DNA from: Biomaibacter acetigenes
Lineage (GTDB): Bacteria; Bacillota; Thermosediminibacteria; Thermosediminibacterales; Tepidanaerobacteraceae
Assembly (NCBI RefSeq): GCF_003691585.1
Contig: NZ_CP033169.1
Span: 2,914,001-2,978,000 of the forward strand
Length of the DNA: 64,000 bases
Direction: 5' to 3'
In this document: positions 1-64,000 of the stretch, in pieces
Numbering within the stretch: position 1 is the first letter of the stretch
How the letters are laid out: each line of letters opens with the position of its first letter
Notes under the pieces: generated by a model
What the model saw: the letters and a program-made list of their open reading frames with translations, nothing else
What the model was told of the DNA's origin: nothing
Database searches by the model: none
Translations under genes and position numbers: made by a program

Positions 1-654
1 TATCCTTTCAGCCCCAGCTAAAATGCAACCTAATGCTACCATAGGTGTCCAGAAGTTGCCTGTGCCAGCAACTTTTACTTTTATATGGGGAGGCGAGCTT
101 TCACGCATTAGTTTAACCTGCTTCAGGGTAGGTCCTCCATGTCTGCCAGTGGAAGATTTTACCCAATCGGCTCCTGCTTCTGCCGCTAATTGACAGGCAA
201 TTTTAATTTCTTCATCCGTCAATAATTGCACTTCCAATATTGCTTTACATTCCACTCCAGCATCATGTGCAACTTTTGCAACTTCCGCAATGTCATTTTT
301 GTAATATTTATAATCCTTGCTTTTTAATTTTCCTACACTGGTCACCATATCGATAACCCATGGTTTATCTTTAAGAATACTTGCTGCATATTCAGCTTCG
401 GCAACTTTTAAGTTGGTAGGGTTAGTTCCAAAAGGAAAACTTACGACATATCCCGTTTCTATACCAGTTCCTTCTAGTTCTCTAGCCACTACTGGTACCC
501 AGATCGGGTTGACATGAAACCCTTTAAAATTATATTTTTTCGAGATTTCGCAGCATTTTAAAATTTCTTCCTCTGATACATCTGGATTCAAGGAAGAAAA
601 GTCCATCATCTGCGCCAGTTTTTCTCTTGTAAGTTCAACATTGCCAATTTTCAT
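1..654 (-). CDS. deoC: Deoxyribose-phosphate aldolase, C-terminus beyond window edge
   Basis: Class I aldolase that cleaves 2-deoxyribose-5-phosphate to glyceraldehyde-3-phosphate and acetaldehyde. The frame is open from the ATG at 654 to base 1 (218 codons), so the 3' end lies outside the window. Family landmarks are present: the VKSSTGRHGG region near the end, which follows the Schiff-base Lys strand, and the VKVAGTG strand, which has the second catalytic Lys. A GGAGG ribosome-binding site precedes the ATG. It is the last visible gene of the minus-strand sugar-phosphate operon and appears intact as far as it can be read, unlike several genes upstream. Confidence 0.88.
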   Translation of the reverse strand, partial: MKIGNVELTREKLAQMMDFSSLNPDVSEEEILKCCEISKKYNFKGFHVNPIWVPVVARELEGTGIETGYVVSFPFGTNPTNLKVAEAEYAASILKDKPWVIDMVTSVGKLKSKDYKYYKNDIAEVAKVAHDAGVECKAILEVQLLTDEEIKIACQLAAEAGADWVKSSTGRHGGPTLKQVKLMRESSPPHIKVKVAGTGNFWTPMVALGCILAGAERI

Positions 655-907
655 GCAAAAGATTCCTCCTTTCTTAACTTTTAATAAAAAATTGTTTCGA
701 TTATGCCCTATCTTATAAAAGATTTAATTTTAATATCACCTCCTCTGCTTTTTGATGTTGCAAATTTTGTACCAAAACTAAAAATAAATTAAGTAATAGT
801 TTTAGCAGGCGACTTACGTTATGAACAAAATTCTGCCAATGCATTTTTGCAAATCTATCTTGAACTAATGATGCATAATTGCAGACGACTTCAATAAATT
901 TCATAAA

Positions 908-1505
908 TTATAACAACTTAACGACAGGAGCATTTATCGGAACTTCTAATCTATTTGCTATAACTGGGCATTTTGCCAATAAAATTTCTATGACAGGAAT
1001 ATTTACGTCATATGTTGAAAAACATTCATAATTTGCCATTCCTTTTGAGATGATAATAGAGTCTTCAGCAAATTTTGTCTTAAAAATTTATCAAGCTTAC
1101 AAATATCATTAATAAAAAATCTGTTATTAAAAATCTCTATAATTCTTGATTTACAATCATCCAGTGAATCACAAAATCTATTAAATTGCCGGCGGCAGAT
1201 AAAAGGCATAGATCTTCTATGGAAAAGGCCGTTCTTTCTTTCTTAATTTCGCTTAAAAGATTATTTGCTATAATATTGCTTTTTTCTCTTATGTGATAGT
1301 AAGGGTCTTTACATTTTAACCTTTTACAAATATATTTTTGCATATATGTGCTAACTGCAGCTGGTACATTTTTCTGTTTTGCAAATTCTGATAATAGATT
1401 CAATGCATCCGACATAATTTCCATCCGTCCGGATTCTTCGGCTATTTTTATAGTTCTAATAATTTGTTGCAATTGGCAGTTAATACAGTCTATTTCCATA
1501 TTCAT
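908..1505 (-). pseudogene. DUF89 damage-control phosphatase remnant
   Basis: Family members are metal-dependent phosphatases of about 290 residues acting on sugar phosphates or damaged metabolites. The N-terminal 100 residues match the family: a CxxC pair near the start, a DPYYHIREKSN motif and an AAGNLIDF motif. About 35 codons further on the reading frame changes, and the sequence resumes with the C-terminal motif SKGMANYECF, then AKCPVIA and the stop at 908. The central block that would carry the DNxGE catalytic motif is absent, so the gene is only about 200 codons long with an internal deletion and at least one frameshift. No activity is expected. The fresh state of the flanking motifs suggests recent loss. 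Confidence 0.8.
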
Positions 1506-1562
1506 GTGATATCTCCCCCTCTTTATATTAAAGACCCTTCGAAAGAAGGGTCACGGCTCCAG

Positions 1563-2491
1563 TTATTCTACAATTTTTGATTTATCATTTTTATCTTCAA
1601 TAAGTTTTTTATCCTGGATAAACTTTAATACCTCTTCAGCTTTATTTGTCGAATCAAGCAACCATATTTTCTCTTTTACTACTTTTTTCACATTCTCTTT
1701 GCCAAAAGAACCGTATTTTCTTACATCCACCAGGCCCGGATCGTCAGACAGTTTTTGTTTTATTCCGGCGGTAAAGGCTTTATTGAGCTCTGTGGCGAAG
1801 TTTATCTTGGCTATTCCAGCCCTTATAGCCTTGACAACAGAGTCATCTTTTACTCCCGACGCTCCATGGAGGACGAGAGGCGCTTTACCTTTTCCCGAAT
1901 CCGGGCTATTCTTTCAATATCCAGCTCTGCCGACTGGACTTTCATTCTATGGGCGCTCCCCACGGAAACCGCCAGTGAGTCCACTCCGGTCCTTTCAAAG
2001 AAGTCCAGGGCTTCTTCGGGCGTTGTAAGATATTTTTTTATTTCTTCAGGCGACAGCGCCCCCTTTGCAGCATCGGGGACTTTACCGATTTCAGCTTCCA
2101 GCGGGATGGCCGCTGCATGAGCTATTTCCACCAGGCTTTTTGTAACTCTCACATTTTCTTCCAATGGAAGCGATGATCCGTCGAACATGAGGGATGTAAA
2201 ACCTGCCCTCAGTGCCCTGATGACCGTATGAAAATCCACTCCGTGGTCCAGATGGCAAACTACCGGCACTTTTGCTTTATCCGCCAATACCTTTACTATT
2301 GCAAAAAGGCAGTTTTCACCGGCATACTCTATGGCTCCCTGGCTTATCTGAACAATAACAGGGGCTTTTTCTTCTTCTGCAGCCTCAACTATGGCCTGGG
2401 CTATTTCCATGTTGTTGGCATTAAATGCGCCTACAGCAAATTCATGTTCCATCGCATATATCAGCATCGCCTTGCTGTCTACAAGAGGCAT
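1563..2491 (-). pseudogene. fba: Class II fructose-bisphosphate/tagatose aldolase, single-base frameshift
   Basis: Zn-dependent aldolase that condenses or cleaves a ketose bisphosphate. The N-terminal 195 residues read normally, with the HLDHG metal-binding motif, EAEIGKV and the VSVGSAH segment. At a T-run on the plus strand (1890-1893) the frame shifts by one base. The continuation contains KGKAPLVLHGASGV and KINFATELN, the GAS/NxxT substrate-binding motifs, and ends at 1563. With one base added the product would be 309 residues, the normal family length, so this is either a very recent lesion or a homopolymer sequence error. It lies between the PHP and DUF89 genes in the operon. Confidence 0.82.
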
Positions 2492-2504
2492 ATTATCAAC
2501 TCCC

Positions 2505-3448
2505 TCAAATCATGTATTCCCTTATGTCTTCAAATTCCCGGATGGAAATACCGCCTTCGCCGAGATATCTTGGATTTGCCGCACCCTTTTTATGATCGGC
2601 ATGATAATCCGAACCGCCGGTAAAAAATTTTACTCTCCCCGAATACTCTTTTTTTACATACTGTTCGATTTCCATGTCTTTTAATGTTCCTTTATAACTC
2701 GTCTTGCTGTAAGGGTAGCACGCCTCCATGCCATCAAGGCCATGGTTTATTAGCCTCTCTATATATTCGCTTCTAGTCATATTTCTGCCATCTGGATATT
2801 GAATTATATCATCTATCAGAAAAGGATGGGCCAGTACCGCCGTGCCTCCGCAGGATTTTATCAAATCTATGGCGTCAAAAGGCTCTATTTTTCTTCTCCG
2901 GACATTTAATTCAGGATCATCCCTCACCATTATCTTGGCATCTTTCCAGGTCTGGGCATAACCCTTTTAGCCATCAATTCAAATATATGCTTTCTCTGAA
3001 CTTCATCAGGATCTCTATATTTTATATCACCTTTTTCATCAGTATATTTTAATATCTCATTTTCGTAATCCACCCGGCATCCCCCTGGATGTAAGTATAT
3101 TGCACAATTCCCTGTAGGCCTCGGACTTGCTTTTTTGGGCCCTCTCCACCTCCTCTTTCAACAACGGGCTTTCCCAGTCCATCCGGTATCCCAGGATGTG
3201 TACATCATCCACGTAAGTGTCACACGAAAATTCATATCCAGCACCAGGTCTATGCTTTTTTTTGCCGCAAAAACCTTTATATCAATTCTGCCGTCGCAGG
3301 TATCTATATAAAGCGGAGGCTGTATGTCATGATCGGTAATAGCGATTACTTTAAGGCCGGCTTTTGTTGCATTTTCTATAAGCTCTTCCGGAGAATCGTT
3401 GCCGTCGGAGCGAATCGTATGGCAGTGCAAATCGCAGTCATATCTCAT
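2505..3448 (-). pseudogene. PHP-domain phosphoesterase, several frameshifts
   Basis: PHP proteins are trinuclear-metal phosphoesterases, for example nucleotide or histidinol phosphatases. The start is clear: DLHCHTIRSDGNDSPEEL and AITDHD give the first metal ligands, and the next frame continues with FSCDTYVDDVHILGYRMDW. Following this gene to its end needs at least three frame changes: near 3240, near 3080 where YENEILKYTDEKG begins, and near 2945. The final frame has the AVLAHP and GGSDYHAD ligand motifs and stops at 2505. With the frames joined it is a full-length single-domain protein of about 310 residues. Multiple lesions make loss of function more likely than sequence error. Confidence 0.78.
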
Positions 3449-3548
3449 CTGTGCTCACCTCCTTTGTTAATGTTAGGGGACACACCTCCTCTTCTGGGGT
3501 ATGCTTCTGGAGTAGTCGGGGGAATGTCCCCAATATAAAGTTTGTGCC

Positions 3549-4196
3549 CTAAGCTAATAAAAGAATAAGCTTTTTTAAATCGGTAATAATGAAGTCAGGA
3601 TCTGCTTCAATGATAGATTCTATGGATGCAATGCCATATGTCACAGCACATGTATGTGTTCCTGCATTTTTGCCGCACAAAATATCCAGTTCTGAATCAC
3701 CCACATATAGAGCCTCTTCCGGTTTTGTATTTATCTTCTCCAGCAAAACATTTATTATCTCCGGATTCGGCTTCCTGTTTTTTACATGTTCGGGCCCCAG
3801 CATTACAGAAAAATAATTCCTTACTCCCAGGTGTTCCAATATCTTTTCACTTAATGATATTACTTTATTTGTAGCAAGGGCAATCTCCATTTCTCTTTTT
3901 TTTAAAAATTCCAGGACCTCTTTTACGCCGGGGTACAATGTGGTATAAACAGTGCAGCTCTGGCCGTAATTATTTTTGTAGTTCTGCAACACTTCGTCGA
4001 ACCTGTGCATGTTTTGCTCCCCCAAACAGCGTTTTACAAGGATGTCAACTCCACCGCCGATAAAACTCGCTATAGTGTCCTCGGGCAGGGTAGGAAGGTT
4101 TAGCTCGCTCAGTGTTTTATTTGCGGCCACCGCGATATCCTTTCTTGAATCTATCAGGGTTCCATCCAGGTCAAATATAACAGTTTTTATATTCAA
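3549..4196 (-). CDS. HAD-family phosphatase, phosphoglycolate phosphatase-like
   Basis: Haloacid-dehalogenase hydrolase of 215 residues that removes phosphate from small sugar or glycolate phosphates. Motif I is FDLDGTL, motif II is the ATNK region, motif III is the KPNP lysine and motif IV is VGDSELD. The cap domain lies between residues about 15 and 80, as in Gph/PgmB relatives. A TTG start at 4196 is preferred because AGGAGG lies nine bases upstream. An in-frame ATG further upstream would place that AGGAGG inside the gene. The gene is intact, although the genes on both sides (rpiB and PHP) are frameshifted. Its exact substrate cannot be told from sequence; a proof-reading role in the pentose operon is plausible. 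Confidence 0.82.
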   Translation of the reverse strand: MNIKTVIFDLDGTLIDSRKDIAVAANKTLSELNLPTLPEDTIASFIGGGVDILVKRCLGEQNMHRFDEVLQNYKNNYGQSCTVYTTLYPGVKEVLEFLKKREMEIALATNKVISLSEKILEHLGVRNYFSVMLGPEHVKNRKPNPEIINVLLEKINTKPEEALYVGDSELDILCGKNAGTHTCAVTYGIASIESIIEADPDFIITDLKKLILLLA

Positions 4197-4249
4197 TACT
4201 GCAGTCCTCCTCTCATTCAACTTTGCACCGATATTTCACATCTATTTTA

Positions 4250-4671
4250 TTAATCTTTTCCACCTTTGGCAAGGACCCGGCCACCCTGAAACTCGGATTC
4301 CAGCCAGACATCCACCAGCTTTTTGGCAAGTTCGGTGCCCACCACCAGCGCACCCATGGTCATAATCTGGGCGTCGTTGCTCTTGCGGGCTCTTTCGGCC
4401 GAATATACATCATGGCATTGGGCCGCCCTGACGCCGGGGACTTTGTTGGCAACGATGGCCATGCCGATACCTGTGCCGCAGATGAGAATCCCCCTGTCAT
4501 AATCTCCCCTGCTCACTCTTTCCGCAAGGGCAAGGCCGATATCCGGATAATCGACGGGGCTTTATCATAAACTCCTATATCCGTAACCTCCAGCCCTTTT
4601 GATTGTATATGCTGTTTTATTATCTCCTTCAATTCAAAGCCCAGATGATCAGAACCCAGTATAATCTTCAT
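4250..4671 (-). pseudogene. rpiB: Ribose-5-phosphate isomerase B, single-base frameshift
   Basis: RpiB interconverts ribose-5-phosphate and ribulose-5-phosphate. The first 46 codons from the ATG at 4671 read MKIILGSDHLGFELKE, typical for the family. Around 4555 one base is missing, and the frame that continues is VDYPDIGLALAERV followed by GILICGTGIGM, the phosphate-binding and catalytic Cys loop, ending at 4250. Joined, the product is 140 residues, the normal size. The lesion lies in a short GCCCCG stretch rather than a long homopolymer. If real, it removes the only pentose isomerase seen in this operon. Confidence 0.82.
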
Positions 4672-4688
4672 AATTATTGACCCCCATC

Positions 4689-5631
4689 TTATTTATTGTT
4701 CAAAAATTTCTCTACTTTTACCGCCAGACTTTCACTATCCAGGCCGAACTCCTTTTTTAGCATCTCTTCGGAACCGGCGGTGCCGAACCTGTTTTTCACT
4801 CCCATTCTCATAAGTCTTACATTATGCCCGTTTTCCGCCAGAAAACTCCGCCACGGCGCTTCCTAGACCGCCCGTTATATTGTGATGTTCGACAGTCACG
4901 ATATGTTTTATGAATGAAGTAAGTTTCATTAGCAGTTCTTCGTCCAGAGGCCTTATGGTAGACATATTTACTACCGTTGCATGAATACCTTTTGATTGCA
5001 AAACCTCTTCGGCTTTCAAACTGTCGTATACCGCTCCGCCGCAGGCGATAATAACGACATCGCCGCCTTTGGTCAGAATTTGTCCTTTTCCAATTTCAAA
5101 GTTATTCTCAGCCACCGGAAGCAGCGGCTCCTCTTTTCTCCCCCTTAAGCGCATATAAACAGGGCCCTTATACTCGAAGATCGCTTCTGTCGCTTTATAG
5201 GCTTCCGCAGCATCGGCAGGGTCTATTATAGCGATGTTCGGCACTGCCCTTACAGCCGCCATGTCTTCCAGTGCGAGATGTGTAAAGCCCAGCCATGCCG
5301 ATGAAAAGCCCGTATCGGTGCCAATCAGTTTGACGTTCATCCCGCCGGTGGCAATATCCACGCGCACCTGCTCTATGGCCCTGAAGGTCAGAAAGTTGGC
5401 GTAAGAAGTGACCACTGGAATCTTCCCCGATAGTGCCAGGCCCGCTGCCACGCCTATCATGGTCTGCTCCGCTATACCGACATTAAAACTTCGTTCGGGA
5501 AATTTCTTCACAAAGTCGCCGTAACGCGATGCGGAATCCGCCGCCACCGCCACCACTTTTAGGTTTTCTTGCCCCACTTTTACTAGGGCTTCGGCAAATG
5601 AGGTTCTGGTAGACTTTTTCATCTCACTCAT
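4689..5631 (-). pseudogene. Transketolase C-terminal subunit, frameshift near the 3' end
   Basis: Split transketolases carry the pyrimidine-binding and C-terminal domains on this subunit. The ATG at 5631 overlaps the stop of the N-terminal subunit by eight bases and has GGAGG nine bases upstream. Residues 1-255 are normal, with VGIAEQTMIGVAAGLA containing the catalytic Glu for thiamine diphosphate. About 50 codons from the end, a run of four T (minus strand, near 4842) shifts the frame and the reading frame stops at 4822. The alternative frame gives LAENGHNVRLMRMGVKNRFG and ends at 4689, completing a product of about 313 residues. As written, the truncated protein lacks the end of the C-terminal domain but keeps the cofactor-binding part. 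Confidence 0.8.
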
Positions 5632-6478
5632 GGCCAAGTTCCTCCAGTGACAGTTCATTTTTTAATTCTTCATACTGCTGTCGAGTCAGCACCTTATAGT
5701 GCCACTCGATTTTATTTTCGGCCGCTTTTAAACCCTTGCCTTTTATGGTACTGGCAATAACGGCGGAGGGCTTGCCGCAAACAAAAGGAACCTGTTTAAA
5801 TGTCGAAAGCAATTCTTCTATATTGTGGCCGTCCACAACCCTGACGCCCCATCCAAAAGACTTCCATTTGTCCGCCAGAGGCTCCAGCTGACTTATATTT
5901 TCCGTAAAATCTCCCAGTTGAAGTTTATTCCTGTCTACTATCACTATCAGATTATCCAGTCTGTGATGGGCAGCCGTCATGGCGGCCTCCCAGTTGCTTC
6001 CTTCCTGCAGCTCCCCATCGCCCGTCACTACAAAAACTCTGCTGTCCCTTCCATCTATGCGTGCCGCCAGCGCCATCCCCATACCAAGGGCTATACCGTG
6101 CCCCAGCGAGCCAGTGTTGGCCTCAACCCCCGGAAGCTTCATCTCGGGATGCCCCGGAAGCATGGTGTCATATTTTGAACAAAATTCTTCTAGTAGTTTT
6201 CTCTCAAAAAAACCCGCCTGCGAAAGGATGGAATAAAGCGCCAGGCAGCCGTGGCCTTTGCTCAAGATGAATCTATCCCTTTTGGGCCAGCCTGGATTTT
6301 GCGGGTCATAACGCATTATGCCTTTATACAGCACAGCCAGGATTTCCGCCAGGGAAAGTGCGGGCCCCAGATGTCCGGTCCCCGCCCTGGTGCTCATCCA
6401 GATGGAATCCTTTCTGATTCTGTCGGCAGTCTCTCTTATGATATGGACATCCTCCAAAGGTTCATATACAGGCGGCAT
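5624..6478 (-). CDS. Transketolase N-terminal subunit
   Basis: Thiamine diphosphate-binding half of a split transketolase, transferring two-carbon units in the non-oxidative pentose phosphate pathway. SKGHG (about residues 73-77) and the GDGELQEG motif (about 153-160), which binds Mg-thiamine diphosphate, are intact. The ATG at 6478 is chosen because GGGAGTG lies upstream. It starts 16 bases after the transaldolase stop and its own stop overlaps the C-terminal subunit start, so translation is probably coupled. Length is 284 residues, usual for this subunit. The protein could also belong to a DXP-synthase-like or specialised transketolase clade, but the transaldolase neighbour favours transketolase. 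Confidence 0.9.
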   Translation of the reverse strand: MPPVYEPLEDVHIIRETADRIRKDSIWMSTRAGTGHLGPALSLAEILAVLYKGIMRYDPQNPGWPKRDRFILSKGHGCLALYSILSQAGFFERKLLEEFCSKYDTMLPGHPEMKLPGVEANTGSLGHGIALGMGMALAARIDGRDSRVFVVTGDGELQEGSNWEAAMTAAHHRLDNLIVIVDRNKLQLGDFTENISQLEPLADKWKSFGWGVRVVDGHNIEELLSTFKQVPFVCGKPSAVIASTIKGKGLKAAENKIEWHYKVLTRQQYEELKNELSLEELGHE

Positions 6479-6494
6479 ATTTTGATCACTCCCT

Positions 6495-7691
6495 CTAAAA
6501 CAACGATTGCACATAGTTTTCCAAATCTATTACGGCCTTTGAAAACTGATTATAAGTGGTAACGGTCGGTTCTATTTTTTCGAAATCTTCGGGTTTGATG
6601 GTATCCTCACCGTAACCTTCCGCAAAATACGGTATCTTCAAGAGTTTTTCCAAAACATCGTCCGGAACGGGTTCTCCGCTACTATTTTCAACCGGCCTAT
6701 CCATATAGAGCAGCATAAAGGATTTTATTAACTCGGGATTCATGGTAAATACCAGATTGCATCCGGCGAGTTTTTCGATATGCCATATATACTGGATATC
6801 ATTTATCTTTGGACTTACCCTGCCGGAGGCTACGAGCATCTTGCTGGGGTAATTCCTTTCCGCCAGTATCCGGCAGGCTTTTTTGGTTATGGCAATCCCA
6901 GCCCATCTTTTCATTTTTTCAGTCAATTCTATACCTTTTTCCGAGGCCTGTTCGGCAAAGATTTTGGCGTCTTCGAACCTGCCTATCATTATGGTGATGA
7001 CCGAGCGCCATCTGGAATAATCCGTTCCGTAATTTTCTCCGGTTTCTTTTCCCTGCTTTACGGCTTCAGCCACAGCCATTATCTGCGGCAGCGTAAAGCA
7101 AAGGGTGGCATTGGTGGGGACCCCAAGAGATGTGAGAATAAAAATAGCCAGCACTCCAGCCCTGGTGGCCGGGATTTTCACCATGATGTTCGGCTGCAGG
7201 GCTTTCAGTTCCAATCCCTGCCTTACCATTTCCCTCGCATCAGTAAGAAGCCTTGGATCTACCTGAGCGGAAACGTAACCGTACTTATAGCCGGATGTTT
7301 CAAATAAAGGCATGTAGCGCGCGGCGCCCCTTCTGCAGGCTTCTTTATACGCTTCCCAGGCAATCTGCCTGTAGTCCATACAGGGATTTTGCCGTATTAA
7401 ATCCCTAATTATCCTTTCCCACTGATCTTTAAGTTTGTCAAACACTGCTTTGGTGAGGGGCGGATTTGTGGTTACCCCCCTGAAAACCCAGTTTGCCGGA
7501 TCCGATTTTTCATCCCACATTTTTGCTAATTGCAGGGTAATCAGCTCTTTTAAATCTTCTGGTGCGGATTCGATGAAACTTTCACACCATTTTTCATATA
7601 CAAGGGGGTTTGAATCCCACCAGAGTTCCATATCCCCGGATGTTTGGCCAAGTCTTTCCATAGCGCCGGTATTGTAAATGTTTCGTACCAT
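6495..7691 (-). CDS. Transaldolase family protein, long form
   Basis: Transaldolase moves a dihydroxyacetone unit between sugar phosphates through a Schiff-base lysine. The 398-residue protein has FRGVTTNPPLTKAV at the start of the barrel, YGYVSAQVDPRL, and IMVKIPAT, whose Lys is the expected catalytic residue. Length and the extra C-terminal segment resemble the long bacterial transaldolases found next to split transketolases rather than the short TalC/FSA type. It is the first gene of the operon. An AGGAGG site lies nine bases before the ATG, and a consensus sigma-54 promoter lies about 40-60 bases upstream. Confidence 0.87.
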   Translation of the reverse strand: MVRNIYNTGAMERLGQTSGDMELWWDSNPLVYEKWCESFIESAPEDLKELITLQLAKMWDEKSDPANWVFRGVTTNPPLTKAVFDKLKDQWERIIRDLIRQNPCMDYRQIAWEAYKEACRRGAARYMPLFETSGYKYGYVSAQVDPRLLTDAREMVRQGLELKALQPNIMVKIPATRAGVLAIFILTSLGVPTNATLCFTLPQIMAVAEAVKQGKETGENYGTDYSRWRSVITIMIGRFEDAKIFAEQASEKGIELTEKMKRWAGIAITKKACRILAERNYPSKMLVASGRVSPKINDIQYIWHIEKLAGCNLVFTMNPELIKSFMLLYMDRPVENSSGEPVPDDVLEKLLKIPYFAEGYGEDTIKPEDFEKIEPTVTTYNQFSKAVIDLENYVQSLF

Positions 7692-7731
7692 TTTACGACC
7701 TCCTGAATAATAGTTTGCTTGAGGTCATATC

Positions 7732-7750
7732 AAAGCAATATCCGTGCCAA
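7732..7750 (-). promoter_or_regulatory. Sigma-54 (-24/-12) promoter of the transaldolase operon
   Basis: On the minus strand the sequence reads TTGGCACGGATATTGCTTT. This is an exact match to the RpoN consensus TGGCACG-N4-TTGC. It lies 41 bases upstream of the transaldolase ATG and directly after the terminator of the adjacent sigma-54 activator gene, so that activator probably drives this promoter. Confidence 0.9.
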
Positions 7751-7755
7751 AAAGA

Positions 7756-7787
7756 AAAGCTCCTGCATTAAAAAGCGCAGGAGCTTT
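7756..7787 (-). terminator. Terminator of the sigma-54 activator gene
   Basis: An 11-bp stem (AAAGCTCCTGC and GCAGGAGCTTT) with a 10-base loop is followed on the minus strand by a T-rich tract TTTTCTTTTT. It ends transcription of the activator gene just before the sigma-54 promoter of the sugar-phosphate operon. Confidence 0.85.
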
Positions 7788-7818
7788 AATATCAAGAGAT
7801 TATTCAGTTTTAATATTG

Positions 7819-7836
7819 TTGAATGTTTACATTGAA
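7819..7836. promoter_or_regulatory. Candidate upstream activator site
   Basis: The near-palindrome TTGAATGTTTACATTGAA lies about 70-100 bases upstream of the -24 element, a typical distance for an enhancer-binding protein. It is in the gap between the activator gene and its presumed target. Only one copy is seen, so this is a guess from position and symmetry. Confidence 0.35.
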
Positions 7837-7881
7837 TGATGGATTTATGCAATCAACAGCCGCATTAACTGCAAAATTGCA

Positions 7882-9612
7882 TTACAGCATGGCCTCATAC
7901 CTTTTCAGTTTTCTTATTATTGTGGACTGGTCCACGCCCAGCATTTCGGCCGCCTTGTATGTGCTGCCGCCTTCTTCTATGGCCTGTTTTATCAATTGAT
8001 ACTCCACCAGCGCGCTGGCTTCTTTTAAAGGCATCAGTCTTGAAACATAAACTCCGGCGGGATGACTCATTTCTTCCTTATTAAAAAATTCTCCTGGCAG
8101 ATCCTTTCTCGTTATCTGATTGTCTTCGGAAATTACCACCATTCTTTCTATCACATTTTCCAGTTCCCTCACATTGCCCGGCCAGGAATACCTTATAAAG
8201 GTTTCCACCACTTCATTGGTTAACTGTTTTGAGCGGCCATATTTTTCATTGTATATACTTAAGAAATGATGGGCAAGTATGGGTATATCCTCGGGCCTCT
8301 CCCTCAATGAAGGGATGGTAATGGGAACCACATTCAACCTGTAATAAAGGTCCTGCCTGAATTTTCCATCCTTAACCAGTTCTTTTAAATCTTTATTGGA
8401 TGCCGCAATTATCCTTACATCCACATTTATGGTTTTTATTCCGCCCACCCGGATGAATTCCCTTTCCTGCAGCACTCTCAACAGTTTTACCTGCAGCGAA
8501 AAGGGCAGTTCGCTGATTTCATCCAGCAGCAGCGTCCCTTTATCAGCGATTTCAATAAGGCCAGGTTTGCCTTCGCTTCTTGCTCCCGTGAAGGCTCCTT
8601 TTTCATAGCCGAAAAGTTCGGCTTCCAGCAAGTTCTCAGGGATTGCGCCGCAGTTGATTTTGATGAAGGGGCCCGAACTCCTGTCACTTATATTGTGAAT
8701 GTACTTTGCAAGAACTTCTTTTCCTACACCCGTTTCTCCGTATATTAAGACGGTAGACTCTACATTTGCAACCTTATTCACCATTTCCAGAAGTTTTTCC
8801 ATGGCTTTGCTTCTATATATGACTTCGGAATTTTTAAGGTGGGCTATCCTGAGGGAAGATAATTCCCATTCATACCTCTGTAGAAGAGCCTTTGTCAGTT
8901 TTAGTTCGGCTTTCAGCTTTTCCTCATCGGTGATATCCTTGGATATGCTCACTACCCTCTTGATGTTACCCTGGTCATCGAAAACCGGGGTAGCAGTAAC
9001 CAGTAATTTCCGGCCGGTCTTGGTTTTTTGAGTGACGGTAACCGGCTTTTTCTCTTCTATAACCATCCGGGTTGCCGACGGAAGATACATCCCGCTCTTT
9101 TCCAGGTCTTTGACGTTTTTGCCTATGAGGCTTTCCGGCTTTACGCCGTATAATTTTTCGCAGGATGAACTGATCCTTACCTTTGAACCGGAACCGTCGG
9201 TGATGCACGCTAAATCATCCGAGCAGGCCATAAAAGCTTCAAGGTCGGTCTTTACAAGGTCCAGTTCGTTTCCGAGTGATTTTAAAGCTTTTAATATATA
9301 AGAAATGATCTCTTTATATGTAATAACGCCGGATATTATGTTATCTTTATTCACCGCAACGAAAGTTTCTCCATCATATTTTTCAAAATCAATGTAATCT
9401 TCCTCGTTCAATACTTCAAACGGTAAAACGAGAGGATTTTTTATGTCCATGTCTTTGCGGACTGAAAACAATTTGGCAGGCAAATTATTATTGTCCAATA
9501 TTACAATATATTCAAAATCTCCGTTATAAATTTTATCCGTATTGCTGTCAAACTCCCGTTCTTTTACCATCAGCACATTTTTGTTAGTAAGTTTTGCGGC
9601 AATCTCCCTCAT
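7882..9612 (-). CDS. Sigma-54-dependent transcriptional activator, CBS/PAS-AAA-HTH
   Basis: Enhancer-binding protein of 576 residues. Residues 1-105 look like a divergent ligand-sensing or CBS-like region, and residues about 120-230 form a PAS domain. The AAA+ domain has Walker A GETGVGKE (292-299), the sigma-54-contact loop GAFTGA (339-344), Walker B GTLLLDE (360-366) and the WPGNVREL motif. A Fis/TyrR-type helix-turn-helix (TYKAAEMLGVDQSTIIRKL) closes the protein. It lies immediately upstream of, and co-oriented with, the operon that starts with a sigma-54 promoter, so it is the likely activator. The signal sensed by the PAS and N-terminal region is unknown; a sugar or sugar phosphate fits the target genes. 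Confidence 0.93.
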   Translation of the reverse strand: MREIAAKLTNKNVLMVKEREFDSNTDKIYNGDFEYIVILDNNNLPAKLFSVRKDMDIKNPLVLPFEVLNEEDYIDFEKYDGETFVAVNKDNIISGVITYKEIISYILKALKSLGNELDLVKTDLEAFMACSDDLACITDGSGSKVRISSSCEKLYGVKPESLIGKNVKDLEKSGMYLPSATRMVIEEKKPVTVTQKTKTGRKLLVTATPVFDDQGNIKRVVSISKDITDEEKLKAELKLTKALLQRYEWELSSLRIAHLKNSEVIYRSKAMEKLLEMVNKVANVESTVLIYGETGVGKEVLAKYIHNISDRSSGPFIKINCGAIPENLLEAELFGYEKGAFTGARSEGKPGLIEIADKGTLLLDEISELPFSLQVKLLRVLQEREFIRVGGIKTINVDVRIIAASNKDLKELVKDGKFRQDLYYRLNVVPITIPSLRERPEDIPILAHHFLSIYNEKYGRSKQLTNEVVETFIRYSWPGNVRELENVIERMVVISEDNQITRKDLPGEFFNKEEMSHPAGVYVSRLMPLKEASALVEYQLIKQAIEEGGSTYKAAEMLGVDQSTIIRKLKRYEAML

Positions 9613-9715
9613 AATTAAACCACCCTGGTAAATTTTTTATATAGTACAAATATTATATCACATCAGGCTCAATATTTCTTCTTTTTATCCTTTATTTTTA
9701 CGATAATTAAAGCTA

Positions 9716-9743
9716 AAAAAGGTCTCGAAAAAGAGACCTTTTT
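9716..9743. terminator. Bidirectional hairpin between divergent genes
   Basis: An 11-bp stem (AAAAAGGTCTC and GAGACCTTTTT) has A- and T-runs on its two sides. Because the flanking genes diverge, no visible gene should end here. It may be a leader attenuator for one of them, or the scar of a lost gene. Confidence 0.6.
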
Positions 9744-9856
9744 ACGCAAACATCTTATTGTCTTGAACAGGTTCCGAATATTATTTTAATACTTCTGATA
9801 TAATAAAAAAAATCTCCTTTGCAAAAATATAAGAAGAAATAATGGAGGGCTAAGCT

Positions 9857-10231
9857 ATGTGGGAAGAATTCAAAAAATTTGCCGTTAAGGGAAACGTATT
9901 GGATCTGGCGATCGGTGTCATTATTGGCGGAGCCTTCGGAAAAATTGTAACCTCGCTTGTAAATGATATAATAATGCCCATTGTCGGATTGCTGCTGGGA
10001 GGGATAAATTTTTCGAAACTGGAGTTTCGCTTTGGAAACGCCGTTATCAAATATGGCGCTTTTATTCAAAATCTCATTGATTTTATAATAATTTCCTTCT
10101 CCATTTTCATATTCATTCAATTAATCGGTAAACTGAGGAAAAGCGAAAAGCAAAAAAAGGCTGAGGATCCTGAATTAACAAGACAGGAAAAACTTCTCAC
10201 CGAAATTCGTGATTTACTTAAACGGCCCTAA
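9857..10231 (+). CDS. mscL: Large-conductance mechanosensitive channel
   Basis: MscL opens in response to membrane tension and releases solutes on osmotic downshock. The 124-residue protein has the canonical start ([21 protein letters not shown]), a first membrane helix with the pore-lining region [17 protein letters not shown], a periplasmic loop, a second helix around residues 70-95 and a charged C-terminal helix with [14 protein letters not shown] site lies ten bases before the ATG. It is a single-gene unit and a standard housekeeping channel. Confidence 0.95.
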
Positions 10232-10315
10232 TCAAGCAGATCCAAATCCCACTTTTTAAGGATAGATCCGCTAATATTTTTAAAAAGCCTGAGCTGCAAA
10301 ATCATGCGGGTCTTC

Positions 10316-10564
10316 TTATACCAGAGCAGTTACTATAGGATCTTCGCTTGCGCGCCTGACAGTGGAGAATCCATTTCCCTGCTTTTCAAGAATCCAGACA
10401 TCTTCTGGATTCAATGCATCAACGAAATGAGTGCTCTTGCCTGCACCGTTTTTACCGATTACAACAGTTAATGATGCCAAAGCATCTGTAGAAGAATCAT
10501 ACCAGAGCTTACCCATTTTTACAGGAAAATTATTGCAAGAAAAACTTGCAATTCGCTCTGGCAA
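10316..10564 (-). pseudogene. AAA-family ATPase remnant
   Basis: Only 82 codons are left. They contain the Walker A motif IGKNGAGKST and, immediately afterwards, HFVDALNPEDVWILEKQGNGFSTV, which in intact AAA ATPases of this type lies hundreds of residues further along. The middle of the gene, including Walker B, has been deleted. There is no convincing ribosome-binding site. Predicted ATPases of this group often accompany defence or toxin genes, but nothing of that kind remains next to it. Confidence 0.65.
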
Positions 10565-10700
10565 TCGGAGGGTACATCATGACTATAAGGCCCATAGCAA
10601 TGGGAATGGAATAGGAAAAACCTCCATTTAAAATATTTGTATAAGTATGATATAATCATATTGGTAAACATTTTATGCTTTCTCAAATCGAGGTGCAAAA

Positions 10701-11123
10701 ATGATTGAATTGAGGGTTAAAGCCGTTACTGTGGATGCCGCCGGTAATTTTTCGGTGCTGCTGGTGGATGATGAAGAAAAAAAGGTGCTCCCTATAGTGA
10801 TAGGAGCACTGGAGGCTCATAACATAGCCATGCCCATTCAGGGAATCACACCGCCCAGGCCGTTGACCCCCGACCTCCTGAAATCTGCCATAGAGCATCT
10901 CGGGGGAACACCCGAGAAAGTGGTTATCACCGACCTCAGGGATAACACCTATTTTGCAGAAATCCATTTGCGGCAAAACGGTCGGATTATCACGCTGGAT
11001 TCCAGGCCCAGCGACGCCATAGCCCTGGCCGTGCGGTGCAATATCCCGATCTTTATAAACACCGGGCTGGTGGAGTTCACCTATGACATGTCGGATATAA
11101 AGTTTGAAGAGGGGAATGGATGA
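10701..11123 (+). CDS. Bifunctional nuclease family (DUF151) protein
   Basis: A 140-residue protein of the family named after plant bifunctional nucleases. Bacterial members are conserved but poorly characterised. Typical motifs are VLPIVIGALEAHNIA near residue 35 and the DSRPSDAIALAVR block near residue 100. The ATG at 10701 follows an AGGTGC-type site. Its 3' end overlaps the arsC gene on the other strand by 47 bases, so the C-terminal codons of both genes share DNA. It is probably transcribed alone. Confidence 0.85.
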   Translation: MIELRVKAVTVDAAGNFSVLLVDDEEKKVLPIVIGALEAHNIAMPIQGITPPRPLTPDLLKSAIEHLGGTPEKVVITDLRDNTYFAEIHLRQNGRIITLDSRPSDAIALAVRCNIPIFINTGLVEFTYDMSDIKFEEGNG

Positions 11124-11442
11124 ACTTTTTTCCGACAGGGTCATCCAATCCCCAGTCTTCCCTTATTTTACATGGTACAAAGGTGCACTCTACATTACAC
11201 CCCATGGTAATCAAAATATCAAGTTCGGATGGTATATCCTTCAAAAGCTTCGGATATTGTTCACTCAAATCAATACCCTTTTCCTTCATGACGGCCACCG
11301 CATTGGGATCTATTTCCGAGGCCGGGTGTGTTCCGGCACTGAAAGCCTCTATCACATCCTTGCCGTATTTTCTTGCAAAACCTTCCGCCATCTGACTTCT
11401 GCAGGAATTTCCCACACATATGAAACCAACTTTTAATGCCAT
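11077..11442 (-). CDS. arsC: Arsenate reductase, LMW phosphatase type, C-terminus replaced
   Basis: Thioredoxin-coupled arsenate reductases convert arsenate to arsenite using three cysteines. The P-loop CVGNSCRS at residues about 10-17 holds the nucleophilic Cys and its Arg. MGCNVECTFVPC holds the resolving cysteines, and EDWGLDDP follows as in the family. After DPVGKK the sequence departs from family members and ends with an unrelated 16-residue tail read from the opposite strand of the bfn gene. About 20 C-terminal residues, normally a helix, appear to be lost. The catalytic residues remain, so partial activity cannot be excluded. Confidence 0.8.
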   Translation of the reverse strand: MALKVGFICVGNSCRSQMAEGFARKYGKDVIEAFSAGTHPASEIDPNAVAVMKEKGIDLSEQYPKLLKDIPSELDILITMGCNVECTFVPCKIREDWGLDDPVGKKFIHSPLQTLYPTCHR

Positions 11443-11650
11443 TTATCGATGTTCCTCCTTTTGCAGATTTTTAACAAAAGCCAGGTTAATTTGTCGAATT
11501 ATAATCATATAGTATATGTTGGCTAAATTCTTGTCAATGCCATTGCTTTAAATTCACTTCTATTCTTGTATTATTCATCGAAGTGAGTAAAAAAACATTG
11601 AAGTTCAGTCGGAAATTTAATATAATTGAGACAGGGAGAGGGAGGAAAGG

Positions 11651-12241
11651 ATGATGAGCATGCCCTTGGAAGATATGGAGAAGATGAAAAAAGAGGTTGC
11701 CGGAGGAGCAGACGATCGCCCGGATGAGCCAAAAATTCCTGAAATCGGTTATTTCTACCTTGCACAACAGATAAATACTCTTATGCAAATGTTAAATGAA
11801 TCCAGAAATAATACGGATATACGGTTTGATAATCAAAGGCAGGAATTTAAGGCCGAAATAAGAGGACTAAGAGAAGAAATTAAAAACGATATAAGTGAAT
11901 TAAAAGGCGAATTTAATGATTTCAGGAATAATACAGATATACGTTTTGATAATCAAAAGCAGGAATTTAAGGCTGAAATAAAAGGACTAAAAGATGAAAT
12001 CAAAAAAGATATAAGTGAATTAAAAGGCGAATTTAACGTTTTTAGGAATAATACAGATATACGTTTCGATAATCAAAAGCAGGAATTTAAGGCTGAAATA
12101 AAAGGACTAAAAGATGAAATCAAAAAAGATATAAGTGAATTAAAAGGCGAATTTAACGGTATTAAAACATGGTTTATTGGAACAATAGTCGGAATTGTAG
12201 GCATTATTATTGCCATCGTTGGGTTAATATTAAAATCATAG
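11651..12241 (+). CDS. Tandem-repeat coiled-coil protein with C-terminal membrane anchor
   Basis: This 196-residue protein is not a recognised enzyme. Residues about 55-174 consist of three copies of a 40-residue unit (RNNTDIRFDNQKQEFKAEIK, then a Lys/Glu-rich amphipathic stretch ending ELKGEF). The last two copies are almost identical. A hydrophobic segment of about 23 residues near the C-terminus (FIGTIVGIVGIIIAIVGLIL) should span the membrane. The layout resembles small coiled-coil, tail-anchored proteins related to haemolysin XhlA or DUF1640. A GGAGG site precedes the ATG at 11651. Function unknown; a membrane-tethered rod is the simplest reading. Confidence 0.7.
   Translation: MMSMPLEDMEKMKKEVAGGADDRPDEPKIPEIGYFYLAQQINTLMQMLNESRNNTDIRFDNQRQEFKAEIRGLREEIKNDISELKGEFNDFRNNTDIRFDNQKQEFKAEIKGLKDEIKKDISELKGEFNVFRNNTDIRFDNQKQEFKAEIKGLKDEIKKDISELKGEFNGIKTWFIGTIVGIVGIIIAIVGLILKS
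11806..12165 (+). repeat. Three direct repeats of 120 bp inside a coding region
   Basis: Three in-frame 120-bp units (40 codons each). Units two and three differ at only a few positions, while unit one is more divergent, which points to a recent duplication of the last unit. Confidence 0.9.
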
Positions 12242-12260
12242 GGTGGAGAAATCCACCCTA
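12239..12260. terminator. Terminator between convergent genes
   Basis: A 9-bp stem (TAGGGTGGA and TCCACCCTA) is closed by a GAAA tetraloop and followed by AT-rich sequence with a T-run. It can serve both the repeat protein gene and the convergent MoaD-like gene. Confidence 0.75.
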
Positions 12261-12268
12261 TATAATTT

Positions 12269-12529
12269 TTATCCTCCCAATGTGGGCTGGTAAAGCATGA
12301 TCTCCTGGCCTTCCGCCACGACTGTTTCCCTGTCTCTTACAGTTTTATTGTCCAGAACATAATACACATACTTCATGTTTGCGGTGCGGTCTTTAAGCTG
12401 CGGAAAACGCTCCAGCAGTTCTCGCTCTAAGTCAAGTATCTTAATCGGTCCATCGATGTCCATCTCGTATTTTTCCAGTTTTAAAAATAGGTTCAATGGA
12501 GTTCCAAACTTGACGGTAATTTTCCCCAT
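12269..12529 (-). CDS. MoaD/ThiS-like ubiquitin-fold sulfur carrier
   Basis: An 86-residue protein of the beta-grasp sulfur-carrier superfamily. It ends in LYQPTLGG, and the terminal Gly-Gly is the site where an E1-like enzyme would adenylate and thiolate it. Such proteins carry sulfur for molybdopterin, thiamine, tungstopterin or thio-modified metabolites. No moaE, moeB or thiF lies nearby. It is the last gene of the minus-strand unit that begins with arsR, 27 bases after the hydrogenase-like gene. AGGAGG lies upstream of the ATG. Its role beside arsA genes is unknown; delivering sulfur to a cofactor or thiolating the metalloid is speculation. Confidence 0.75.
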   Translation of the reverse strand: MGKITVKFGTPLNLFLKLEKYEMDIDGPIKILDLERELLERFPQLKDRTANMKYVYYVLDNKTVRDRETVVAEGQEIMLYQPTLGG

Positions 12530-12556
12530 ATGATTCCCTCCTATAAATTTTTCGGG

Positions 12557-13297
12557 TCAACTTTTGGTGCGATTTGCCTTTCCTTTCACCATAATCCTCT
12601 CGCAATATATTCCTATTCTCTTTTCAACAGGCTCAGCCGTGGTCATACCTGGGCCATTGATACATCCGCCCTCACAGGCCAGCAGCTCCATTCCATAAGA
12701 AGCCATGGAATCAGCATCAAAATTTTCCAAGAAATTCGATACATTTTTCAACCCGGATTTAAAAAAAGAAAGGATGCCGGTTTCAACCCAGATAGGCGGT
12801 TCAGATAAGAATTTTGTTTCGCTCGAGTTTTGCATATCTATCTTCTGCCCTGTCAGAATTTGCCTCAGTTCCTTAAAAGTTATGACGAGGTCTACATATT
12901 GCGTCTTGTAAAAGCGAACTTCTTCCCACTTTTTGGCTTCACAGGGACCTATAAAAACCGTCTTTGCCCCGGGAAATCTCTCTTTCAAACGGCGGCCGTG
13001 CAACACCATGGGCGACGGTATGTTGAGCAAATATTTCTTAAGTCCGGGGTAATGGGAGTCTATCAGGCCCCATACCACCGGACATGAATTGTATATGATA
13101 GGTTTCCGGCTATAGCCTGCAGCTCTTTCCCGAGCTTCGACTATGTCGGGCAAAACCGTTATCGTCTCTTCGATCCCATAAAAACCGAGTTTCTTGAGGG
13201 CGCCCGCAACTTTCCCCGCATTTTCCTCGAATTCCGCCAGATAAGACGGAGCCAGGCTGGCTATGACCTTATGTCCCTCGGCCAACCAGCTTTCCAA
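12557..13297 (-). CDS. Iron-hydrogenase large-subunit C-terminal domain protein without ferredoxin domain
   Basis: The sequence matches the H-cluster-binding fold of [FeFe] hydrogenases: KVIASLAPSYLAEFEE at the N-terminus, then NSCPVVW, IGPCEAKKWEE and LLACEGGCINGPG, which supply the four cysteines that hold the cubane cluster. In relatives, an N-terminal two-cluster ferredoxin domain leads into this point; here it is absent, and an in-frame stop shows that it is not simply hidden upstream. A TTG start at 13297 is preferred because AAAGGAGT lies nine bases upstream; a GTG at 13318 would place that site inside the gene. Sequence alone does not show whether it makes hydrogen or acts as a redox sensor. 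It lies in the arsenic operon. Confidence 0.78.
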   Translation of the reverse strand: MESWLAEGHKVIASLAPSYLAEFEENAGKVAGALKKLGFYGIEETITVLPDIVEARERAAGYSRKPIIYNSCPVVWGLIDSHYPGLKKYLLNIPSPMVLHGRRLKERFPGAKTVFIGPCEAKKWEEVRFYKTQYVDLVITFKELRQILTGQKIDMQNSSETKFLSEPPIWVETGILSFFKSGLKNVSNFLENFDADSMASYGMELLACEGGCINGPGMTTAEPVEKRIGIYCERIMVKGKANRTKS

Positions 13298-13379
13298 TTT
13301 TGAAATACTCCTTTGCACAGACGTCTAACTCCCCGATTCAAATCAAATTTTCTTTGACCGCATTACTTACCATTTATTG

Positions 13380-13712
13380 CTATATATGCTTCTTTATTAC
13401 GTCATAAAACATTTCATTTGATATGCCGCCGTAAAATCTGGGTTTTCCGTTAATTAATGTCAGCGGCAGGCCATAACCTTTCTCCAGCAATTTAAGGGCC
13501 TCATCATATCCTTCCAGCCCGTCTTCAATTACATCGACAAATTCTGTTTCCACTTTTTCATTTATGTCGCTGTCTTTTATAAACCGGACAAATTCATCAT
13601 ACATTTCTCCCATAGTCATGGTCGGGGCACAGCCCCCACCGCAGCTGCAGCCTCCGCCCGAGGCCCCGTCTCTTACGCCAAATACCTGCACTTTTACTTT
13701 TTCACTCATCAT
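13380..13712 (-). CDS. Cysteine-rich thioredoxin-fold-like protein of the ars operon
   Basis: A 110-residue protein with a Gly/Cys cluster GGGCSCGGGCAP near residue 20, well suited to binding a soft metal or metalloid. The C-terminal half ends with LPLTLINGKPRFYGGIS, similar to the cis-Pro strand of thioredoxin-like and ArsD-like proteins. The start codon overlaps the stop of arsA-2 (ATGA arrangement), showing tight coupling. It resembles ArsD in size and position, but this operon already has a standard ArsD, so it is probably a second metallochaperone or redox partner. Exact function not known. Confidence 0.7.
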   Translation of the reverse strand: MMSEKVKVQVFGVRDGASGGGCSCGGGCAPTMTMGEMYDEFVRFIKDSDINEKVETEFVDVIEDGLEGYDEALKLLEKGYGLPLTLINGKPRFYGGISNEMFYDVIKKHI

Positions 13713-14614
13713 AAACTCTCCTTTTCAAAAATATTATACGATATTCTTTCCAACATTTCCATGCCTTTTATCTGTCTTTCATACATGGGCACAGGCAGTA
13801 CGACCGCCTCATTGAATCTTTCCTTAATTTCTTCAAGGTATTTCAACTGCATGTTCCTTCTATTTTTAAAGAAAGAGGTTACGGCCTGCTCTTCGGGTAT
13901 AATCATATTTGCTACGATCATCCGGGTTTTTATCCCGACCGTCTTCAATTCTTCCGACGCCCTGTATGCTTCAATGATGGGCGTTTTTTCGGGATACATC
14001 ACAAAACTAAAAGTGGTTTCTTCCTCATTCTTCATCATCTCTATGACTTTATCAAATTTTTCCTTCTGCTCTTTATCAGCTTCACTGATACCTGCGGACA
14101 ATCTCGCCTTTAACTGTATCTGCTTGCTCCAATCCATAGGCAGTTCCAGAAGCCTTAATGTATGACCTGTAGGAGCCGTATCAAACACAATCACTTCAAA
14201 ATCCTCTTTGCCGGCATATTCAATAAACTTTTGAAAGGCCGCCATTTCCTCGGTGCATGGCGAGTTCAGCTCTTCCTCCATAGCCTTTACCGTATTTTCA
14301 TCAAATTTGCCTCTAACATCTTCCAATATTTGGTTTTTATAGTCCTCCATCGCTTTCTTCTGATCAATTTTTACCGCATACAGGTTTTCCAGACCATCTA
14401 TCTTTGTTATTTCATCTGTAACCGGCTTATCCAGCACATTTCCTATATGGGCGGCAGGATCTGTGGTCAGCAGTAAGGTTTTAAAGCCCTTTTTCGCGGT
14501 CTGCACAGCGGTGATACAGGCCATGGAGGTCTTCCCTACACCGCCTTTCCCCGAATAAAAGATGTTTTTTCTCCTGCCATTTTGCGGATAGATGAGTTTG
14601 TCGATATTATTCAT
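13709..14614 (-). CDS. arsA: ArsA-type ATPase, second copy
   Basis: ArsA is the ATPase that powers arsenite or antimonite export. This protein has the deviant Walker A loop YSGKGGVGKTS, a switch region DTAPTGHTLRLL and the ArsA signature. It is about 300 residues, equal to one half of the fused proteobacterial enzyme. A metal-site Cys in the NSPCTEEMA segment is present. The start is uncertain: an ATG at 14614 is used here, but a GTG at 14644, which overlaps the end of arsA-1, is possible. It probably pairs with the adjacent copy to form the pseudo-dimer that other species make from one polypeptide. Confidence 0.87.
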   Translation of the reverse strand: MNNIDKLIYPQNGRRKNIFYSGKGGVGKTSMACITAVQTAKKGFKTLLLTTDPAAHIGNVLDKPVTDEITKIDGLENLYAVKIDQKKAMEDYKNQILEDVRGKFDENTVKAMEEELNSPCTEEMAAFQKFIEYAGKEDFEVIVFDTAPTGHTLRLLELPMDWSKQIQLKARLSAGISEADKEQKEKFDKVIEMMKNEEETTFSFVMYPEKTPIIEAYRASEELKTVGIKTRMIVANMIIPEEQAVTSFFKNRRNMQLKYLEEIKERFNEAVVLPVPMYERQIKGMEMLERISYNIFEKESL

Positions 14615-14627
14615 GATGGTCACTTCA

Positions 14628-15524
14628 TTATTCACGTTTGTCACTTCCCTTAAACAGTATTCCGGAACTTTTTCTGAACATCTCTATTCCTTTCATTTCG
14701 GAATCAAAGAGTTCCATAGTCTTAATTGGGATGGTCATAAAAGTATCCTTTGCTTTATTTAAATAAGTTTGCTGCATATCATATCTTGATTTAAAAAACG
14801 GATTTACGGCTTCTTCCTTCGGGATAAGACCGTTGATAATGATCTTTGTCGTGGTGATGCCGATTTCCTTCAATTCATTGGAGGACCTTACGGTTTCCGC
14901 GAGCGAGGTCTCTTCGGGCTGCATGACGAATATAAATTCCGTCTGTTTGGGGTCCCTTAACTTTGCAACAGCATCATCGTATTTTTTCTTGCTTTCCTGA
15001 ATCAGTGCCACAGGACCCATGCATGTCTGGCCGCTGCCTTTGGAGCTTTCCTCAATATGCTTGCTCCAATCCACGGGCAATTCCAAAAGTCTAATAGTGT
15101 GGCCGGTTGGAGCAGTATCAAAGACGACGACATCATAAGAATCCTCTTCTATAAAATCTATAAATTTATCAAAGGATGCCATTTCCTCTGTGCATGGACC
15201 GCTCAACTGTTCCTCAGCAATTTTCAACATTTCCTCGTCAAAAAGTTCCCGCATAGGGGCAAGGGACCTTTCCTTGTACTCGGCCGTAGCTTTGTCAGGA
15301 TCGATTTCCATGGCATACAAGTTGTCTATGCCATTGATCTTTGTCACCTTATGGCCAATATCCTGTTCAAAAACATCCGCTAAGTTTGATGCGGGGTCTG
15401 TGGTTACAATTAGCGTCTTATGACCCGAATCTGCATAGTAAACTCCGGTGGTGCAGGCCATGGAAGTCTTGCCTACGCCGCCTTTGCCGGAAAAAAATAT
15501 AAATCTTGTTCCCATCGAATTCAT
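14628..15524 (-). CDS. arsA: ArsA-type ATPase, first copy
   Basis: ArsA/GET3-family ATPase of 298 residues. Walker A is FSGKGGVGKTS, the switch II region is FDTAPTGHTIRLLELP, and SGPCTEEMA carries a candidate metalloid-binding Cys. A further Cys occurs in GSGQTCMGP, in the region where ArsA proteins carry their metal site. It is not a tandem fusion, since the two halves are encoded by adjacent genes that overlap by a few bases. It overlaps arsD upstream by four bases. No intact ArsB or Acr3 pump is encoded in the same transcript; the nearest intact membrane partner is the permease at 18.4-19.3 kb. Confidence 0.9.
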   Translation of the reverse strand: MNSMGTRFIFFSGKGGVGKTSMACTTGVYYADSGHKTLIVTTDPASNLADVFEQDIGHKVTKINGIDNLYAMEIDPDKATAEYKERSLAPMRELFDEEMLKIAEEQLSGPCTEEMASFDKFIDFIEEDSYDVVVFDTAPTGHTIRLLELPVDWSKHIEESSKGSGQTCMGPVALIQESKKKYDDAVAKLRDPKQTEFIFVMQPEETSLAETVRSSNELKEIGITTTKIIINGLIPKEEAVNPFFKSRYDMQQTYLNKAKDTFMTIPIKTMELFDSEMKGIEMFRKSSGILFKGSDKRE

Positions 15525-15844
15525 CTCCCGTTTTTTTCTTCTATTTTTTTCTCCAACTCCTCCAGCGTCGGATACTGGTATATTTTGATTACTTCGCCGT
15601 TAAGGGTTGTTATGGGCAACACTTGCTTCCCGTTGTCTCTTATCAGATTGTAAACGCCCTGATTTTCCCGGAATTTCAACGGTTGCTGCGTAATCATGTA
15701 CCTGTATATTTCAATATCCTGATATTTCTTTTTCAGGTACTTAATGTTTTCATTCAACCTGATCTGAGTCTCGTCCGGAGCTGGACCGCATAGTCCTGTA
15801 GAACAGCACATCGGTGGATCAAAGAATTCTATTTTCACAATCAC
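15521..15844 (-). CDS. arsD: Arsenite metallochaperone and co-repressor ArsD
   Basis: ArsD passes trivalent arsenic to ArsA. The 107-residue protein starts with the typical EFFDPPMCCSTGLCG segment; its vicinal CysCys and the following Cys are the arsenite ligands. Length and the thioredoxin-like fold pattern (LPITTLNGEV) agree with the family. It follows arsR by about 60 bases of AT-rich DNA that contains an ATATGA-type half site, and it overlaps arsA-1. The C-terminal vicinal Cys pairs seen in some homologues are absent, but these are not required for function. Confidence 0.92.
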   Translation of the reverse strand: MIVKIEFFDPPMCCSTGLCGPAPDETQIRLNENIKYLKKKYQDIEIYRYMITQQPLKFRENQGVYNLIRDNGKQVLPITTLNGEVIKIYQYPTLEELEKKIEEKNGR

Positions 15845-15902
15845 AGCCTCCTATATGATTATAATTGAATATATGAATATTAAAGATGAAAAATAAAACA
15901 AA

Positions 15903-16250
15903 TTATGTTAACTTATCGCATGCTAAGTCAATTGCCGCATCATTGTTAAGTCTTTCAATATCCTCCAAGCATCGGGGATTTTCCGCCAGCTTATTTTTCA
16001 AAAAATCATATAACAATTTGTTCTCTTCGATAAACTTATTATTAATTTTATAATAAACCCACTGGGATTTTTTTTCGCATGTTATTATTCCCGCACTTTT
16101 TAATCTGTTTAAATGACGTGAAGTATTTGATTGGTTCATACCAAGTACGGTCTCTATCCTGCATACGCAGAATACCCCTTTTGTCAGCAGATTGAATATC
16201 CTTATCCTGTTTTCATCTCCCAGCACTTTAAAAATTTCTATTAGATCCAA
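15903..16250 (-). CDS. arsR: ArsR-family metalloregulator, first copy
   Basis: Winged-helix repressor that leaves DNA when it binds arsenite or another soft metal. The FCVCRIE motif in the recognition region provides the CxC metal ligands, and NQSNTSRHLNRLKSAGI is the DNA-reading helix. A TTG start at 16250 is preferred because GGGGGTG lies six bases before it; an upstream ATG would give a short hydrophobic leader. It is the first gene of the arsRDAA operon that continues to the MoaD-like gene. An exact inverted repeat lies just upstream of the start. Confidence 0.9.
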   Translation of the reverse strand: MDLIEIFKVLGDENRIRIFNLLTKGVFCVCRIETVLGMNQSNTSRHLNRLKSAGIITCEKKSQWVYYKINNKFIEENKLLYDFLKNKLAENPRCLEDIERLNNDAAIDLACDKLT

Positions 16251-16264
16251 TTTATCACCCCCAT

Positions 16265-16282
16265 ATATGATTATATTCATAT
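16265..16282. promoter_or_regulatory. Probable ArsR operator
   Basis: An inverted repeat ATATGA-TTATAT-TCATAT lies directly upstream of the arsR start. Related half sites (ATATGATTATAA and ATATGAATATT) recur between arsR and arsD at about 15853-15885. Position and symmetry fit autoregulation by ArsR. Confidence 0.65.
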
Positions 16283-16342
16283 TCACTCATATAATATACT
16301 GCTTAATCTATTTTGTCAACGAGGGCTTTAATAATTTTTTGT

Positions 16343-17267
16343 TTATTGCAAAAATCCCCTTAATATGACATCTTCAGCCTCTTTTTCCGAAAGGCCCAGG
16401 GTCTCCAGCTTCATCAACTGTTCCTCGGCAATCTTTCCTATGGCTGCTTCATGGGTGAGCTGCGCATCGGGGTACTCAGCCGATATGGCCGGGGAAGAGC
16501 TTATCTTGCCCTGGTCCATGATGATGGAATCACATTCAACGTGGCCTCTGGCGGAGGCTTTCGCTACCATTACCGGGCGGAAGATCTGTTTTGAATCATC
16601 TTTTGCCACCGAGCGTGGAAATTACTTTTGCATTGCTCCCCTTGCCTTCCAGCTCTATGAGCATGTCCGATACCGCCTCCTGACGGCTGTGGGTTAAAAG
16701 GCGTTCTACGATGGTGAGACTTGCACCTTCGGCAAGTTTTGCCTTGGTATCACGGATGGTGCTGTCGACTCCCTTTATCTGGGTCAGTTCCACCTCCACT
16801 ATGGAATCTTTCTCCATAGTAAGAATGGTCTTTGGATTCAGTACTCTTTCGCCGGTACCACCGCCTTCGCCATAATGCTTTTCTACATATTTCATCCTGG
16901 CACCTTTATGGACTATTATCTCATGAATACCGTCATGCTGGGACTTTTTTGAGCCGGGGTTATGTATCCCGCAGCCTGCCACTACTGTTACATCGGCTCC
17001 TTGGCCTATTTCTATGGTGTTGTATACCACATCGGTCACTCCGGAAAGGGTAATCAAAACCGGTATGTGGACCGCCTCGTTTTTTGTGCCGGGAGCTACT
17101 ATGACGTTGATACCGGGTTTGTCCATTTTCGGCCTGACCTGTATATGGGCCGAAGACCTTCTCTCAACACCCTGCCCATCCTTGCGGATATTGAAAGCGC
17201 CCGAGGGAATATTGTGAAGGTCGGCTATGGTTTTTAGAAGTTCACTGTCTATAGCACTCAAGTTCAT
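16343..17267 (-). pseudogene. sufB: SufB/SufD-type scaffold protein, one frameshift
   Basis: Scaffold component of the minimal SUF iron-sulfur assembly system. From the ATG at 17267 (GGAGG eight bases upstream) the frame carries VIVAPGTKNEAVHIPVL, GIHEIIVHKGAR and LLTHSRQEAVSDM. Near 16605 one extra base ends the frame. The next frame restores RPVMVAKASARGHVECDSI and EYPDAQLTHEAAIGKI, the typical SufB/D C-terminus with a His and Glu in the SufC-contact region, and stops at 16343. With the base removed it would be about 308 residues, as in archaeal-type SufB. Its partner sufC is more badly damaged, so the system is probably dead. Confidence 0.8.
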
Positions 17268-17865
17268 CTTCATCGCCTCCGCAGTTTTTCTGCCACCGGC
17301 ATTTAAAATCACCCTGCAGGATGTTCCACATCTTATCTTTGCTGCCTCGTTCTTTTATCTCTCCATCAGCCATGAGGATTATTTCATCGGCCAGGGATAG
17401 CACTTTCTCATGGTGGGTTATTACTATGCTGGTCACTGCCCCTTGCAAGTGGTAATTCTTTATCAATTTCAGCAGTTTTTCAAAGCTCCATAAATCCACT
17501 CCGGCTTCGGGTTCATCGTAAATTATTACTTTTGAAGGTCTGGAAAGCACGGTGGCCAGCTCAATTCTCTTTACCTCTCCGCCTGAAAGGCTGTTGTCAC
17601 ATTTCTCTTTCAAAATAATCCTGCGGACATAGACCCACCGCTTTCAGTTTCGCATATGAAGCATCCTTTTCATTACCGTAAGAAATCTTCAATAGGTCCC
17701 CGACTCTTAGTCCCTTGAAGCGTGGAGGGTTTTGAAAGGCATAGCTTATACCGGCTTTGGCCCGCTCCGTAATGTTAAAATCCGTTATATCGGTATCATC
17801 CAGATAGAGCTTGCCTTGAGTATTCTTATAGTAATGCTATAGGATACAGATTCGATTTTTAACAT
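17242..17865 (-). pseudogene. sufC: SufC ATPase remnant lacking Walker A
   Basis: SufC is the ABC-type ATPase of SUF assembly. The gene starts with MLKIESVSY at 17865, but within 15 codons it jumps to LYLDDTDITDFNITERAKAG, a region that normally lies about 65 residues in. The Walker A loop and its surroundings are deleted. Downstream, AYAFQNPPRFKGL-like Q-loop sequence, the signature NSLSGGE, Walker B VIIYDEP and the His switch VITHHE remain, but one more frameshift near 17605 separates them. Without Walker A it cannot bind ATP. It overlaps sufB by 26 bases. Confidence 0.8.
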
Positions 17866-17904
17866 GCCTATCATTCCTTTATGTCTGGATTTGAAATTTT
17901 ACCA

Positions 17905-18144
17905 TTAAACGCCGCATGAACCGCATCCCGGAGCGCACCCGTCTCCCGGAGACAGATTTCGTATATCTACCATGCCGCTATCCGTGTTCCCTTTTTTCCC
18001 GATGAATATTGTAGAATAATCTCTTCTTACATCACTTGATGAACACTTTGAACAACTGATTTTGAGCCCTTTCGAAATCTGAGAAACAGACGCTTCGATC
18101 TCAAAAGCCTCGCCGCATTTGTTGCAAATAAAATTGTAATACAT
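17905..18144 (-). CDS. FmdB-like zinc-ribbon protein
   Basis: A 79-residue protein starting with YYNFICNKCGEAFE and followed by ISCSKCSS, giving two CxxC knuckles that bind one zinc. This is the pattern of FmdB-family putative regulators. The extra Cys-rich tail (GCAPGCGSCGV) is unusual and could bind another metal or metalloid. It lies between the permease and sufCB in what looks like one transcript with ArsR copy 2. A GGAGG site lies upstream. Role unknown. Confidence 0.72.
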   Translation of the reverse strand: MYYNFICNKCGEAFEIEASVSQISKGLKISCSKCSSSDVRRDYSTIFIGKKGNTDSGMVDIRNLSPGDGCAPGCGSCGV

Positions 18145-18212
18145 TTTATATTTCCCTCCTTCCTTAACCTTTTACTTTTATTTCATATTGCCCTTATCAA
18201 AATATCTTTATC

Positions 18213-18359
18213 TCACTTCTCTTCTTTCACCGTTTCTTTTCTATTTTCCTCTATATTTTTCTCCTCATCTTCATTTATAATTCGAATGGAACAGCAACCG
18301 GATTTTGACGGCTTAAAAAGTTTTTTGAACAATGTCTCCTTTTTCTTATCCGTATTCAT
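18213..18359 (-). CDS. Small CysCys protein of the permease operon
   Basis: A 48-residue product: a Lys-rich start (MNTDKKKETLFKKLF), then KSGCCSIRI with vicinal cysteines, then an acidic, charged tail. The ATG is preceded by GGAGGTG. It starts nine bases after the permease stop. Similar tiny CC-motif proteins accompany ArsP/DUF318 permeases in other anaerobes as far as I recall. A role in handing a soft metal to the permease is an inference from the Cys pair and position. Confidence 0.65.
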   Translation of the reverse strand: MNTDKKKETLFKKLFKPSKSGCCSIRIINEDEEKNIEENRKETVKEEK

Positions 18360-18368
18360 CACCTCCAT

Positions 18369-19292
18369 CTACATAACTATATTAAATACATATCCTGTAA
18401 TGACCGCTACAGCAAATATGGATACCACAAAGGCAATCATCATCTTTTTCTTAAAAATGGAATTCAACAGCAACAATTCCGGTATGCTTGCACCCGCTCC
18501 ACCTATGATCAACGCCATTACCGTACCATAACTCATCCCCTTAGAAATCAGCACCTGCGCAATAGGTATCATTGTTTCAGTTCGAATATACATTGGAATA
18601 CCGATAATTGCAGCAACGGGTACTGAATAGAAATTGGATTTTCCCGCAAGTCTTACTATTAGATTTTCCGGTACAAATCCATAAATAAACGCTCCGATGC
18701 CCGCTCCAATTAACAGATACGGAAATACCTGCCTAAACAGTCCTACGGCATCAATTAAGGCAGACTTAATCACCTTTTTGTTCTTTTCAAATAATGAACC
18801 CTGAAGTTTGTCGTATGTAATTTCTTCTTGCATTTCTCCTTTAATCGATACTCTTTTTACTTCCTTTTCCATGTCAATCTTTTCAAGGAAAACACCTATG
18901 ATTACGGCAAATATGAAGGTAAATGCCGCATATACAAGTGTTACCTTTAACCCGAAAAATGTCAAAAATAATGCTATAATCGCAGGATTCAGTATAGGCG
19001 AAGACATGAGGAAAGATATTACACCGCAAAACGGTGCTTGGCTTTTAAGTAATCCTACCAAAACAGGTATTGTCGAGCATGAACAAAAGGGCGTCAGAGC
19101 GCCAAGTGCCGCACCAAGTATGCTATTTAACCCCTTTCTCGGCGCCGAAAGAATTGTTTTTATTTTTTCTGTCGATATGTATCTTTGAATAAGAGCTATG
19201 AGAAAACTTATGCCGATAAAAAGAATTACAAGTTCTCCCATGATGGTGACAAATACTTTCCCTGTATTGAGCAGATTAGCTGTCTGAAACAC
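18369..19292 (-). CDS. DUF318/ArsP-type permease
   Basis: Membrane protein of 307 residues with about eight hydrophobic helices. The loop TPFCSCSTIPVLVGLL, with its CxC pair, and GGAGASIPELLLL in the second half are hallmarks of the predicted permease family that includes the organoarsenical exporter ArsP. The central hydrophilic loop (about residues 140-175) is Glu/Lys-rich. It overlaps the upstream arsR-2 gene by 17 bases. With Acr3 broken and no ArsB, this is the best candidate in the window for a metalloid pump. Substrate unproven. Confidence 0.83.
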   Translation of the reverse strand: MFQTANLLNTGKVFVTIMGELVILFIGISFLIALIQRYISTEKIKTILSAPRKGLNSILGAALGALTPFCSCSTIPVLVGLLKSQAPFCGVISFLMSSPILNPAIIALFLTFFGLKVTLVYAAFTFIFAVIIGVFLEKIDMEKEVKRVSIKGEMQEEITYDKLQGSLFEKNKKVIKSALIDAVGLFRQVFPYLLIGAGIGAFIYGFVPENLIVRLAGKSNFYSVPVAAIIGIPMYIRTETMIPIAQVLISKGMSYGTVMALIIGGAGASIPELLLLNSIFKKKMMIAFVVSIFAVAVITGYVFNIVM

Positions 19293-19605
19293 TTTCCTTT
19301 AATTCCTCCTGACTTATATTTTTGAATATTTCACACAGATAAGGATAAATAGGACTTTCACTATTTAAGGAATAATAATTCCACACCGCTAACTGTCTTT
19401 TGTTAATCATATTTGCATCATAAAGGAGTTTTAAATGATATGAAATATTTGACTGACCGACATTAAAAAAATTGCAGATATCACATACACATTGTTCTCC
19501 ATAAAAATATAAATATAAAAGAATCTTTAATCGGAATTCATCGGAAAGAGCTTTAAATTGATTGGCTTGCTGGGTTAATAGCTTATTTGTCATTGAAGTT
19601 ATCAC
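19276..19605 (-). CDS. ArsR-family metalloregulator, second copy
   Basis: A 109-residue winged-helix protein. EQCVCDICNFFNVGQSNIS contains the CxC metal site plus a third Cys and the recognition helix. HLKLLYDANMINKRQ is the wing region. It is the first gene of a minus-strand unit with the permease, the CC protein, the FmdB-like protein and sufCB. A perfect 22-bp palindrome lies about 40 bases upstream of its start and is the obvious operator. Confidence 0.9.
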   Translation of the reverse strand: MITSMTNKLLTQQANQFKALSDEFRLKILLYLYFYGEQCVCDICNFFNVGQSNISYHLKLLYDANMINKRQLAVWNYYSLNSESPIYPYLCEIFKNISQEELKESVSDS

Positions 19606-19645
19606 CCCTTACGGTTTATATTATATATCAACTTTTTTTGATGTC

Positions 19646-19667
19646 AATATCAAATTTATTTGATATT
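19646..19667. promoter_or_regulatory. Palindromic operator upstream of arsR-2
   Basis: Perfect inverted repeat of AATATCAAAT and ATTTGATATT with a 2-base spacer. A weaker copy (ATATCAACTTTTTTTGATGT) lies at about 19624-19643, closer to the arsR start. Two sites in tandem, both rich in ATATCAA, suit an ArsR dimer. The palindrome directly abuts the truncated acr3 gene. Confidence 0.75.
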
Positions 19668-20063
19668 AGAAGAAATCTCAGCTTTCTGGAGCAAGTTTCA
19701 AATCGGTATCACCAACATTCCAATAGCCATAGGCCTTACTCTTATGATATATCCCCCACTGGCCAAAGTCCATTATAAAGGGCTGCCTGCAATTTTTAAT
19801 AATATAAAGATATTGATGCTTTCCTTAATCCAGAAATGGATAACAAGACCAGTTTCAATATTTTTACTGGGAAGTTAATAAGGGAAGACTATTCCAGGAC
19901 AACGACTATGGCTTTTTCTTCCGCCAGCAATGATTTTGAGTCGGCAATCGCTGTATCCGTCGCCGTATTCGGCATTAATTCATCTCAGGCATTTGTTACG
20001 GTTATCGGACCTCTTGTTGAGGTCGCGATGTGGTGGAAATTGAAGGGAAATATAATCTTATAG
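19663..20063 (+). pseudogene. acr3: Acr3 arsenite efflux pump remnant
   Basis: Two pieces of an Acr3 transporter are joined out of frame. The first (19663-19878) holds SAFWSKFQIGITNIPIAIGL and MIYPPLAKVHYKGL, the N-terminal helices. The second (19870-20063) holds AFSSASNDFESAIAVSVAVFGI and VTVIGPLVEV, the C-terminal helices. The central half of the protein and the true N-terminus are missing. An intact Acr3 is about 350 residues; about 130 codons remain. The arsenite pump is therefore lost here, although arsR, arsD and arsA genes next door are intact. Confidence 0.85.
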
Positions 20064-20098
20064 AGTTTCTGCTACTCCTCGTTTTTGCTTTAAAGTGC

Positions 20099-20125
20099 AA
20101 AAACCGCTTTTTCAGCGGTTTTTTT
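20099..20125. terminator. Terminator after the acr3 remnant
   Basis: A stem of AAAAACCGCT and AGCGGTTTTT with a 5-base loop is followed by more T. It lies between the acr3 remnant and the convergent HdrA-like gene and can act in both directions. Confidence 0.85.
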
Positions 20126-20141
20126 AAAACTCGTTGTTGTA

Positions 20142-20498
20142 CTATTGCCTTTTTATAGCGTCTTTAATGGCATTTACCGCCTGTTCGGTATTCATATTTC
20201 TTATCTCTATTCCAATATGGTTTTCTTTATTGAATCCGGCGCTCTCAAAGGCATCCCTGTACATTTTCCTTTGCATGGTTGGGTCGCATCCGGCGACATA
20301 AAGCTCGTCAATATCCGCTCCTTTGAGCAAATCTATCAAATATTTCTCCCCGTCGTCCGAACACAATTGGGGATGAAGGCCTACCCAGTCCACCAATTTT
20401 TCCCTTCTTACGGTGTTCAACACTTCGAAAACGTCCATTGCCTTAAATGACGGACACGTTCCCTGACACACGCACAGTAATAAGCCTTTTTTGCTCAT
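20142..20498 (-). CDS. HdrA N-terminal-domain-like iron-sulfur protein, stand-alone
   Basis: A 118-residue protein similar to the N-terminal part of heterodisulfide reductase subunit A. LLLCVCQGTCPSF and GLHPQLCSDDGEKYL correspond to the cysteine segments of that domain, and LYVAGCDPTMQRKMYRDAFESAGFN to its conserved VAACSP region. No FAD domain follows. The ATG at 20498 has a GGAGG site 12 bases upstream. It follows a ferredoxin gene and an AhpD-like gene, so an electron-transfer or metal-reducing role is plausible. A minority possibility is a cofactor maturation protein. Confidence 0.7.
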   Translation of the reverse strand: MSKKGLLLCVCQGTCPSFKAMDVFEVLNTVRREKLVDWVGLHPQLCSDDGEKYLIDLLKGADIDELYVAGCDPTMQRKMYRDAFESAGFNKENHIGIEIRNMNTEQAVNAIKDAIKRQ

Positions 20499-20618
20499 TT
20501 GGATTCCTCCCAATTTTTTATAATGCGTAGGAAAGCAAAGATATACCTTAATATAGGGCTTTCTGTTACGCATTTCAAAAAAGCTGCCACTATTTAATTG
20601 CTTTTAACGAAAGCTTTT

Positions 20619-20824
20619 TTATTTTTTATCACCAAAATAAGTTATCGTTTCGGCGGGACATATCTTCTGGCAGCCCCGGCAAAACTCAACACAATTGTCG
20701 GGGTTTTTTACCAGAGGAAAACCTTCTTCATCCGTTGAATATACATCATGCTTACAGAAATTTACACAGCTCAAACACTTAGTGCATTTGTCCTTATCTA
20801 TGATTGGATACCATTTTTTGCCAT
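20619..20824 (-). pseudogene. Two-cluster ferredoxin, frame broken at the fifth codon
   Basis: The protein has CTKCLSCVNFCKHDVY and CVEFCRGCQKICPAETI, ligands for two [4Fe-4S] clusters, about 68 residues in total. The obvious start is the ATG at 20824 with GGAGG upstream (MAKKWYP...), but the A-run after it has six A instead of the seven needed. As written the ATG frame stops after eight codons, and the cysteine frame has no ATG, GTG or TTG. Everything after the run is clean, so a single-base sequence error or slippage at the run are real options. Confidence 0.72.
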
Positions 20825-20837
20825 TGATTTTTGCCTC

Positions 20838-21065
20838 CTATTTTTGATAGCGTTTTTGTAATTCAGGTATTTCTTCATCAATATGCTTTTTTGGCTGCTC
20901 TCTGACCATTTTACCTATTTCAATGGCCTGTTGTATGTCCTCTGAACTCACCCCCAACTCATAGGCATAGGAATAATGATAGCGCAGACATGGCACACAA
21001 TTTGCGCCTATACTTGCACCTATAGCAATGAGCTCCCTTATTTTGTCATCGATCATGCTGCCCAT
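20838..21065 (-). CDS. AhpD/carboxymuconolactone decarboxylase-like protein
   Basis: A 75-residue all-helical protein of the AhpD superfamily. The CVPCLRYH motif is the redox CxxC with the nearby His used in peroxidase-reductase members. The ATG at 21065 is chosen because GGAGGTG lies six bases upstream; a GTG three codons earlier would overlap that site. It is the first gene of a minus-strand unit with the ferredoxin and the HdrA-like protein. The likely role is thiol or peroxide redox chemistry. Confidence 0.78.
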   Translation of the reverse strand: MGSMIDDKIRELIAIGASIGANCVPCLRYHYSYAYELGVSSEDIQQAIEIGKMVREQPKKHIDEEIPELQKRYQK

Positions 21066-21110
21066 ATATAACACCTCCTACTAAGTTAAATAAACTTTTT
21101 AATTCCTTTA

Positions 21111-21127
21111 TTCCTATATTAGCATAT
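21111..21127 (-). promoter_or_regulatory. Promoter/operator of the AhpD-like operon
   Basis: On the minus strand TTTACA, a 17-base spacer and TAATAT form a promoter. The -10 lies in a 17-base element, ATATGCTAATATAGGAA, that is repeated exactly, in the opposite orientation, at 21258-21274. The same repressor probably controls both divergent units. Confidence 0.65.
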
Positions 21128-21257
21128 TGTTAGGCCTCTGTAAAGGGCTAAAAATACCTTAATAAATTCAATTTCACCGGATTGGAGACAAATACCTTTT
21201 ACAGCTCGTTATTGCTATAACCTTCTTTATTAAATATACATTTGACTTTTAAAATAT

Positions 21258-21274
21258 ATATGCTAATATAGGAA
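21258..21274 (+). promoter_or_regulatory. Promoter/operator of the arsR-3 permease operon
   Basis: TTGACT at 21242, a 16-base spacer and TAATAT at 21264 form the promoter. The -10 region lies within ATATGCTAATATAGGAA, the same 17-base element found inverted at 21111-21127. The ArsR encoded downstream is the likely binder. Confidence 0.65.
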
Positions 21275-21391
21275 TATATGAAAGTTATCTTTTCCTTGCA
21301 TTGAAGCAAGTCCTAAATTCAGGTGGGAATTGTCAACCCCGCTGAATTTTAGAACGGCAAATGCATGATTAAAATGAAAGGAGGGATTTTT

Positions 21392-21712
21392 ATGCCAAAA
21401 GATATTTATGAAATAAGGGCATCGGTTTTTAAAGCGCTGAGTCACCCTACCAGGCTTAAAATTCTGGACCTTCTCAGCTCGGCAGGCGAGATATGTGTGT
21501 GTGATATTGTAAAAGAACTGGGTGTCGATCAGCCTACAGTTTCAAAACATCTGTCCATATTAAAAAACGCAGGGATAATCGACAGCCGCAAGGAAGGTCT
21601 TATGGTATTTTATCAATTAAAGATTCCATGTGCCATGGAGTTCCTCCGGTGTGTGGACAATATTATAAAGGCCGATATACAGGTAAAGGCAGGATTTTTA
21701 AATGACAGTTAG
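21392..21712 (+). CDS. ArsR-family metalloregulator, third copy
   Basis: A 106-residue winged-helix regulator. GEICVCDIVKELGVDQPTVS contains the CxC metal ligands and the recognition helix, followed by KHLSILKNAGIIDSRKEG. A further Cys pair occurs near the C-terminus. The ATG at 21392 follows AAAGGAGGG. It precedes a large DUF318-type permease and a thioredoxin-like protein, a set often seen in arsenic or thiol-metal resistance units. The 325 bases upstream hold the divergent promoters with the shared 17-base element. Confidence 0.9.
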   Translation: MPKDIYEIRASVFKALSHPTRLKILDLLSSAGEICVCDIVKELGVDQPTVSKHLSILKNAGIIDSRKEGLMVFYQLKIPCAMEFLRCVDNIIKADIQVKAGFLNDS

Positions 21713-21783
21713 ATTCATTGCGGAAAAGCTTTGAAGATAAAAAAAATTACAGAAATTATTCATGTTTACAGGAGATGATACAG

Positions 21784-22953
21784 ATGAAAACCTGGCAAAA
21801 ATTTGCTATAATAGCTGGGGTTTTTCTGGCGGCCTTTTACATGCCGCTTTCAAGCCCGAGATTTACCGGCGCTGTGCTGGAGTCCCTTTATATGCTTCAG
21901 GAATACGCCCGGCTCCATGTGCTCACATGCCTTGTACCGGCTTTATTCATAGCCGGAGCCATCGCCAACTTTATATCCCAGGAAGCGGTCATAAAGTATT
22001 TCGGCAGCGGTGCAAAAAAGTGGGTCTCCTATGCTGTGGCGTCGGTATCGGGGACAATCCTGGCAGTGTGTTCCTGCACGGTGCTGCCCCTTTTTGCGGG
22101 GATATACAGGAGAGGTGCGGGCCTGGGGCCTGCCGTCGCTTTCCTCTATTCGGGGCCTGCCATAAATGTGCTGGCTATCATCATGACCGCAAGAATCCTG
22201 GGGTGGCAGCTGGGCCTTGCCCGGGCTATCGGGGCAGTGAGCTTTTCCGTTATAATCGGCCTTATAATGGCAGTGCTGTTCCGGAAGGAAGACAGTGATC
22301 GCCTGAAGAATTCAGTTTCAAAAAAGGCCGTTAATTATGACGAGGGTAGAAACCTGACGCAAAACCTTATCTATTTTGCCACACTGGTATTCATCCTCAT
22401 ATTTGCGGCATGGGGAAAACCGACTCAGCCGGTGGGATTATTCAGCACCATATATGGTATAAAATGGTATATAACCATTATCCTTCTGGCACTGCTGGGG
22501 CTTATACTAATCAACTGGTTTAAAAAGAGTGAACTTTCCGCATGGATGGATTCTACCTGGGGCTTTGCCCAGCAAATACTGCCGCTTCTCTTTGCCGGGG
22601 TGCTGGCGGCGGGTTTTCTCATGGGAAGGCCCGGAGTTGATGCAGGCATCATCCCCTCAAGATATGTAGCGGCTGTTGTCGGTGGAAACTCACTATTTTC
22701 AAACTTTATAGCATCCATTGTCGGAGCCTTCATGTATTTTGCCACTCTGACGGAAGTACCCATACTTCAAGGCCTCCTGGGTTCCGGCATGGGGCAAGGG
22801 CCTGCACTGGCGCTGCTTTTATCCGGACCGGCTCTCAGCCTTCCCAGCATGCTGGTGATAAACAGTGTACTGGGGCCGAAGAAGACCGTCACATATGTAA
22901 CACTGGTAGTCGTGATGTCAACCATAACAGGATATGTGTACGGACTTCTTTAG
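21784..22953 (+). CDS. DUF318/YraQ-type permease
   Basis: A 389-residue membrane protein with about ten helices. AVCSCTVLPLFAGIYRRGAGLGPAVAFLYSGPAINV in the first half, with CxC, and GPALSLPSMLVI in the second half mark the ArsP/YraQ predicted permease family. It is longer than the copy at 18.4 kb and from a different subgroup. The ATG at 21784 has a GGAG site nine bases upstream. Its gene neighbours (arsR upstream, small thioredoxin downstream) are typical for the family. Substrate unknown; a metalloid- or thiol-linked compound is likely. Confidence 0.85.
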   Translation: MKTWQKFAIIAGVFLAAFYMPLSSPRFTGAVLESLYMLQEYARLHVLTCLVPALFIAGAIANFISQEAVIKYFGSGAKKWVSYAVASVSGTILAVCSCTVLPLFAGIYRRGAGLGPAVAFLYSGPAINVLAIIMTARILGWQLGLARAIGAVSFSVIIGLIMAVLFRKEDSDRLKNSVSKKAVNYDEGRNLTQNLIYFATLVFILIFAAWGKPTQPVGLFSTIYGIKWYITIILLALLGLILINWFKKSELSAWMDSTWGFAQQILPLLFAGVLAAGFLMGRPGVDAGIIPSRYVAAVVGGNSLFSNFIASIVGAFMYFATLTEVPILQGLLGSGMGQGPALALLLSGPALSLPSMLVINSVLGPKKTVTYVTLVVVMSTITGYVYGLL

Positions 22954-23003
22954 TGCCGTCTCAGAAGCCGGAAGCCGGTAATTGAAGGGAGGTGAAATTA
23001 AAA

Positions 23004-23246
23004 ATGGACATTAAAATCCTCGGAACGGGATGCCCCAAATGCAAAGCACTGGAGAAAAATACCCGGGAAGCCCTGGAAGAGCTGGGCATCGCCGCAGACA
23101 TCGAAAAGGTGACGGAAATAAATAAGATCATGGAATACGACATCATGTTCACTCCGGGCCTTGTCATCGACGGGGAGGTCAAATCATCCGGCAAAGTGCT
23201 GGATAAAGACGAGATAAAGAAACTGATTACGGAAGCAAACAAATAA
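23004..23246 (+). CDS. Small thioredoxin-like redox protein
   Basis: An 80-residue thioredoxin-fold protein with the active site TGCPKCKAL at residues about 10-18 and the cis-Pro loop TPGLVIDGEV. It belongs to the redox-active disulfide protein 2 (MTH895-like) family. GGAGGTG lies eleven bases before the ATG. It is the last gene of the ArsR-permease unit and probably recycles a thiol in the pump or its substrate. Confidence 0.88.
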   Translation: MDIKILGTGCPKCKALEKNTREALEELGIAADIEKVTEINKIMEYDIMFTPGLVIDGEVKSSGKVLDKDEIKKLITEANK

Positions 23247-23258
23247 TAAAAAATGATG

Positions 23259-23288
23259 AAGGAAATCCCGAATGGATTTCCTTTTTTT
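23259..23288 (+). terminator. Terminator of the arsR-permease-thioredoxin unit
   Basis: A 10-bp stem (AAGGAAATCC and GGATTTCCTT) with a 5-base loop is followed by a T-run. Confidence 0.9.
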
Positions 23289-23315
23289 ATAATTGATTCT
23301 GGTATAGAAACTAAG

Positions 23316-23538
23316 TCCGCTGCCGGAGATGGCTAAAAGCACCGTTTAGCGAAGCCGTCGCCGCTCTTGAGTTTAGAACAACACCCACCTTCGGTGGGTA
23401 CCCGGTGGAGGCAGCGGGCACAAGCCCTGCGGCCGGCAGAAAGGCACACGCTGAATTGCCGGCGAACCTCCACGAAGTGCAGGAATAAACTCTAGAGCGG
23501 CAGGGTGAACGGAGGTGCTGGGCCATCTCCGACAGGGA
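23316..23538. repeat. Nested multi-stem palindromic element (possible structured RNA or MITE-like repeat)
   Basis: No gene is visible here. The element is closed by a 10-bp perfect stem (324-333 with 522-531, continuing outward with mismatches to 316-538). Inside it are a 6-bp stem (338-343/514-519) and a 15-of-16-bp stem (360-375/486-501). Beyond those lie a 7-bp hairpin ACCCACC-TTC-GGTGGGT (383-399), a 7-bp stem (405-411/467-473), a GGGC/GCCC hairpin (411-430) and a 7-bp stem (432-438/457-463). (Offsets are from 23000.) Such a branched, fully nested layout does not arise by chance. A degenerate relative lies at about 36.5-36.7 kb. Which strand is expressed, if any, cannot be told. Confidence 0.75.
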
Positions 23539-23609
23539 AGTGACTTTTTACACCAGAATTATAATTGTTTTTATTAATATATACTACAGCATATTGCTTC
23601 CCGAATATA

Positions 23610-23900
23610 TTATTGTAGATTTACTTCCAATATTTCCTCCGGGGTCTTTACTATTATATCTTTGTATTTTTCAAAATCCTTTGTGTTATAGGTGCAAATA
23701 TTGGAAATCCCCCGGGATTGCATCATCGCCACAAGCAATGAATCGAATATACTGGCTCCCTTAGCAGAATGAGTTAATACGATCTTTTCCAGATAATCCA
23801 GGGTATCTTCGCCAGGCTCCATTACTTCAAAGATTGATCTAAAAGTTTTCACCTGTTCCCAGGCAGTTTTTGGCTCCAGAGGATTCTGTAGGTTGAAAAA
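23610..23900 (-). pseudogene. PIN-domain toxin fragment
   Basis: The C-terminal two thirds of a VapC-like PIN ribonuclease: KGASIFDSLLVAMMQSRGISNICTYNTKDFEKY contains the D-D acidic cluster. The N-terminus with the first catalytic Asp is missing; the frame is open only from 23900, where a stop codon lies just upstream. No antitoxin gene is next to it. It is bordered by the palindromic element on one side. Confidence 0.7.
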
Positions 23901-23949
23901 TCACCCTCCGGAATATTATAATTTTATTGGGAGAGAGGAGTGAAGTTTA

Positions 23950-24672
23950 ATGATTTGGTTTTTTATTAGGCTGACACTCTATTATCTATTCTTCGTGGCG
24001 CTTATCCCCACTTTTTTCGGCCGTACCTTTCATTACAATGTAATATGGGCCAAGAAAGACAAAACTCCGTGGGTGACCATAACCTTTGACGACGGGCCGG
24101 ACCCTGTATATACACCCGAACTTTTATCACTGCTGGAGAAATATGATATAAAAGCTTGCTTTTTCCTGCTGGCGGACAAAGCTCAAAAGTATCCCGCACT
24201 GGTGCAGGAAATCGTAAAAAGGGGGCATGAGATTGGCATACATGGTTACCGCCACTACATGAACTGGCTGCTGGGCCCCAGAGCCACTTACATGGAACTT
24301 AAAAAATCTGTAGAAATAATAAAAAACATCACCGGCAAGAGCATCCATTATTACAGACCGCCCTGGGGGCTTTTCACAGGTTTTATCTACAGGTATGTGC
24401 GGAAATTGGAGTTGAAAATCGTGCTGTGGAGTTTTATGAGCTGGGATTGGAAATATAAAAAACCGTATAAAATAGCAAAATATGTGCTCAAAAAAGTACG
24501 GGGCGGAAATATCCTCATTTTCCACGACAGCGGTACCAACATCGGAGCCGATAAAAACGCCCCTGAAGCCATGATTCAGTCCCTGGAGTATATTATCAAA
24601 GGGATCCGGCAGAAAAACCTGGAAATAGTGGATATAAACAGTTTTGTTTATTCGGAGAAGAAATCGGCATGA
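23950..24672 (+). CDS. Polysaccharide deacetylase
   Basis: NodB-type esterase that removes acetyl groups from peptidoglycan or another surface polysaccharide. An N-terminal hydrophobic segment (residues 1-22) acts as a signal anchor. The motifs are TFDDGPD with the catalytic Asp and first metal ligand, IGIHGYRH in place of the usual His-x3-His, RPPWG, and ILIFHDS near the C-terminus. It overlaps the next gene by four bases. The second histidine of motif 2 is in HGYRH, so the metal site looks complete. Confidence 0.88.
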   Translation: MIWFFIRLTLYYLFFVALIPTFFGRTFHYNVIWAKKDKTPWVTITFDDGPDPVYTPELLSLLEKYDIKACFFLLADKAQKYPALVQEIVKRGHEIGIHGYRHYMNWLLGPRATYMELKKSVEIIKNITGKSIHYYRPPWGLFTGFIYRYVRKLELKIVLWSFMSWDWKYKKPYKIAKYVLKKVRGGNILIFHDSGTNIGADKNAPEAMIQSLEYIIKGIRQKNLEIVDINSFVYSEKKSA

Positions 24673-25208
24673 AGAACATAATGCTTAAAATCTGGTTCGT
24701 CTGGGAATCAATATTTGAAAAACTGGCGGGTATACATCCGGTGCCGGGTGGATTTTTCAGGATCGCCATAAGAAGATATCGCGGCGATAAGTTGACATGT
24801 TTGGATGGAACTATATTAAATCCCGGAGAAAAATACGGCGAATTGCATTTAAACAACAAATTTTTTATAGGGCTGTCAAAACAGGACAGATCTCCCGCTT
24901 TTTTGGGTATTGCTTCGCTCAGGGAGTCGAAAAAAGCCTTTTCCTCCCTGAAAGAGTATACAAAATCAAATCCCCTTTTCAAAGATGTCAATGTTTTCAT
25001 GGGGTATACCCTGCTGAACAGAGGAATAAACAGGCTGGGTTTTGAAGTCCATGACATAAAGTCCGGTTTTATAAAAAATCTGGTTTCTAATTATGAAAAA
25101 ATGCTTCTCGCCATCCTCCACCCGGAAGGTTTTAAGCGTGTCATGTCAAAGAAATTAGTTTCAAAACAGGTTCTTATCACAAAAAAGACCCTGGAGAAAT
25201 TATATTAA
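24669..25208 (+). CDS. Conserved protein of unknown function next to a polysaccharide deacetylase (YkoP-like)
   Basis: A 179-residue soluble protein without recognised motifs. It resembles the YkoP-type proteins of Firmicutes, as far as I can judge from HPVPGGFFRIAIRRYRG near the start and LGFEVHDIKSG in the second half. The translation start overlaps the deacetylase stop (ATGA), so the two are co-translated and probably act on the same cell-surface glycan or lipid. The 3' end overlaps the convergent mobA gene by nine bases. Confidence 0.5.
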   Translation: MKNIMLKIWFVWESIFEKLAGIHPVPGGFFRIAIRRYRGDKLTCLDGTILNPGEKYGELHLNNKFFIGLSKQDRSPAFLGIASLRESKKAFSSLKEYTKSNPLFKDVNVFMGYTLLNRGINRLGFEVHDIKSGFIKNLVSNYEKMLLAILHPEGFKRVMSKKLVSKQVLITKKTLEKLY

Positions 25209-25805
25209 GGTCTCATTAATCCTTATTGCCTCAACATAACTTTCCCATGTGTTTATATTGAAAAAATCATAATCGTGCGTCTTGCAGTGCACTTTATCCA
25301 TGTCTATAAACCGGGTTTTTGTCAGGGTAAATATGTCCTGGACCTTGATAGTGCCGTTTTTTTTCATCAGGCTCTTTATGGGCTCAATGCAGGTTTTTGC
25401 GTAAACGGCGTGAAGAGGCTCGAAATATTTGCTACCGGTATTGGGACAGACAATATCAAAACCCGGGCTTTGACCCAGCAAAATTTTGATCAATTCTCCG
25501 TTTAAGAAGGGCATGTCGCAGGCACAGAAAAATCCGGCCCCATTTTTCATCTTCAAAAGGCCGGTGTATATGCCGGAAAGGGGCCCCCGGCTTTCAGTCT
25601 CATCAGGGTACACTACAAACTTCGGATCTAAAACTTTAAACTCCCCAGGCTTGTTGGATATGATGATAACCTCATCAAAAATAGGCTTTAAAGTAATATA
25701 TGCTTTTTCTATAATGGTGAGCCCGCCGATTTTGAGCAGGGCTTTATTTATTCCCATAAGCCTGGAGGATTTTCCTCCCGCCAGGATGACCGCAGAAAAA
25801 CCCAT
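25200..25805 (-). CDS. mobA: Molybdenum cofactor guanylyltransferase
   Basis: MobA links GMP to molybdopterin to make the dinucleotide cofactor used by many Mo/W oxidoreductases. The N-terminal GTP-binding loop AVILAGGKSSRLMGINKALL, PDETESRGPLSGIYTGL and ACDMPFLNGELI are all as expected. Length 201 residues. It is a single gene here, with no other molybdopterin genes nearby except the MoaD-like protein at 12.3 kb. Confidence 0.9.
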   Translation of the reverse strand: MGFSAVILAGGKSSRLMGINKALLKIGGLTIIEKAYITLKPIFDEVIIISNKPGEFKVLDPKFVVYPDETESRGPLSGIYTGLLKMKNGAGFFCACDMPFLNGELIKILLGQSPGFDIVCPNTGSKYFEPLHAVYAKTCIEPIKSLMKKNGTIKVQDIFTLTKTRFIDMDKVHCKTHDYDFFNINTWESYVEAIRINETLI

Positions 25806-25900
25806 TTTAAAACCCCTGTTCTAAACACGAGGAAATTCAAACAAAAACATTGGTATTTTCAGTGTAGACCATGCTCCGAGAAAAATCAATAAATATTTTC

Positions 25901-25929
25901 TTGAATTGATTGAAAACAATAGTTACAAT
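25901..25929 (+). promoter_or_regulatory. Promoter of niaR
   Basis: TTGAAT, a 17-base spacer and TACAAT, about 80 bases before the niaR start. Confidence 0.5.
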
Positions 25930-26007
25930 AATGATGAACAGAGTTTTTTATGTGATGGTTTCTGTTGAAAATGCAGGGGTGGAAAGTCTTTAATTAGGAG
26001 GATATAA

Positions 26008-26517
26008 ATGAACACTGATGAAAGAAGGGCAAAAATAATAGAGCTTTTAAGGTCCGAAAAGAGGCCTTTTTCCGGCAGCGAGCTTGCCGGGTTTTTTCAA
26101 GTCACCCGTCAGGTGATAGTCCAGGATATAGCTATACTCCGGGCCGCAGGAAATGACATTATAGCCACATCCCAGGGATATATGATGAAACAACCCTACG
26201 AGTTTTGCTCCAAAAAAATCGCCGTGTGTCACGCTGAGGAAAAGACCCGGGAGGAACTTCTGACCTTTGTGGAATGTGGATGCAAGGTGATAGACGTGAT
26301 AGTGGAACATCCCCTCTACGGAGAGCTTCGCGGCATGCTAATGCTGCAAGATTCGGGTGATGTGGAGGAGTTTATAAAAAAGGTGGAAAAGAGCAATGCC
26401 ACACTTCTTTCCAGGTTGACCCGAGGGGTACACCTTCACACGGTGGAGGCCTTGAATGAAGATTCCATAAAGAAGGCAGAGGAGCTTCTCAGGGAAAAGG
26501 GGGTCTTGCTGGAATAA
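26008..26517 (+). CDS. niaR: NiaR-type nicotinate-responsive repressor
   Basis: A 169-residue protein: an HTH_11 winged helix (residues 1-60, with SGSELAGFFQVTRQVIVQDI) followed by a 3H domain with three conserved histidines (around VCHAEE, EHPLYGEL and GVHLHTVE) that bind metal and nicotinate. NiaR represses niacin uptake and NAD synthesis genes. The next gene is the niacin transporter component, with a palindromic site between -35 and -10 of its promoter, so the regulatory pair is clear. AGGAGG lies ten bases before the ATG. Confidence 0.93.
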   Translation: MNTDERRAKIIELLRSEKRPFSGSELAGFFQVTRQVIVQDIAILRAAGNDIIATSQGYMMKQPYEFCSKKIAVCHAEEKTREELLTFVECGCKVIDVIVEHPLYGELRGMLMLQDSGDVEEFIKKVEKSNATLLSRLTRGVHLHTVEALNEDSIKKAEELLREKGVLLE

Positions 26518-26534
26518 ATTTTTTTTGCTTATAG

Positions 26535-26564
26535 TTGACTATACACCTGTATATACAGTATAAT
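26535..26564 (+). promoter_or_regulatory. niaX promoter with NiaR operator in the spacer
   Basis: TTGACT (26535-26540), an 18-base spacer and TATAAT (26559-26564) form a strong promoter. The spacer carries the palindrome CTGTATATACAG, part of ACACCTGTATATACAGT, close to described NiaR sites. A repressor bound here would block the polymerase directly. Confidence 0.8.
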
Positions 26565-26605
26565 TGAATCAAACAACTTTGATTTTAAGAGAAAGGAAGA
26601 TTCAC

Positions 26606-27103
26606 ATGAACACAAAAAACCTTGTAACCGGCGCCCTGCTTACCGCCCTTTCTATTATAATCCCTGTTTCCTTTGGAGCCTATCTTAAGATATATATCCC
26701 GCCCTTTTCGGCCACTCTTGCATCCCATGTACCCACCATGCTGGCATTTTTAATAAGTCCAACGGTGGCGGTGATGGTGGGCCTGGGGTCGGCCCTGGGA
26801 TTTTTAATTATGCTTCCTCCCGTCATAGCAGCCCGGGCCACCATTCATGCCATATTCGGCCTGGTGGGAGCTCTACTTGTCAAAAGGGGGCTTTCCTTTG
26901 AAAAAGCCCTGATCCTCACCGCCCCTATCCATGCCATTGGTGAAGCCATAGTGGTAATACCTTTCGGTTTCAATCTCTATACTGCCCTTGTGGTGGTGGG
27001 TATCGGCACATTAATCCATCACTTTTTAGACAGCGCAATTTCAGTGGTGCTGGCAAAAACAGTCTTATCCGGCTTTATTCATCCGGGTAAAATAAAAGCT
27101 TAA
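26606..27103 (+). CDS. niaX: Niacin ECF transporter substrate-binding component
   Basis: A 165-residue membrane protein with five to six helices and the S-component fold of energy-coupling factor transporters. SATLASHVPTMLAFLISP and VIAARATIHAIFGLVGALL match the NiaX group, which binds nicotinate and works with shared EcfA/EcfT subunits encoded elsewhere. The ATG at 26606 follows an AAGGAAG site. NiaR regulation supports the substrate. Confidence 0.87.
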   Translation: MNTKNLVTGALLTALSIIIPVSFGAYLKIYIPPFSATLASHVPTMLAFLISPTVAVMVGLGSALGFLIMLPPVIAARATIHAIFGLVGALLVKRGLSFEKALILTAPIHAIGEAIVVIPFGFNLYTALVVVGIGTLIHHFLDSAISVVLAKTVLSGFIHPGKIKA

Positions 27104-27120
27104 ATAAAGATTTATTTACA

Positions 27121-27149
27121 AAATACTCCATTTTTATGGAGTATTTTTT
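27121..27149 (+). terminator. Terminator of niaX
   Basis: A 10-bp stem of AAATACTCCA and TGGAGTATTT is followed by a T-run. Confidence 0.88.
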
Positions 27150-27157
27150 ACATCAAT

Positions 27158-27179
27158 CTTTAGATTTTCTTTAGATTTT
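27158..27179 (+). promoter_or_regulatory. Tandem 11-bp repeats, response-regulator binding site
   Basis: CTTTAGATTTT occurs twice head to tail with an 11-bp period, the geometry used by OmpR/PhoB-type dimers. It lies about 90 bases before the Spy-like gene, which is followed by an OmpR-type two-component system. Confidence 0.7.
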
Positions 27180-27266
27180 GCTCACAGCTTCCTGACACTT
27201 GCCGGTTATAATAAAATCAAACAGAAGGTTAAGACCTTCACAAAAAAATTAAAGGAGTGGTGGTAA

Positions 27267-27812
27267 ATGTTTAAAAAAGCATTGATTTTCGGAGTGGTTG
27301 GCCTTCTGGTGCTGGGCATAGCCGCAGTTGCCTTCGCAGCCCCCGGCGGCAGGTGGGGAGGCGGTTTTGGCCGGGTGTCGGGCCAGGCAGCGGTTGGCAG
27401 CACGAACTGGGCACCTCCCATTACCCAGCTGGACCTCTCCGATGAGCAGTATGCAAAACTCAGGGAAATTCAGAATCAGGCTTTCGAAAAGATGCAGGCC
27501 TTAAGGGATGAAATGGCAAAGAAGATGCTTGAGCTTCAGAACCTGTACCTGCAAAAGAACCCCGACAAAGCTGCTATTGATGCAAAACAGAAGGAACTTT
27601 CCGAACTGAGGGATAAGATGTGGCAGCTCCGGCAGGATAACTTCAATGAAGCCAATAAAGTACTTACCAAAGAACAGCAGGATAAACTAAACAGTCTTAG
27701 AGGAAACGGTTTCGGCAGAGGTGCCGGATTCGGCCCCGGGGCATGCCACGGTTTTGGCGGAGGTTTCGGCTGGGGCATGATGGGCGGCTACGGCTCCGGA
27801 GTAAATCAGTAA
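27267..27812 (+). CDS. Spy/CpxP-like exported chaperone-type protein
   Basis: An exported 181-residue protein. The signal peptide ends near AAVAFAAPGG (residues 1-26). The body contains LDLSDEQYAKLREIQNQA and VLTKEQQDKLNSLRG, the two LTxxQ-like repeats of the Spy/CpxP/ZraP family, and the C-terminus is Gly-rich (GFGRGAGFGPGACHGFGGGF) with His and Cys. Relatives protect envelope proteins or bind metals. Upstream 11-bp tandem repeats and the two-component genes 0.9 kb downstream suggest envelope-stress control. The toxin-antitoxin pair now separates them. Confidence 0.82.
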   Translation: MFKKALIFGVVGLLVLGIAAVAFAAPGGRWGGGFGRVSGQAAVGSTNWAPPITQLDLSDEQYAKLREIQNQAFEKMQALRDEMAKKMLELQNLYLQKNPDKAAIDAKQKELSELRDKMWQLRQDNFNEANKVLTKEQQDKLNSLRGNGFGRGAGFGPGACHGFGGGFGWGMMGGYGSGVNQ

Positions 27813-27823
27813 TTTGGATATCC

Positions 27824-27846
27824 GGGCGGCTTTGCCGCCCTTTTTT
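27824..27846 (+). terminator. Terminator of the Spy-like gene
   Basis: GGGCGGC-TTT-GCCGCCC followed by TTTTTT. Confidence 0.93.
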
Positions 27847-27925
27847 ATATGAATTTTATATAATTTTTATTGTATTTTTCCTAAAATAATGTTATACTCC
27901 AGGTAATACAAGGAGGTGCAATATT

Positions 27926-28234
27926 ATGCCTGATGGTGTAAACCCCAAAAAAACCAAAATGACAGCCGTACGTCTACCTGTCTCTGTAATTGATAAAATA
28001 GACCGGTTATTCGGTAAAGGTAATCGTTCGAAATTTATTTATGAAGCTATTGAAAAGGAATTAAAAAGGAGAAAAAGACTGGAGTTTATAGAAAAGGACA
28101 CAAATCTTATCTCTGACGACATTAAAGACTCTGTAGAATATGTAAACGAGATGCGAAAAATCGATGTTGAGCGTTTCGAAGTGTTATATAAAGCAAATGA
28201 TCAAAAATCAGGGCAGGGAGAAGTTCATGAGTAA
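27926..28234 (+). CDS. Ribbon-helix-helix antitoxin, VapB-type
   Basis: A 102-residue protein. Residues 12-50 (MTAVRLPVSVIDKIDRLFG...SKFIYEAIEKEL) form a ribbon-helix-helix DNA-binding domain, and the charged C-terminal half should wrap the toxin. A GGAGG site precedes the ATG. The stop overlaps the toxin start by eight bases, which is common in toxin-antitoxin operons. Confidence 0.82.
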   Translation: MPDGVNPKKTKMTAVRLPVSVIDKIDRLFGKGNRSKFIYEAIEKELKRRKRLEFIEKDTNLISDDIKDSVEYVNEMRKIDVERFEVLYKANDQKSGQGEVHE

Positions 28235-28637
28235 GTCACGGATAAATGGTTTTCTTCTCGACACCGATTTTTTAATTGATTTAAACAGGGGAAAAAGTAA
28301 TATTTACAAAAAGAGAGCTTCAAAATTACTATATCAAATAAATGATTCAGATCTCTTCATCTCGAATGTTACCATTATAGAATTTTTATCGGGTATATCC
28401 GAGGAAAAGCAGGAAAACACCTCAAATATTTTATTTGATCTTTTCGTATATATTTATCCTACTTATGAAGAGTCTTGCTTTGCAGGAAGACTTCGGCAAG
28501 AATTTTTCAAAAAAGGAATTTCTTTGTCTGTTTCAGATGTTTTAAATGCGTCCCTTTGCATAAATCGCAATTTATCTATTGTTACGAGAAATATTAAACA
28601 TTATCCATTTAAAAATATTAATGTTTTGAGCTGGTAA
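28227..28637 (+). CDS. PIN-domain toxin, VapC-type
   Basis: A 136-residue PIN ribonuclease. FLLDTDFLIDLNRG gives the first catalytic Asp, TIIEFLSG the Glu and SVSDVLNASLCINRNL the further acidic residue, with TRNIKHY at the end. This supports magnesium-dependent cleavage of RNA, often tRNA. The ATG lies inside the antitoxin stop region with GGGAG upstream. The pair sits between the Spy-like gene and its presumed two-component system. Confidence 0.82.
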   Translation: MSKSRINGFLLDTDFLIDLNRGKSNIYKKRASKLLYQINDSDLFISNVTIIEFLSGISEEKQENTSNILFDLFVYIYPTYEESCFAGRLRQEFFKKGISLSVSDVLNASLCINRNLSIVTRNIKHYPFKNINVLSW

Positions 28638-28659
28638 ATTTTTTATCTGGAGAGTCCTT

Positions 28660-29373
28660 ATGAGCAAATATAAAATTTTAGTGGTGGATGATGAGATTAA
28701 AATCCTGAATTTAATAAAAAATTACCTGGAAAATGAGGGGTTTTCGGTTATTACCGCCGATGGCGGGAAAAAGGCTCTTGAGCTTTTTGAGGCCGAAAAG
28801 CCTGACCTGGTGGTGCTTGATATTATGATGCCCGAGGTGAGCGGCTATGATGTATGCAGGAAAATATGCTCCTCCTCGGATACCCCCGTTATCATGCTGA
28901 CGGCCAGGTCCGAAGAGGTGGATAAAATCCTTGGGCTCGAGCTGGGAGCCGACGACTATATAACAAAGCCCTTCAGCTTGAGGGAACTGGCGGCACGGAT
29001 CCGGGTGGTGCTGCGAAGGCTTAAGCGGCAGGATTTACAGGAAAAAGAACTGGGCCATGGCCGGGAGGATATACTGGAATACCTGGGACTTTCGCTCGAC
29101 CTCAAGAAAAAAAGCGCTGTCCTGGAGGGCAAGCCCCTTTCCCTCACCCCCACCGAATTCAAGATTCTGGCTATGCTTATGGGCAGCCCCGGTGTGGTTT
29201 TTTCCCGGCTGCAGATACTGGAAGAGGTTCTCGGGGAGTATTACGAAGGGTATGAAAGGTCCCTGGATACCCATATGAGCAATCTCAGAAAAAAACTGGG
29301 GGACGACCCCGCAAATCCCCGGTATATAAAGACTGTATATGGCATGGGCTATAAAATTGGAGGACAATCATGA
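28660..29373 (+). CDS. OmpR-family response regulator
   Basis: A 237-residue regulator with a receiver domain (acidic pocket DDE, phosphorylated Asp in VVLDIMMP, switch Thr in MLTARS, Lys in ITKPF) and a winged-helix output domain (PLSLTPTEFKILAML ... TVYGMGYKI). The stop overlaps the kinase start by four bases. It probably binds 11-bp direct repeats such as those before the Spy-like gene. Confidence 0.95.
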   Translation: MSKYKILVVDDEIKILNLIKNYLENEGFSVITADGGKKALELFEAEKPDLVVLDIMMPEVSGYDVCRKICSSSDTPVIMLTARSEEVDKILGLELGADDYITKPFSLRELAARIRVVLRRLKRQDLQEKELGHGREDILEYLGLSLDLKKKSAVLEGKPLSLTPTEFKILAMLMGSPGVVFSRLQILEEVLGEYYEGYERSLDTHMSNLRKKLGDDPANPRYIKTVYGMGYKIGGQS

Positions 29374-30797
29374 AAAAAACCGGCATAGGATATCGCATTA
29401 CAGCAGGCCTGGTGGTAACAGCATTATTAACCGCAATTTTATCCATATTGTTACTTTTTGTGCTCACCGAAAAGGCCTTCAATGATTATATAAAGCAAAA
29501 CAGAATAGAGCAGGCCAGGGAAATAAGCGGGATTCTGGGAGATGTCTATGACCGGAATGGATGGGAGGGCGTGCGTTCGCTGGTGGAGGGAGCTTCCATG
29601 ATGAGGCAGGGCCACAAGAGGTGGATGGGGACGGATAGGAATCCCACAGGCATGGGACCTTTTGGAGGCCAGGGCATGGGCCCCATGATGGGTATAATCC
29701 AGAGGCAGGTCATAGTTACGGACCCCAATGGGAACATTATAATCTCCTCGGAGGATATAAGCCCACAGACCCCTATCTCCAAATCGCTATGGGACCTGAG
29801 GGTGCCCATATTTTCAAGCCAGGGCCATATAGGTTACCTCATCGTCTGGTCCCAGGCAAGGCCTGCTGAAAAGAGTCTCGAGTCTATTTTCTTTCGTACC
29901 ATATCCCGGTATTCTTTTCTCGCTGTGTTTTTCGGTCTTGTAATCGCCATTGTAGTAGGATACCTTATTTCCCGGCAGCTCACAAGCCCCATTAAGAAGC
30001 TTTCCGATACGGTCCGGTTATTTACCCGGGGCGAAAGGGATATCCGCCTTACCGTCACCGGCGATGATGAGCTGGGAACTCTGGCGGCGGATTTCAATGC
30101 CATGGCCGACAGCATAAAAAAGAGCGAAGAGCTTCGCAAAAACCTAACCGCCGATGTGGCCCATGAACTCCGGACACCTCTTTCAATACTGAGGGGCACC
30201 CTGGAATCCATCCAGGCCGGTGTGCTTTCTCCCACTCCCGAAGTCATCCTTTCCCTGCAGGATGAAATCATACGCATGTCCCGGCTGGTGAAAGACCTTT
30301 CTGACTTGAGCAGGGCTGAAGCCGGAAACCTGGAGCTTAACCGGGAGGAAATATCTCCCGTGGAGCTCAAAGAAAAATTTTCATACTTTAAAACAGAAGC
30401 CGAATTCAAAGGAATAGACTTTATTGTAGACATCCCTCCGGATCTGCCGAAAATTTCGGTGGATGTAGTGCGCATAACCCAGGTCATATCCAACCTGCTC
30501 ACCAATGCCCTGCGGCACACCGCGTCAGGGAAGATAGAACTTTCAGCGAAAAGTTCAAAAGACGGAGTACTTTTTTCGGTAAAGGACACCGGCTGCGGCA
30601 TAAAACAAGAAGACCTCCCCCACGTTTTCGACAGATTCTACCGGGCGGAAAAATCCCGCTCCCGCACCACCGGCGGCATGGGATTGGGGCTTGCCATAGC
30701 CCGGAGCCTGGTAGAAATCCATGGCGGAAAGATATGGGTAGAAAGCGAAGAAGGAAAAGGCGCCGAGTTCAAATTTTTTATTCCGATAATCAAATAA
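29370..30797 (+). CDS. Sensor histidine kinase, BaeS-like
   Basis: A 475-residue membrane kinase. Two membrane helices (about 10-32 and 170-192) flank a periplasmic loop rich in Gly and Met (about residues 78-112 contain GPFGGQGMGPMMG), which could sense metal or membrane state. HAMP, the H-box ADVAHELRTPLSIL, the N-box ISNLLTNALRH, the G1 box DTGCGI, the F box FDRFYR and the G2 box GMGLGLAIAR are all present. It pairs with the OmpR-type regulator upstream. The Spy-like product is a likely target or feedback partner. Confidence 0.93.
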   Translation: MKKTGIGYRITAGLVVTALLTAILSILLLFVLTEKAFNDYIKQNRIEQAREISGILGDVYDRNGWEGVRSLVEGASMMRQGHKRWMGTDRNPTGMGPFGGQGMGPMMGIIQRQVIVTDPNGNIIISSEDISPQTPISKSLWDLRVPIFSSQGHIGYLIVWSQARPAEKSLESIFFRTISRYSFLAVFFGLVIAIVVGYLISRQLTSPIKKLSDTVRLFTRGERDIRLTVTGDDELGTLAADFNAMADSIKKSEELRKNLTADVAHELRTPLSILRGTLESIQAGVLSPTPEVILSLQDEIIRMSRLVKDLSDLSRAEAGNLELNREEISPVELKEKFSYFKTEAEFKGIDFIVDIPPDLPKISVDVVRITQVISNLLTNALRHTASGKIELSAKSSKDGVLFSVKDTGCGIKQEDLPHVFDRFYRAEKSRSRTTGGMGLGLAIARSLVEIHGGKIWVESEEGKGAEFKFFIPIIK

Positions 30798-30811
30798 TTA
30801 AATTTTAAGCC

Positions 30812-30925
30812 GGCCCCCATGTAGGGATTTCATGATATAACTCCTTGCTTTTTCTTCCAGGGAGTCATCTAGTTTCTCAAGGGTCTCAACACCATATCTG
30901 TTTTTAGTGCGGTCAGAAGATAATT
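30812..30925 (-). pseudogene. Short gene remnant of unknown family
   Basis: About 38 codons on the minus strand read as normal coding sequence (DRTKNRYGVETLEKLDDSLE, then IMKSLHGGRLKI and a stop). No start or partner sequence remains, and the family is not recognised. Confidence 0.3.
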
Positions 30926-30949
30926 TTTCCTCTAAAAATAAAGGAGCTC

Positions 30950-30967
30950 CTTGGTCGGAGCTTTATA
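30950..30967 (-). terminator. Terminator of the paaK-ior-ACT operon
   Basis: Stem GGAGCTCC/GGAGC with A- and T-runs (AAAGGAGCTCC-TTGGTC-GGAGCTTT) at the 3' end of the ACT gene. Confidence 0.65.
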
Positions 30968-31394
30968 ATGACGCTATTTCATCGTTTCCATATAACTTTA
31001 TCCCCGCCGATTCCAGAGCTTTTACGGCTTTCTGGGGGTCTTCCACGCGAAATAAGATGAGGGCTTTGTCTTCACTTCGCTTTATAAACGAGTACAGATA
31101 CTCCACACTCACCCCTGCCTGCCGCAGCACCTGAAGGGCATTGTTTAATCCGCCAGGTCTATCAGCCACCTCTACCGCCAGCACGTCGGTGGTGCTCACG
31201 GGAAACCCAGCTTCCTTGATGGCGGCCACCGCCTCCTCCGGCTTGTTTACTATCATGCGGAGAATGCCGAACTGGGTGGTATCGGCTATGGATATGGCAC
31301 TTATGTCTATGTTTTTTTCCGAAAGAACCCTTGTGATTTCCGAAAGCCTTCCGGGTTTATTTTCAAGAAACACCGATATCTGCTTTACAAACAT
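30963..31394 (-). CDS. Two-ACT-domain protein
   Basis: A 143-residue protein made of two ACT domains (FLENKPGRLSEITRVLSEKN near residue 10 and VADRPGGLNNALQVLRQAG near residue 75), which usually bind amino acids and regulate enzymes. The ATG at 31394 has GGGAGG upstream. It is the last gene of the paaK-iorAB unit, a common partner in Firmicutes and archaea, and may sense aromatic amino acids. Confidence 0.88.
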   Translation of the reverse strand: MFVKQISVFLENKPGRLSEITRVLSEKNIDISAISIADTTQFGILRMIVNKPEEAVAAIKEAGFPVSTTDVLAVEVADRPGGLNNALQVLRQAGVSVEYLYSFIKRSEDKALILFRVEDPQKAVKALESAGIKLYGNDEIASL

Positions 31395-31489
31395 CGCAAA
31401 CCCTCCCATTAAATGATTTTAAGATGCGGTTCGTCCGTAATTTCCCTGTTCCTTGAAGGACTGCCCCTTTATGAGTTTGTTATGTCCTC

Positions 31490-32788
31490 CTACATCTTTC
31501 TCTTATCTATTACCCTTTTGGCTTTGCCTTCACTGCGCTCTATGGTATGGGGCTCCACCAGCCGCACATTGACATTGATACCCAGGGTGGTATAGATATC
31601 CGAAGCAATCTTCTTCCTGATATCTTCTAATTTCCTCACTTCATCGGCAAAGAGCTTTTCGGATACTTCCACCCATACCTCCAGGCAATCCAGGTTATCC
31701 ACCCGATCGACTATGAGCAGGTAATGGGGTTCTGTCTCGCCGGCGGCCATCAGCACGCTTTCAATCTGGGACGGGAATACGTTGACGCCCCGGATTATGA
31801 GCATGTCGTCGGTCCTGCCCAGGAGTTTTTCTATCCTGGCATGGGTCCTGCCGCAGGCGCACGGTTCATAATTGATGGATGTAATATCCCTGGTTCTGTA
31901 GCGGATTACGGGTAATCCTTCCTTGTCTATGGTGGTGATCACAAGCTCCCCTTTCTCTCCGGGCGGTAGAGGCTCTTCGGTGACGGGGTCTATGACTTCG
32001 GGAATGAAGAAATCCTCGAATATGTGAAGACCTTTCTGTTCGCCGCATTCACAGGCCACTCCGGGGCCTATGACCTCGCTCAATCCATATATGTCCAGTG
32101 CCTTTATGCCCAGCTTTTCCTGGATTTCCTTCCTCATGTTCTCGGTCCAGGGTTCTGCCCCAAAGATTCCGGTTTTGAGGTGGAGCTCATTTCTATCTAT
32201 GCCCATTTCTTCTAAAGTTTCTGCTATGTAAAGGGCATAAGATGGCGTGCAGGCCAGTATTTCGGTTTTAAGGTCCTTCATGAGCATAACCTGCCGCCGC
32301 GTGTTTCCACCGGAAGTCGGGATAACCACGGCACCCAGCTTTTCGGCTCCGTAGTGGAATCCCAATCCGCCGGTGAAGAGTCCGTAACCGTAAGAAACCT
32401 GCACCACCGAATCCCGTCGGCCGCCGCCCATCACCAGGCACCGGGCCACCAGTTCCGCCCAGTTGGAAATGTCCCTCCTGGTATATCCCACCACGGTGGG
32501 CTTTCCTGTAGTGCCCGAAGATGCGTGGATCCTTATGATTTCACTTAAAGGTGAGGCAAACAGCCCGGTAGGATAGTTATCCCTCAAATCCTGCTTGGTG
32601 GTAAAAGGAAGTATTCTTAAATCTTCCAGGCTCTTGATGTCTTCCGGGATTATGCCTCTTTGCTGCATCTTGTGCCTGTAGCTTTCCACATTGTGGTAAA
32701 CCCTGTCGACGGTCTCCTTCAGTTTTTGAAATTGGTGGAATCTGAGCTCTTCTCTTGACATGCATTCACGGATCTTGTTCCAGTACAA
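31490..32788 (-). CDS. paaK: Phenylacetate-CoA ligase, copy 1
   Basis: Adenylate-forming ligase that makes phenylacetyl-CoA or a related aryl-acetyl-CoA from acid, ATP and CoA. The 432-residue protein has [16 protein letters not shown] (P-loop), IFGAEPWTE and [13 protein letters not shown] in the centre, then RYRTRDIT and the C-terminal [11 protein letters not shown] hinge. It lies downstream of iorB, suggesting use of the aryl-acetyl group produced by the ferredoxin oxidoreductase. About 50% similar to copy 2 by eye. The two may have different acyl preferences. Confidence 0.92.
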
Positions 32789-32814
32789 TGTTTTAACCCC
32801 CTTTAATTCTTATA

Positions 32815-33405
32815 TCACATTTCTCGCTTCTCTAGTATTGCTTCATATCCTCTTTTGAAGGCTTCCTTATTAATTTCAACGGTCTTTGGAGGTACGGTTT
32901 CTTCAATGATCTTTAGCCAGAGTTCTTTCTCAAAATCCAGCCTGCTGGCCAGCACCCCCAGAAGCACTACATTTACCGCCTTTGCACTGCCGCAATCCGA
33001 TGCAATCTTCCCGGCGTCCACCATGCAGGTGGTTGCTATATCTGCCAGGGTCCCATTTATGTTCTCCGGATATTTCTGATATCCCATCGTCACGGGGATG
33101 GGTGGTATCTCCTGGGCATTGGAGATTATTATTCCGCCCTTTTTCAAATACCCCGCCCACCTCAGGGCTTCAAGCTTTTCAAAGGCCAGGATAAAATCGG
33201 CCTGCCCCATTCCTACCAGGGGGGAATATATTTTTTCCCCAAATCTGACATGGGTCACCACACTGCCGCCCCTTTGAGCCATTCCATGGACTTCGGAAAC
33301 CTTTACATCCAGGCCGCTGCGGAGGGCTACCTCTCCCAGGATACGGCTTGATAGCAATGTTCCCTGCCCGCCGACTCCTACTATGAGTATGCCTGTATCA
33401 GCCAC
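32815..33405 (-). CDS. iorB: Indolepyruvate ferredoxin oxidoreductase, beta subunit
   Basis: A 196-residue gamma-type subunit that completes the IorAB enzyme, which decarboxylates aryl pyruvates to aryl-acetyl-CoA with ferredoxin as acceptor. ILIVGVGGQGTLLSSRILGE and VSEVHGMAQRGGSVVTHVRFG are typical. The start is the GTG at 33405, overlapping the iorA stop, with AGGTGAT upstream. Confidence 0.92.
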   Translation of the reverse strand: MADTGILIVGVGGQGTLLSSRILGEVALRSGLDVKVSEVHGMAQRGGSVVTHVRFGEKIYSPLVGMGQADFILAFEKLEALRWAGYLKKGGIIISNAQEIPPIPVTMGYQKYPENINGTLADIATTCMVDAGKIASDCGSAKAVNVVLLGVLASRLDFEKELWLKIIEETVPPKTVEINKEAFKRGYEAILEKREM

Positions 33406-35170
33406 GCATATCACCTCTTGTGATGGATTTTGTGGGACATACTGCGGCGCAGAGCCCGCACCCCGTGCACATGGTTTCATCGATGGAAATGAAATCGCGG
33501 TTTTCCATGGCCGGGCATCCAAGCTCTATGCAGAGGCCGCATCCGATACAAGTATCGGAGTTTACACCGTAGGGCGGATTTTTGACCTGAACCCTCTTTA
33601 AAAGTGCGCATGGCCGGCGGGCGATGATAACCGAGGGTTCCTGAGAGGAAATCTCTTCCCGGACGGCCTTTTCAAATTTCTCCAGGTCAAAGGGGTCTTC
33701 CACCCTGACGCGCCTTACCCCCACGGCCTCACAAAGTTTTTCCAGATTGAGCTTATATGCCGGTTCCCCCTTTATATTGAAGCCGGTGGCTGGATGCTCC
33801 TGGTGACCCGTCATGCCCGTGGTGGAGTTATCCAGTATTATTACTGTTGTGGTGCCGTTATTATAAAACACATCTATAAGGCCGGTTATGCCCGAATGAA
33901 TGAAGGTGGAATCTCCTATCACCGCCACGGTTTTCCATGATGCGTCTTTTCCCAGGGCTTTCTCCATACCGTGGGCATTGCCGATGCTGGCCCCCATGCA
34001 TATGCAGGTATCCATGGAGGAAAGCGGAGGCAGGGCTCCCAGGGTATAGCAGCCGATATCGCCGGTCACCGTAAGGTTCAGCTTTTTGAGCACATGGTAA
34101 ACTCCCCGGTGCGGACATCCGGGACAGAGCGCCGGAGGCCTGGGAGGAATCTGCGATGTATTTACCTCTACACGGTTTTCAAAAGCAAGGTTAAGGATTT
34201 CATTTTTAACTTCGGCCGCCTTTAATCCAGCAGCAACTAATTCATAAGAAAGCTCTCCCATTTTGGGGAAATACTCTTTTCCAAAAACCTCTACGCCCAG
34301 AGTTTTTATATAATCCTCGATAAATGTTTCCAGTTCTTCCACCACGAAAAGCCTTTCAACGTTTTCGGTAAAACTTTTTATTAATTCCTGCGGCAGCGGG
34401 TATACCATGCCCAGCTTTAAAAAGGATGCGCCGGGAGCTGCTTCTTTTGCGTAATTATATGCTCCTCCGGCGGCAATTATGCCGATAGAGCGGTCATTGT
34501 ATTCGATTTTATTTATATCGGCTTTCTCGGAGTATTCCTGAAGCTTTTTTTCCCTTTCCACCAGTGCGGTCCGCCTGCCCCGGGCCATGGCCGGCATCAT
34601 AACGTATTTGCCGACGTCTTTCACATAACTCTTAAGCCCACAATCAAGCCTTTCGCCCGGTTCCACCAGGCTTCTGGAGTGGGAGACCCGGGTGGTCATC
34701 CTCAGCATGACGGGAGTATCGAATTTCTCGCTGATTTCAAAGGCAAGTTTTGTAAAATCTTTTGCCTCCTGGCTGTTCGAGGGCTCCAGCACGGGAATGT
34801 GTGCTGCTCTGCCGTAAAACCTGCTGTCCTGTTCATTCTGGGAGCTGTGCATTCCGGGGTCGTCGGCCACCACTATTACAAGCCCGCTGTTTATCCCGGT
34901 ATAGGAGGATGTAAAAAGCGGGTCAGCCGCCACGTTCAGCCCCACATGTTTCATGCAAACCATGGCTCTCGCTCCCGCAATTGATGCCCCAAGGGCCACT
35001 TCCAGAGCCACCTTCTCGTTGGGAGACCATTCTGCATATATACCGTCATATTTGGATATGCTTTCGGTTATTTCGGTGCTGGGGGTTCCGGGATAGGCCG
35101 ATGCCACTTTCACTCCGGCCTCATAAGCCCCCAGGGCTACGGCCTCATTGCCCAGCAGCAGTTTCTTCAT
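33398..35170 (-). CDS. iorA: Indolepyruvate ferredoxin oxidoreductase, alpha subunit
   Basis: A 590-residue thiamine diphosphate enzyme subunit. GNEAVALGAYEAGVKVASAY starts the pyrimidine domain, the CPGCPHRG segment and GDSTFIHSGITGLIDV form the diphosphate-binding domain, and two [4Fe-4S] motifs (CIGCGLCIELGCPAM, CTGCGLCAAVCP) close the protein. The ATG at 35170 has GAGGTGAT upstream. It lies between two paaK genes and is the core of aromatic amino-acid fermentation, passing electrons to ferredoxin. Confidence 0.95.
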   Translation of the reverse strand: MKKLLLGNEAVALGAYEAGVKVASAYPGTPSTEITESISKYDGIYAEWSPNEKVALEVALGASIAGARAMVCMKHVGLNVAADPLFTSSYTGINSGLVIVVADDPGMHSSQNEQDSRFYGRAAHIPVLEPSNSQEAKDFTKLAFEISEKFDTPVMLRMTTRVSHSRSLVEPGERLDCGLKSYVKDVGKYVMMPAMARGRRTALVEREKKLQEYSEKADINKIEYNDRSIGIIAAGGAYNYAKEAAPGASFLKLGMVYPLPQELIKSFTENVERLFVVEELETFIEDYIKTLGVEVFGKEYFPKMGELSYELVAAGLKAAEVKNEILNLAFENRVEVNTSQIPPRPPALCPGCPHRGVYHVLKKLNLTVTGDIGCYTLGALPPLSSMDTCICMGASIGNAHGMEKALGKDASWKTVAVIGDSTFIHSGITGLIDVFYNNGTTTVIILDNSTTGMTGHQEHPATGFNIKGEPAYKLNLEKLCEAVGVRRVRVEDPFDLEKFEKAVREEISSQEPSVIIARRPCALLKRVQVKNPPYGVNSDTCIGCGLCIELGCPAMENRDFISIDETMCTGCGLCAAVCPTKSITRGDMRG

Positions 35171-35192
35171 TACAATCACCTCTGTCTTTTTC

Positions 35193-36485
35193 CTATTTGC
35201 GCAAATCCTTGACCCGCCTGGCCTTGCCTTCAAATCTCGTAAGGCTCCTCGGCTCCACGAGATTGACCTTTGCGTCTATCTGAAGCACGGTCTTGAGCTT
35301 GTGGCGGATTTGAGCATTCAGTTCTTCCAATCTCTGGTACTTGTCCAGCATTTCTCCGTCGACAAGTTCCACATTTACCGTAAGTTCATCCAGATATCCT
35401 TTTCTTGTAACCACAATCTCATAATGCGGCCCCACGCCCTTTATGTTCATCAAAACGCTCTCTATCTGGGAAGGAAACACATTGACCCCCCGGATGATGA
35501 GCATGTCGTCGCTCCGGCCTTCCACCCGGGACATCCTCATCAGGGTTCTGCCGCAGCGGCATGGCTCCGGGTTCAGACTGGTGATGTCTCTGGTCCTGTA
35601 GCGCAAAAGAGGCAGAGCCTCCTTAGTAAGGGTTGTTATGACCAGCTCCCCTTTTTCCCCGAAGTCCAGTTTGCGGCCCGTCGCGGGATCTATTATTTCC
35701 GCCAGGAAATGGTCTTCGGCAATATGCATGCCGTCTTTTTCCTCGCACTCTCCGGAGACTCCCGGCCCAATAATCTCGCTCAAACCGTAGTTTTCTGTAG
35801 CGGTTATGCCCCAACGCCTTTCGATTTCATTTCGCATCTCTTTCGTGGAACCCTCTGCCCCGAAGAGTCCCAGCCTGAGGCGGATATCGTCCCGCTTTAC
35901 CCCCATTTCTTCAGACACCTCCGCCATATACATGGCGTAAGAAGGGGTGCTCACCAGCACGGTGGAACCAAAATCCCGCATCAGATTTATCTGCCTCTCG
36001 GTATTGCCGCTGGAAACGGGAACAACCGCGGCTCCTATCCTTTCAAGACCGTAATGGAGCCCCAGGGCTCCTGTAAAAAGCCCGTAACCGAAGGAAATCT
36101 GGGCGATATCCTGCTCACGGGCCCCTGCCATGAAAGCCATACGGGCTACCAGTTCCGACCATGTGTCCAGGTCCTTTCTGGTGTATCCCACCACAGTGGG
36201 CCTGCCGGTGGTACCGGAGGAGGCGTGGATTCGGACCACGTCCTTCATCGGTACGGCAAACATCCCATAGGGATAATTGTCTCGCAAATCATCCTTTGTG
36301 GTGAAGGGTATTTTTTCGATGTCCTTTAAAGAATTGATGTCCCGAGGGGAAAGATTTATGCGGTCGAAAGCCTGCCTGTAAAATGGAACTTTTTCGTAAG
36401 CATAATTTACGATGTATTTCAATCTTTCAAGCTGTATGCTTTCGATTTCTTTTCTGGATAATGCCTCATCCTTCGACCACAGCAT
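35193..36485 (-). CDS. paaK: Phenylacetate-CoA ligase, copy 2
   Basis: A 430-residue ligase with the same landmarks as copy 1 ([66 protein letters not shown]). It is the first gene of the unit and ends 22 bases before iorA. The upstream intergenic DNA is filled with a degenerate repeat, so its promoter is hard to place. Copy 1 and copy 2 differ throughout, so the duplication is old. Confidence 0.92.
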
Positions 36486-36509
36486 AGCGCTTCCCCCCTC
36501 TCATGGTAC

Positions 36510-36720
36510 AAGCAATGCGAACTGCGGACAGGCCGCCCGGCCGGCAAAAAGCGGCAGCCTTAATTTCTCCGCTTAAAAATAAAAGGCCCGAGGCCCTGCA
36601 AACAACCTTTCCTACCATCCTGCCATCTCCCAATAAAAAAGTATTTGATTGGTATAGAAAGTCTCCTTCCTGCCGGAGATGCCCGGCACCTCCAGCAGCC
36701 TTGTTAATTGAATCAAAATT
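36510..36720. repeat. Degenerate copy of the nested palindromic element
   Basis: The stretch contains GGTATAGAAA, CTGCCGGAGATG and GGCACCTCC in the same order as the left arm of the element at 23.3 kb, plus CGGCCGGCAAAAAG similar to its inner stem. Most of the interior is lost. No gene is seen in these roughly 300 bases between paaK-2 and the PAS-GGDEF remnant. Confidence 0.55.
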
Positions 36721-36780
36721 ATTTCAGATATATAAGATTATACAATATTACGCATAAAAGATAAATACAATTTTGTTAAA

Positions 36781-37365
36781 TCAAGCAGTATAACGGACAC
36801 AGTTCCTGCCTTCGGATTTTGCCTCATACAGCATGCAGATCTTTCCCCATAATTTCTTCCCGGGAGTAGCCAAAAAGCTGCTCAGCTGCTGGGTTCCAAA
36901 AAATTACATTCCCCTGCCCGTCGATCATCACTATGGCATCCCGGGCGGATTCCATTATCGCCCTTAAAGTGGCCGCTTTTTTCGCAAGTTCCACCTCCAT
37001 AGCTCTGCGCTTGATGATATCTATGGCAAGTGCCATAGATACTTTTTCTCCCGTGTATTCTATAAGCTGCAGGTGGTTTTCTACAGGATAGGTGGAGCCG
37101 TCTCTGCGGCGGTGAACCGTACAGTATGTCATCTGTTCCTGTTTCCCGGCAGCAAGAGGCGCTATGAGATCCAAAAAACTCTGTCGGTTAAGGTCAGGGG
37201 TAATATCCAGGGGAGTCATATCTTTCAGTTCCTCGGCGGTGTATCCCAGGTTTTCTCGGGCGATGCGGTTGACTGTCACAAACTTTAACGTATCAAAACG
37301 GAATATATAAAATCTCTACCAGCGAATTTTCCACAACATGCCGGAAAAACTTTATTTCTTTCTCT
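36781..37365 (-). pseudogene. PAS-PAS-GGDEF diguanylate cyclase remnant
   Basis: The longest open piece (36824-37279) has a PAS domain with NLGYTAEELKDMTPLDI and a second PAS start (GNVIFWNPAAEQLFGYSREEIM). The upstream end (FFRHVVENSLVEIL) is in another frame. Directly after MGKDLH the sequence jumps, in a third frame, to LYEAKSEGRNCVRYTA and a stop, which is the typical C-terminus of a GGDEF domain. About 160 codons, including the GGDEF motif itself, are deleted. It once made c-di-GMP or sensed a ligand next to a c-di-GMP-regulated chemotaxis operon. Confidence 0.72.
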
Positions 37366-37472
37366 GTTTAAATTCACGCGTTGATATCAAAGACGATTTT
37401 AAATCGAGCAAAGTCCCCTGATCGTGATTGATAACCGCCGAATAGACTTCCATAAACTTCTCTCTGCCGTCC

Positions 37473-37620
37473 GGTCAGAGGATCAGGAAAGAAAGAGAAA
37501 AACTTGGGCTTACAAGGGAAAAATTTGCGGAAATCATAGGGCTTTCGGACTACTATGTAGGGCAGCTGGAACGCGGGGAGCGCCAGATGAGCTTAAATGT
37601 ACTGGTAAAAATTGCCGGGA
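37473..37620 (+). pseudogene. XRE-type HTH regulator fragment
   Basis: About 49 codons (GQRIRKEREKLGLTREKFAE then LSDYYVGQLERGERQMSLN) match the N-terminal helix-turn-helix of XRE-type regulators with the typical ERGERQMS motif. The C-terminus is gone, and a 9-bp stem (GAGGACCCA/TGGGTCCTC) follows at 37622-37651. No start signal is obvious. Confidence 0.65.
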
Positions 37621-37656
37621 GGAGGACCCATCCTGGGAAGTTTGGGTCCTCACCCG

Positions 37657-38420
37657 TCAGGGGAAATTGGAAATTTTAAATTTTAATTGGCTCACATCAT
37701 CTACCAAATTTTTGGACATATTACTCAAGGTCTGCGCCGATGATGCAACTTCCTGTGAGGAAGCATTTAATTCCTGTAAGGATGCCGCTATCTGTTCAGA
37801 AGATGCTGAAACCTCTTCTGCCATGGATGCAGCCGTTTCAATACTTTTTATAATAATATGCTTTTTGCCATTAATATGGCTCATATTATTGCTTATATCA
37901 CCGATTCTTGGAAAAATTTCTTCCACATTATTATTATTTCCTTAAAGGAATTAACTGAATTACCGATCACTGTAATCTGCCCGTTTAGTTTATCCTTCAT
38001 AATATCCGAAGTTTTAATAGCCAAATTGCTCTTATTCATAAGATTTTCAAGCAAACTACTTATATTTGAAGATGAAGTTTTTGATTGCTCAGCGAGTTTC
38101 CTAATTTCTTCGGCTACTACTGCAAAGCCTCTGCCTGCTTCCCCTGCTCGTGCCGCTTCTATCGTAGCATTTAGTGCGAGAAGATTGGTCTGCTCTGCAA
38201 TATCATTTATTAAATCAGTAATCTTACCGATTTGAGACAACTGTATTCCAAGTCCTTTTATTTCATTCCTTACATCAGTAAAGGATAAGTTAATGTCTTT
38301 TATAGCATCTTCAAGTATTGCCAAATCCCGGTTGCTGATTTGTGCTTTAGAGTTAATAATCTCGACTCTGGAATTAACTACTTCAAGTGCATTTAGTGTT
38401 TCATCATTTTTGTCCCAAAG
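37657..38420 (-). pseudogene. Methyl-accepting chemotaxis signalling domain fragment
   Basis: The cytoplasmic half of a chemoreceptor. [20 protein letters not shown] and [15 protein letters not shown] form the hairpin tip that contacts CheA and CheW. A frameshift near 37915 divides it. The second piece ends ASSAQTLSNMSKNLVDDVSQ. The sensor and membrane part are missing; the frame is open only from 38420. It lies downstream of the intact cheB and may be the remains of the receptor that the big soluble MCP replaced. Confidence 0.78.
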
Positions 38421-38564
38421 TTATTCATAATAGTATTTATGTTAGTTATATACCTAGGGAGGAGATTATTATGTGACTAAGTTGACTGAATTGCTAAAAC
38501 GGCTATGGTAACATCTAAAAAATAAAAAGCCACGGTTCCATTTTAGTCAAACCGATAAAAGATG

Positions 38565-39620
38565 TTAAATATGCTGTATTATTTGCTGAAAAATGTATGG
38601 CAACGGTACTTGAATATCCGCAAGACCTGCCTCATAAACCACTTTTGGCATGCCGTACACTATGCAGGACTCTTCTGCTTCAACAATAACTTTGCCGTTA
38701 TATTTTTTTACTTCCCTGCAACCCATCAGTCCGTCATTTCCCATACCTGTCATAATAACCGTCAAAAGCCTATCCTTAAATATTTGGGCAGCGGAAATTA
38801 GAGTAATATTGATAGAAGGTTTGTAAACTGTTTCTACTGGAGAGTAGTCCCCTATCCTCAAAATTACACTTCTGTCATCTTTCTTTTGCAAAAAAGTCTG
38901 TAAGCCGGCAGGAGCTATGTAGATATTCCCTGCTTCAAGTATGTCTCCGTCTGCCGCTTCCTTGACATGAAGGTTGCAGATCTTATCAAACCGTTCAGCC
39001 AGTGGCGCTGTAAAACCAGGCGGCATATGCTGAATAACAATGATAGGTACGCTTGTTTCTTTGGGAAAGCGGGGTAAGAGGGATTGCAATGCGGATGGCC
39101 CTCCTGTTGAACACCCGATAATTAACAGGTCGGTAGTTTTCTCTTTTAGCAGCACCTTGCTTTCTGGGTTATGTTGTGGCCTTTCAGTTTGAGTAATATT
39201 TTCCTGCAGAGGTACTTTTGCTCCCTCCGCAATTGCTTTTAATCTATCTAAAAAATCATTTGTGATTTCCTGCCCCACATCTTCTTTAATCAACACACTT
39301 TTAAGGAAGAAATCAATTGCCCCAAGTTCCAGTGCTTTTATCGTAGTCTTGGCCCCTTCCTCGGTGTAGTTACTCAACATGACCACAGGAATCGGGCAGG
39401 TCTTCATGATATGCTCCAAAGCAGCTATTCCATCCATTTCGGGCATTTCCACATCCATCGTCACTATATCGGGTTTAAGACGCTGGACCTTCTCTATGGC
39501 ATCAAGGCCATTCCGTGCAACTCCTATGACAAAGAACTGAGGGTCTCTTTCAATGATAAGGCTTATACACCTTCTCATAAAGGAGGAATCGTCTACCACT
39601 AACACCCCGTACTGCCGCAT
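38565..39620 (-). CDS. cheB: Chemotaxis methylesterase/deamidase
   Basis: CheB removes methyl groups from receptor glutamates. The 351-residue protein has a receiver domain (VVDDSSFMRR, phosphorylated Asp in TMDVEMPEMDG, Lys at FLKSVL) and the esterase domain with the catalytic triad in GCSTGGPSAL (Ser), VIQHMPPGFT (His) and MTGMGNDG (Asp). The ATG at 39620 overlaps the cheR stop; AAAGGAGG lies upstream. It is the last gene of the che operon. Confidence 0.95.
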   Translation of the reverse strand: MRQYGVLVVDDSSFMRRCISLIIERDPQFFVIGVARNGLDAIEKVQRLKPDIVTMDVEMPEMDGIAALEHIMKTCPIPVVMLSNYTEEGAKTTIKALELGAIDFFLKSVLIKEDVGQEITNDFLDRLKAIAEGAKVPLQENITQTERPQHNPESKVLLKEKTTDLLIIGCSTGGPSALQSLLPRFPKETSVPIIVIQHMPPGFTAPLAERFDKICNLHVKEAADGDILEAGNIYIAPAGLQTFLQKKDDRSVILRIGDYSPVETVYKPSINITLISAAQIFKDRLLTVIMTGMGNDGLMGCREVKKYNGKVIVEAEESCIVYGMPKVVYEAGLADIQVPLPYIFQQIIQHI

Positions 39621-40432
39621 AGAGAATTTCCTCCTTTCTTGTAGTAGAATATATTCTGTGTATATATTGTCTCAAAATCGCTTTTCATTCCCGTTATTGT
39701 CTCCGCATGACCTAAAAACAGGTATCCGCCCGGTTTTAATATATTAGAAAAATCGTCGACTATTCTTTGGATAGCCTTTGTATCAAAGTATATCAGCACA
39801 TTTCTGCATAAGATAATATCCGATTTTTCAATTTTCCCTGTTATGTTATTATCTAAAAGGTTCATGTATCTAAAATCAACCATCTCCATGATAGAGTCTT
39901 TGACCTTATAATCTTCCTCTAGTTCTATAAAAAACTTATCCAAGACGCCTTCGGGCATTTTCCTAAAAGAGAAAGACTTCTTATTATACACACCGCTCCT
40001 GGCTTTTTTAAGCACCTTTTTATTAATATCCGAAGCGATAATCCTCACAGCCCCTGGCTGGAACAACCCGGACTCTTCTACGAGTATTCCAATAGTATAA
40101 GGCTCTTCACCGCTGGAACATGCCGCGCACCATATCACTAATGGGTTTTCTGTTGTGCGGTCCTTATACTGGGGCAGTATGGCACTCTTAATTTCATCCA
40201 GCAAATTTTCTTCTCTAAAAAAATAGGTTTCATTTACGGTGATTAATTCAATTAGGGTATCCCATTCCTTTGCCTCCATTTTGAGGTATCCGCAGTACTC
40301 CCAGGCGGAAAGCCCCAATTCCTTCAGCCTTCCTGATATTTTAGGCTCAAGGGAGGAAAGGTTTTTCATGTAGTCGATGCCACAATAGTTATATATGAGT
40401 TCTGCTAATTGAACTAACCCGATTGTATCCAT
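39599..40432 (-). CDS. cheR: Chemotaxis methyltransferase
   Basis: CheR methylates receptor glutamates using S-adenosylmethionine. Residues about 1-75 form the all-helical N-terminal domain; the Rossmann domain follows with WCAACSSGEEPYTIG (cofactor loop), ASDIN, and ILCRNVLIYFD. The ATG at 40432 is chosen as the best-fitting start, since it begins the conserved N-terminal domain, though the ribosome-binding site is not ideal; a TTG at 40462 is the alternative. There is no TPR extension. Confidence 0.92.
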   Translation of the reverse strand: MDTIGLVQLAELIYNYCGIDYMKNLSSLEPKISGRLKELGLSAWEYCGYLKMEAKEWDTLIELITVNETYFFREENLLDEIKSAILPQYKDRTTENPLVIWCAACSSGEEPYTIGILVEESGLFQPGAVRIIASDINKKVLKKARSGVYNKKSFSFRKMPEGVLDKFFIELEEDYKVKDSIMEMVDFRYMNLLDNNITGKIEKSDIILCRNVLIYFDTKAIQRIVDDFSNILKPGGYLFLGHAETITGMKSDFETIYTQNIFYYKKGGNSLCGSTGC

Positions 40433-40514
40433 AGATATTACTACTGACTCCCACCTATACAAAGTTTATATCCGCCGGGAAGATATCTTTCCCAGCGGAT
40501 ACTGTGCCTTATAA

Positions 40515-43500
40515 TTATTTTTCAGTTAATTCCTCAAACGCTTCCTTGATTCCAGCAGAGTATCCAAACAATTCTTTGGTTACTGCCGCTGTTTGCTCCA
40601 CATCCTTGAAATTAAGGTCGACAACCCTGTTGATTTCACTTACGAATTTTACAAGCTGCGCAACTTCAGACGCCTGAACCCTGGTTGCCTCTGTAACCTC
40701 ACTTGCCTGGGCTGTCACATCCTTAATATTGACAATCAACTTGTCTACACCGGAAGCCTGATGCTTCATAGCCGCGGTAATTTGTTTTACCTGTTCTCTT
40801 GCATTGCCAACACCTTTGATAACTTCTTCCACACCTGCTGCCTGTTCCTTTGTAGCTTGAGTCACTTGGGCTGCCTGCCTGGTTACATTTTCCACGGCAA
40901 CTACAATATTCTGCCCCTGTTTCGCTTGTTCTTTAACGGCCACAGTTATTTGACGAACCTGCTCTCTTGCATTCTCAACGCTTTTTACTATATTGTCTAC
41001 ACCTGCCGCCTGTTCCTTTACAGCACTGGCCACAAGGGCTGTCTGGTCTGTCACATTCTGTACTGACTTTACAATATCCTGCCCTTGTTTAGCCTGTTCC
41101 TTGACCGCCAACGTAATCTGCCTTACCTGCTCACGGGCATTCAAAACACCCTTTATGATTTCCTCAACGCCTTTGGTCTGCTCCTTAACAGCTACAGCCA
41201 CTCGCTCAGCCTGGTCATTTACATTTTCTACAGATTTAACGATGTTCTGCCCTTGGTTTGCCTGTTCTTTAACAGCTACAGTTATTTGCCTCACCTGTTC
41301 ACGGGCATTAGTTACGCCTTTGATGACTTCTTCTACGCCCTTGGCCTGCTCTTTGGTTGCCTGTGTTACCCGGGCCGCTTGGTCGGTTACGTTCTGGGCA
41401 GCGGCTGTAATGTTTTGCCCTTGCTTTGCCTGTTCCTTTACAGCTACAGTAATCTGTCTTACCTGCTCACGGGCATTCAAAACACCCTTTATAATATTTT
41501 CCACTCCCTGAGCTTGTTCCTGGGTTACTTTCGTAATCTGTGCAGCCTGGTCCTTCACATTTTCAACTGCCGTAACTATGTTCTGTCCTTGCCTGGACTG
41601 CTCCTTCATGGCAGCAGTAATCTGCTTAACCTGTTCTCTTGCATTGGCAACACCCTTGATAACCTCTTGCGCACCTGCCGCCTGTTCTTTGGCTGCAACC
41701 GCAACCTGTGCCGTTTGTTTCGCCACATTTTCAATCGCCTTGAGGATATTCTGCCCATGGTTGGCCTGCTCTTTGACCGCCACCGTAATTTGCCTTACCT
41801 GCTCACGGGCATTGGCTACACCCTTTATAATTTCATCTACGCCTTTGGATTGTTCGGTTACAGCCTGCGATACCTGAGCAGCTTGTTTATTTACATTCTC
41901 TACCGCTATCACAATATTCTGCCCCTGTTTCGCCTGCTCCTTAACAGCAACAGTAACCTGGCGGACCTGCTCTCTGGCATTAGCAACACCCTTAACGATA
42001 TTCTCAGCACCTGCAGCCTGTTCTTTTGTACTCTGTGTAACCATTGCCGCCTGGTTGGTAACAACCTTCATAGCTTCAATAATTTTTGCACTGCCATTAT
42101 TCTGCTCCTCAGTTGCAACTGTAATCTGACGAATTTCGGCATTTACATTTTCCACGCCCTCTACTATCTTTTCAATGGCTTTACCGGCTTCATCACTTAA
42201 TTTTGTTCCATTTTCGACCTTTTGGGTACCGACTTCAATAGCCTTTATGGCATTCGAAGTTTCACCCTGGATACCTTTAATAAGGGCTGATATTTCTTTC
42301 GTTGCAGTAGCAGTCCTTTCAGCAAGTTTCCTTACCTCGTCCGCAACCACTGCAAAACCTTTGCCATGTTCGCCGGCTCTGGCCGCTTCAATTGCCGCAT
42401 TTAATGCAAGGAGGTTGGTCTGCTCTGCTATATCGTCTATGACCTCTATAATACTGCCAATCTTTTCAGAACTCTTTCCAAGGTTAATGATAACATTTTC
42501 GGCCCTATGGATAACCTCTGAAATTTCCTTAATGGCCACCAGGGTATCAGCAACAGCTTTCTGGCCATCTTTAGCATCAGCTTGTACTTTATCGCTTAAT
42601 TTGTTTACATTCTGTGCGTTCTGGGCAACCTGGCTGATGGAGGCCGCCATGTTTTCAACTACCTGAAATGTTTCACCGGCGGATTTCTGGAGCTGTTCTG
42701 CACTGCTTGCAACGCTCTGGATTGATTTGCCCATTTCTTCTATTGAAGCGGATATTTCTTCAACTGATATTGCTGTACTTTCGGCATTTCCCGATACCTG
42801 CTGGATGGAGGCTACTATCTCCTGGACCGCAGCAGCCGCTTCATCTGCCGAACCCTTCAGGCTTTCGGCGTTGCCCGCTACGCCTTTAATGGATTTGCCC
42901 ATCTGTTCAATGGAGGAGGAAATCTGTTCTACCGAGCTTGCGGTACTATCTGCATTGCCTGCTACCTGCTGGATGGAAGCCACCATTTCCTGGATGGCTG
43001 CGGCCGCTTCATCTGCAGAGCCCTTCAGGCTCTCGGCGTTGCCGGCAACTCCCTTGATGGACTTGCCCATCTGCTCAATGGAAGATGAGATTTGCTCTAC
43101 CGAGCTGGCAGTTGATTCTGAATTCCCAGCTACCTGCTGGATGGAGGCTACTATCTCCTGCACTGCAGCTGCGGCTTCTTCCGCCGATCCTTTTAGGCTT
43201 TCGGCGTTGCCCGCTACGCCCTTGATGGATTTGCCCATCTGCTCTATTGCCACCGAAATCTCTTCAACTGATTTTGCTGTACTTTCGGCATTTCCCGATA
43301 CCTGCTGGATGGAGGCTACTATCTCCTGGACCGCAGCAGCCGCTTCATCTGCCGAACCCTTCAGGCTTTCGGCGTTGCCCGCTACGCCTTTAATGGATTT
43401 GCCCATCTGTTCAATGGAGGAGGAAATCTGTTCTACCGAGCTTGCGGTACTATCTGCATTGCCTGCTACCTGCTGGATGGAAGCCACCATTTCCTGGATG

Positions 43501-44276
43501 GCTGCGGCCGCTTCATCTGCAGAGCCCTTCAGGCTCTCGGCGTTGCCGGCAACTCCCTTGATGGACTTGCCCATCTGCTCAATGGAAGATGAGATTTGCT
43601 CTACCGAGCTGGCAGTTGATTCTGAATTCCCAGCTACCTGCTGGATGGAAGCTACTATCTCCTGCACTGCAGCTGCGGCTTCTTCCGCCGATCCTTTTAG
43701 GCTTTCGGTGTTGCCGGCAACTCCCTTGATGGATTTACTCATTTGTTCTATAGAGGCAGAAATTTCTTCAACAGAATTTGCAGTGGACTCCGAATTCCCT
43801 GCAACCTGTTGTATGGAGGCGACAATCTCCTGAATGGAAGAAGTAACTTCTTCCGCTGAAGCAGCCATGCTTTCCGCATTGCCGGCTACTCCCTTAATGG
43901 ATTTACCCATTTGTTCGATAGATGAGGAAATTTGTTCTATAGAACCGGCGGTACTCTCAGAGTTGCCTGCAACCTGCTTGATACTTGCAGCCATCTCACC
44001 CAGAGAATTCTGTGACTGCTCTGCAAGCCTCGCCAGTTGTTCTGCATTCTTCACTATCCCGTCAATTGACCTGGATAGTTCACTCGTCATTTTATTGGCC
44101 GACTCAGCGGCAGAGGACTGTTCTCTTGTGCCTTTTGTTATCTGCTCAGTAATAGCAGATAAATCTTTTAACTTAGAATCTAGTTTTTCAGAAGAGTTTA
44201 CCGCCATATTTATCTTTTGGGTAATACCCGAATTTCCCATAAGCATCATTGCAAGATTTTTTGTAAATTTGCCCAT
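40515..44276 (-). CDS. Giant soluble chemoreceptor with matched repeat arms
   Basis: A 1253-residue protein with no signal peptide, no membrane helix and no recognised ligand domain. After a 98-residue head, residues 99-546 are eight units of 56 residues ([11 protein letters not shown]... through [13 protein letters not shown]...). Residues 547-717 hold the signalling hairpin with [20 protein letters not shown] at the tip (around residue 632). Residues 718-1165 are another eight 56-residue units ([12 protein letters not shown]... ending NAREQVRQ), and residues 1166-1253 are the tail. The repeat blocks are equally far from the tip on both sides. The result is an antiparallel coiled-coil about three times the usual length. 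It lies between cheA and cheR, so it is the dedicated receptor of the system. The C-terminus lacks a CheR-tethering pentapeptide. Confidence 0.9.
40782..42125 (-). repeat. Eight 168-bp units, C-terminal arm of the MCP
   Basis: Eight in-frame units of 56 codons each (residues 718-1165). The units diverge more from one another than those of the N-terminal arm, but all end in NAREQV(R/K)Q. Confidence 0.9.
42639..43982 (-). repeat. Eight 168-bp units, N-terminal arm of the MCP
   Basis: Eight in-frame units of 56 codons each (residues 99-546). A block of about three units repeats with an offset of 504 bp (for example 42781 matches 43285), with only a few differences over more than 400 bp, a sign of recent unequal recombination. 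Confidence 0.92.
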
Positions 44277-44326
44277 TATATATACCTCCTATTTTTTTTA
44301 ATTTAATAATGTTTGCCCTTTGGCTG

Positions 44327-46423
44327 TTATCTGTCGCCGACTTCAATATCACAATTCTGATAATCATCAACTGCCGTTACTTTACGGCTGCTTACCATTT
44401 TAGAAATTCCTACTACATCCAGAATGCATGCTACACTGCCATCACCCAAAATTGTAGCTCCCGAAAAGCCTTCAATCTTACCTATATACATTCCAAGAGG
44501 TTTTACAACAACCTCCTGGTTCCCCACAAGTTCATCTACCACAAGCCCCAAACGTTTTTCTGCCACGCCCAGAACTACTATAAAGACATTTCTCCCCCTC
44601 TTGCGGCGGGGGATATTGAAATAGTCATGCAACCATATCAAAGGTAAGACCTTTTCTCGTATTACCGATACAGCCTGACCTTTAACAAACTCTATTTCTC
44701 TTTCGGGCTTGCGGACTATTTCAATTACATTGCTCATGGGCAGGGCATAGGTCTCATCGTTTATCTTAACTAACAATCCTGTAAGGATAGCCAGCGTAAG
44801 GGGCAGCTTAATGGTAAACTTTGTGCCTTCGCCTTGCTTCGTCTCTACGTCAATAATCCCATTTAGTCTGTCGACATGATTTCTTACTATATCCATCCCT
44901 ACACCACGGCCAGAAATGTCATTGACCGTTTGAGAAGTTGAAAACCCCGTATGGAAAATAAGGTTTATCACTTCCTGCTCTGTTAAGTTTTCGGCATCCT
45001 GTGATGTAATTATTTGTTTTTTAATAGCGGCCTGTTTAACCTTCCGTAAGTCAATCCCTCTTCCGTCATCCTCAATTGTAAGAATTACGTGGTTTTCCTG
45101 ATGGAATGCTGTGATACGCAGTATTCCTTTCAGAGGTTTACCCGTCTTTTTGCGGATATCTGGAGTTTCAATGCCATGGTCTATGGCGTTCCGTATAAGG
45201 TGGATTAACGGGTCGGTTATTTCTTCTATTATGGTCCTGTCCATCTCAGTATCCCCACCTTCGAGGATCAACTCCACTTGCTTATTTAAGGATTCGGACA
45301 GGTCCCTTACCATCCGTGGAAAGCGGTTAAATAGTTGTTGAATAGGCAGCATACGGGATTTCATAACACCTTCTTGAAGTTCGCCGATTACTCTTGACAC
45401 ACGGTTTGATATTCCCAAAAGGTCATCGATTACATCATCAGAGGAATAACGATTATGTAGAATATTCCCGACCTGCAGGATTCTTGCCTGTTCGATCACC
45501 AACTCGCCCACGAGGTTCATCATTTTTTCAAGCCTTTCTACATCCACACGCACTGTTTGGGTAACCCTTTTTTCGTAATTTGCAGTTTTGGAAGTAGTAT
45601 CAATATCAGTTTCTTTTTGTTGGGCCTTTTCAGGCTGTTTATAATTTTGTAGAGTTTCGCCGTAGAATGGAACGACTTTAACTTCATCAATATCCATTAG
45701 TTCATCCCTTGACTTTGCTTCGAAGGTTGATGCGTCCATTTGTGTGATAACAAGATACGAAACCCTATCGATTTCGGCATCATCTGGTGTTTCCAACACA
45801 TCCGGGTCAGTATAGATCACGGTACCCAGCTCATTAAAGTAGTTTAATATCAGGCAAGCACGGGCTGATTTCATCAGACTTCCTTCTGAAATCTTAACAT
45901 GACAAATCAGAACGTTTAAACCCGACTTTACTGCCTGCTCCAGTTGCGCCTGCTGGTCCGAACCAAGTGTAAACTCAACGAATTGATTGCTTTCATCTTT
46001 AGTTTTGCCAGTATCAACTTCGTTATATTTCTCTGGCAGCACTTCTCTTAAACTGTTAATAATAGGGGCTATATCAGTCTTAATATCCTTTCTGTCAGAT
46101 ACAAAATCTTCTTTTAGCATCCTTAAATGGTCCAAACACTGAAAGAGTACATTAATGACCGGTTTTGATATTTTTAGAAGATGGTTGCGTACCCTGTCTA
46201 ACACATTCTCCATTTCGTGGGTCAGGAGTTTCATTTTTTCAAATCCCATCGCTGATGAAGAGCCTTTCAATGTATGAGCTATGCGAAATAACTTTTGTAC
46301 TATTTCTGGAGTCTCACCTTTTTGTTCCAACTCTAAAATGCTTTGTTCGAGAAGTTGCAACTGTTCTTCTGTTTCGTCAAGAAATGCCCCTATCATTTCT
46401 GAGCTTTCAAATATTCCAGCCAT
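44327..46423 (-). CDS. cheA: Chemotaxis histidine kinase
   Basis: A 698-residue CheA. P1 with the phosphorylated His in AHTLKGSSSAMGF; a linker region containing a P2-like segment (residues about 150-250); P3 dimerisation (VRVDVERLEKMMNLVGELVIEQ); P4 kinase with N box HLIRNAIDHGIE, G1 DDGRGID and G2 SGRGVGMDIVR; and P5, the CheW-like domain with ISVGN-type contacts to receptor and CheW. It lies 50 bases upstream of the receptor gene. Nothing is missing. Confidence 0.95.
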   Translation of the reverse strand: MAGIFESSEMIGAFLDETEEQLQLLEQSILELEQKGETPEIVQKLFRIAHTLKGSSSAMGFEKMKLLTHEMENVLDRVRNHLLKISKPVINVLFQCLDHLRMLKEDFVSDRKDIKTDIAPIINSLREVLPEKYNEVDTGKTKDESNQFVEFTLGSDQQAQLEQAVKSGLNVLICHVKISEGSLMKSARACLILNYFNELGTVIYTDPDVLETPDDAEIDRVSYLVITQMDASTFEAKSRDELMDIDEVKVVPFYGETLQNYKQPEKAQQKETDIDTTSKTANYEKRVTQTVRVDVERLEKMMNLVGELVIEQARILQVGNILHNRYSSDDVIDDLLGISNRVSRVIGELQEGVMKSRMLPIQQLFNRFPRMVRDLSESLNKQVELILEGGDTEMDRTIIEEITDPLIHLIRNAIDHGIETPDIRKKTGKPLKGILRITAFHQENHVILTIEDDGRGIDLRKVKQAAIKKQIITSQDAENLTEQEVINLIFHTGFSTSQTVNDISGRGVGMDIVRNHVDRLNGIIDVETKQGEGTKFTIKLPLTLAILTGLLVKINDETYALPMSNVIEIVRKPEREIEFVKGQAVSVIREKVLPLIWLHDYFNIPRRKRGRNVFIVVLGVAEKRLGLVVDELVGNQEVVVKPLGMYIGKIEGFSGATILGDGSVACILDVVGISKMVSSRKVTAVDDYQNCDIEVGDR

Positions 46424-46435
46424 ACCACACCCTCC

Positions 46436-46864
46436 TTACGCCTCATAAAGCACTTTATCGATTTTTAATATGCTGACAACTCCTTCATCTGTAATACCAA
46501 TACCTTCAAAATAGTCACCATTGATCCCTGCTACCATTTCAGGAGGGGGTTGGATTTCTAAAAACTTAATAACCTGATTTACCCTGTCAACCACTATGCC
46601 TACCATTTCATCTCTGCTTTTTACAACAACGATGCGGGTTGATTTAGTGACAGTATAATTATTTAGGCCAAACCGCTTATGTAAATTGATAACTGGGACA
46701 ATCTTGCCGCGAAGGTTGATAATTCCCTCTAAATAAGGCTTGCTGTTATGGACAGGGGTAACCTTTTGCATTTTAATAATCTCATACACATCACTAATTA
46801 TCAGCGCGTACTTTTCATTGGCCAACTCATATTCAACATACTGGGCATCCAATAATACACTCAA
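46436..46864 (-). CDS. cheW: Chemotaxis coupling protein
   Basis: A 142-residue SH3-like protein that links receptor and CheA. EYELANEKYALIISDVYEI and LEGIINLRGKIVPVINL (the receptor-binding region with the conserved Arg) are typical. It follows cheY and precedes cheA by about ten bases. Confidence 0.95.
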   Translation of the reverse strand: MSVLLDAQYVEYELANEKYALIISDVYEIIKMQKVTPVHNSKPYLEGIINLRGKIVPVINLHKRFGLNNYTVTKSTRIVVVKSRDEMVGIVVDRVNQVIKFLEIQPPPEMVAGINGDYFEGIGITDEGVVSILKIDKVLYEA

Positions 46865-46914
46865 CTTATTTCACCTCCTTTTCCAAAATTTTGTTATACT
46901 CTATGGAGATAGAG

Positions 46915-47268
46915 TTACAGCTTGCTTAAAGTCCTGATTAAATAATCCTCTTTGTACGGCTTAACAACAAAACCCTTTGCCCCAAGCTTAACCGCTTCTC
47001 TTACATAAGATTCCTGCCCTAAAGCACTGATAATAATAATTTTTGAATTAGGGTTCAATTTCCTGATCTCCCTTAATGCTTGGATACCGTCCATCTCAGG
47101 CATGGTAATATCCATTGTGACAATATCGGGTTGCAATTCTTTATATTTGCTTATTGCTACAGAACCGTTTTCAGCCTCACCAACCACCTGAAAGCCATTC
47201 CTCTCAAGCACAGTTCTTATAGCAAATCTCATAAAAGCCGCATCATCAACAATGAGAATTTTTTTCAT
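46915..47268 (-). CDS. cheY: Chemotaxis response regulator
   Basis: A 117-residue single-domain receiver: acidic pair in IVDDAAFMR, phosphorylated Asp in TMDITMPEMDG, switch Ser/Thr at ISALGQ and Lys at VVKPY. The ATG at 47268 has GGGGTGA upstream. It is the first gene of the operon and lies directly after the c-di-GMP riboswitch and terminator. Whether it targets a flagellar switch or another output cannot be said, since no motility genes are in the window. Confidence 0.95.
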   Translation of the reverse strand: MKKILIVDDAAFMRFAIRTVLERNGFQVVGEAENGSVAISKYKELQPDIVTMDITMPEMDGIQALREIRKLNPNSKIIIISALGQESYVREAVKLGAKGFVVKPYKEDYLIRTLSKL

Positions 47269-47313
47269 TGTCAATTTCACCCCTTTCATCAACCAAGATT
47301 CTATAAAAATTAA

Positions 47314-47342
47314 AAAGTAGGTCAGTATAAGCTGCCTACTTT
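47314..47342 (-). terminator. Riboswitch-controlled terminator before cheY
   Basis: Stem AAAGTAGG/CCTACTTT with a 13-base loop, then a T-rich tract on the minus strand. The 5' part, GTAGGCAGC, can pair instead with GGCTGCC of the upstream c-di-GMP riboswitch, so the two structures exclude each other. Confidence 0.75.
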
Positions 47343-47389
47343 AGTAAATAAATACAGAAATTTAAAAAACAAATTGTATAAAACTTACT

Positions 47390-47485
47390 AATTGGCAGCC
47401 CAACCGTCATGGCATTTGTATGCTGTAGACTTGCGGCTTTGTGCCCTCGCCTTTCGACGAGTTTACCCTTTTCAATTAATTAATT
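47390..47485 (-). promoter_or_regulatory. c-di-GMP-I (GEMM) riboswitch upstream of the che operon
   Basis: On the minus strand the conserved GEMM core can be read: AGGGTAAAC, a stem CTCGTC-GAAA-GGCGAG with a GAAA tetraloop, GGCACAAAGCCGCAAGTC, then a variable stem, and GACGGTTGGGCTGCC with its tetraloop-receptor side and ligand-binding G/C positions. About 90 bases before an intrinsic terminator, which precedes cheY. Binding of c-di-GMP should decide whether GGCTGCC is held in the riboswitch or freed to block the terminator stem. Confidence 0.85.
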
Positions 47486-47673
47486 ATAACGTTAAATTTT
47501 TTTAAAGTAATAATAAAACAATTTAGATATTTTGTTTCATTACACAATCATTTGAAAACCACTATAATCAAAAAATTATAGTAATCTAAAATTATTCTGT
47601 TGGCAAAACTGTTTGCATGGATATGAAACAATTTATATACTATGGATAGAAATATTGCCTAAGGAGGAACAAT

Positions 47674-48234
47674 ATGACAGTTGAACCAATAAGAGATAAA
47701 GTTAAAATTAAGCAAATGTACTATTATTTAAATGGAAAAGACCCTAAGTATGGACTGCTGTTTAAATTCGGTTTAAATACAGGATTGAGAATTAGTGATA
47801 TTTTGCCCATAAAGGTTTCTGATATTTTTAATAGTTCAGGTGAATACCGAGATTATCTTGTATTAAAAGAAAAGAAAACCGGAAAAGAGAAGAAAATAAA
47901 GCTGAATAGTGCTCTTAGGAAAGCAATTGATTTATATATAAAAGAACAAAAACTTTCATCGGACTCTTATTTATTTTTCAGTAAGAAGGGTGATTATATA
48001 AGACGTGTTCAGGCCTATAAAGTGTTAAAAGAGGCTGCAAATGTCTGTGGTATTGAGAATTTTGGAACTCATAGTTTGCGAAAAACCTGGGGGTATTGGA
48101 CATACAAGATGTCACGATATAATATTGGTTTAATAATGGATACGTTCAATCACAGTTCTCAAGCAATTACGCTTCGCTATATTGGGGTAAATCAAGACCA
48201 AAAAGATGAACTTTATTCTCTTGTGCAATTTTAA
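47674..48234 (+). CDS. Small tyrosine recombinase
   Basis: A 186-residue integrase-like protein consisting of just the catalytic domain. LNTGLRISDIL contains the first Arg, LKEKKTGKEKKIKL the Lys hairpin, GTHSLRKTWGYW the His-x-x-Arg box, and FNHSSQAITLRYIG the His and the nucleophilic Tyr. The N-terminal arm/core-binding domain of XerC-type integrases is absent. AGGAGG lies upstream of the ATG. The surroundings are AT-rich and next to an insertion sequence, pointing to imported DNA. Confidence 0.85.
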   Translation: MTVEPIRDKVKIKQMYYYLNGKDPKYGLLFKFGLNTGLRISDILPIKVSDIFNSSGEYRDYLVLKEKKTGKEKKIKLNSALRKAIDLYIKEQKLSSDSYLFFSKKGDYIRRVQAYKVLKEAANVCGIENFGTHSLRKTWGYWTYKMSRYNIGLIMDTFNHSSQAITLRYIGVNQDQKDELYSLVQF

Positions 48235-48251
48235 GGTTACATAATAAAAAT

Positions 48252-48295
48252 AACCTATGACAATGTTACTCATAATGTCATAGTCATAGGTTCTA
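48252..48295 (+). terminator. Terminator-like hairpin after the recombinase
   Basis: AACCTATGAC and its inverted partner around TCATAGGTT, followed by TTCTATTTT. The 300 bases from here to the IS element contain nothing else recognisable. Confidence 0.55.
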
Positions 48296-48533
48296 TTTTA
48301 TATTCTGTTTTTATTCCAGAATAGCAAAGTATGATAAAAAAATTTAGATAAATTTGTAACTATATGCAGGAAAATACATTTTAATGTAGAATATTATTAT
48401 ATTGTGCCTGATGAAACAAAATATCTATATTGTTTCCTACTCACATAAATTAATTACTTGTAAAACCAATTTATCAGTAAACACAAAGGAATATTTATAT
48501 TTCTATTTTTTATCTTGTTTTACATATTTATAT

Positions 48534-50110
48534 CACTAGCGTTGCATAAAATCTTTTTAATAAAAGTCAAGTAAAAACTTGGTATACCTTAATATACCAT
48601 ATATGATAATTTATGGAAGTATCATTTTTTCTCTTATGTTAAAAGGAGCAACCGCCTATGGGTAGTCCTTTTCCATATTTTACCACTGTATTTAGTTAAA
48701 TTATTGGATCGTAACTTAGGTCATCCAAAAAGTCTGCTTCGCCTTGTACCACCTGCCTTAAGGTTTCTTGAAAAATTGTTTCATGATCCACCTTCCGTCG
48801 TTGGCCTTTGGATTTTCTCGTTGGTCGGTAAAGCTTTTTAACGAAGCTTGTGAATGGTTCTAAAAGGCAGGTATGCAGTAATCTCTTGATAGTTAGTAAT
48901 GGCCCTCTGTAACATGTTTTTAACTTTAGAAGCAGCAATAAGCAATAGGTCATCAGCGCAATAAATAATTGGTTTTCCACCGCCCATTGGCTTAGTCCGT
49001 AAAAATGCTTTATGTGTAGGTGCTGTTTTATCCAATTGAAGAATAATTCTATTTGCCATCTGTTGCGGTATATATCGGCTATTCCCTTTGCAGTTATTTT
49101 AAAGTCGTTTGTTATGATGATTATTGGTTCTCCCTGGGTATTCTGGACTTCAATCAATCTTAGGCGATGTTTCATCCGGTTAATGTTTTCTTTGCCCAAG
49201 TAAACGTATTGTTCACGTTTTATTATACCATTGGGATCTAAAGGAAGTTCTTCATCTACTTTAATTTGAGCATTGCTTTTTAAGCGGGTGACAAAGCGAG
49301 TGCCGTTTTCACAGTAGTTATCGAACTTTTCGTAGTCTACATATCCTCTGTCAAATACATTCAGGGCATCTTTATCTTCAACTACCAGTGTATCCATCTG
49401 AGTTTTGTCAGAAGGTCTTGCCGGGGTTATTATGGCTTTATCAGGGGTTACTCCTTCTTCGAAGAAGTTAAGGCGCAGGTGAAGTTTAACTCCGGCCTTG
49501 GTTTTTCTAAAATGTGCCCATCTATATTGTGAAAGACAAAGACTGATAGTAGATGAATCAATGAGGTATATGCGACCGATGTTTTGCATCGGGTCTTTAA
49601 AGCTCATTTCCTTAGTTGTTTTTTGGATTGTATTTTTTAAAAGCATTTGAGTTATTTTTGGGTCAGTACTTCTTAACTTGCGTGAGATCTGGGATGCGCT
49701 GATGGAATCAAGCTCAATTTTTTCGCTGAATTTATCATCATTTAGAGCATTACTGATATCTCGTAATCCTTGTAGTTGTTCTAGTTGTGCATAGACCATA
49801 AGCTGTATAAATTTTAAGGTAGTTAGTTTCTTTACGTATTTATCGACCCCCGAGGAAATTAAATTTTGAAGGATACTTTTGTTAAATAATGGATTAAACA
49901 GTTGACTTAATGTGGAATTTATGGTATCCTTGCCTTGCATTTTGTTGCTCCTTTATATTAGGGATTTGGGCAAGGACTACCCCATATCTCTATTATAAAG
50001 GATTTTTTCTAAAAGTACAAGGCCTTTTCTTGATTTTTCTTCAGTTTTATTTAATTTTCTTTGCTGTTTTATGGTTGACAAATAAATTTTTTATTTATGT
50101 AACGCTAGTG
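48534..50110. mobile_element. Complete IS4-type insertion sequence with target duplication
   Basis: A 1577-bp element. Terminal repeats are CACTAGCGTTGCATAAA (left) and the complement of CACTAGCGTTACATAAA (right), 16 of 17 bases identical. A 9-bp direct repeat TATTTATAT flanks both sides (48525-48533 and 50111-50119). Inverted subterminal segments (GGAGCAAC...GGTAGTCC) also occur near both ends. The transposase gene lies inside, on the minus strand. The intact state suggests a recent, possibly still active, insertion. Confidence 0.93.
48696..49940 (-). CDS. IS4-family DDE transposase
   Basis: A 414-residue transposase. The catalytic acids are expected in YLIDSSTISL (first Asp), VFDRGYVDYEKF (second Asp) and the YRNRWQIELFFNWIKQHL motif, the Y-(2)-R-(3)-E-(6)-K signature of IS4. 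There is no frameshift. The start lies close to the right terminal repeat of the element. Confidence 0.92.
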   Translation of the reverse strand: MQGKDTINSTLSQLFNPLFNKSILQNLISSGVDKYVKKLTTLKFIQLMVYAQLEQLQGLRDISNALNDDKFSEKIELDSISASQISRKLRSTDPKITQMLLKNTIQKTTKEMSFKDPMQNIGRIYLIDSSTISLCLSQYRWAHFRKTKAGVKLHLRLNFFEEGVTPDKAIITPARPSDKTQMDTLVVEDKDALNVFDRGYVDYEKFDNYCENGTRFVTRLKSNAQIKVDEELPLDPNGIIKREQYVYLGKENINRMKHRLRLIEVQNTQGEPIIIITNDFKITAKGIADIYRNRWQIELFFNWIKQHLHIKHFYGLSQWAVENQLFIALMTYCLLLLLKLKTCYRGPLLTIKRLLHTCLLEPFTSFVKKLYRPTRKSKGQRRKVDHETIFQETLRQVVQGEADFLDDLSYDPII

Positions 50111-50262
50111 TATTTATATACTTTTTATACTTAACTTATCACTTTCTTTTTAAACCTGTTTCTAGTGATCAGGAGATTCTTGAAATGTTACAAGATATCT
50201 TCCTTGGTAAGTATAAAAAACTTGCTTGATTTTAAAGTCTATGGTTTTCTAGCTTTATCTAG

Positions 50263-50348
50263 ATGCTGTCAAGGCACCGAGGAATAAATGGGAAGGGCCC
50301 GCTTTGCGGGAGGGAGCCCGTTTATGCTGCCAAAGACCTTGACAGCAT
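50263..50348. repeat. 86-bp nested palindrome
   Basis: The outer stem ATGCTGTCAAGG/CCTTGACAGCAT is 12 bp and perfect. A 9-bp stem (284-292/317-325, offsets from 50000) and a CCCGC-TTT-GCGGG hairpin (298-310) lie inside it. No gene. It lies in the 750-base stretch between the IS4 element and the IS110 fragment; the rest of that stretch holds TGACATTTTT repeats at 50459-50515, a hairpin ATGGGAG...CTCCCAT near 50420-50441 and no coding sequence. Confidence 0.75.
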
Positions 50349-50458
50349 TTGGACAGGTATCCTTTTGCCTTTTAAGGCAGGCTTTTAGCCTAGCCTTCTC
50401 CCTTCCGGCGAGGATGGGAGTGTAGGGGGCTAAGCTCCCATAATATTATTTGTTTAAG

Positions 50459-50516
50459 TGACATTTTTATACGATAATTAACTGGATTTTATGTCATTTT
50501 TAGGTGACATTTTTAA
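50459..50516. repeat. TGACATTTTT repeats, possible IS21-like end
   Basis: GTGACATTTTTAT, ATGTCATTTTTAGG and GTGACATTTTTAAAAG occur within 60 bases. Multiple short repeats of this kind are typical of IS21-type element ends. No istA or istB gene remains. Confidence 0.4.
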
Positions 50517-50865
50517 AAGATATTGACAGCCAGTTTTAAAGCCATGAAGATAAAACAGCTCGCCTGAACCGGTATGCTTTTCTATATAAAAAATAGATAT
50601 TTTTCAATCCAGTAGGAGGGGGTGATTGACCCCCGTCCTCTCACCTATGAAAAAATGCAAGTCCTGCTCCGAAAATTCTCAAGCAATTACAGTTGTCAAA
50701 TGTAAAAAAGGCAATATGATACTACGCCAGGTCATTTCGATTTTTTAACCAGGCTTGCTTTGGCTAGCTTGCTTAATTGTTCACCATAGCTCAGCAGATC
50801 AGTCAATGCTATTCCCCTTGACGGAGGCGGACTGAAGCTCACTTCATATCCTGCAAGCTAAATAA

Positions 50866-51665
50866 TTATCCTGTTCCAAATAGCCAGGACCGAGTTTCTT
50901 TCTCCGATACATCTTCGATGCCATCAATTACTCGCAACAGTTCATTCATGTCTACTACGTACGCTTGAGCTTGTTTGGTTAAACTCTTTAGTTTTCTTTC
51001 CAGCAAATTTTTTGTGAGTTCCATGTATTCTTCTTGGCGTGTTAGAACCGCCCATATTATATGCAGCAACTTACGTGCTGTAGCTACAATCGCAATTTTG
51101 TGCCCTTTCTTCTCCTTTAAACGCAAATAAAAAGATCGTAATTTCCCTTTGCTTTGAATTGCTCGCTGTGCACACTGAACCAGTATCCAACGTAGGGTGC
51201 TGCGGCCTTCTTTTGTTATGTTACCGGCATAGCGTGTTTTGCCGGATTGATGAACAGATGGAACCAGTCCCGCGTAACATGCCAGTTTTTTAGGTGACGA
51301 AAAGCGCGAAATTGGCCCAATCTCTGCAAGAATAGTCAATGCGCTCAAAACCGAAATGCCAGGTATACCCATCAGTAATTTTACATTTGGGTTCTCTTTC
51401 GCCCTAGCACACAAATCTGCTTCGAGGGCCGCCATTTCTTTTTGTACAGTATCCAGCAGTTTTAATGATGAACAAACTATGATTTGCTCTGTTTCCGGCA
51501 ACGAAATATTCTCTAAAAATTTTCTTCCGTTTTTCCCAAATAGATCGCTCCATGGAGACTGGATTCCATTGCGAATTAACGCAGCGTGAATCTTGTTTTT
51601 CAGCATAGTACGGATCTTTGCGAGACGGATTCGGTGATGAAGCAGAACTCTTAATTGGTATTCAT
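50866..51665 (-). pseudogene. IS110-family transposase fragment
   Basis: The last 265 codons of an IS110-type DEDD recombinase. The C-terminal Tnp20 domain is complete (LMGIPGISVLSALTILAEIG, KLACYAGLVPSVHQSGKT, the Ser-containing GNITKEGRSTLRWILV), but the RuvC-like catalytic domain is missing upstream. The reading frame continues to about 51665 (LRVLLHHRIRLAKIRT), where the sequence changes abruptly to the group II intron fragment. Confidence 0.87.
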
Positions 51666-52228
51666 CCTTGTGGGGATATCTTCTCGGGTTGTGCCAGATA
51701 CATACTCGGCCCTCCCTAGGACCCTTGCGGCTTCACCGCTTCTTTCCCAGGGTAGGCCCCTTGCGGGGTTTTCTGCTGTCGTCGATAGTTTTACGAACTT
51801 GCCAAGTTTTATCCCTCGCTTCGTGTTCGGCCCTTCGTCGGCCTGACGTCTGTGCCGGCTACTATGGCCTCTGCTGACTTCTGACGGTTCAGCCGGGCCT
51901 CTCAGCCCGGGTTGTTAGTTTCCCTAACGTTTCCGCCAACACCCACCTTCGGTGGGTACCCGCCCGGGTAAGAGCGATAGCCTTCGCCCCGTATACCTGC
52001 CGCATTTACTACACAGTCCCTTGGCAGCGCTGGATTTCGTTTTGTGATGCAAACTCATCCGAACTGTATAGCCTTGTATGCGGTTCGTGTTCCTCAGGTC
52101 GTGGCTTGCCTACAGCTTCCTTCAGATTCTACCTCACGATAGACACCCTTGCTGTTCAGCTAATGGTCGCCGCTGCCAGCCCCATAGCAGACTTTCACTG
52201 CTTAAGCTTCCGCCCATGCCGGGCGCAC
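51666..52228 (-). mobile_element. Group IIC intron, 5' fragment
   Basis: On the minus strand the piece starts GTGCGCCCGGCATGGGCG, the conserved group II 5' end, and continues with GTGAAAGTCTGCTATGGGGC and GTCAGCAGAGGCCATAGTAG, sequences typical of bacterial group II intron domain I and of the region preceding the reverse-transcriptase gene. The intron is cut at about 51666 by the IS110 fragment, and no reverse transcriptase or domain V is left. It begins exactly after a terminator T-tract, as class C introns do. A 26-bp hairpin inside it is shared with the element at 23.4 kb. Confidence 0.82.
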
Positions 52229-52231
52229 ATC

Positions 52232-52262
52232 AAAAAGCTCCTACCCAAAGGTAGGAGCTTTA
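52232..52262 (-). terminator. Terminator of the DUF917-hyu operon, intron target
   Basis: The minus strand reads AAAGCTCCTACC-TTTG-GGTAGGAGCTTT followed by TTGAT. The group IIC intron 5' end follows directly. Confidence 0.9.
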
Positions 52263-52265
52263 TAA

Positions 52266-53396
52266 TCATACCAGCTTTTCTACGGGAGTATAATCCTCAT
52301 CATATCCAAAATACTTTGGCCCGAAGGTTTCAAGACCCAGCGAGGTCCTCATCTTTTCATCGGCGGGAACTACAACTATGCTTCCGCGATATCCGTATTT
52401 TACTATATCGGTCCTTATAGGCTCACCGGTTTCCGAATCCAGTATTAATATTAAATCCGGCGTCAGGCATTTGACTTTTCCGCTTATTTCAAGCCTCAGC
52501 CATTCGTTCTGGAAATCCACGAAAGCCCTTTCACCTTTATATTCCTCAAGTCCTTCCAGAGTGAGCCTCCCCATGGAGAACCCTTTAGTCTTTTCCGCTC
52601 CGAATTCGCGATTTATATCTACAATCTTGCCCTTGAAAACCTTATATCCTCCGACTATCTTCACTATGTTTTCAATGGGGTCGTCATGGGTTTTCCTGCA
52701 TTTGTAGACCGCCTTACCCAGTTCCCAGCTCTTTGAAATGGAATTAAAGATGGCCGCTTCTTTAAGCTGCCTGCCGGTCATCGGGTACCCCGCAATCCAG
52801 GATATTCCACCGTAGGCCATGGCCGCATTTCTTATTATTCTTTCCGCCATAAGGGCACATGCGGTATCCGCAACAGTTACCGCTCCTTTTTCATTGGCTG
52901 CCGCCGTGGGAGACGGCATAATGCCATGGGTATAAAAGGAGGTCATCTGAAGCTCCGGAAAAGCCCTGCCCATGCCGTCCGCATCGACCACCGGGATACC
53001 CACAGCCCCGGCAACCGCCATCGGAACAGGAGTATTTACCCCTCCGGCCTCAGGAGGTATAATGGCCTGAATTTCTTTTCCCAGATACCTTTTTAAACTT
53101 TCTAAGCACCACAGGACTTCCTTACCATTCGGGGGTTTTTCCGTCAAAACAACGGGTGCTCCCAGGCAACCGGCTATGGCAGCCAGGGCGTCATTCGGAA
53201 AGTCTTTTGGATCTATTAACACAATATCATTTCTCTCTTTGACCACATTGAGAGCCCATAAAAATCCTATCTCCGGATCACCCCCACCCCCAGTAGCAAG
53301 GATAGACGCTCCCAGGGTTATTTCTTTCAGGCCCTGTTCGTCAACAACCCTGTAATTTTCTATACCCCATCTTTTTAAAATATCATATACGTTCAT
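52266..53396 (-). CDS. DUF917 family protein, copy 1
   Basis: A 376-residue member of the DUF917 family, which is found next to or fused with hydantoinase/oxoprolinase ATPases. LGASILATGGGGDPEIG near the start, GGVNTPVPMAVAG, DADGMGRAFPELQM and YGGISWIAGYPMTG are shared with copy 2. The ATG at 53396 is chosen because AGGTG lies seven bases upstream; earlier ATG and GTG codons overlap that site. It is the last gene of the unit. The family probably supplies substrate-binding or catalytic parts to the HyuA-type ATPase. Reaction unknown. Confidence 0.85.
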   Translation of the reverse strand: MNVYDILKRWGIENYRVVDEQGLKEITLGASILATGGGGDPEIGFLWALNVVKERNDIVLIDPKDFPNDALAAIAGCLGAPVVLTEKPPNGKEVLWCLESLKRYLGKEIQAIIPPEAGGVNTPVPMAVAGAVGIPVVDADGMGRAFPELQMTSFYTHGIMPSPTAAANEKGAVTVADTACALMAERIIRNAAMAYGGISWIAGYPMTGRQLKEAAIFNSISKSWELGKAVYKCRKTHDDPIENIVKIVGGYKVFKGKIVDINREFGAEKTKGFSMGRLTLEGLEEYKGERAFVDFQNEWLRLEISGKVKCLTPDLILILDSETGEPIRTDIVKYGYRGSIVVVPADEKMRTSLGLETFGPKYFGYDEDYTPVEKLV

Positions 53397-53405
53397 ATTC
53401 ATCAC

Positions 53406-54491
53406 CTACACCAGCTCTCGAGGAGCATTTGTTAGTAGTTCATACCCATCATCCGTCACAAGCACCATGTCTTCTACCCGGGCCGCTCCAAGGCCTTCCA
53501 CATATATGCCGGGTTCAATGGTAACTATCATTCCAGGTTCCAGCAAAATTTTACTTCCTAAATCCACTATCGGCATTTCATGAATGCTAAGGCCCAGGCC
53601 ATGACCTGTAAGGTGGGGAAAATATTTACCATACCCTTTTTGCGTAATATAATCTCTGGCGGCTTTATCAATATCCTCTGCAGCCACTCCCGGCTTCACA
53701 GCCTCTATGGCTTTCTGCTGAGCTTCATAAGCGACTCTGAACAAATGTTTTTGCTCATCAGAAAGGCCCCCAGGGGAAAACGTCCTTGTGATATCAGAGC
53801 AATAACCCCTGTAGACACACCCCATGTCGAAAAGAACAAGTTCACCTTTTTTAAGTTCTTTATCCGAAGAAAACCGCTGTGGGAGCCATGCGTTCTCCCC
53901 CGACATGACAAAAGGTTCAAAGGACAATCCTTCCGCCCCTTCTCTCATCATTACGTCCTGTGCAATGGCGGACACTTCATATTCCTTAACTCCTTCTCTT
54001 ATGCTCTCTACCGCTTTAATCATGGCTTTTTCAGCGATTTTTGCGGCAGCTCTTATGATTTCGATTTCTTCCATGTCTTTAACCATTCTGAGCCTTAAAA
54101 GATCGTTTTCAATGTTTACCAGTTCGGCGTTCGTTACCTCTTTTATTAAATTTTCTCTTTCAACTGTAACGGTTGAAAACTCAACGCCTACGCGCTTTAT
54201 ATTTCTGCCATAAAGTAGTTCTTTTAATGGATTTAGATAATTTGGGTCATCTTCCGGGAACTTTCTAATATCTTTTATCCAGCAATTCCTTTTTACCCTG
54301 TTATAGTCGAGAACGGCCGTCAAAAGCACAACATCGCCATTTTTAGAGACAAAAAGGATGGAAAAGGATGCGGTATTAAACCGCATGCCTGTAAAATACC
54401 TCACATTGGCTCTGTCCCCCAGAATTACCGCATCCAGACCCTTTTCCTGTAAAAGCCCGATTAATTTATCCACACGCCTTTTATAATTCAT
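53406..54491 (-). CDS. M24 metallopeptidase: Xaa-Pro aminopeptidase or creatinase-like
   Basis: A 361-residue protein with an N-terminal creatinase-type domain (residues 1-125) and a pita-bread catalytic domain. Metal ligands can be placed in LVLFDMG (Asp), CSDITRTF (Asp), LTGHGLGLSIHE (His), VTIEPGIY (Glu) and ARVEDMVLV (Glu), so it is a true metallopeptidase rather than the metal-free creatinase. It begins within two bases of the end of the small wHTH-like gene. In this context it may cleave an Xaa-Pro or a related amide produced by the ring-opening enzymes. Confidence 0.83.
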   Translation of the reverse strand: MNYKRRVDKLIGLLQEKGLDAVILGDRANVRYFTGMRFNTASFSILFVSKNGDVVLLTAVLDYNRVKRNCWIKDIRKFPEDDPNYLNPLKELLYGRNIKRVGVEFSTVTVERENLIKEVTNAELVNIENDLLRLRMVKDMEEIEIIRAAAKIAEKAMIKAVESIREGVKEYEVSAIAQDVMMREGAEGLSFEPFVMSGENAWLPQRFSSDKELKKGELVLFDMGCVYRGYCSDITRTFSPGGLSDEQKHLFRVAYEAQQKAIEAVKPGVAAEDIDKAARDYITQKGYGKYFPHLTGHGLGLSIHEMPIVDLGSKILLEPGMIVTIEPGIYVEGLGAARVEDMVLVTDDGYELLTNAPRELV

Positions 54492-54492
54492 C

Positions 54493-54744
54493 TTATATCC
54501 CTTCTAATTCACTTTCTTTTTCGGGATTTATCATGTATATCTTCTTCGGCACCCTGGATTCCAGGCTTGATTCCATTGGCCCGGTAAGTTCTATCAATAC
54601 CATGTCATTTGCAAGTTTTTCCAGAGATTCTTCCAATCCCGGCATGCCCGAAAGTGCCTCGACAATGGCTTTTCTCTCGCTATAGGGGTTTTCTTTCAGG
54701 AACTTTATAATGGCTTTTTCAGTTTCATTAAAGCTACTGGCCAT
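54493..54744 (-). CDS. Small winged-helix-like protein of the hyu operon
   Basis: An 83-residue protein, mostly helical: TEKAIIKFLKENPYSERKAI followed by LEESLEKLANDMVLIELTG looks like a small winged helix. It overlaps the upstream DUF917 stop (TAATG) and the downstream peptidase start, so it is firmly part of the operon. No family is recognised. A regulator or a subunit of the DUF917 proteins are both possible. Confidence 0.5.
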   Translation of the reverse strand: MASSFNETEKAIIKFLKENPYSERKAIVEALSGMPGLEESLEKLANDMVLIELTGPMESSLESRVPKKIYMINPEKESELEGI

Positions 54745-55916
54745 TATTTTGCCACCTCCTTATTTAGCTCTTCTACAGGAACATAATCCATGTCGTAGCC
54801 AAAATACCCGGGCCCGAACAGCTGTATTCCTTTAGGCGTCCTCATCCTTTCGTGAGCGGGAATGAGGATGATAGAACCTCTGTAGCCGTATTTCATGATA
54901 TCGGTGCGAATCGGTTCCCCTGTTTCGGAATCCACTATGGCAATCAGATCCGGCGGCAGGCACCTTATTTTGCCGTCAATCCTTAAAACAAGCCATTCAT
55001 TTTGAAAGTCGATTTCTGCCACGCTTCCCTTATATTCGTCAAGCCCGTCCATTTTTATTCTGCCCAGGCTGAAGCCTTTTGTCGACTCCCCGCCGAATTC
55101 CCTGGAAATATCCACTATCTTGCCTTTGAACACCTTCATTCCCGTCACGTTTCTCGTAGCCTTCAGGCTGTCGAGCATTTCCTTCACGGGGTCCAGGTGC
55201 TTTTCTCTAGCCCTGTAAACGGCTTTGCCCAATTCCCACGCAATGCTCTGGGAATTTAAAATAGAAGCCTCCTTGACCTGTTTTCCCGTCATGGGGTATG
55301 TCGCAATCCAGGAAATGCCGCCGTAGGCCATGGCGGCACGCCTTGCTATATTTTCGGCCATCTTGTTGTCATCGCCGGTATCAATTACCGTGACATTGCC
55401 CCTGTCATCACAGGAAACCGTAGGGGAGGCATTTACTCCGTTTGTAACCCATGAGGTCATCTGAAGCTCGGGAAAGGCCCTGTTCATACCGTCTACGTCG
55501 ATCACCGGGACTTCAAATTCTCCCGCGGCCGCATAAGCGACGGTGGAATTCACTCCTCCGCATTCAATCGGAATTGTCGCCCCAAGTTTCTTTCCCCAGT
55601 ACTGCTCGAGTTTTCTTATGGCATTATTTAACACATCATAGGACGGCGGCTTTTCGGTAAGTACCACAGGAGCGCCCAGGCAGGCGGGGCTCGCTACCAG
55701 AATATCGTCGGGTATGTCCATCGGATCAATCATTACAACGGTCTTTCCTTCATCCAGCACTTTATATGCCCATAGAAGACCTATCTCGGGGTCTCCTCCG
55801 CCGCCCGTAGCAAGGATGGATGCTCCGAGGGTGATTTCTTTTACTGCCTGCTTGTCTATGATTTTATAATTTTTAATTCCCCATTTTTCCAGTGTCTCGA
55901 AGACTTTTTTCGACAT
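54744..55916 (-). CDS. DUF917 family protein, copy 2
   Basis: A 390-residue paralogue of copy 1 sharing LGASILATGGGGDPEIG, DVDGMNRAFPELQM, YGGISWIATYPMTG and SETGEPIRTDIMKYGYRGSI. It lies 15 bases after the HyuA-like gene and so is the more likely direct partner. The two copies differ throughout, which argues for a heteromeric complex or for two related substrates rather than simple recent duplication. Confidence 0.85.
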   Translation of the reverse strand: MSKKVFETLEKWGIKNYKIIDKQAVKEITLGASILATGGGGDPEIGLLWAYKVLDEGKTVVMIDPMDIPDDILVASPACLGAPVVLTEKPPSYDVLNNAIRKLEQYWGKKLGATIPIECGGVNSTVAYAAAGEFEVPVIDVDGMNRAFPELQMTSWVTNGVNASPTVSCDDRGNVTVIDTGDDNKMAENIARRAAMAYGGISWIATYPMTGKQVKEASILNSQSIAWELGKAVYRAREKHLDPVKEMLDSLKATRNVTGMKVFKGKIVDISREFGGESTKGFSLGRIKMDGLDEYKGSVAEIDFQNEWLVLRIDGKIRCLPPDLIAIVDSETGEPIRTDIMKYGYRGSIILIPAHERMRTPKGIQLFGPGYFGYDMDYVPVEELNKEVAK

Positions 55917-55931
55917 TTGTGTTCCGCCTCC

Positions 55932-57527
55932 TTATTCAAATATTTTCCCTTTTACTCTGATGCGTATCTTTTCGCGTTTTCCGGGCATGTATGCAAACGG
56001 AATCTCTTCTACATCAAGCACTTCCACGGTATCGCGAATCGCTCCCGCTTTTTCCGCCTCGTCTTTTGCCTTTTCAACTACTTTATTTATAGCAGCATCC
56101 CTATCCTCGACCTCCAGGTCCGCGACGCCTTCGGCATATGCTCCAATTTCGGCAATCGTTGTGCCTATCGCACCGCAAACCTCGAAGTGAGGCGGCATTA
56201 TGACCTCCGATATGCCTTCAAGGTTCTCCCTGGGCACCACAAGGGCGCCGCCGCCGACGAAAATGGCCTTGACATCGCCGGCCACCGTCTTCATCTGGTC
56301 TACGGCCACTTCCAGAGTATTCTTTATTATATTATACGCAGCCTCTACAAGGTTTCTGTCTAAAGCTTTAACCTTATCAATATGAGGCGCAAAGTCCGTG
56401 TCAAAGATATCGAGCTTCTTATCAAGGATTCCCTTGGCCACTGCAATATCATGGGTTGTAATTATCGGGCCGCCGAAAGACTTGCCCAATTTGACCAGGT
56501 TATATCCGACGCTCTCGGGGCCATGGGCTATAACCTCGTTGCCTTTCGTCTTTACTATTGTTCCGCCGCCAAGAGCTATGGACATAAGGTCCGGGCACCT
56601 TATATTTGTCTTAACACCGCCAATCGTTACCGTTATTGAAGATTCTCTTGGGAATCCGTTTACTATATACGCGACGTCCGTGGAAGTCCCGCCTATGTCT
56701 ACCACAACACCATTATCGATGCCGGAAAGATAAACCGCTCCTCTGACACTGGCCGCAGGCCCGGACGCTACTGTGAAAATCGGGTAATTCACCGCATAAT
56801 CTGCAGACATGACCGTCCCGTCATTTTGAACTATAAAAAGCGGCGCCTCAATGCCGCGCTCTTTTGCGGCCTTTTTAAGGGCTTCCACAGCCTTTCTCAT
56901 CACGGTAATGACCGATGCGTTTAAAATAGTGGAGTTTTCTCTCTCCAGGAGAGATATGGAAGCAATATGGTTTGAAAGGGTAATCGGTATGTCTCCCAGT
57001 TCTTCTCTTATGATTTCTGCCGCCCTTTCTTCCTGGTCGGGGATCATGGGAGAAAAGACGCCGGTTATGGCTATAGAATCGACTTTGCCCTTGATTTTCC
57101 TGCACGCGCTTCTGATCGCTTCTTCATCGAGGGGAACAATGTCTCTTCCGTCATACTCTTTTCCTCCGCGCACAATAAAGATATTATCGGCTCCACCGAT
57201 GGCGGCCTTCAAATCCTCCGGCCAGCCCGTAAGAGGTGGAATGGCGGTGGTGGCCGGTGCTCCCAGCCTGAAAATACCAATTTTATTCAGATTTTTCCTT
57301 TCGATAATTGCATTGGTGGTATGGGTTGTTCCCAGTGATACCAGGCTTATCTCAGAAACTTCGGCTTTTTTGGTTTTTAGCAAAACATCCAGAGCATTTA
57401 TGATTCCCGTAGTAACATCATCGGTAGTGAGGGCTTTTGCCTTTGCCAGAACCTCTTTGCCCCTGAGCATTACGCCGTCGGTAAAAGTCCCGCCGACATC
57501 AAATCCAATTCTTACATCTTTTGCCAT
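55932..57527 (-). CDS. Hydantoinase/oxoprolinase ATPase (HyuA-like)
   Basis: A 531-residue protein of the ASKHA fold. The first phosphate loop is RIGFDVGGTFTDGVML, SLGTTHTTNAIIER follows, the second phosphate loop is VVVDIGGTSTDVAYIV and the C-terminal adenosine motif lies in AIFVGGGALVVP. It should use ATP to open a five-membered cyclic amide or ureide such as hydantoin, N-methylhydantoin or 5-oxoproline. No HyuB partner is present; DUF917 proteins occupy that position. The ATG at 57527 has GGAGGAAG upstream. Confidence 0.87.
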   Translation of the reverse strand: MAKDVRIGFDVGGTFTDGVMLRGKEVLAKAKALTTDDVTTGIINALDVLLKTKKAEVSEISLVSLGTTHTTNAIIERKNLNKIGIFRLGAPATTAIPPLTGWPEDLKAAIGGADNIFIVRGGKEYDGRDIVPLDEEAIRSACRKIKGKVDSIAITGVFSPMIPDQEERAAEIIREELGDIPITLSNHIASISLLERENSTILNASVITVMRKAVEALKKAAKERGIEAPLFIVQNDGTVMSADYAVNYPIFTVASGPAASVRGAVYLSGIDNGVVVDIGGTSTDVAYIVNGFPRESSITVTIGGVKTNIRCPDLMSIALGGGTIVKTKGNEVIAHGPESVGYNLVKLGKSFGGPIITTHDIAVAKGILDKKLDIFDTDFAPHIDKVKALDRNLVEAAYNIIKNTLEVAVDQMKTVAGDVKAIFVGGGALVVPRENLEGISEVIMPPHFEVCGAIGTTIAEIGAYAEGVADLEVEDRDAAINKVVEKAKDEAEKAGAIRDTVEVLDVEEIPFAYMPGKREKIRIRVKGKIFE

Positions 57528-57540
57528 ATGTTCTTCCTCC

Positions 57541-58314
57541 TTATTTGTCCCATAATCCTTTAATATCGTATTGTTTTTCCAGCTCCCACTGTTTAATTTC
57601 AAAAAGCGGCGGCGTTTCGAATCCGTATTTCTTGCTGTGGAGCCATCCGAATTTGTCTTTCAGTTCCACAAGAAATTCCGCATATTTGAAAGGCCCAATA
57701 ATGGCGTCAATCACCGGAACTTTTACATACTCTTGAAGTTCTTTATAAAATCCAAACTGTATCGTGCAGCCGAGTATGATGGCTTCGGCCCCGTCCTTTT
57801 CGACCGCTTCCTTTGCCGCATCTTTAAGTTTTTGTATTGTGACTTTTTCATCGGCATGAAAATCGTAAACTCCAAGGCCGAGAGATTTGAATGATGCCAG
57901 TTTGTCTTTCAGGCCGTTTAATACCACATTGTCCATCATCTGCGGAATCCATTTGTCCCTTCCAACTATAATCGAAAATTTGTGCCCGAGAGTCGCCGCA
58001 ATATGCATGCACGCTTCAGCCGGAGCGGTGACCACCATTTTTTCAACTATTTCTCTTGCGTCGTGAAGCCCCGGGTCATAAAAGCAGCCAATTACGGCAG
58101 CATCATAACCGTCTTTTTCGGCCTGTTTTATTAAATGCAGCGTTTCGGGGATTACAAGCGCTTCATAATACCTGTACTCAAGATGTCTGGGGCCCCTTTT
58201 TAAAGAAACGACATCCACCTGTGTTTGAGGCTGTTTAATTTCATCAAGCGCATCTTTAATAGCCTTATCGAAGTCATCAGTGCCGACAGGGTTAATCCAC
58301 AAAATTTTAGACAT
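57541..58314 (-). CDS. Asp/Glu/hydantoin racemase-like protein
   Basis: A 257-residue member of the Asp/Glu racemase superfamily. The two catalytic Cys regions are AAVIGCFYDPGL (residue about 80) and AIILGCTIQFGF (residue about 190), in a position that fits hydantoin or arylmalonate-type racemases. It is the first gene of the minus-strand unit, 13 bases before HyuA. It probably interconverts the enantiomers of the cyclic substrate or of the product. Confidence 0.82.
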   Translation of the reverse strand: MSKILWINPVGTDDFDKAIKDALDEIKQPQTQVDVVSLKRGPRHLEYRYYEALVIPETLHLIKQAEKDGYDAAVIGCFYDPGLHDAREIVEKMVVTAPAEACMHIAATLGHKFSIIVGRDKWIPQMMDNVVLNGLKDKLASFKSLGLGVYDFHADEKVTIQKLKDAAKEAVEKDGAEAIILGCTIQFGFYKELQEYVKVPVIDAIIGPFKYAEFLVELKDKFGWLHSKKYGFETPPLFEIKQWELEKQYDIKGLWDK

Positions 58315-58439
58315 AATGCAAAATCCCTCCTTCCAAAAAATCTAATAGTTTTATTATAATTTTTTTAACTTATTAAAAGCCATATCTTTAAACAACAAAA
58401 AAATGAAGATTTTTTGTCGCATAAAGATAACAAGAATAA

Positions 58440-58486
58440 CAGGCTGTTCATGGCAGAAAAAATATTCATCTGCCAATGACAGCCTG
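58440..58486. promoter_or_regulatory. Long inverted repeat between divergent catabolic genes
   Basis: CAGGCTGTTCATGGCAG and CTGCCAATGACAGCCTG form an imperfect 17-base inverted repeat with a 13-base loop in the 350-base region between the racemase (minus) and glutamate-synthase-like (plus) genes. It could be an operator for the PucR regulator or a leader structure. Confidence 0.5.
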
Positions 58487-58524
58487 CACCCGACTTTGAA
58501 TCTTACTTCATTTATAATTATGCA

Positions 58525-58553
58525 TTGACAAGGTCATAAAAATATGGTATTTT
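58525..58553 (+). promoter_or_regulatory. Promoter of the FMN glutamate-synthase-like gene
   Basis: TTGACA, 17 bases, TATTTT, about 110 bases before the start codon. Consensus -35 and good spacing. Confidence 0.7.
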
Positions 58554-58665
58554 AGAAAACAATAATTCATTAAAAACAGTATTCATGTATACATTTATTC
58601 TTTTTCAAAATTACATATTTATTCATTAAAATTAAATAAAGATGTAGACGGAAAGGAAGATGCAA

Positions 58666-60138
58666 ATGTTTCAATGGTCAAAATCCAACGATGTACTTGG
58701 AACAGCAAACAGAGGCAATCCGGCCGAATCGAGCTTGTGCACTCTTTGCAGGGCTGATTGCCAGGGAAAGTGCGAAACATGGCTTTCCAGCCTTGTCGGC
58801 GTAAATATCGAAACTGAATTTGGAAGTGAAATCAAAACAAAATCAAAAAAACCTATCATGACGGGTGCCCTGGGCTCCACCTTCATTGCGGCCAAGTACT
58901 GGGATTCGCTGGCTATAGGGGCTGCTCTCGCAGGCTTTCCAATAGTGATAGGCGAAAACGTGGCAGGTATCGATAAGGATGCAGTCATTGAGAACGGAAA
59001 AATAAAAAAGGCGCCGGAACTTGATAGAAGAATAGAAACATATCTTCGGTATTTTGACGGATACGGTGCTATTTTTGTGCAGATGAATGTAGAAGATTCA
59101 AGAAACGGCGTAGCCGAATATGTTATTGAAAAATACGGCGACAGAGTAGTAATAGAACTAAAATGGGGGCAGGGTGCAAAATGCATCGGCGGTGAAATTC
59201 AGGTCAAGGACATAGATTACGCCGTCTTCCTAAAAAAGAGGGGCTACCTGGTAGATCCAGACCCGGAAAAACCTGAAATCATAGAAGGATTCAAAAACGG
59301 GGCCATTAAATCTTTTGCAAGGCACAGCAGACTCGGATATACTCATCTTTCTTCCTTTGAAGGCGTAAGAGAAGAATTTATGAAAACCGTAGAATACCTG
59401 CGAAAAATCGGATATAAAAAAATTACGCTAAAAACCGGTTCCTACGGAATGGAAATTTTAGCCATGGCCATAAAATTCGCTACTGACGCAAAACTTGATT
59501 TGCTTACAATTGATGGGTCGGGCGGCGGAACCGGCATGAGTCCCTGGAATATGATGGAAACATGGGGTGTGCCCTCAATACTTCTGCATTCGAAAGCTTA
59601 TGAGTACGCGTCAATCCTTGCAAATAAAGGGAAAAAAGTGGTTGATATGGCCTTTGCCGGTGGTTTTGCAAGAGAAGACCACATTTTCAAAGCGCTTGCC
59701 CTCGGAGCTCCATTTACAAAGATAGTTTGCATGGGAAGAGCTTTAATGATACCAGCCTTTGTTGGTTCAAATATCGAAGGAGTATTGCATCCGGAAAGAA
59801 AAGCAAAGGTAAATGGAAACTGGGATGTCCTGCCGCCCACGGTCTCTCAGCTCGGCCTTAAAGCGGAAGAAATCTTTGCAGGTTACCACGAGGTAAAAAG
59901 GAAAGTGGGAGAAGAAGAAATGAAAAACATACCTTACGGAGCCATAGCCATATGGACCCTGGCGGACAAACTGGCTGCCGGCCTGCAGCAGCTGATGGCA
60001 GGAGCGAGGAAGTTTTCCCTCCCGGCAATTTCAAGAGAAGATATTGCTTCAGCAAACCGGGAAACTGAAAGGGAAACCAGGATACCCTTTATCACAGACG
60101 TTAAGGATGATATCGCATTAAACATTTTAAATTCTTAA
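58666..60138 (+). CDS. FMN-binding glutamate synthase-like protein
   Basis: A 490-residue protein similar to the central and FMN-binding domains of glutamate synthase, without amidotransferase or GXGXG domains. An N-terminal Cys cluster CTLCRADCQGKCETW may hold an iron-sulfur centre. IELKWGQGAKCIGGEI and TIDGSGGGTGMSPWNMME form the FMN/substrate site. The ATG at 58666 is preferred since AAAGGAAG lies six bases upstream of it. Divergent from the hyu unit. It may oxidise or aminate a product of ring opening; true GOGAT activity is unlikely with these domains alone. Confidence 0.85.
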   Translation: MFQWSKSNDVLGTANRGNPAESSLCTLCRADCQGKCETWLSSLVGVNIETEFGSEIKTKSKKPIMTGALGSTFIAAKYWDSLAIGAALAGFPIVIGENVAGIDKDAVIENGKIKKAPELDRRIETYLRYFDGYGAIFVQMNVEDSRNGVAEYVIEKYGDRVVIELKWGQGAKCIGGEIQVKDIDYAVFLKKRGYLVDPDPEKPEIIEGFKNGAIKSFARHSRLGYTHLSSFEGVREEFMKTVEYLRKIGYKKITLKTGSYGMEILAMAIKFATDAKLDLLTIDGSGGGTGMSPWNMMETWGVPSILLHSKAYEYASILANKGKKVVDMAFAGGFAREDHIFKALALGAPFTKIVCMGRALMIPAFVGSNIEGVLHPERKAKVNGNWDVLPPTVSQLGLKAEEIFAGYHEVKRKVGEEEMKNIPYGAIAIWTLADKLAAGLQQLMAGARKFSLPAISREDIASANRETERETRIPFITDVKDDIALNILNS

Positions 60139-60143
60139 ATCAT

Positions 60144-60182
60144 GGGCGGTTCTGTCTGACATGCCTGTCAGACGAACCGCCC
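60144..60182 (+). terminator. Terminator of the FMN protein gene
   Basis: GGGCGGTTC-T-GTCTGAC / GTCAGAC-GA-ACCGCCC, a long stem closing on ATGCCT, followed by TTATTT. Confidence 0.8.
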
Positions 60183-60186
60183 TTAT

Positions 60187-60320
60187 TTACTGCGAAACGG
60201 CCTCTTCCCAGCCGGTAATCAGGGTATCTTTAATCTGTTCTTGTTTTATAAAACTTTCTTTTGCCATCCCAGATGCGTGACCTACTGCATTTGTTTTTTT
60301 TATTCTTACTTCATGCTCCA
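60187..60320 (-). pseudogene. Short remnant, possibly of a molybdopterin-binding protein
   Basis: About 42 codons (EVRIKKTNAVGHASG, then a Glu/Lys-rich tail and a stop at 60187). The start resembles the N-terminus of MoeA-like molybdopterin-binding proteins, but the rest does not. It lies directly after pucR on the same strand. Weak evidence. Confidence 0.25.
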
Positions 60321-60327
60321 AAATACA

Positions 60328-62031
60328 TTAAGAAAGCATCTTCAAAGCTTTTATGAGAATATGATAATAAAGCCTTTTTTGTTCATCCTGAAATATATCT
60401 TCACCGGTTAGTTCTTTAACCTTTTTAAGACGGTACTTTATCGTATTGGGATGGGTGTAGAGCTTTTTCGCCGTATCTTTTATGCTGCCGTTGCTGTCCA
60501 GAAAAACCTCCAGTGTTTCTATAAGATTGCCATTTTTATGTCTATCATGCTCATAAAGCCTGGAAAACCACCTATCCCTTAATATATCCTCTTTTTTGTC
60601 CGGAATTGATATCAATTTATATATCCCTAGATCATCATAAAAATTTATTTTCCCCCTGCCGAATAATTTATTCCCTATATCTTTTGCAAAGATAGCTTCT
60701 TTGTACACCCTCTTTAATTCTCCAATATTTTCCATGCCTGAACTTACTCCAACCGATAACGTAACATCCGGATTCTTTGTGGAAAATCCGTTTATTACTT
60801 TATAAAATAAATCATTTAACATTTTTTTATACAGCATTTCTCTCTTATATTCAATTTGAGTAAAACCTATAAGAAGTATGCCGGCATCGCTTTTAGGGAC
60901 AAAAAGCAGAACCCTGTTCTTTATATCTTTGCATGCTTCTTCAATAGCCTTTTTCAAGTCTCTTTTTATCTTTTGAATATGCTCTTCACCTTTTTCATAA
61001 TTATCTCTGCAGTATTTTTCGAAATCGTCAATATCAAAAATGACAACAAAGTTTTTGTCAAGGAGGTTTAAACCAAGGGTCCGGGCTCTTTTTTTCATCA
61101 GTTCATCCGAAGTATATGCATCATTTATTACGTCTTCAAAAAAGTCTGATTTAAGTCTTTGTTCCGTTTCCAGGATAGCCAGATTCTTTAATATGTCTAT
61201 CTTTAAAGCAGTAATTGTCCCAGGAAATGCAATTTTATACAATTTATTGTCAAGCTCAGTCATTTCACCCTGCTTTATAACTAATAAATAATAATCCATC
61301 TCATCATTGATATTCACAATGGAAATTGCTAGATTAAAGCCATCTTCCCAGGAGACAATGTGGGTTTGATCAGGTTTATTTTTATTTCTTTTGTGTAAAA
61401 TATTTGCCTCAATATAACTTTTTGTAAAATCGCATATTTTTGTTAAATCTTCTTCGATTAAACTGCCATTTTTCCCTCTTAAAATCATATCAACAAGTTT
61501 AAAATTTTCGTCGAGAAAAAGCACGCTTTTATTTGTAATCGCCGATAATTTGTCTATTATCTCATGCACCCCTCCATTGGTCAATAATATATTATTCATC
61601 ACATTGTTAATCTCCTGCGCTTTTTTTAGAGCCAGCTCTTCCCTGTTCAGTAAAGCTTCGTATGTTTTTTTCATGATTATGGAATAAGGTACTTTTCTTT
61701 CTATTAAAAATAAAGGAAAGTTTATTTCATCTGCAAGCTTTATCAAACAATCGGGCACCTGAGGAAACGGATCATTGCCCGGATGTATGCAAATACACGC
61801 AGCTTCACCTCTGCTCAAACCTCTTATAAGATTGAGTCTCTCATCAATAGTTTTATATGGATATAGCGTGGTTAGTATCATTTCTCCACCTTGAAGCCAT
61901 TCTAAACAATCGGGGATTTCTATAACGCTTACCGATTTTATAACCCTGATTTCCCCGTTTCTTCCACCAGCCCAATAAACGCCGTCCTCTTTTAAAATTT
62001 CATAAGCCTCTTTTACAGTTATGCCTTCCAT
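60328..62031 (-). CDS. PucR-family transcriptional regulator
   Basis: A 567-residue regulator. The N-terminal PucR domain (residues 1-125, with LQGGEMILTTLYPY) binds a small ligand, the centre has a degenerate GGDEF-like module, and the C-terminus has the PucR helix-turn-helix (IKDTAKKLYTHPNTIKYRLKK). In Bacillus, PucR controls purine and allantoin breakdown. The ATG at 62031 has GGAGG upstream. It lies between the FMN gene and the permease and is probably the activator of the whole cluster in response to a ureide or purine. Confidence 0.9.
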   Translation of the reverse strand: MEGITVKEAYEILKEDGVYWAGGRNGEIRVIKSVSVIEIPDCLEWLQGGEMILTTLYPYKTIDERLNLIRGLSRGEAACICIHPGNDPFPQVPDCLIKLADEINFPLFLIERKVPYSIIMKKTYEALLNREELALKKAQEINNVMNNILLTNGGVHEIIDKLSAITNKSVLFLDENFKLVDMILRGKNGSLIEEDLTKICDFTKSYIEANILHKRNKNKPDQTHIVSWEDGFNLAISIVNINDEMDYYLLVIKQGEMTELDNKLYKIAFPGTITALKIDILKNLAILETEQRLKSDFFEDVINDAYTSDELMKKRARTLGLNLLDKNFVVIFDIDDFEKYCRDNYEKGEEHIQKIKRDLKKAIEEACKDIKNRVLLFVPKSDAGILLIGFTQIEYKREMLYKKMLNDLFYKVINGFSTKNPDVTLSVGVSSGMENIGELKRVYKEAIFAKDIGNKLFGRGKINFYDDLGIYKLISIPDKKEDILRDRWFSRLYEHDRHKNGNLIETLEVFLDSNGSIKDTAKKLYTHPNTIKYRLKKVKELTGEDIFQDEQKRLYYHILIKALKMLS

Positions 62032-62291
62032 CAAAATTCCTCCATTATGGCTTTGTCTTTCAAAAATAAATAATATGCTTAATTTTGTTTTTAACTGCCA
62101 ACGTTATTTTTATTTTACGAGCAGGAAAAAAGCTAGTTTTATTTAATATATTATACCAACTTTTTTATATTTTCATCAAAATGTCAAAAATTATCGTAAA
62201 AATGCGGAGGTGATATCGAAAAAGTTCCTGCTCCAAAAATTTATATATTAAACTACACAAATTTTTTATTTTCTGAAAGGAGTACAGTAGT

Positions 62292-63590
62292 ATGGAAAAA
62301 AGTAAAAATCAAGTAAATTTTGAAGAAGAGTATTCTCAAAAGCCGATACCACAGTCGATGCGGAAACATTGGTTTTATGCGGCCAGCGTATACATTGGAA
62401 TGTGCGCTGTTCTTGCATGTAGCATGGCAGGCGGAGGCTTGATTTACGGCCTTACATTGTCGCAGGCCATTCTAGCCATGTTTTTAGGTCTCGTAACTCT
62501 ACTTGTATTTTTTTATATTCCGCTTGGCAAAATTGGAGCGGAACAGGGATTAAACACTTACATGATCGGCGAATGCGCTTTTGGAAAAAGAGGAAGCGAT
62601 ATAGCAACATCCTTTATTGTCACTGTCATACCGTGTATTGCCTGGTACGGCATTGAGGTTTCAATAGCGACCCAGGCGATGGCAGCTGTAATTCCCATGA
62701 GCAAAATAGTTTTTAATATTGTAACATTAATATTTGGTATCGTATTTGCGTTTCCTGCCATGTATGGTATTATATCCATGGCATGGTTAAACTGGATAAG
62801 TCTTCCTATAATGATTTATATCATTATATTTGGTGTCGGCAAAGCTATAATGGGAACAGGAATAAGCGGCCTCTGGGCTTATAACCCGCAGCAAAATATG
62901 GGACTGATGTGGGGCATAAACATGCAGATCGGTATGATTGCCGTAGGATGTTCTTTCGTTGCCGATTATACAAGATGGATAAAAAATAAGTGGAGCGATA
63001 TGACGTATTCGGGCATTGTAGGTCTTTTCCCGGCTACTTCAGTTCTTACAATCGCCGGTATGATTATGGCCCTTTCGGCAACGAAACTCGGTGTAAAGGA
63101 ACCATGGAATATAGTAGAAGTTATGATGAAATTGGGTATGCCGGCTATGGCCCTGGTGTTTGTGTTTTTGCTCCAGTGGACCACATGCATCACATCTGCA
63201 TACAGCTCGGGTCTTGCATTAAATAAAGTGTTTGGTGGCAGCAGATTCTATCTTACGCTTTTTTCCGCTCTAGTCGGCACCGCATTTGCCATATCGGGTA
63301 TTGTAAGCCATTTCCTTGGCTTTGTATCGATACTCGCTTCCTGGGTAACGCCTGTTGCCGGTGTAATAATTACCGAATACTTCTTCGTTTCCAGAAAAAG
63401 TTTTATTCAAAAGGAAGGCATATACTGGCCGGGTTTAATTTCCGTATTAATCGGTGGTTTTGTATCGTGGAAAGTTAAATTCTTCATACCGGCCATAAAT
63501 GGACTTGTCATAGGCGGATTATTATACTATATCTATCATAGAGCTTTGGGTCTGTGTGTTTCGACTGAAAACATGGTTAAAGCGGAATAA
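62292..63590 (+). CDS. NCS1-family permease, cytosine/hydantoin type
   Basis: A 432-residue membrane protein with 12 predicted helices. The CodB/NCS1 profile is clear: MRKHWFYAASVYIGMCAVLA in the first helix, GLNTYMIGECAFG, and CSFVADYTRWIK. Relatives carry cytosine, allantoin, hydantoin or thiamine. It is transcribed divergently from pucR and faces the catabolic genes, so the cluster substrate is probably a heterocycle imported here. AAAGGAG lies upstream of the ATG. Confidence 0.9.
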   Translation: MEKSKNQVNFEEEYSQKPIPQSMRKHWFYAASVYIGMCAVLACSMAGGGLIYGLTLSQAILAMFLGLVTLLVFFYIPLGKIGAEQGLNTYMIGECAFGKRGSDIATSFIVTVIPCIAWYGIEVSIATQAMAAVIPMSKIVFNIVTLIFGIVFAFPAMYGIISMAWLNWISLPIMIYIIIFGVGKAIMGTGISGLWAYNPQQNMGLMWGINMQIGMIAVGCSFVADYTRWIKNKWSDMTYSGIVGLFPATSVLTIAGMIMALSATKLGVKEPWNIVEVMMKLGMPAMALVFVFLLQWTTCITSAYSSGLALNKVFGGSRFYLTLFSALVGTAFAISGIVSHFLGFVSILASWVTPVAGVIITEYFFVSRKSFIQKEGIYWPGLISVLIGGFVSWKVKFFIPAINGLVIGGLLYYIYHRALGLCVSTENMVKAE

Positions 63591-63658
63591 TAAAAAGCTT
63601 AAGGTTCCCTTCGAGGAGCCTAAAGAAGACCGGTAAAAGTCCGGCGATAAAAAAATCC

Positions 63659-63677
63659 GCAGGTCCCAGTACCTGCG
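63659..63677 (-). terminator. Terminator of the downstream minus-strand gene
   Basis: CGCAGGT-CCCAGT-ACCTGCG with a T-run on the minus strand (GGATTTTTTT). It ends the partial gene at 63745. The plus strand has a weaker hairpin at 63601-63620 for the permease. Confidence 0.85.
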
Positions 63678-63744
63678 TAATAGTTACATGCCCGGATAAA
63701 CTAATTCTAAACTGCCGCCAGACTATATTACTGCTGGGATATTT

Positions 63745-64000
63745 TTATTGAGACTTCTCCATGGATTTTACAGCATCCTGCATATTCTTTTCCGCAATCT
63801 GGGCCTTGATCTTTATGAGATTGGGGTCCTTTTCCTTTATGGCCTGACCCAGTTCTTTCAATGAATATTCCACCTTACTGGTGGTCCCCATATCCTTAAT
63901 CTGGGGTTTTACGGTTTCCCACACCCTCAGGCCGCTGTTTATGGCTTTTTCAGCCTCAGCATCCTCTCCGGCAAGAGCCCTGTATGTGGCGTTTCTTAAA
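63745..64000 (-). CDS. C-terminal part of an uncharacterised helical protein
   Basis: 85 codons enter from the right edge and stop at 63745. The sequence is charged and helical (RALAGEDAEAEKAINSGLRV, SLKELGQAIKEKDPN). It ends in MEKSQ. No motif is recognised and the family cannot be named without the N-terminus. Confidence 0.6.
   Translation of the reverse strand, partial: LRNATYRALAGEDAEAEKAINSGLRVWETVKPQIKDMGTTSKVEYSLKELGQAIKEKDPNLIKIKAQIAEKNMQDAVKSMEKSQ

Follow-up and report, generated by a model that had tools for sequence, protein, structure and literature searches.

The window, a 64,000-nucleotide stretch of the Biomaibacter acetigenes genome, contains a 266-bp element (23295-23560) with inverted ends GATTCTGGTATAGAAA and TTTTTACACCAGAATT, flanked on both sides by ATAATT, which is probably a non-autonomous transposon of the MITE kind carrying a conserved, branched hairpin module. 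In relatives of the window copy this module is retained in place, flips, and rides on other ends. On the same reading the transposase would act in trans, inversion would run across the closing arms, and the module would have a job of its own.

Structure and extent of the window element

Predicted folding of the plus strand at 23316-23538 gave -118.7 kcal/mol, an energy that none of 200 dinucleotide shuffles reached (mean -82.5, sd 4.6; z -7.86), and the minus strand gave -116.1 kcal/mol (z -7.48; no shuffle as good), bearing out the nested palindrome that a preliminary description had placed here. The 15/16-bp inner stem of that description is also present, as two 16-nt halves that are 94% complementary with a single T.T mismatch. 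Its closing stem exists but is longer than the 10 bp first given, with arms of 38 nt that are 79% complementary, and its interval covers a real core but leaves out 21 bases of the element at its left end and 22 at its right. The terminator that it noted just upstream corresponds to a terminator-like hairpin, and its failure to assign a known RNA family agrees with Rfam 15, which gave no match over the window element at gathering score and none convincing at E up to 10. Twelve loci of other lineages likewise gave 0 matches at gathering score, and by these tests the core is a family of its own, absent from Rfam 15. The parts of the window copy and the hairpin beside it are as follows.

23258-23284 (+): terminator-like hairpin belonging to the upstream gene and not to the element; from a scan of the element surroundings
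23289-23294 (no strand): left 6-bp target duplication, ATAATT; length 6 alone stands out (z 7.6, 26 elements)
23295-23560 (+): whole MITE-like element including inverted ends, TIR-bounded, 266 bp (L104 1476-1741); from alignments of copies
23295-23310 (no strand): left terminal inverted repeat, GATTCTGGTATAGAAA; from copy alignments and the TIR-bounded element set
23296-23333 (no strand): left closing arm, 38 nt, 79% complementary to 23522-23559; from inverted-repeat measurement
23360-23375 (+): inner stem, 5' half, GCCGCTCTTGAGTTTA, pairing with 23486-23501 apart from a single conserved T.T mismatch; from the fold and compensatory changes in copies
23379-23404 (+): 26-bp hairpin, CAACACCCACCTTCGGTGGGTACCCG, in some copies only, resembling a separate tiny mobile palindrome; from BLAST matches and copy alignments
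23405-23411 (+): apical stem, 5' half, GTGGAGG, with partner CCTCCAC at 23467-23473; from the fold, covarying
23414-23430 (+): apical hairpin a (GCGGGC ACAA GCCCTGC); from the fold, stem covarying GC/AT
23432-23463 (+): apical hairpin b (GCCGGCA ... TGCCGGC), best conserved part across the phylum; from the fold and phylum matches
23486-23501 (+): inner stem, 3' half; from the fold and inverted-repeat measurement
23522-23559 (no strand): right closing arm; from inverted-repeat measurement
23545-23560 (no strand): right terminal inverted repeat, TTTTTACACCAGAATT; from copy alignments and the TIR-bounded element set
23561-23566 (no strand): right 6-bp target duplication, ATAATT; same basis as the left copy

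The 26-bp hairpin CAACACCCACCTTCGGTGGGTACCCG is missing from copies L010, L011, L012 and L017, and the identical 26-mer occurs at other sites. Besides the one inside the window element, sites were seen at 51937-51962 of the window and in L024, L025, L026, L010, L032, L033, L034 and L039. Several of them, in several genomes of the phylum, lie inside or beside group II intron sequence, and others inside some copies of the element; the second site in the window is beside group II intron domains D1-D4 (51830-52143, minus strand). This hairpin may be a very small mobile palindrome that inserts into structured RNAs. Elsewhere in the window, a short open frame downstream of the element (23610-23852, minus strand) has a weak PIN-domain match below the Pfam cut-off and may be a gene remnant, and a c-di-GMP-I riboswitch (80 bits) lies at 47391-47477 on the minus strand.

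Copies, ends and target duplications

A genome-wide BLAST for copies, the check that had been proposed, returned 22 matches to the 223 bases in the window genome (G000, a single 3.4-Mb contig), five of them to the 26-bp hairpin only. A covariance model gave 20 matches in the same genome, three of which are the second strand of a place already listed, leaving about 17 places. The copies are dispersed and intergenic, with no gene inside, and a protein-coding element was rejected because open reading frames of at least 100 aa cross just four of 65 copies.

Among 26 TIR-bounded elements, a target duplication of exactly 6 bp stood out, with 4.38 of 6 positions matching against 3.00 expected (z 7.6); every other length tested, between 2 and 12, stayed within 2 sd. 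One element, L072, enters this set twice with the same right end. Ends of this type read GATTCTGGTGTAGAAA. With terminal inverted repeats, a target duplication of fixed length and many copies lacking a coding gene, the window element has the traits by which MITEs are recognized, and the mobile repeat suggested by the preliminary description is supported. Among the end sites listed, the stretches that were inspected between matching ends showed no transposase, and a candidate IS256-type partner in G000 was set aside as a broken remnant without the element's ends. Apart from a partner transposase, the window copy qualifies as a MITE in every respect tested. Short forms of 66-120 bp built solely of ends also exist; L065, L066, L067, L069, L072, L073 and L078, which are 66-105 bp long and mostly ends, include some with the 6-bp duplication.

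The window copy was found at its site in one genome only, retention in place and inversion being seen in its relatives. The thioredoxin-like gene upstream of it is present at 84-86% identity in three related genomes (G001, G004 and G009), none of which has an element after that gene, and the window copy is therefore most likely a young insertion.

A second kind of end was found in G207 and its relatives, where the core lies between ends reading CTGAGTTATCCCCA with a target duplication of exactly 9 bp (z 5.7, nine elements). Seven of these nine elements contain a core recognized by a covariance model of the fold (R1, below), while L228 and L230 are short forms without it. One core is thus carried on two kinds of mobile ends, and duplications of 6 and 9 bases point to two different transposases. 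Possible third ends, GGCTC..GGAAATGACCG, were noticed by eye in G036 and G120, with no duplication apparent by eye. Two further arrangements were observed among the copies: L154 is flanked by an additional inverted pair, GGGACGTTTCGTTTG / CAAACGAAACGTCCC, and a second palindromic repeat (CCGACTTCTGGCCTCCGA or similar) has replaced or broken the interior of L061, L018, L042, L051 and L054.

A plasmid or phage origin was rejected for the window element, which has no match in plasmids or phages. The L211 core matched one plasmid record (NZ_CP061968.1, L236) and no phage. In this record, which is unannotated, 27 kb long and labeled a Klebsiella plasmid, the element lies midway between perfectly inverted flanks; contamination or a fold-back artefact is likely. 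When three core patterns were scanned in viral contigs, the single hit was one 21-mer in one contig, which R1 did not recognize and which we attribute to chance.

Conservation of the fold across genera

The RNAalifold consensus of 16 copies has an energy of -160, compared with -62 (sd 4.8) when columns are shuffled; compensatory changes occur at 22 of the 47 pairs. These copies were drawn from G000, G001, G004 and G009, and R1 was built from them alone. Applied to the class, the model detects the fold in 12 of 26 genomes, among them those of three other genera of the family and of two other families without a full-length BLAST match. When 26 copies of other genera were realigned without the model, at least two Watson-Crick types were seen in 50 of 81 pairs. 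Across the phylum, R1 recognized the core in 29 of 299 genomes and 21 of 215 genera, on eight scored candidates per genome and with E-values that are rough; the apical hairpin sequences GGCATGGATGCC and GAGGCAGGATGCCGAATT are visibly common to these matches. The preliminary description had taken the element to be structured, naming missing compensation and an energy no lower than shuffled sequence as the outcomes that would speak against it; the copies show the reverse in both respects.

Retention at orthologous loci

Cross-matching the flanks of 65 copies between species yielded 12 orthologous groups. A tree built from 60 copies recovers groups 2, 3, 4, 5, 6, 8, 10 and 11 as clades with support of 0.88-1.0 and group 7 nearly so, but not groups 1 and 9; five copies shorter than 170 nt had been dropped, which removed one member of group 12 and placed that group outside the test. 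Among three species of one genus, orthologous copies average 85% identity (17 pairs) compared with 75% for other pairs. Element identity is 0.73-0.97 in 21 of the 22 orthologous pairs and 0.59 in the remaining one, while the DNA 30-90 bp from orthologous copies is mostly unalignable.

Substitutions between orthologous copies follow the fold. Paired columns differ at 11% and unpaired columns at 18%, and there are 32 double Watson-Crick changes in place, against a null mean of 1.3 and maximum of 8 in 500 shuffles of partners over six loci. This count comes from 10 orthologous pairs in six groups, those that lie inside the alignment (L163, L156 and groups 1 and 8-12 fall outside it). Because of these double changes and the 22 compensatory pairs among the 16 copies, we conclude that the fold is kept by selection; a purely mutational upkeep of the palindrome is possible, and is weighed below.

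Inversion in place

Relative to the same flanking genes, the element is reversed in 14 of 22 orthologous pairs and in 10 of 12 groups, all comparisons being between species with one genome each. Within the eight groups supported by the tree, 10 of 14 pairs are inverted and seven groups contain an inversion. G004 and G009, for example, share an uninterrupted left flank that reaches the end repeat, and the element, 97% identical between them, is reversed. Most of these genomes are drafts; in 17 copies that were measured, exact inverted arms extend over 7-20 bp at most, short enough to disfavor confusion by the assembler. Assembly error was rejected on these grounds and because G108 and G142, discussed next, are single-contig genomes. 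The closing arms vary in sequence among copies of one genome.

The best case of inversion is in the genus of G108, which belongs to an unrelated family. Nine of its genomes hold the locus, bounded in G108 by what we take to be an S41-peptidase-like frame and a glycerate-kinase-like frame, and no second copy was found in any of the nine at E 0.001. Six carry an intact element, which is upright in G108, G315, G247 and G316 and inverted in G142 and G314 (two of six); G317 has an inverted 74-bp remnant at the locus, and G318 and G319 have no element there. It is inverted in G314 even though the flanks are 97-98% identical to those of G108. Four of the five other intact species carry about 205-215 bp at 95-98% identity to G108, the exception being G315 (90% identical, 15 bases lost), whereas identity of the flanks goes down to 77%.

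Strand signals in the paired bases

An RNA is expected to keep G.U pairs and to avoid A.C, and RNase P RNA of the same class, taken as a control, has 253 G.T to 24 A.C, or 60 to 16 on pairs predicted by both strands. Counts for the element, those of the G108 genus aside, are for pairs that both strands predict. In the window's lineage (27 copies of G000, G001, G004 and G009) they are 65 G.T and 95 A.C, which is far from the control and unlike RNA there. The set of other genera has 81 to 43 on the plus strand, the class as a whole (53 copies) 146 to 138. Two further sets have 18:9 and 16:6 on the plus strand, and the G108-genus element has 5:0 in the core and 3:3 in the five outermost pairs. 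Outside the window's lineage the plus strand is therefore favored about 2:1, short of RNase P.

Copies stand in both orientations relative to neighboring genes, and an effect of the transcribed strand was rejected, the wobbles being unbiased toward the direction of the neighboring gene (100 to 121, p 0.18). Two features of the unpaired bases bear on the same issue. In the plus strand, stems have internal loops of purines on both sides (CGAG/CGAG, for example), a kind that may form sheared G.A pairs, and the pyrimidine mismatch in the inner stem is conserved across genera; together they speak for a folded single strand of plus sense. A CsrA-type sponge acting through GGA loops was set aside, since some copies, including the window's, lack GGA. 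From these sequence patterns, a folded plus strand, as RNA rather than DNA, is weakly favored as the acting form.

Proposed mechanism and alternatives

The history that we consider probable begins with a transposase, supplied from elsewhere, that would have moved the element by its ends and left the duplications. After insertion the ends would decay, and the module would persist through selection on its fold. Recombination between the closing inverted arms, or strand switching across them, would turn the module round. Because the module outlives the decay of the transposon ends, it presumably has a job of its own, most likely performed by the folded single strand of plus orientation. Several observations count against this mechanism: the wobbles of the window's own lineage are unlike RNA; copies flip and stand in both orientations relative to neighboring genes, neither of which a cis-acting RNA should tolerate; no transposase turned up between matching ends in the stretches inspected; the window copy was found at its site in a single genome; and groups 1 and 9 are not clades.

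The module could instead be a structured RNA gene dispersed by transposons and acting in trans from its own transcript, a tentative possibility that we hold below the mechanism just given. It accounts for the conserved branched fold, the GGA loops, the tandem G.A loops of the plus strand and the 2:1 excess of G.T over A.C outside the window's lineage. A gene of this kind should bring a promoter, but none is conserved, as the DNA beside orthologous copies is mostly unalignable and the score of a promoter scan around the window copy was not above shuffles; the missing Rfam family and a wobble ratio far below that of RNase P also count against it.

That the element is a plain MITE without function seems rather unlikely to us. 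In this scenario, hairpin replication switches strands, which corrects the arms and flips the middle, and the palindrome is kept by mutation only. A single process would then account for the compensation, for the inversions and for strand counts that show no bias (146:138), and both the ends-only forms and the plasmid record with the element centered in perfect inverted flanks, a sign of fold-back, agree with it. Mutational upkeep nevertheless fits poorly, because unpaired and mismatched positions are kept too (the inner-stem pyrimidine mismatch and the plus-strand purine loops) and because the elements of the G108 genus are nearly identical between flanks that are not.

Unlikely to a similar degree is an element acting at the DNA level as a hairpin or cruciform, for example as single-stranded DNA recognized by a recombinase, with inversion as its activity. 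Frequent inversion in place, including that between G108 and G314 within nearly unchanged flanks, is what it predicts, the wobbles are strand-neutral in the class as a whole, and both strands fold well. A sequence-specific recombinase should not, however, allow closing arms that differ between copies of one genome, and no recombinase gene was found beside the copies at the few loci looked at.

A broader reading makes the elements a phylum-wide set of invertible folded modules, carried on unrelated MITEs, kept by their hosts at fixed loci and switched on or off by turning over, as an RNA or as a barrier to transcripts. We regard it as speculative and very unlikely; if it were true, genomes rich in copies would hold many small phase switches of one design. 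Least probable of all are independent insertions at a shared hot spot in either orientation, which would give the same scatter of orientations and may explain some shared sites, groups 1 and 9 not being clades, but which conflict with the eight groups that are clades by locus and with the G108 genus, where there is no second copy to insert from.

Comparison with known elements

MITE-like structured repeats are usually seen as short-lived parasites of one species group. A fold that is common to many genera, sits on at least two kinds of ends, and is conserved in place at least as well as the neighboring genes, either way round, has no ready explanation, and raises the question of what a bacterium gains from a 200-bp fold that may be flipped. 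The element is a candidate Rfam family and offers a natural set of inversion events for studying the flipping of hairpins. Minute inversions of chloroplast intergenic DNA, in which short neutral hairpin loops between inverted arms flip between related species, are a parallel, except that what flips in the present case is a module of about 200 bp that is conserved and covaries. Cyanobacteria carry very small mobile repeats, to which the 26-bp hairpin CAACACCCACCTTCGGTGGGTACCCG is comparable by description only. A literature search, conducted mostly outside subscription papers, found no description of this element family or of MITE-like repeats that invert in place.

As far as the available passages of the source papers go, the nearest described kinds are the bcr repeats and BOX/RUP. 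In the Bacillus cereus group, bcr1-bcr3 (MITE-like) and bcr10/bcr18 are dispersed intergenic structured repeats of 100-400 bp in many copies, 40-51% of which occur in transcripts, and bcr1 is confined to that group with its mobility tied to a TTTAT motif, according to the accessible portions of two reports (PMC3446304, PMC6542083). Compared with the bcr repeats as presented there, the core reported here occurs in 21 of 215 sampled genera, is flanked by two kinds of ends (6- and 9-bp duplications) and inverts at its locus. BOX and RUP of Streptococcus pneumoniae are MITE-like and intergenic, with ends paired in a large predicted fold, and are rare outside pneumococcus and S. mitis, again from the available part of the account (PMC3049150). 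Inversion in place and a phylum-wide core distinguish the present element from BOX and RUP, neither trait appearing in that part of their description (PMC3049150).

Follow-up and report, generated by a model that had tools for sequence, protein, structure and literature searches.

Giant soluble chemoreceptors of Bacillota with two arms of nearly always equal numbers of 56-residue units

Introduction

Chemoreceptors of the named classes range from 12 to 32 paired heptads, and "a few rare receptors" exceed this (PMC6628036); the MiST profiles cover 24H-64H only (PMC6943060). Soluble receptors are known from Rhodobacter sphaeroides and Vibrio cholerae, where they sit in cytoplasmic arrays with Che proteins of their own (PMC3964821, PMC6829392); these arrays have two baseplates, about 27-35 nm apart (PMC3964821). 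A helical bundle can also sense without a ligand domain, as in McpB of Bacillus subtilis, whose cytoplasmic bundle detects ethanol (PMC7542364). The rule that both arms of a chemoreceptor have matched lengths has so far been inferred by comparing distant length classes.

Here we describe a chemoreceptor (methyl-accepting chemotaxis protein, MCP) of Biomaibacter acetigenes that has about 88 heptads per arm and thus falls outside the 24H-64H classes (12 to 32 paired heptads). In its family a single receptor in one conserved operon comes in nine length classes, separated by steps of exactly eight heptads, so that symmetric growth can be followed from one close relative to the next, among them a recent breaker of the rule.

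Results

A soluble receptor with one signaling tip and two repeat arms

The window, the whole stretch of 64,000 nucleotides that was analyzed (NZ_CP033169.1, positions 2,914,001 to 2,978,000), comes from a genome assembled as one contig of 3.40 Mb. It contains an open reading frame of 1253 codons with an ATG start and no internal stops. The following features of the gene are used below.

40515..44276, minus strand: giant soluble chemoreceptor (MCP), 1253 aa
44151..44276, minus strand: N-terminal cap, residues 1-42 (MGxFxKNxAxKFMKxxG...)
42639..43982, minus strand: N-arm block, residues 99-546, 8 x 56 (16 x 28) residues, from autocorrelation
42126..42638, minus strand: signaling core, residues 547-717, single tip at E636
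40782..42125, minus strand: C-arm block, residues 718-1165, 8 x 56 (16 x 28) residues, from autocorrelation
43274..43708, minus strand: N-arm tract, first copy, 435 bp, one mismatch to the second copy
42770..43204, minus strand: N-arm tract, second copy, 435 bp, at a lag of 504 bp (3 units)

The protein matches the MCP signaling domain of Pfam (PF00015, MCPsignal) with E = 8.5e-73 and 244 bits against a cut-off of 34.6, and the conserved hairpin tip lies at residues 626-636, with E636 as the tip glutamate. Double-signaling-domain receptors of the DosM type carry two signaling tips in one chain; the window MCP has only one and is not of this type. A hydropathy scan revealed no membrane segment (maximum Kyte-Doolittle value over 19-mers 0.93; at most 1.47 in the relatives), and no ligand or sensor domain was recognized with Pfam and NCBIfam profiles, in agreement with the initial annotation, which had described a receptor lacking both. 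Weak matches to DUF948, TACC, SMC, Rad50 and tape measure profiles from the same two collections were dismissed as coiled-coil similarity. The N-terminal cap is short, mostly basic and alike across much of the family.

The initial annotation had also reported exactly eight 56-residue repeats on each side of the tip, centered on residue 632 and grown in heptad register. Autocorrelation at lag 56 bears out 8 x 56 residues in both blocks, with an identity of 0.82 in residues 99-546 and 0.66 in residues 718-1165, compared to ~0.2 at off-period lags. At lag 28 the identity is 0.40 in the N block and 0.37 in the C block, indicating that each 56-mer is a pair of 28-residue halves of four heptads each. 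N units share 53-100% of their residues pairwise and C units 51-83%, and the two kinds of unit differ in sequence. Identity to the N units falls to 5-26% in the 56-mers on either side of the N block, and the 56-mer after the C block shares 26-37% with the C units and forms a weak ninth unit. The block edges are therefore fuzzy, and "exactly eight" depends on where they are placed; the equality of the arms stands when they are measured without any choice of edges, at 636 residues from the N-terminus to E636 and 617 from the tip to the C-terminus. The center at residue 632 is likewise near the tip, 4 residues away from E636. The hydrophobic heptad phase is constant and unbroken from residue ~40 to ~1220 in both arms, as expected for growth in register.

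The two 435-bp N-arm tracts are the only long near-identical repeat in the gene, and the C arm has no such recent tract. They arose by recent duplication or gene conversion, and the latter fits better than a simple duplication because the stretch of identity (435 bp) falls short of the lag (504 bp). For the same reason we do not take the window MCP to have recently gained three N units.

The receptor gene lies in an accessory chemosensory operon

The genes that flank the receptor encode the other parts of a chemosensory system.

46915..47292, minus strand: CheY (receiver domain)
46436..46864, minus strand: CheW, a conserved neighbor in the relatives
44327..46423, minus strand: CheA, a conserved neighbor in the family
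39599..40462, minus strand: CheR methyltransferase, a conserved neighbor
38565..39620, minus strand: CheB methylesterase, a conserved neighbor (NCBIfam NF001965, E 6e-118)

The window MCP is thus genetically linked to CheA, CheW, CheR and CheB, and the order [CheY]-CheW-CheA-(second CheW)-MCP-CheR-CheB recurs in nearly every locus with enough flanking sequence. The genomes tested carry at least one additional CheA, a CheA of flagellar type exists separately from the giant-MCP operon, and the flagellar export gene FlhA was present in 20 of 20, indicating that the operon is an accessory chemosensory system with its own single giant receptor, apart from the flagellar che genes. The closest CheAs of ordinary type are encoded in CheW/CheA/CheB clusters that lack a giant receptor; a short ancestor of the receptor beside these CheAs was considered and rejected because the clusters are flagellar-type and belong to a different system. 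Genes adjoining the operon were also searched for a conserved partner that might act as a sensor, and no cluster of them occurred in more than 7 loci.

Several features of these neighborhoods are recorded as separate observations. Just downstream of CheB, at 37560-38560, the window holds a decayed ordinary MCP in pieces that lie in different frames, among them a 143-residue tip piece (37893-38324) and a C-arm piece (near 37681-37875). Close upstream of the che operon are transposase-like open reading frames at 48696-49940 and 50866-51606, judged from their translations only. In the Bacillaceae members (L065, L064, L066, L067, L068, L130 and L131) CheA has 850-890 residues, and the CheA of L065 carries an extra CheW-like domain after the usual C-terminus; in Paenibacillaceae a second CheW is often encoded by a separate gene following CheA. 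One locus (G474:C1:56771-59035) holds a broken copy of the system: CheA is split in two, and after it comes an open frame of 250 residues with C-arm repeats.

Relatives occur patchily across Bacillota

The receptor had been put forward as unlike any described, and a search with a profile of its 56-residue unit had been proposed. A scan with the C-unit profile across 84,980 species genomes identified 33 loci, each assigned to Bacillota from its title. They belong to Clostridium, Paenibacillus, Saccharibacillus, Cohnella, Brevibacillus, Bacillus and kin, and Alicyclobacillus, and further to Heliorestis, Caldicoprobacter, Thermosyntropha, Thermoanaerobacterium and Lutispora. Whole-genome searches brought in further members. 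The phylum of the window itself has clear cases in 6 of 398 genomes (8 matches when two more distant ones are included). The order that includes Paenibacillus PastM-3 had 13 among 346 genomes, the Clostridium magnum family 8 among 207, and the order of Rossellomorea 4 true cases among 348. The occurrence of giant MCPs across Bacillota is thus patchy. None were found in the viral contigs searched. The window MCP is therefore one of a family and not unique; a literature search found no paper describing that family, although most subscription journals lay outside its coverage and absence of a description is unproven.

Two more distant MCPs, L073 (G075) and L072 (G338), show tandem amplification of their own arms and adjoin CheR. 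The amplified units are 56 residues long in the former and 112 in the latter, possibly independent expansions with the same quantum.

Arm lengths are quantized and nearly always matched

C-arm lengths, measured from the tip to the end, cluster at 280, 336, 392, 448, about 506, 560, 615, 671 and 728 residues. These nine classes are whole multiples of 56 within a few residues, and the quantization at 56 is strong in both arms (Rayleigh R 0.97 for C arms and 0.89 for N arms). The arms span 280 to 748 residues, and the N arm exceeds the C arm by a near-constant 10-21 residues in 34 of 40 proteins. The initial annotation had named independent variation of the two sides among relatives as a refutation. 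The numbers of units in the two arms do not vary in this way: they are equal in 35 of 39, compared to a mean of 5.5 and a maximum of 16 in 10,000 trials of shuffling. Since the members are related, this raw count overstates the independent evidence. On a tree built from the signaling core, with the repeats left out, the number of C units changes at least 17 times, and both arms changed equally in 8 of 11 branch-disjoint pairs that differ in unit number. We also observed that the similarity of repeats within an arm is correlated between species for N and C arms (r 0.75), as if the two blocks turned over at the same pace.

The matching is not absolute. Four of the 39 relatives are mismatched, by 1, 1, 1 and 4 units. 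Those off by one unit (L050, L051 and L052) are draft or metagenome members. The fourth, L128, comes from a one-contig genome (G769) in which exactly 672 bp, or four units, are deleted in the N arm only. Its sister G780 (L127), 95% identical in the aligned part, has 13 + 13 units, and the longest exact repeat at the deletion lag in G780 is just 25 bp; the deletion therefore looks real. The N arm and the C arm can thus change one at a time, and the matching of arms is a strong rule with exceptions. Unfit mismatches may later be lost or restored by a compensating change. A further apparent mismatch, in Bacillus sp. AFS073361 (L043; 409 versus 615 residues), results from an in-frame TAA within the N arm (the codon before 4943) that is either a sequencing error or a recent nonsense mutation. 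Counted through this codon, the arms have 635 and 615 residues and 11 + 11 units, and the protein joins the 34 of 40 with the 10-21 residue excess.

N-arm and C-arm changes tend to lie at mirror positions

For sister pairs that differ in unit number, the best gap was placed in each arm separately. Distances of the gap from the tip in the two arms were 393-395 and 389-390 residues for the window MCP and Clostridium sp. C8-1-8, 150-161 and 164-166 for C. thailandense and C. magnum, and 288-335 and 322-332 for Saccharibacillus O23 and S. kuerlensis. Across ten pairs, several of which share a protein with another pair, the mean offset between the N and C gaps was 37 residues compared to 120-125 expected (p 0.0003; Spearman 0.94). 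In seven pairs without shared proteins the offset was 34 compared to 116-130 expected (p 0.001-0.003). Because the position of some gaps could be shifted by one unit and a few pairs show no mirroring, the alignments provide strong but not final evidence that N and C indels occur at mirror positions about the tip. The family thus follows the symmetric-arm-indel rule of chemoreceptors, with equal arms in most relatives, mirror sites and four exceptions.

The arms probably pair along a rod of about 90 nm

Residues 494-772 of the window MCP align without gaps to the crystallized soluble receptor of Thermotoga maritima (2CH7), tip on tip and over both arms (E 2.5e-32), and by homology the innermost N and C units thus face one another. 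An AlphaFold2 model of residues 27-1226, computed with six same-length sequences, has one helix from 28 to 633, a turn, and a second helix from 641 to 1225, with low confidence values (pLDDT 52, pTM 0.23) that fall short of establishing pairing. The better-scored ends of the model can be superposed on 3g67, a soluble T. maritima hairpin (Z 11.0; rmsd 3.8 over 169). In the fold comparison the T. maritima receptors rank near the top (Z 11) and are mixed with SMC-type coiled coils, so this comparison lends weak support to a receptor hairpin; Z values near 11 are common for helical bundles. A model of a 692-aa Cohnella relative was unusable (pLDDT 42, helices broken in places). The two arms probably pair antiparallel along their full length. 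At 617 x 0.1485 nm the rod would measure 92 nm, with ~88 paired heptads, so that the hairpin of about 90 nm in the initial annotation is reasonable by arithmetic. The same computation for the whole family gives about 42 to 108 nm, and the arms have about 40-104 heptads each.

We therefore favor, with a probability of roughly 80%, an extra-long cytoplasmic four-helix-bundle receptor of ~90 nm whose arms pair in register. The N arm would run to the tip and turn at E636, with the C arm returning, to form a single antiparallel helical hairpin, and two hairpins would make up a standard four-helix bundle, about 90 nm long and with about 88 paired heptads. The conserved tip would bind the operon's own CheW and CheA and regulate the latter, while CheR and CheB would adjust the receptor by methylation. 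Since the receptor lacks a membrane segment, the rods would assemble into a cytoplasmic array, possibly with two facing baseplates. Sensing may be performed by the bundle itself or through the N-terminal cap. Recombination within each block would lengthen or shorten the arms by whole 56-residue (8.3 nm) units. Selection to keep the bundle paired throughout would hold the N and C unit numbers equal and confine changes in the two arms to matching heights along the rod.

Matches to the methylation consensus are repeated in the N arm

Using the published methylation consensus as quoted in PMC6829392, we identified 13 matches in the N arm of the window MCP. The density of matches in N arms across the family is 0.5-2.8 per 56 residues, in each member higher than in shuffles that preserve the heptads, and the consensus is almost absent from C arms. 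With about one match per N-arm unit and hardly any in the C arm, adaptation by methylation along the N arm appears possible. A stronger version holds that each N-arm unit exists to add a methylatable site and that length reflects the number of sites, not distance. The enrichment in every N arm and the adjoining CheR and CheB genes are consistent with this proposal, which may be compatible with a paired long rod. However, the repeats copy one motif many times and the counts are therefore not independent; moreover, site number would not alone explain matched growth of C arms that are almost free of the consensus. We consider it unlikely that site number is what sets the length.

Discussion

Our data argue that receptor length in this family is countable and testable, as both arms nearly always change equally at mirror places. 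Could the equal counts instead be an accident inherited within clades, with blocks that slip freely and no need for pairing? Such neutral expansion would accommodate the four-unit deletion confined to the N arm in a one-contig genome, the three other relatives that differ by one unit, and the recent 435-bp tract in the N arm of the window MCP that has no C-arm counterpart. It is difficult to reconcile with matching in 35 of 39 relatives through about 17 changes, with mirror-image indel sites, and with the preservation, in species from several families, of reading frame and heptad phase across more than 1,100 residues, and we regard it as improbable.

Still less probable, in our judgment, is that the protein is an MCP-derived coiled coil that no longer signals and serves as a filament or scaffold, a cytoskeletal or spacing element. 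The extreme length, the lack of a sensor domain and membrane anchor, and fold matches that include SMC proteins and other long coiled coils would suit such a role, but the signaling core is intact and highly conserved, methylation motifs are retained, and the gene lies nearly always between CheA/CheW and CheR/CheB, genes that would be idle beside a pure scaffold. An artefact of assembly or annotation, with repeats collapsed or multiplied and unit numbers wrong, is hardly credible despite the near-identical 435-bp tract and several relatives in drafts cut off inside the repeats, because random errors would not equalize two arms, short-read collapse cannot explain the family pattern when exact repeats stay below 100 bp in most relatives, and the window, G318, G142, G108, G789, G780, G769 and L065 are in one-contig or chromosome-scale assemblies; for the window MCP itself, in a one-contig genome, an assembly error in the unit count is accordingly unlikely.

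If the arms pair as a long rod, the family poses a structural question: how a signal travels along about 90 nm of bundle, and what array such rods build. Modular rods of about 40-108 nm could build deep cytoplasmic arrays whose length is tuned in 8.3-nm steps with both arms forced to be equal at each level, a natural length ruler in a signaling machine; we put this forward tentatively, as somewhat less than an even bet. Either way, the family is a natural set of rods for testing long-range signaling in coiled coils, and the G769 receptor is a natural unmatched case that is useful for testing the matching rule.

Among known systems, the soluble T. maritima receptors 2CH7 and 3G67 are similar in forming an antiparallel hairpin without a membrane part in the crystal. 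They differ in size, at about 300 and 213 residues compared to 1253, and have no tandem 56-residue blocks. The 44H receptors of Bacillota (B. subtilis type) share the same signaling tip. In related genomes, the C arm of ordinary MCPs found next to flagellar CheA measures 153-154 residues, or 22 heptads; the window C arm, at 617 residues and 88 heptads, is four times longer, and the window MCP lacks the transmembrane and ligand domains of the 44H type. In the 64H receptors, the longest named class, length is likewise set by matched heptads in both arms, with 32 paired heptads compared to about 40-104 per arm here. To hold ~90-nm rods, a two-baseplate array like those of R. sphaeroides and V. 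cholerae would have to space its baseplates much farther apart. McpB provides a precedent for sensing by a helical bundle without a ligand domain; unlike the window MCP, it is a membrane receptor with an extracellular domain. Collectively, these comparisons place the giant-MCP family within the MCP superfamily, obeying its symmetric-arm rule and lying outside every named length class.

Follow-up and report, generated by a model that had tools for sequence, protein, structure and literature searches.

A c-di-GMP-I riboswitch predicted to control a complete che operon by transcription termination in Biomaibacter acetigenes

A riboswitch leader ahead of a che operon

The window, meaning the whole 64,000-nucleotide stretch of the Biomaibacter acetigenes contig analysed here, carries on its minus strand the co-directional genes cheY, cheW, cheA, a gene for a giant MCP, cheR and cheB, which overlap or are separated by gaps of 11-52 bp in the list of open reading frames (ORFs) (Table 1). 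These genes form a complete Che operon behind a leader and are presumed to be co-transcribed. A preliminary description of this DNA had recognized a GEMM core upstream of cheY and proposed a search of the minus strand with the GEMM-I covariance model. That search returned a strong match to RF01051, at 80.1 bits against an Rfam gathering score of 35, in which model positions 1-87 of 87 align without a gap. All 22 of the 22 modelled pairs are standard, P2 with its GAAA loop and P3 are intact, and the leader fold beats 200 of 200 shuffles (z -4.4). The ungapped alignment also places in the window nucleotides equivalent to Vc2 G20, A47 and C92, which we take to be the position numbers of the ligand-contact nucleotides; a G at position 20 confers a preference for c-di-GMP over cGAMP. 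Vc2 G20 and the ligand-pairing C87 of Cd1 are both named in the available part of PMC9262584. Judged on its sequence, the window aptamer is a full member of the c-di-GMP-I (GEMM-I) class and is predicted to bind c-di-GMP.

Table 1. Features of the riboswitch leader, the che operon and the island in the window, with the GGDEF-HD-GYP genes of related loci
Feature	Position	Strand	Evidence or remark
c-di-GMP-I riboswitch aptamer (RF01051)	47391..47477	-	80.1 bits, E 3.9e-14
P1 5' strand (ATTAATTG), partner 47394-47387	47473..47480	-	sequence; P1 present in constrained fold
Candidate -10 element TATAAT	47483..47488	-	inferred from sequence; no good -35 seen, -35 weak
Switching strand GCTGCC, aptamer 3' end; antiterminator partner 47336-47331	47394..47399	-	folding, pairing score
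Antiterminator extension 5' strand TTAGTAAGT	47383..47391	-	folding, spacer shuffles
Antiterminator extension 3' strand ATTTACTAA	47341..47349	-	folding, spacer shuffles
GGCAGC within terminator 5' arm	47331..47336	-	folding, pairing score
Intrinsic terminator hairpin, AAAGTAGGCAG-CTTATA-CTG-A-CCTACTTT	47314..47342	-	-12.3 kcal/mol; trimmed hairpin -11.8
Terminator U-rich tract	47305..47313	-	sequence
cheY, 117 aa from ATG 47268 (ORF list start TTG 47292); Shine-Dalgarno-like AAAGGGGTG upstream	46915..47268	-	PF00072
cheW	46436..46864	-	PF01584
cheA	44327..46423	-	Hpt, P2, H-kinase_dim, HATPase_c and CheW domains
Soluble giant MCP, 1253 aa, 56-residue repeats in both arms	40515..44276	-	PF00015; hydropathy; repeats
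cheR	39599..40462	-	PF01739
cheB	38565..39620	-	PF01339 and PF00072
MCP remnant, two frames	37660..38420	-	PF00015 1.9e-32 on 37896-38420, weak on 37660-37941
15.6-kb island: riboswitch, che operon, integrase-like ORF, transposases, two group II intron matches	36637..52231	.	flank comparison with G001
GGDEF-HD-GYP gene, locus L089	2980-4023		directly behind c-di-GMP-I riboswitch, ahead of cheW
GGDEF-HD-GYP gene, locus L087	10070-11107		as above
GGDEF-HD-GYP gene, locus L103	7385-8410		as above
GGDEF-HD-GYP gene, locus L104	3881-4924		as above

An intrinsic terminator lies between the aptamer and cheY, where the preliminary description had placed it, as a hairpin followed by a T-rich tract. A simple consensus terminator scan of positions 46800-48300 listed nothing; our guess is that the bulged A in the stem accounts for the miss. 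The leader has a candidate -10 element, and a consensus promoter scan (9 of 12 rule) found no promoter at the leader.

The giant receptor encoded within the operon has no clear transmembrane segment, as is also the case for its orthologs (L013-L016, L087, L088 and L105-L109). Repeats of 56 residues, or eight heptads, flank its signalling tip on both sides. N-arm and C-arm lengths lie within 16 residues of each other in 11 of the 13 receptors measured, ranging from 407/396 to 746/732, so that both arms seem to grow together. The exceptions are G452 (517/732), in which one side is exactly four repeats shorter than in G463, and Calidifontibacillus (378/137).

A 15.6-kb island around the operon

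In the sister species G001, the sequences that match the flanks of the island (up to 36636 and from 52232 in the window, at 85 and 95% identity) are 134 bp apart. The difference is therefore either a 15.6-kb insertion in the window or a deletion in G001, and an insertion is favoured because the cluster is absent from the rest of the family. In 12 other genomes of the family, the best CheA match (1.6e-141) is comparable to that of the genome's own flagellar-type CheA (5e-131), and two of the 12 (G007 and G009) have no CheA at 1e-100. The closest cluster, G417, belongs to another family; its CheA is 71% identical, and it too adjoins a group II intron match and transposases.

A truncated PAS protein (36827-37315) and an MCP remnant lie at the downstream edge of the island. 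A degraded diguanylate-cyclase gene had been described at this end of the cluster, and that candidate was rejected: a six-frame search of the genome for GGDEF at E 1e-3 gave eight places, none of them in the 64-kb window, and the interval 36.8-38.4 kb contains the MCP remnant and the PAS fragment.

Competing helices in the leader

The switching strand GCTGCC (47399-47394) can pair with GGCAGC in the terminator 5' arm (47336-47331) over 6 bp, or 9 bp with G-U pairs included, a score matched by 11 of 500 shuffles of the arm. This is the pairing of six to seven bp between GGCTGCC and GGCAGC anticipated earlier, and it amounts to 7 of 7 pairs when taken as GGCUGCC/GGCAGCU. A second, inner helix, between TTAGTAAGT and ATTTACTAA, had gone unmentioned and brings the antiterminator to 6 + 9 bp in total; when the spacer was shuffled, 25 of 1000 sequences gave an equally stable antiterminator.

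Growing transcripts were folded with either the Rfam pairs or the antiterminator enforced, in a model that excludes tertiary contacts and ligand. For transcripts that end between 47387 and about 47345, the fold with aptamer and P1 either is the minimum or lies no more than 1 kcal/mol above it. With the terminator 5' arm made, the antiterminator gains the advantage, which is 5 kcal/mol at 47339 and 12 at 47327; for the full-length leader the antiterminator reaches -52.6 kcal/mol against -41.8 for aptamer plus terminator. Given this difference of about 11 kcal/mol, the ligand would have to act kinetically over the 60-nt delay. For the G377 leader, the antiterminator is lower by 3.5-6.9 kcal/mol shortly before the terminator 3' arm appears, and at full length aptamer plus terminator is ahead by 1.5 kcal/mol. 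This short-lived antiterminator resembles the transient Cd1 antiterminator described in the available part of PMC9262584.

The antiterminator occupies the strand bearing the Vc2 C92 equivalent and would thus be incompatible with a bound aptamer, whereas aptamer and terminator can coexist. Since the antiterminator would exclude the bound aptamer and the terminator is compatible with it, an OFF switch is predicted. The earlier statement that the ligand-bound and terminator states exclude or allow one another holds as far as mutually exclusive pairing is concerned; it left the direction open, and folding now makes OFF the most likely.

Related clusters and their leaders

Orthologous clusters were sought with the window CheA as query. 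A public genome collection yielded seven loci, one of which (L018, 33% identity over 46 residues) was dropped and stands outside all counts. A draw of genomes from the phylum contained the cluster in 5 of 398, among them the window's genome and G027, which is more distant, and further draws gave 6 of 20 in the G142 family, 1 of 22 in the Lutispora order and 8 of 206 in the C. magnum family. L067 and L068 entered the RNA-family scan only, and L069 and L070 entered no count. The nearest named clusters are those of Lutispora and Clostridium.

In a CheA tree of 24 rows, the window's clade comprises 16 clusters. In seven of these, RF01051 matches the region upstream of the che genes with a score above the cut-off (the window, Lutispora thermophila, G142, G377, G425, G424 and G417). 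The match in G108 is truncated and, at 34.0 bits, falls short of the cut-off, and the remaining eight have no riboswitch upstream. A hidden riboswitch in the Clostridium and Caryophanon clusters was looked for in L013-L016 at E values as high as 1 and in L105-L109 at the gathering score, with no match in either set. A TetR-family gene lies just upstream of the che genes in the Clostridium-type clusters L013, L014, L108 and L109, which are without the riboswitch. RF01051 has a single match in the whole genomes of G142, G377 and G108, and 10 in that of Lutispora. The eight riboswitch rows of the tree require at least two changes on the best tree, and 42% of bootstrap trees give them one origin; a single origin of the riboswitch is neither shown nor excluded by these sequences.

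Four further arrangements were seen at the margins of this set. G058 was not counted, as the first gene behind its riboswitch is FapA-like and an opposite-strand ORF precedes cheW. Calidifontibacillus (L017) was not counted either, its riboswitch being downstream of the receptor gene and not ahead of the che genes. Two are leads: in G038, the riboswitch is followed by an MCP gene, a further ORF, a gap of 0.5 kb and then cheW, and in G037 a c-di-GMP-I-GGC match (RF03167; L071, 10556-10662) is separated from cheA, 2.7 kb downstream, by other ORFs.

Additional evidence for the switching helix came from comparison of the leaders. The 7-bp helix reads GGCUGCC/GGCAGCU in the window, GGUUGCC/GGCAAUC in G417 and GGUUGCC/GGCAACC in G142, G377, G425, G424 and G108. 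Counted by eye, 7 of 7 pairs form in all three leader types; at one position both sides have changed, from C-G to U-A, and the others changed via G-U. The numbers of shuffles per 500 that reach the helix score are 11 for the window, 8 for G417, 11 for G142, 19 for G377, 11 for G425, 12 for G424 and 35 for G108. The last five leaders are near-copies, giving about three independent leaders; the sequence evidence for the helix is moderate for any single leader and better across these three. Compared with the window, the G417 and G142-type leaders have spacers of other lengths and other terminator sequences. This helix is not shared by the Lutispora leader, for which 112 of 500 shuffles reach the score and the U-run of the hairpin is poor.

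Two of the aptamers are damaged: P2 is gone in G417, and P3 has lost its 5' half in G108. The 7-bp helix and the terminator are retained in both leaders. If an OFF switch loses its sensor, the genes stay on, and this would account for the tolerance of such damage.

A c-di-GMP enzyme within the operon

An intact GGDEF-HD-GYP gene lies between the riboswitch and cheW in G142, G377, G425 and G424, and three of the four are 92% identical to the fourth. In G142, a gene for an IS110-type transposase also stands between the riboswitch and the GGDEF-HD-GYP gene. In G108, only fragments of the gene are left, with one match of 23 residues and a shorter one of 11 (E 0.06), and the aptamer is broken too. 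The combination of riboswitch and GGDEF-HD-GYP gene in one genus makes feedback possible. In the available part of the review PMC6366702, c-di-GMP enzymes are called rare as targets of these switches.

These arrangements lead us to a tentative proposal, which may well prove wrong: the riboswitch could be a portable plug that needs no host protein and ties a mobile Che island to any c-di-GMP pool, and in one genus the addition of a GGDEF-HD-GYP gene would make it a feedback cassette complete in itself. In G108, the c-di-GMP parts of this cassette would have decayed together.

Model for control of the operon

In the model that we consider likely, the che operon is under an OFF switch, a c-di-GMP-I riboswitch of the Cd1 type that acts via transcription termination. 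The aptamer would be the first part that RNA polymerase makes, and the computed path has it fold with P1. At high c-di-GMP, the bound aptamer would retain GCUGCC and the P1 3' strand; the GGCAGC arm would then pair with its own 3' arm, and the resulting terminator would leave cheY-cheW-cheA-MCP-cheR-cheB untranscribed. At low c-di-GMP, the GGCAGC arm would invade the aptamer 3' end, including the ligand-pairing C, and polymerase would be expected to read through once the computed antiterminator has formed. OFF is the most likely direction on the folding data; ligand binding and termination are predicted.

The leader could instead be a relic of transfer, with an aptamer that folds and has no regulatory effect in the present host. 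The island is missing in the sister species, the G417 and G108 aptamers are damaged, and no consensus promoter is listed at the leader, all of which would fit. However, this aptamer scores 80 bits and has only standard pairs among those modelled, and the 10 further RF01051 elements and eight GGDEF places of the genome suggest that the host does signal with c-di-GMP; we consider this reading unlikely.

We also think it improbable that the leader is an ON switch, in which ligand would block the terminator and the Che system would serve a surface-attached or sessile state. An ON class I switch does exist, B. thuringiensis Bc2 (available part of PMC6366702), and the sequence of the Lutispora leader, in which the P1 3' strand overlaps the hairpin, favours ON in that case. 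In the window, G417 and G142-type leaders, however, the terminator does not overlap the aptamer and the antiterminator alone does, and the antiterminator helix has been retained in decayed aptamers. It is very doubtful that the riboswitch serves another neighbour or a short RNA, with cheY expressed mainly from another promoter: an integrase-like ORF and transposases lie just upstream of the leader, and the cheY start about 40 nt past the terminator leaves some space for a start site, but riboswitch and terminator face cheY in a leader of about 210 nt, and this order recurs in G417 and, with the GGDEF-HD-GYP gene between, in G142, G377, G425 and G424.

Other c-di-GMP-I riboswitches of the genome

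The window's genome (G000) holds 11 RF01051 elements. One of them (1494741-1494829) is separated by 157 bp from a downstream FlgB-like gene, which heads a co-directional run that extends to 1524516 and includes a second CheA and a CheW-like gene. The other genes of this flagellar run were named by eye, and its continuity at 1511438-1511734, where only an opposite-strand ORF is listed, is assumed. The switch of this run shares with that of the window the Rfam family, a terminator, downstream che genes and a helix, 10 bp long there (3 of 500 shuffles), that joins the P1 3' side to the terminator arm. It differs in that the che genes are about 24 kb downstream, inside the flagellar gene run. Judged from coordinates alone, a riboswitch lies 23-26 kb upstream of a same-strand CheA in at least six other genomes (G001, G014, G018, G022, G029 and G046). 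Control of che genes by a c-di-GMP-I switch via the flagellar operon may be common in these bacteria, with the stand-alone operon as the unusual case.

Because the flagellar/che run is also headed by a c-di-GMP-I riboswitch, control of che genes by such a switch is not unique. The preliminary description had called control of the whole Che cassette notable; a complete che operon does lie behind the switch, but its control would be less out of the ordinary than that description implies.

Further RF01051 elements of the genome precede an HD-GYP gene, a dCache MCP, a Big_5 surface protein and a camelysin-like gene. Five c-di-GMP-I elements (226293, 227213, 322447, 325589 and 2801087; L073, L079 and L080), some of them damaged-looking, lie near small HTH_16 or similar-looking genes, of which one HTH gene was tested; they may represent a multiplied element.

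Relation to known riboswitches and implications

The closest parallel is C. difficile Cd1 (Cdi-1-3), which heads the flgB operon and, in the available parts of PMC9262584 and PMC6200980, shares with the window the aptamer class, a terminator beyond the aptamer and, as predicted here, transcriptional OFF control. In both, the antiterminator takes the aptamer 3' strand including the ligand-pairing C; that of Cd1 pairs with the ligand-binding C87 and its neighbour (available part of PMC9262584). The window leader thus has the Cd1-type architecture, in which the terminator is separate from the aptamer and the antiterminator joins the aptamer 3' strand to the terminator 5' arm. Whereas Cd1 heads a flagellar operon, the window switch heads a stand-alone mobile Che operon and has a 60-nt spacer and the 9-bp antiterminator extension. 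C. difficile has seven functional class I switches, all OFF, according to the available part of PMC6366702. Switches of single MCP genes, known from B. anthracis (same source) and present in the window's genome at 900029-900116, have the same aptamer class and a chemotaxis target, but have one receptor as their target, where the window has kinase, adaptor and adaptation enzymes. B. thuringiensis Bc1 (available part of PMC11218506) shares the class I aptamer and a long expression platform with terminators, and differs in having two terminators and another host and context.

The type of switch and its mechanism are already known. Among titles and abstract openings, with the first published GEMM gene lists outside this scope, no c-di-GMP riboswitch heading a stand-alone che operon was found. 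What appears new is the target, a mobile che operon standing on its own. This pairing of switch and operon recurs in several lineages, in one of which it comes with a c-di-GMP enzyme of its own. The novelty of the target is uncertain.

c-di-GMP acts on motility via flagellar genes, the motor or single receptors. If the model is correct, c-di-GMP would in this case set the supply of an entire signalling pathway, including kinase and adaptation enzymes, and control of the che operon would run in the same direction as that of the flagellar gene run in the same cell. With a similar leader on the flagellar/che run, both chemosensory systems would go off together at the switch to sessile life. Switch and operon would have arrived jointly on the mobile island and would respond to the c-di-GMP pool of the host. 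The recurrence of the riboswitch on mobile-looking clusters suggests a way to tie transferred sensory systems to the lifestyle of the host without a protein regulator.
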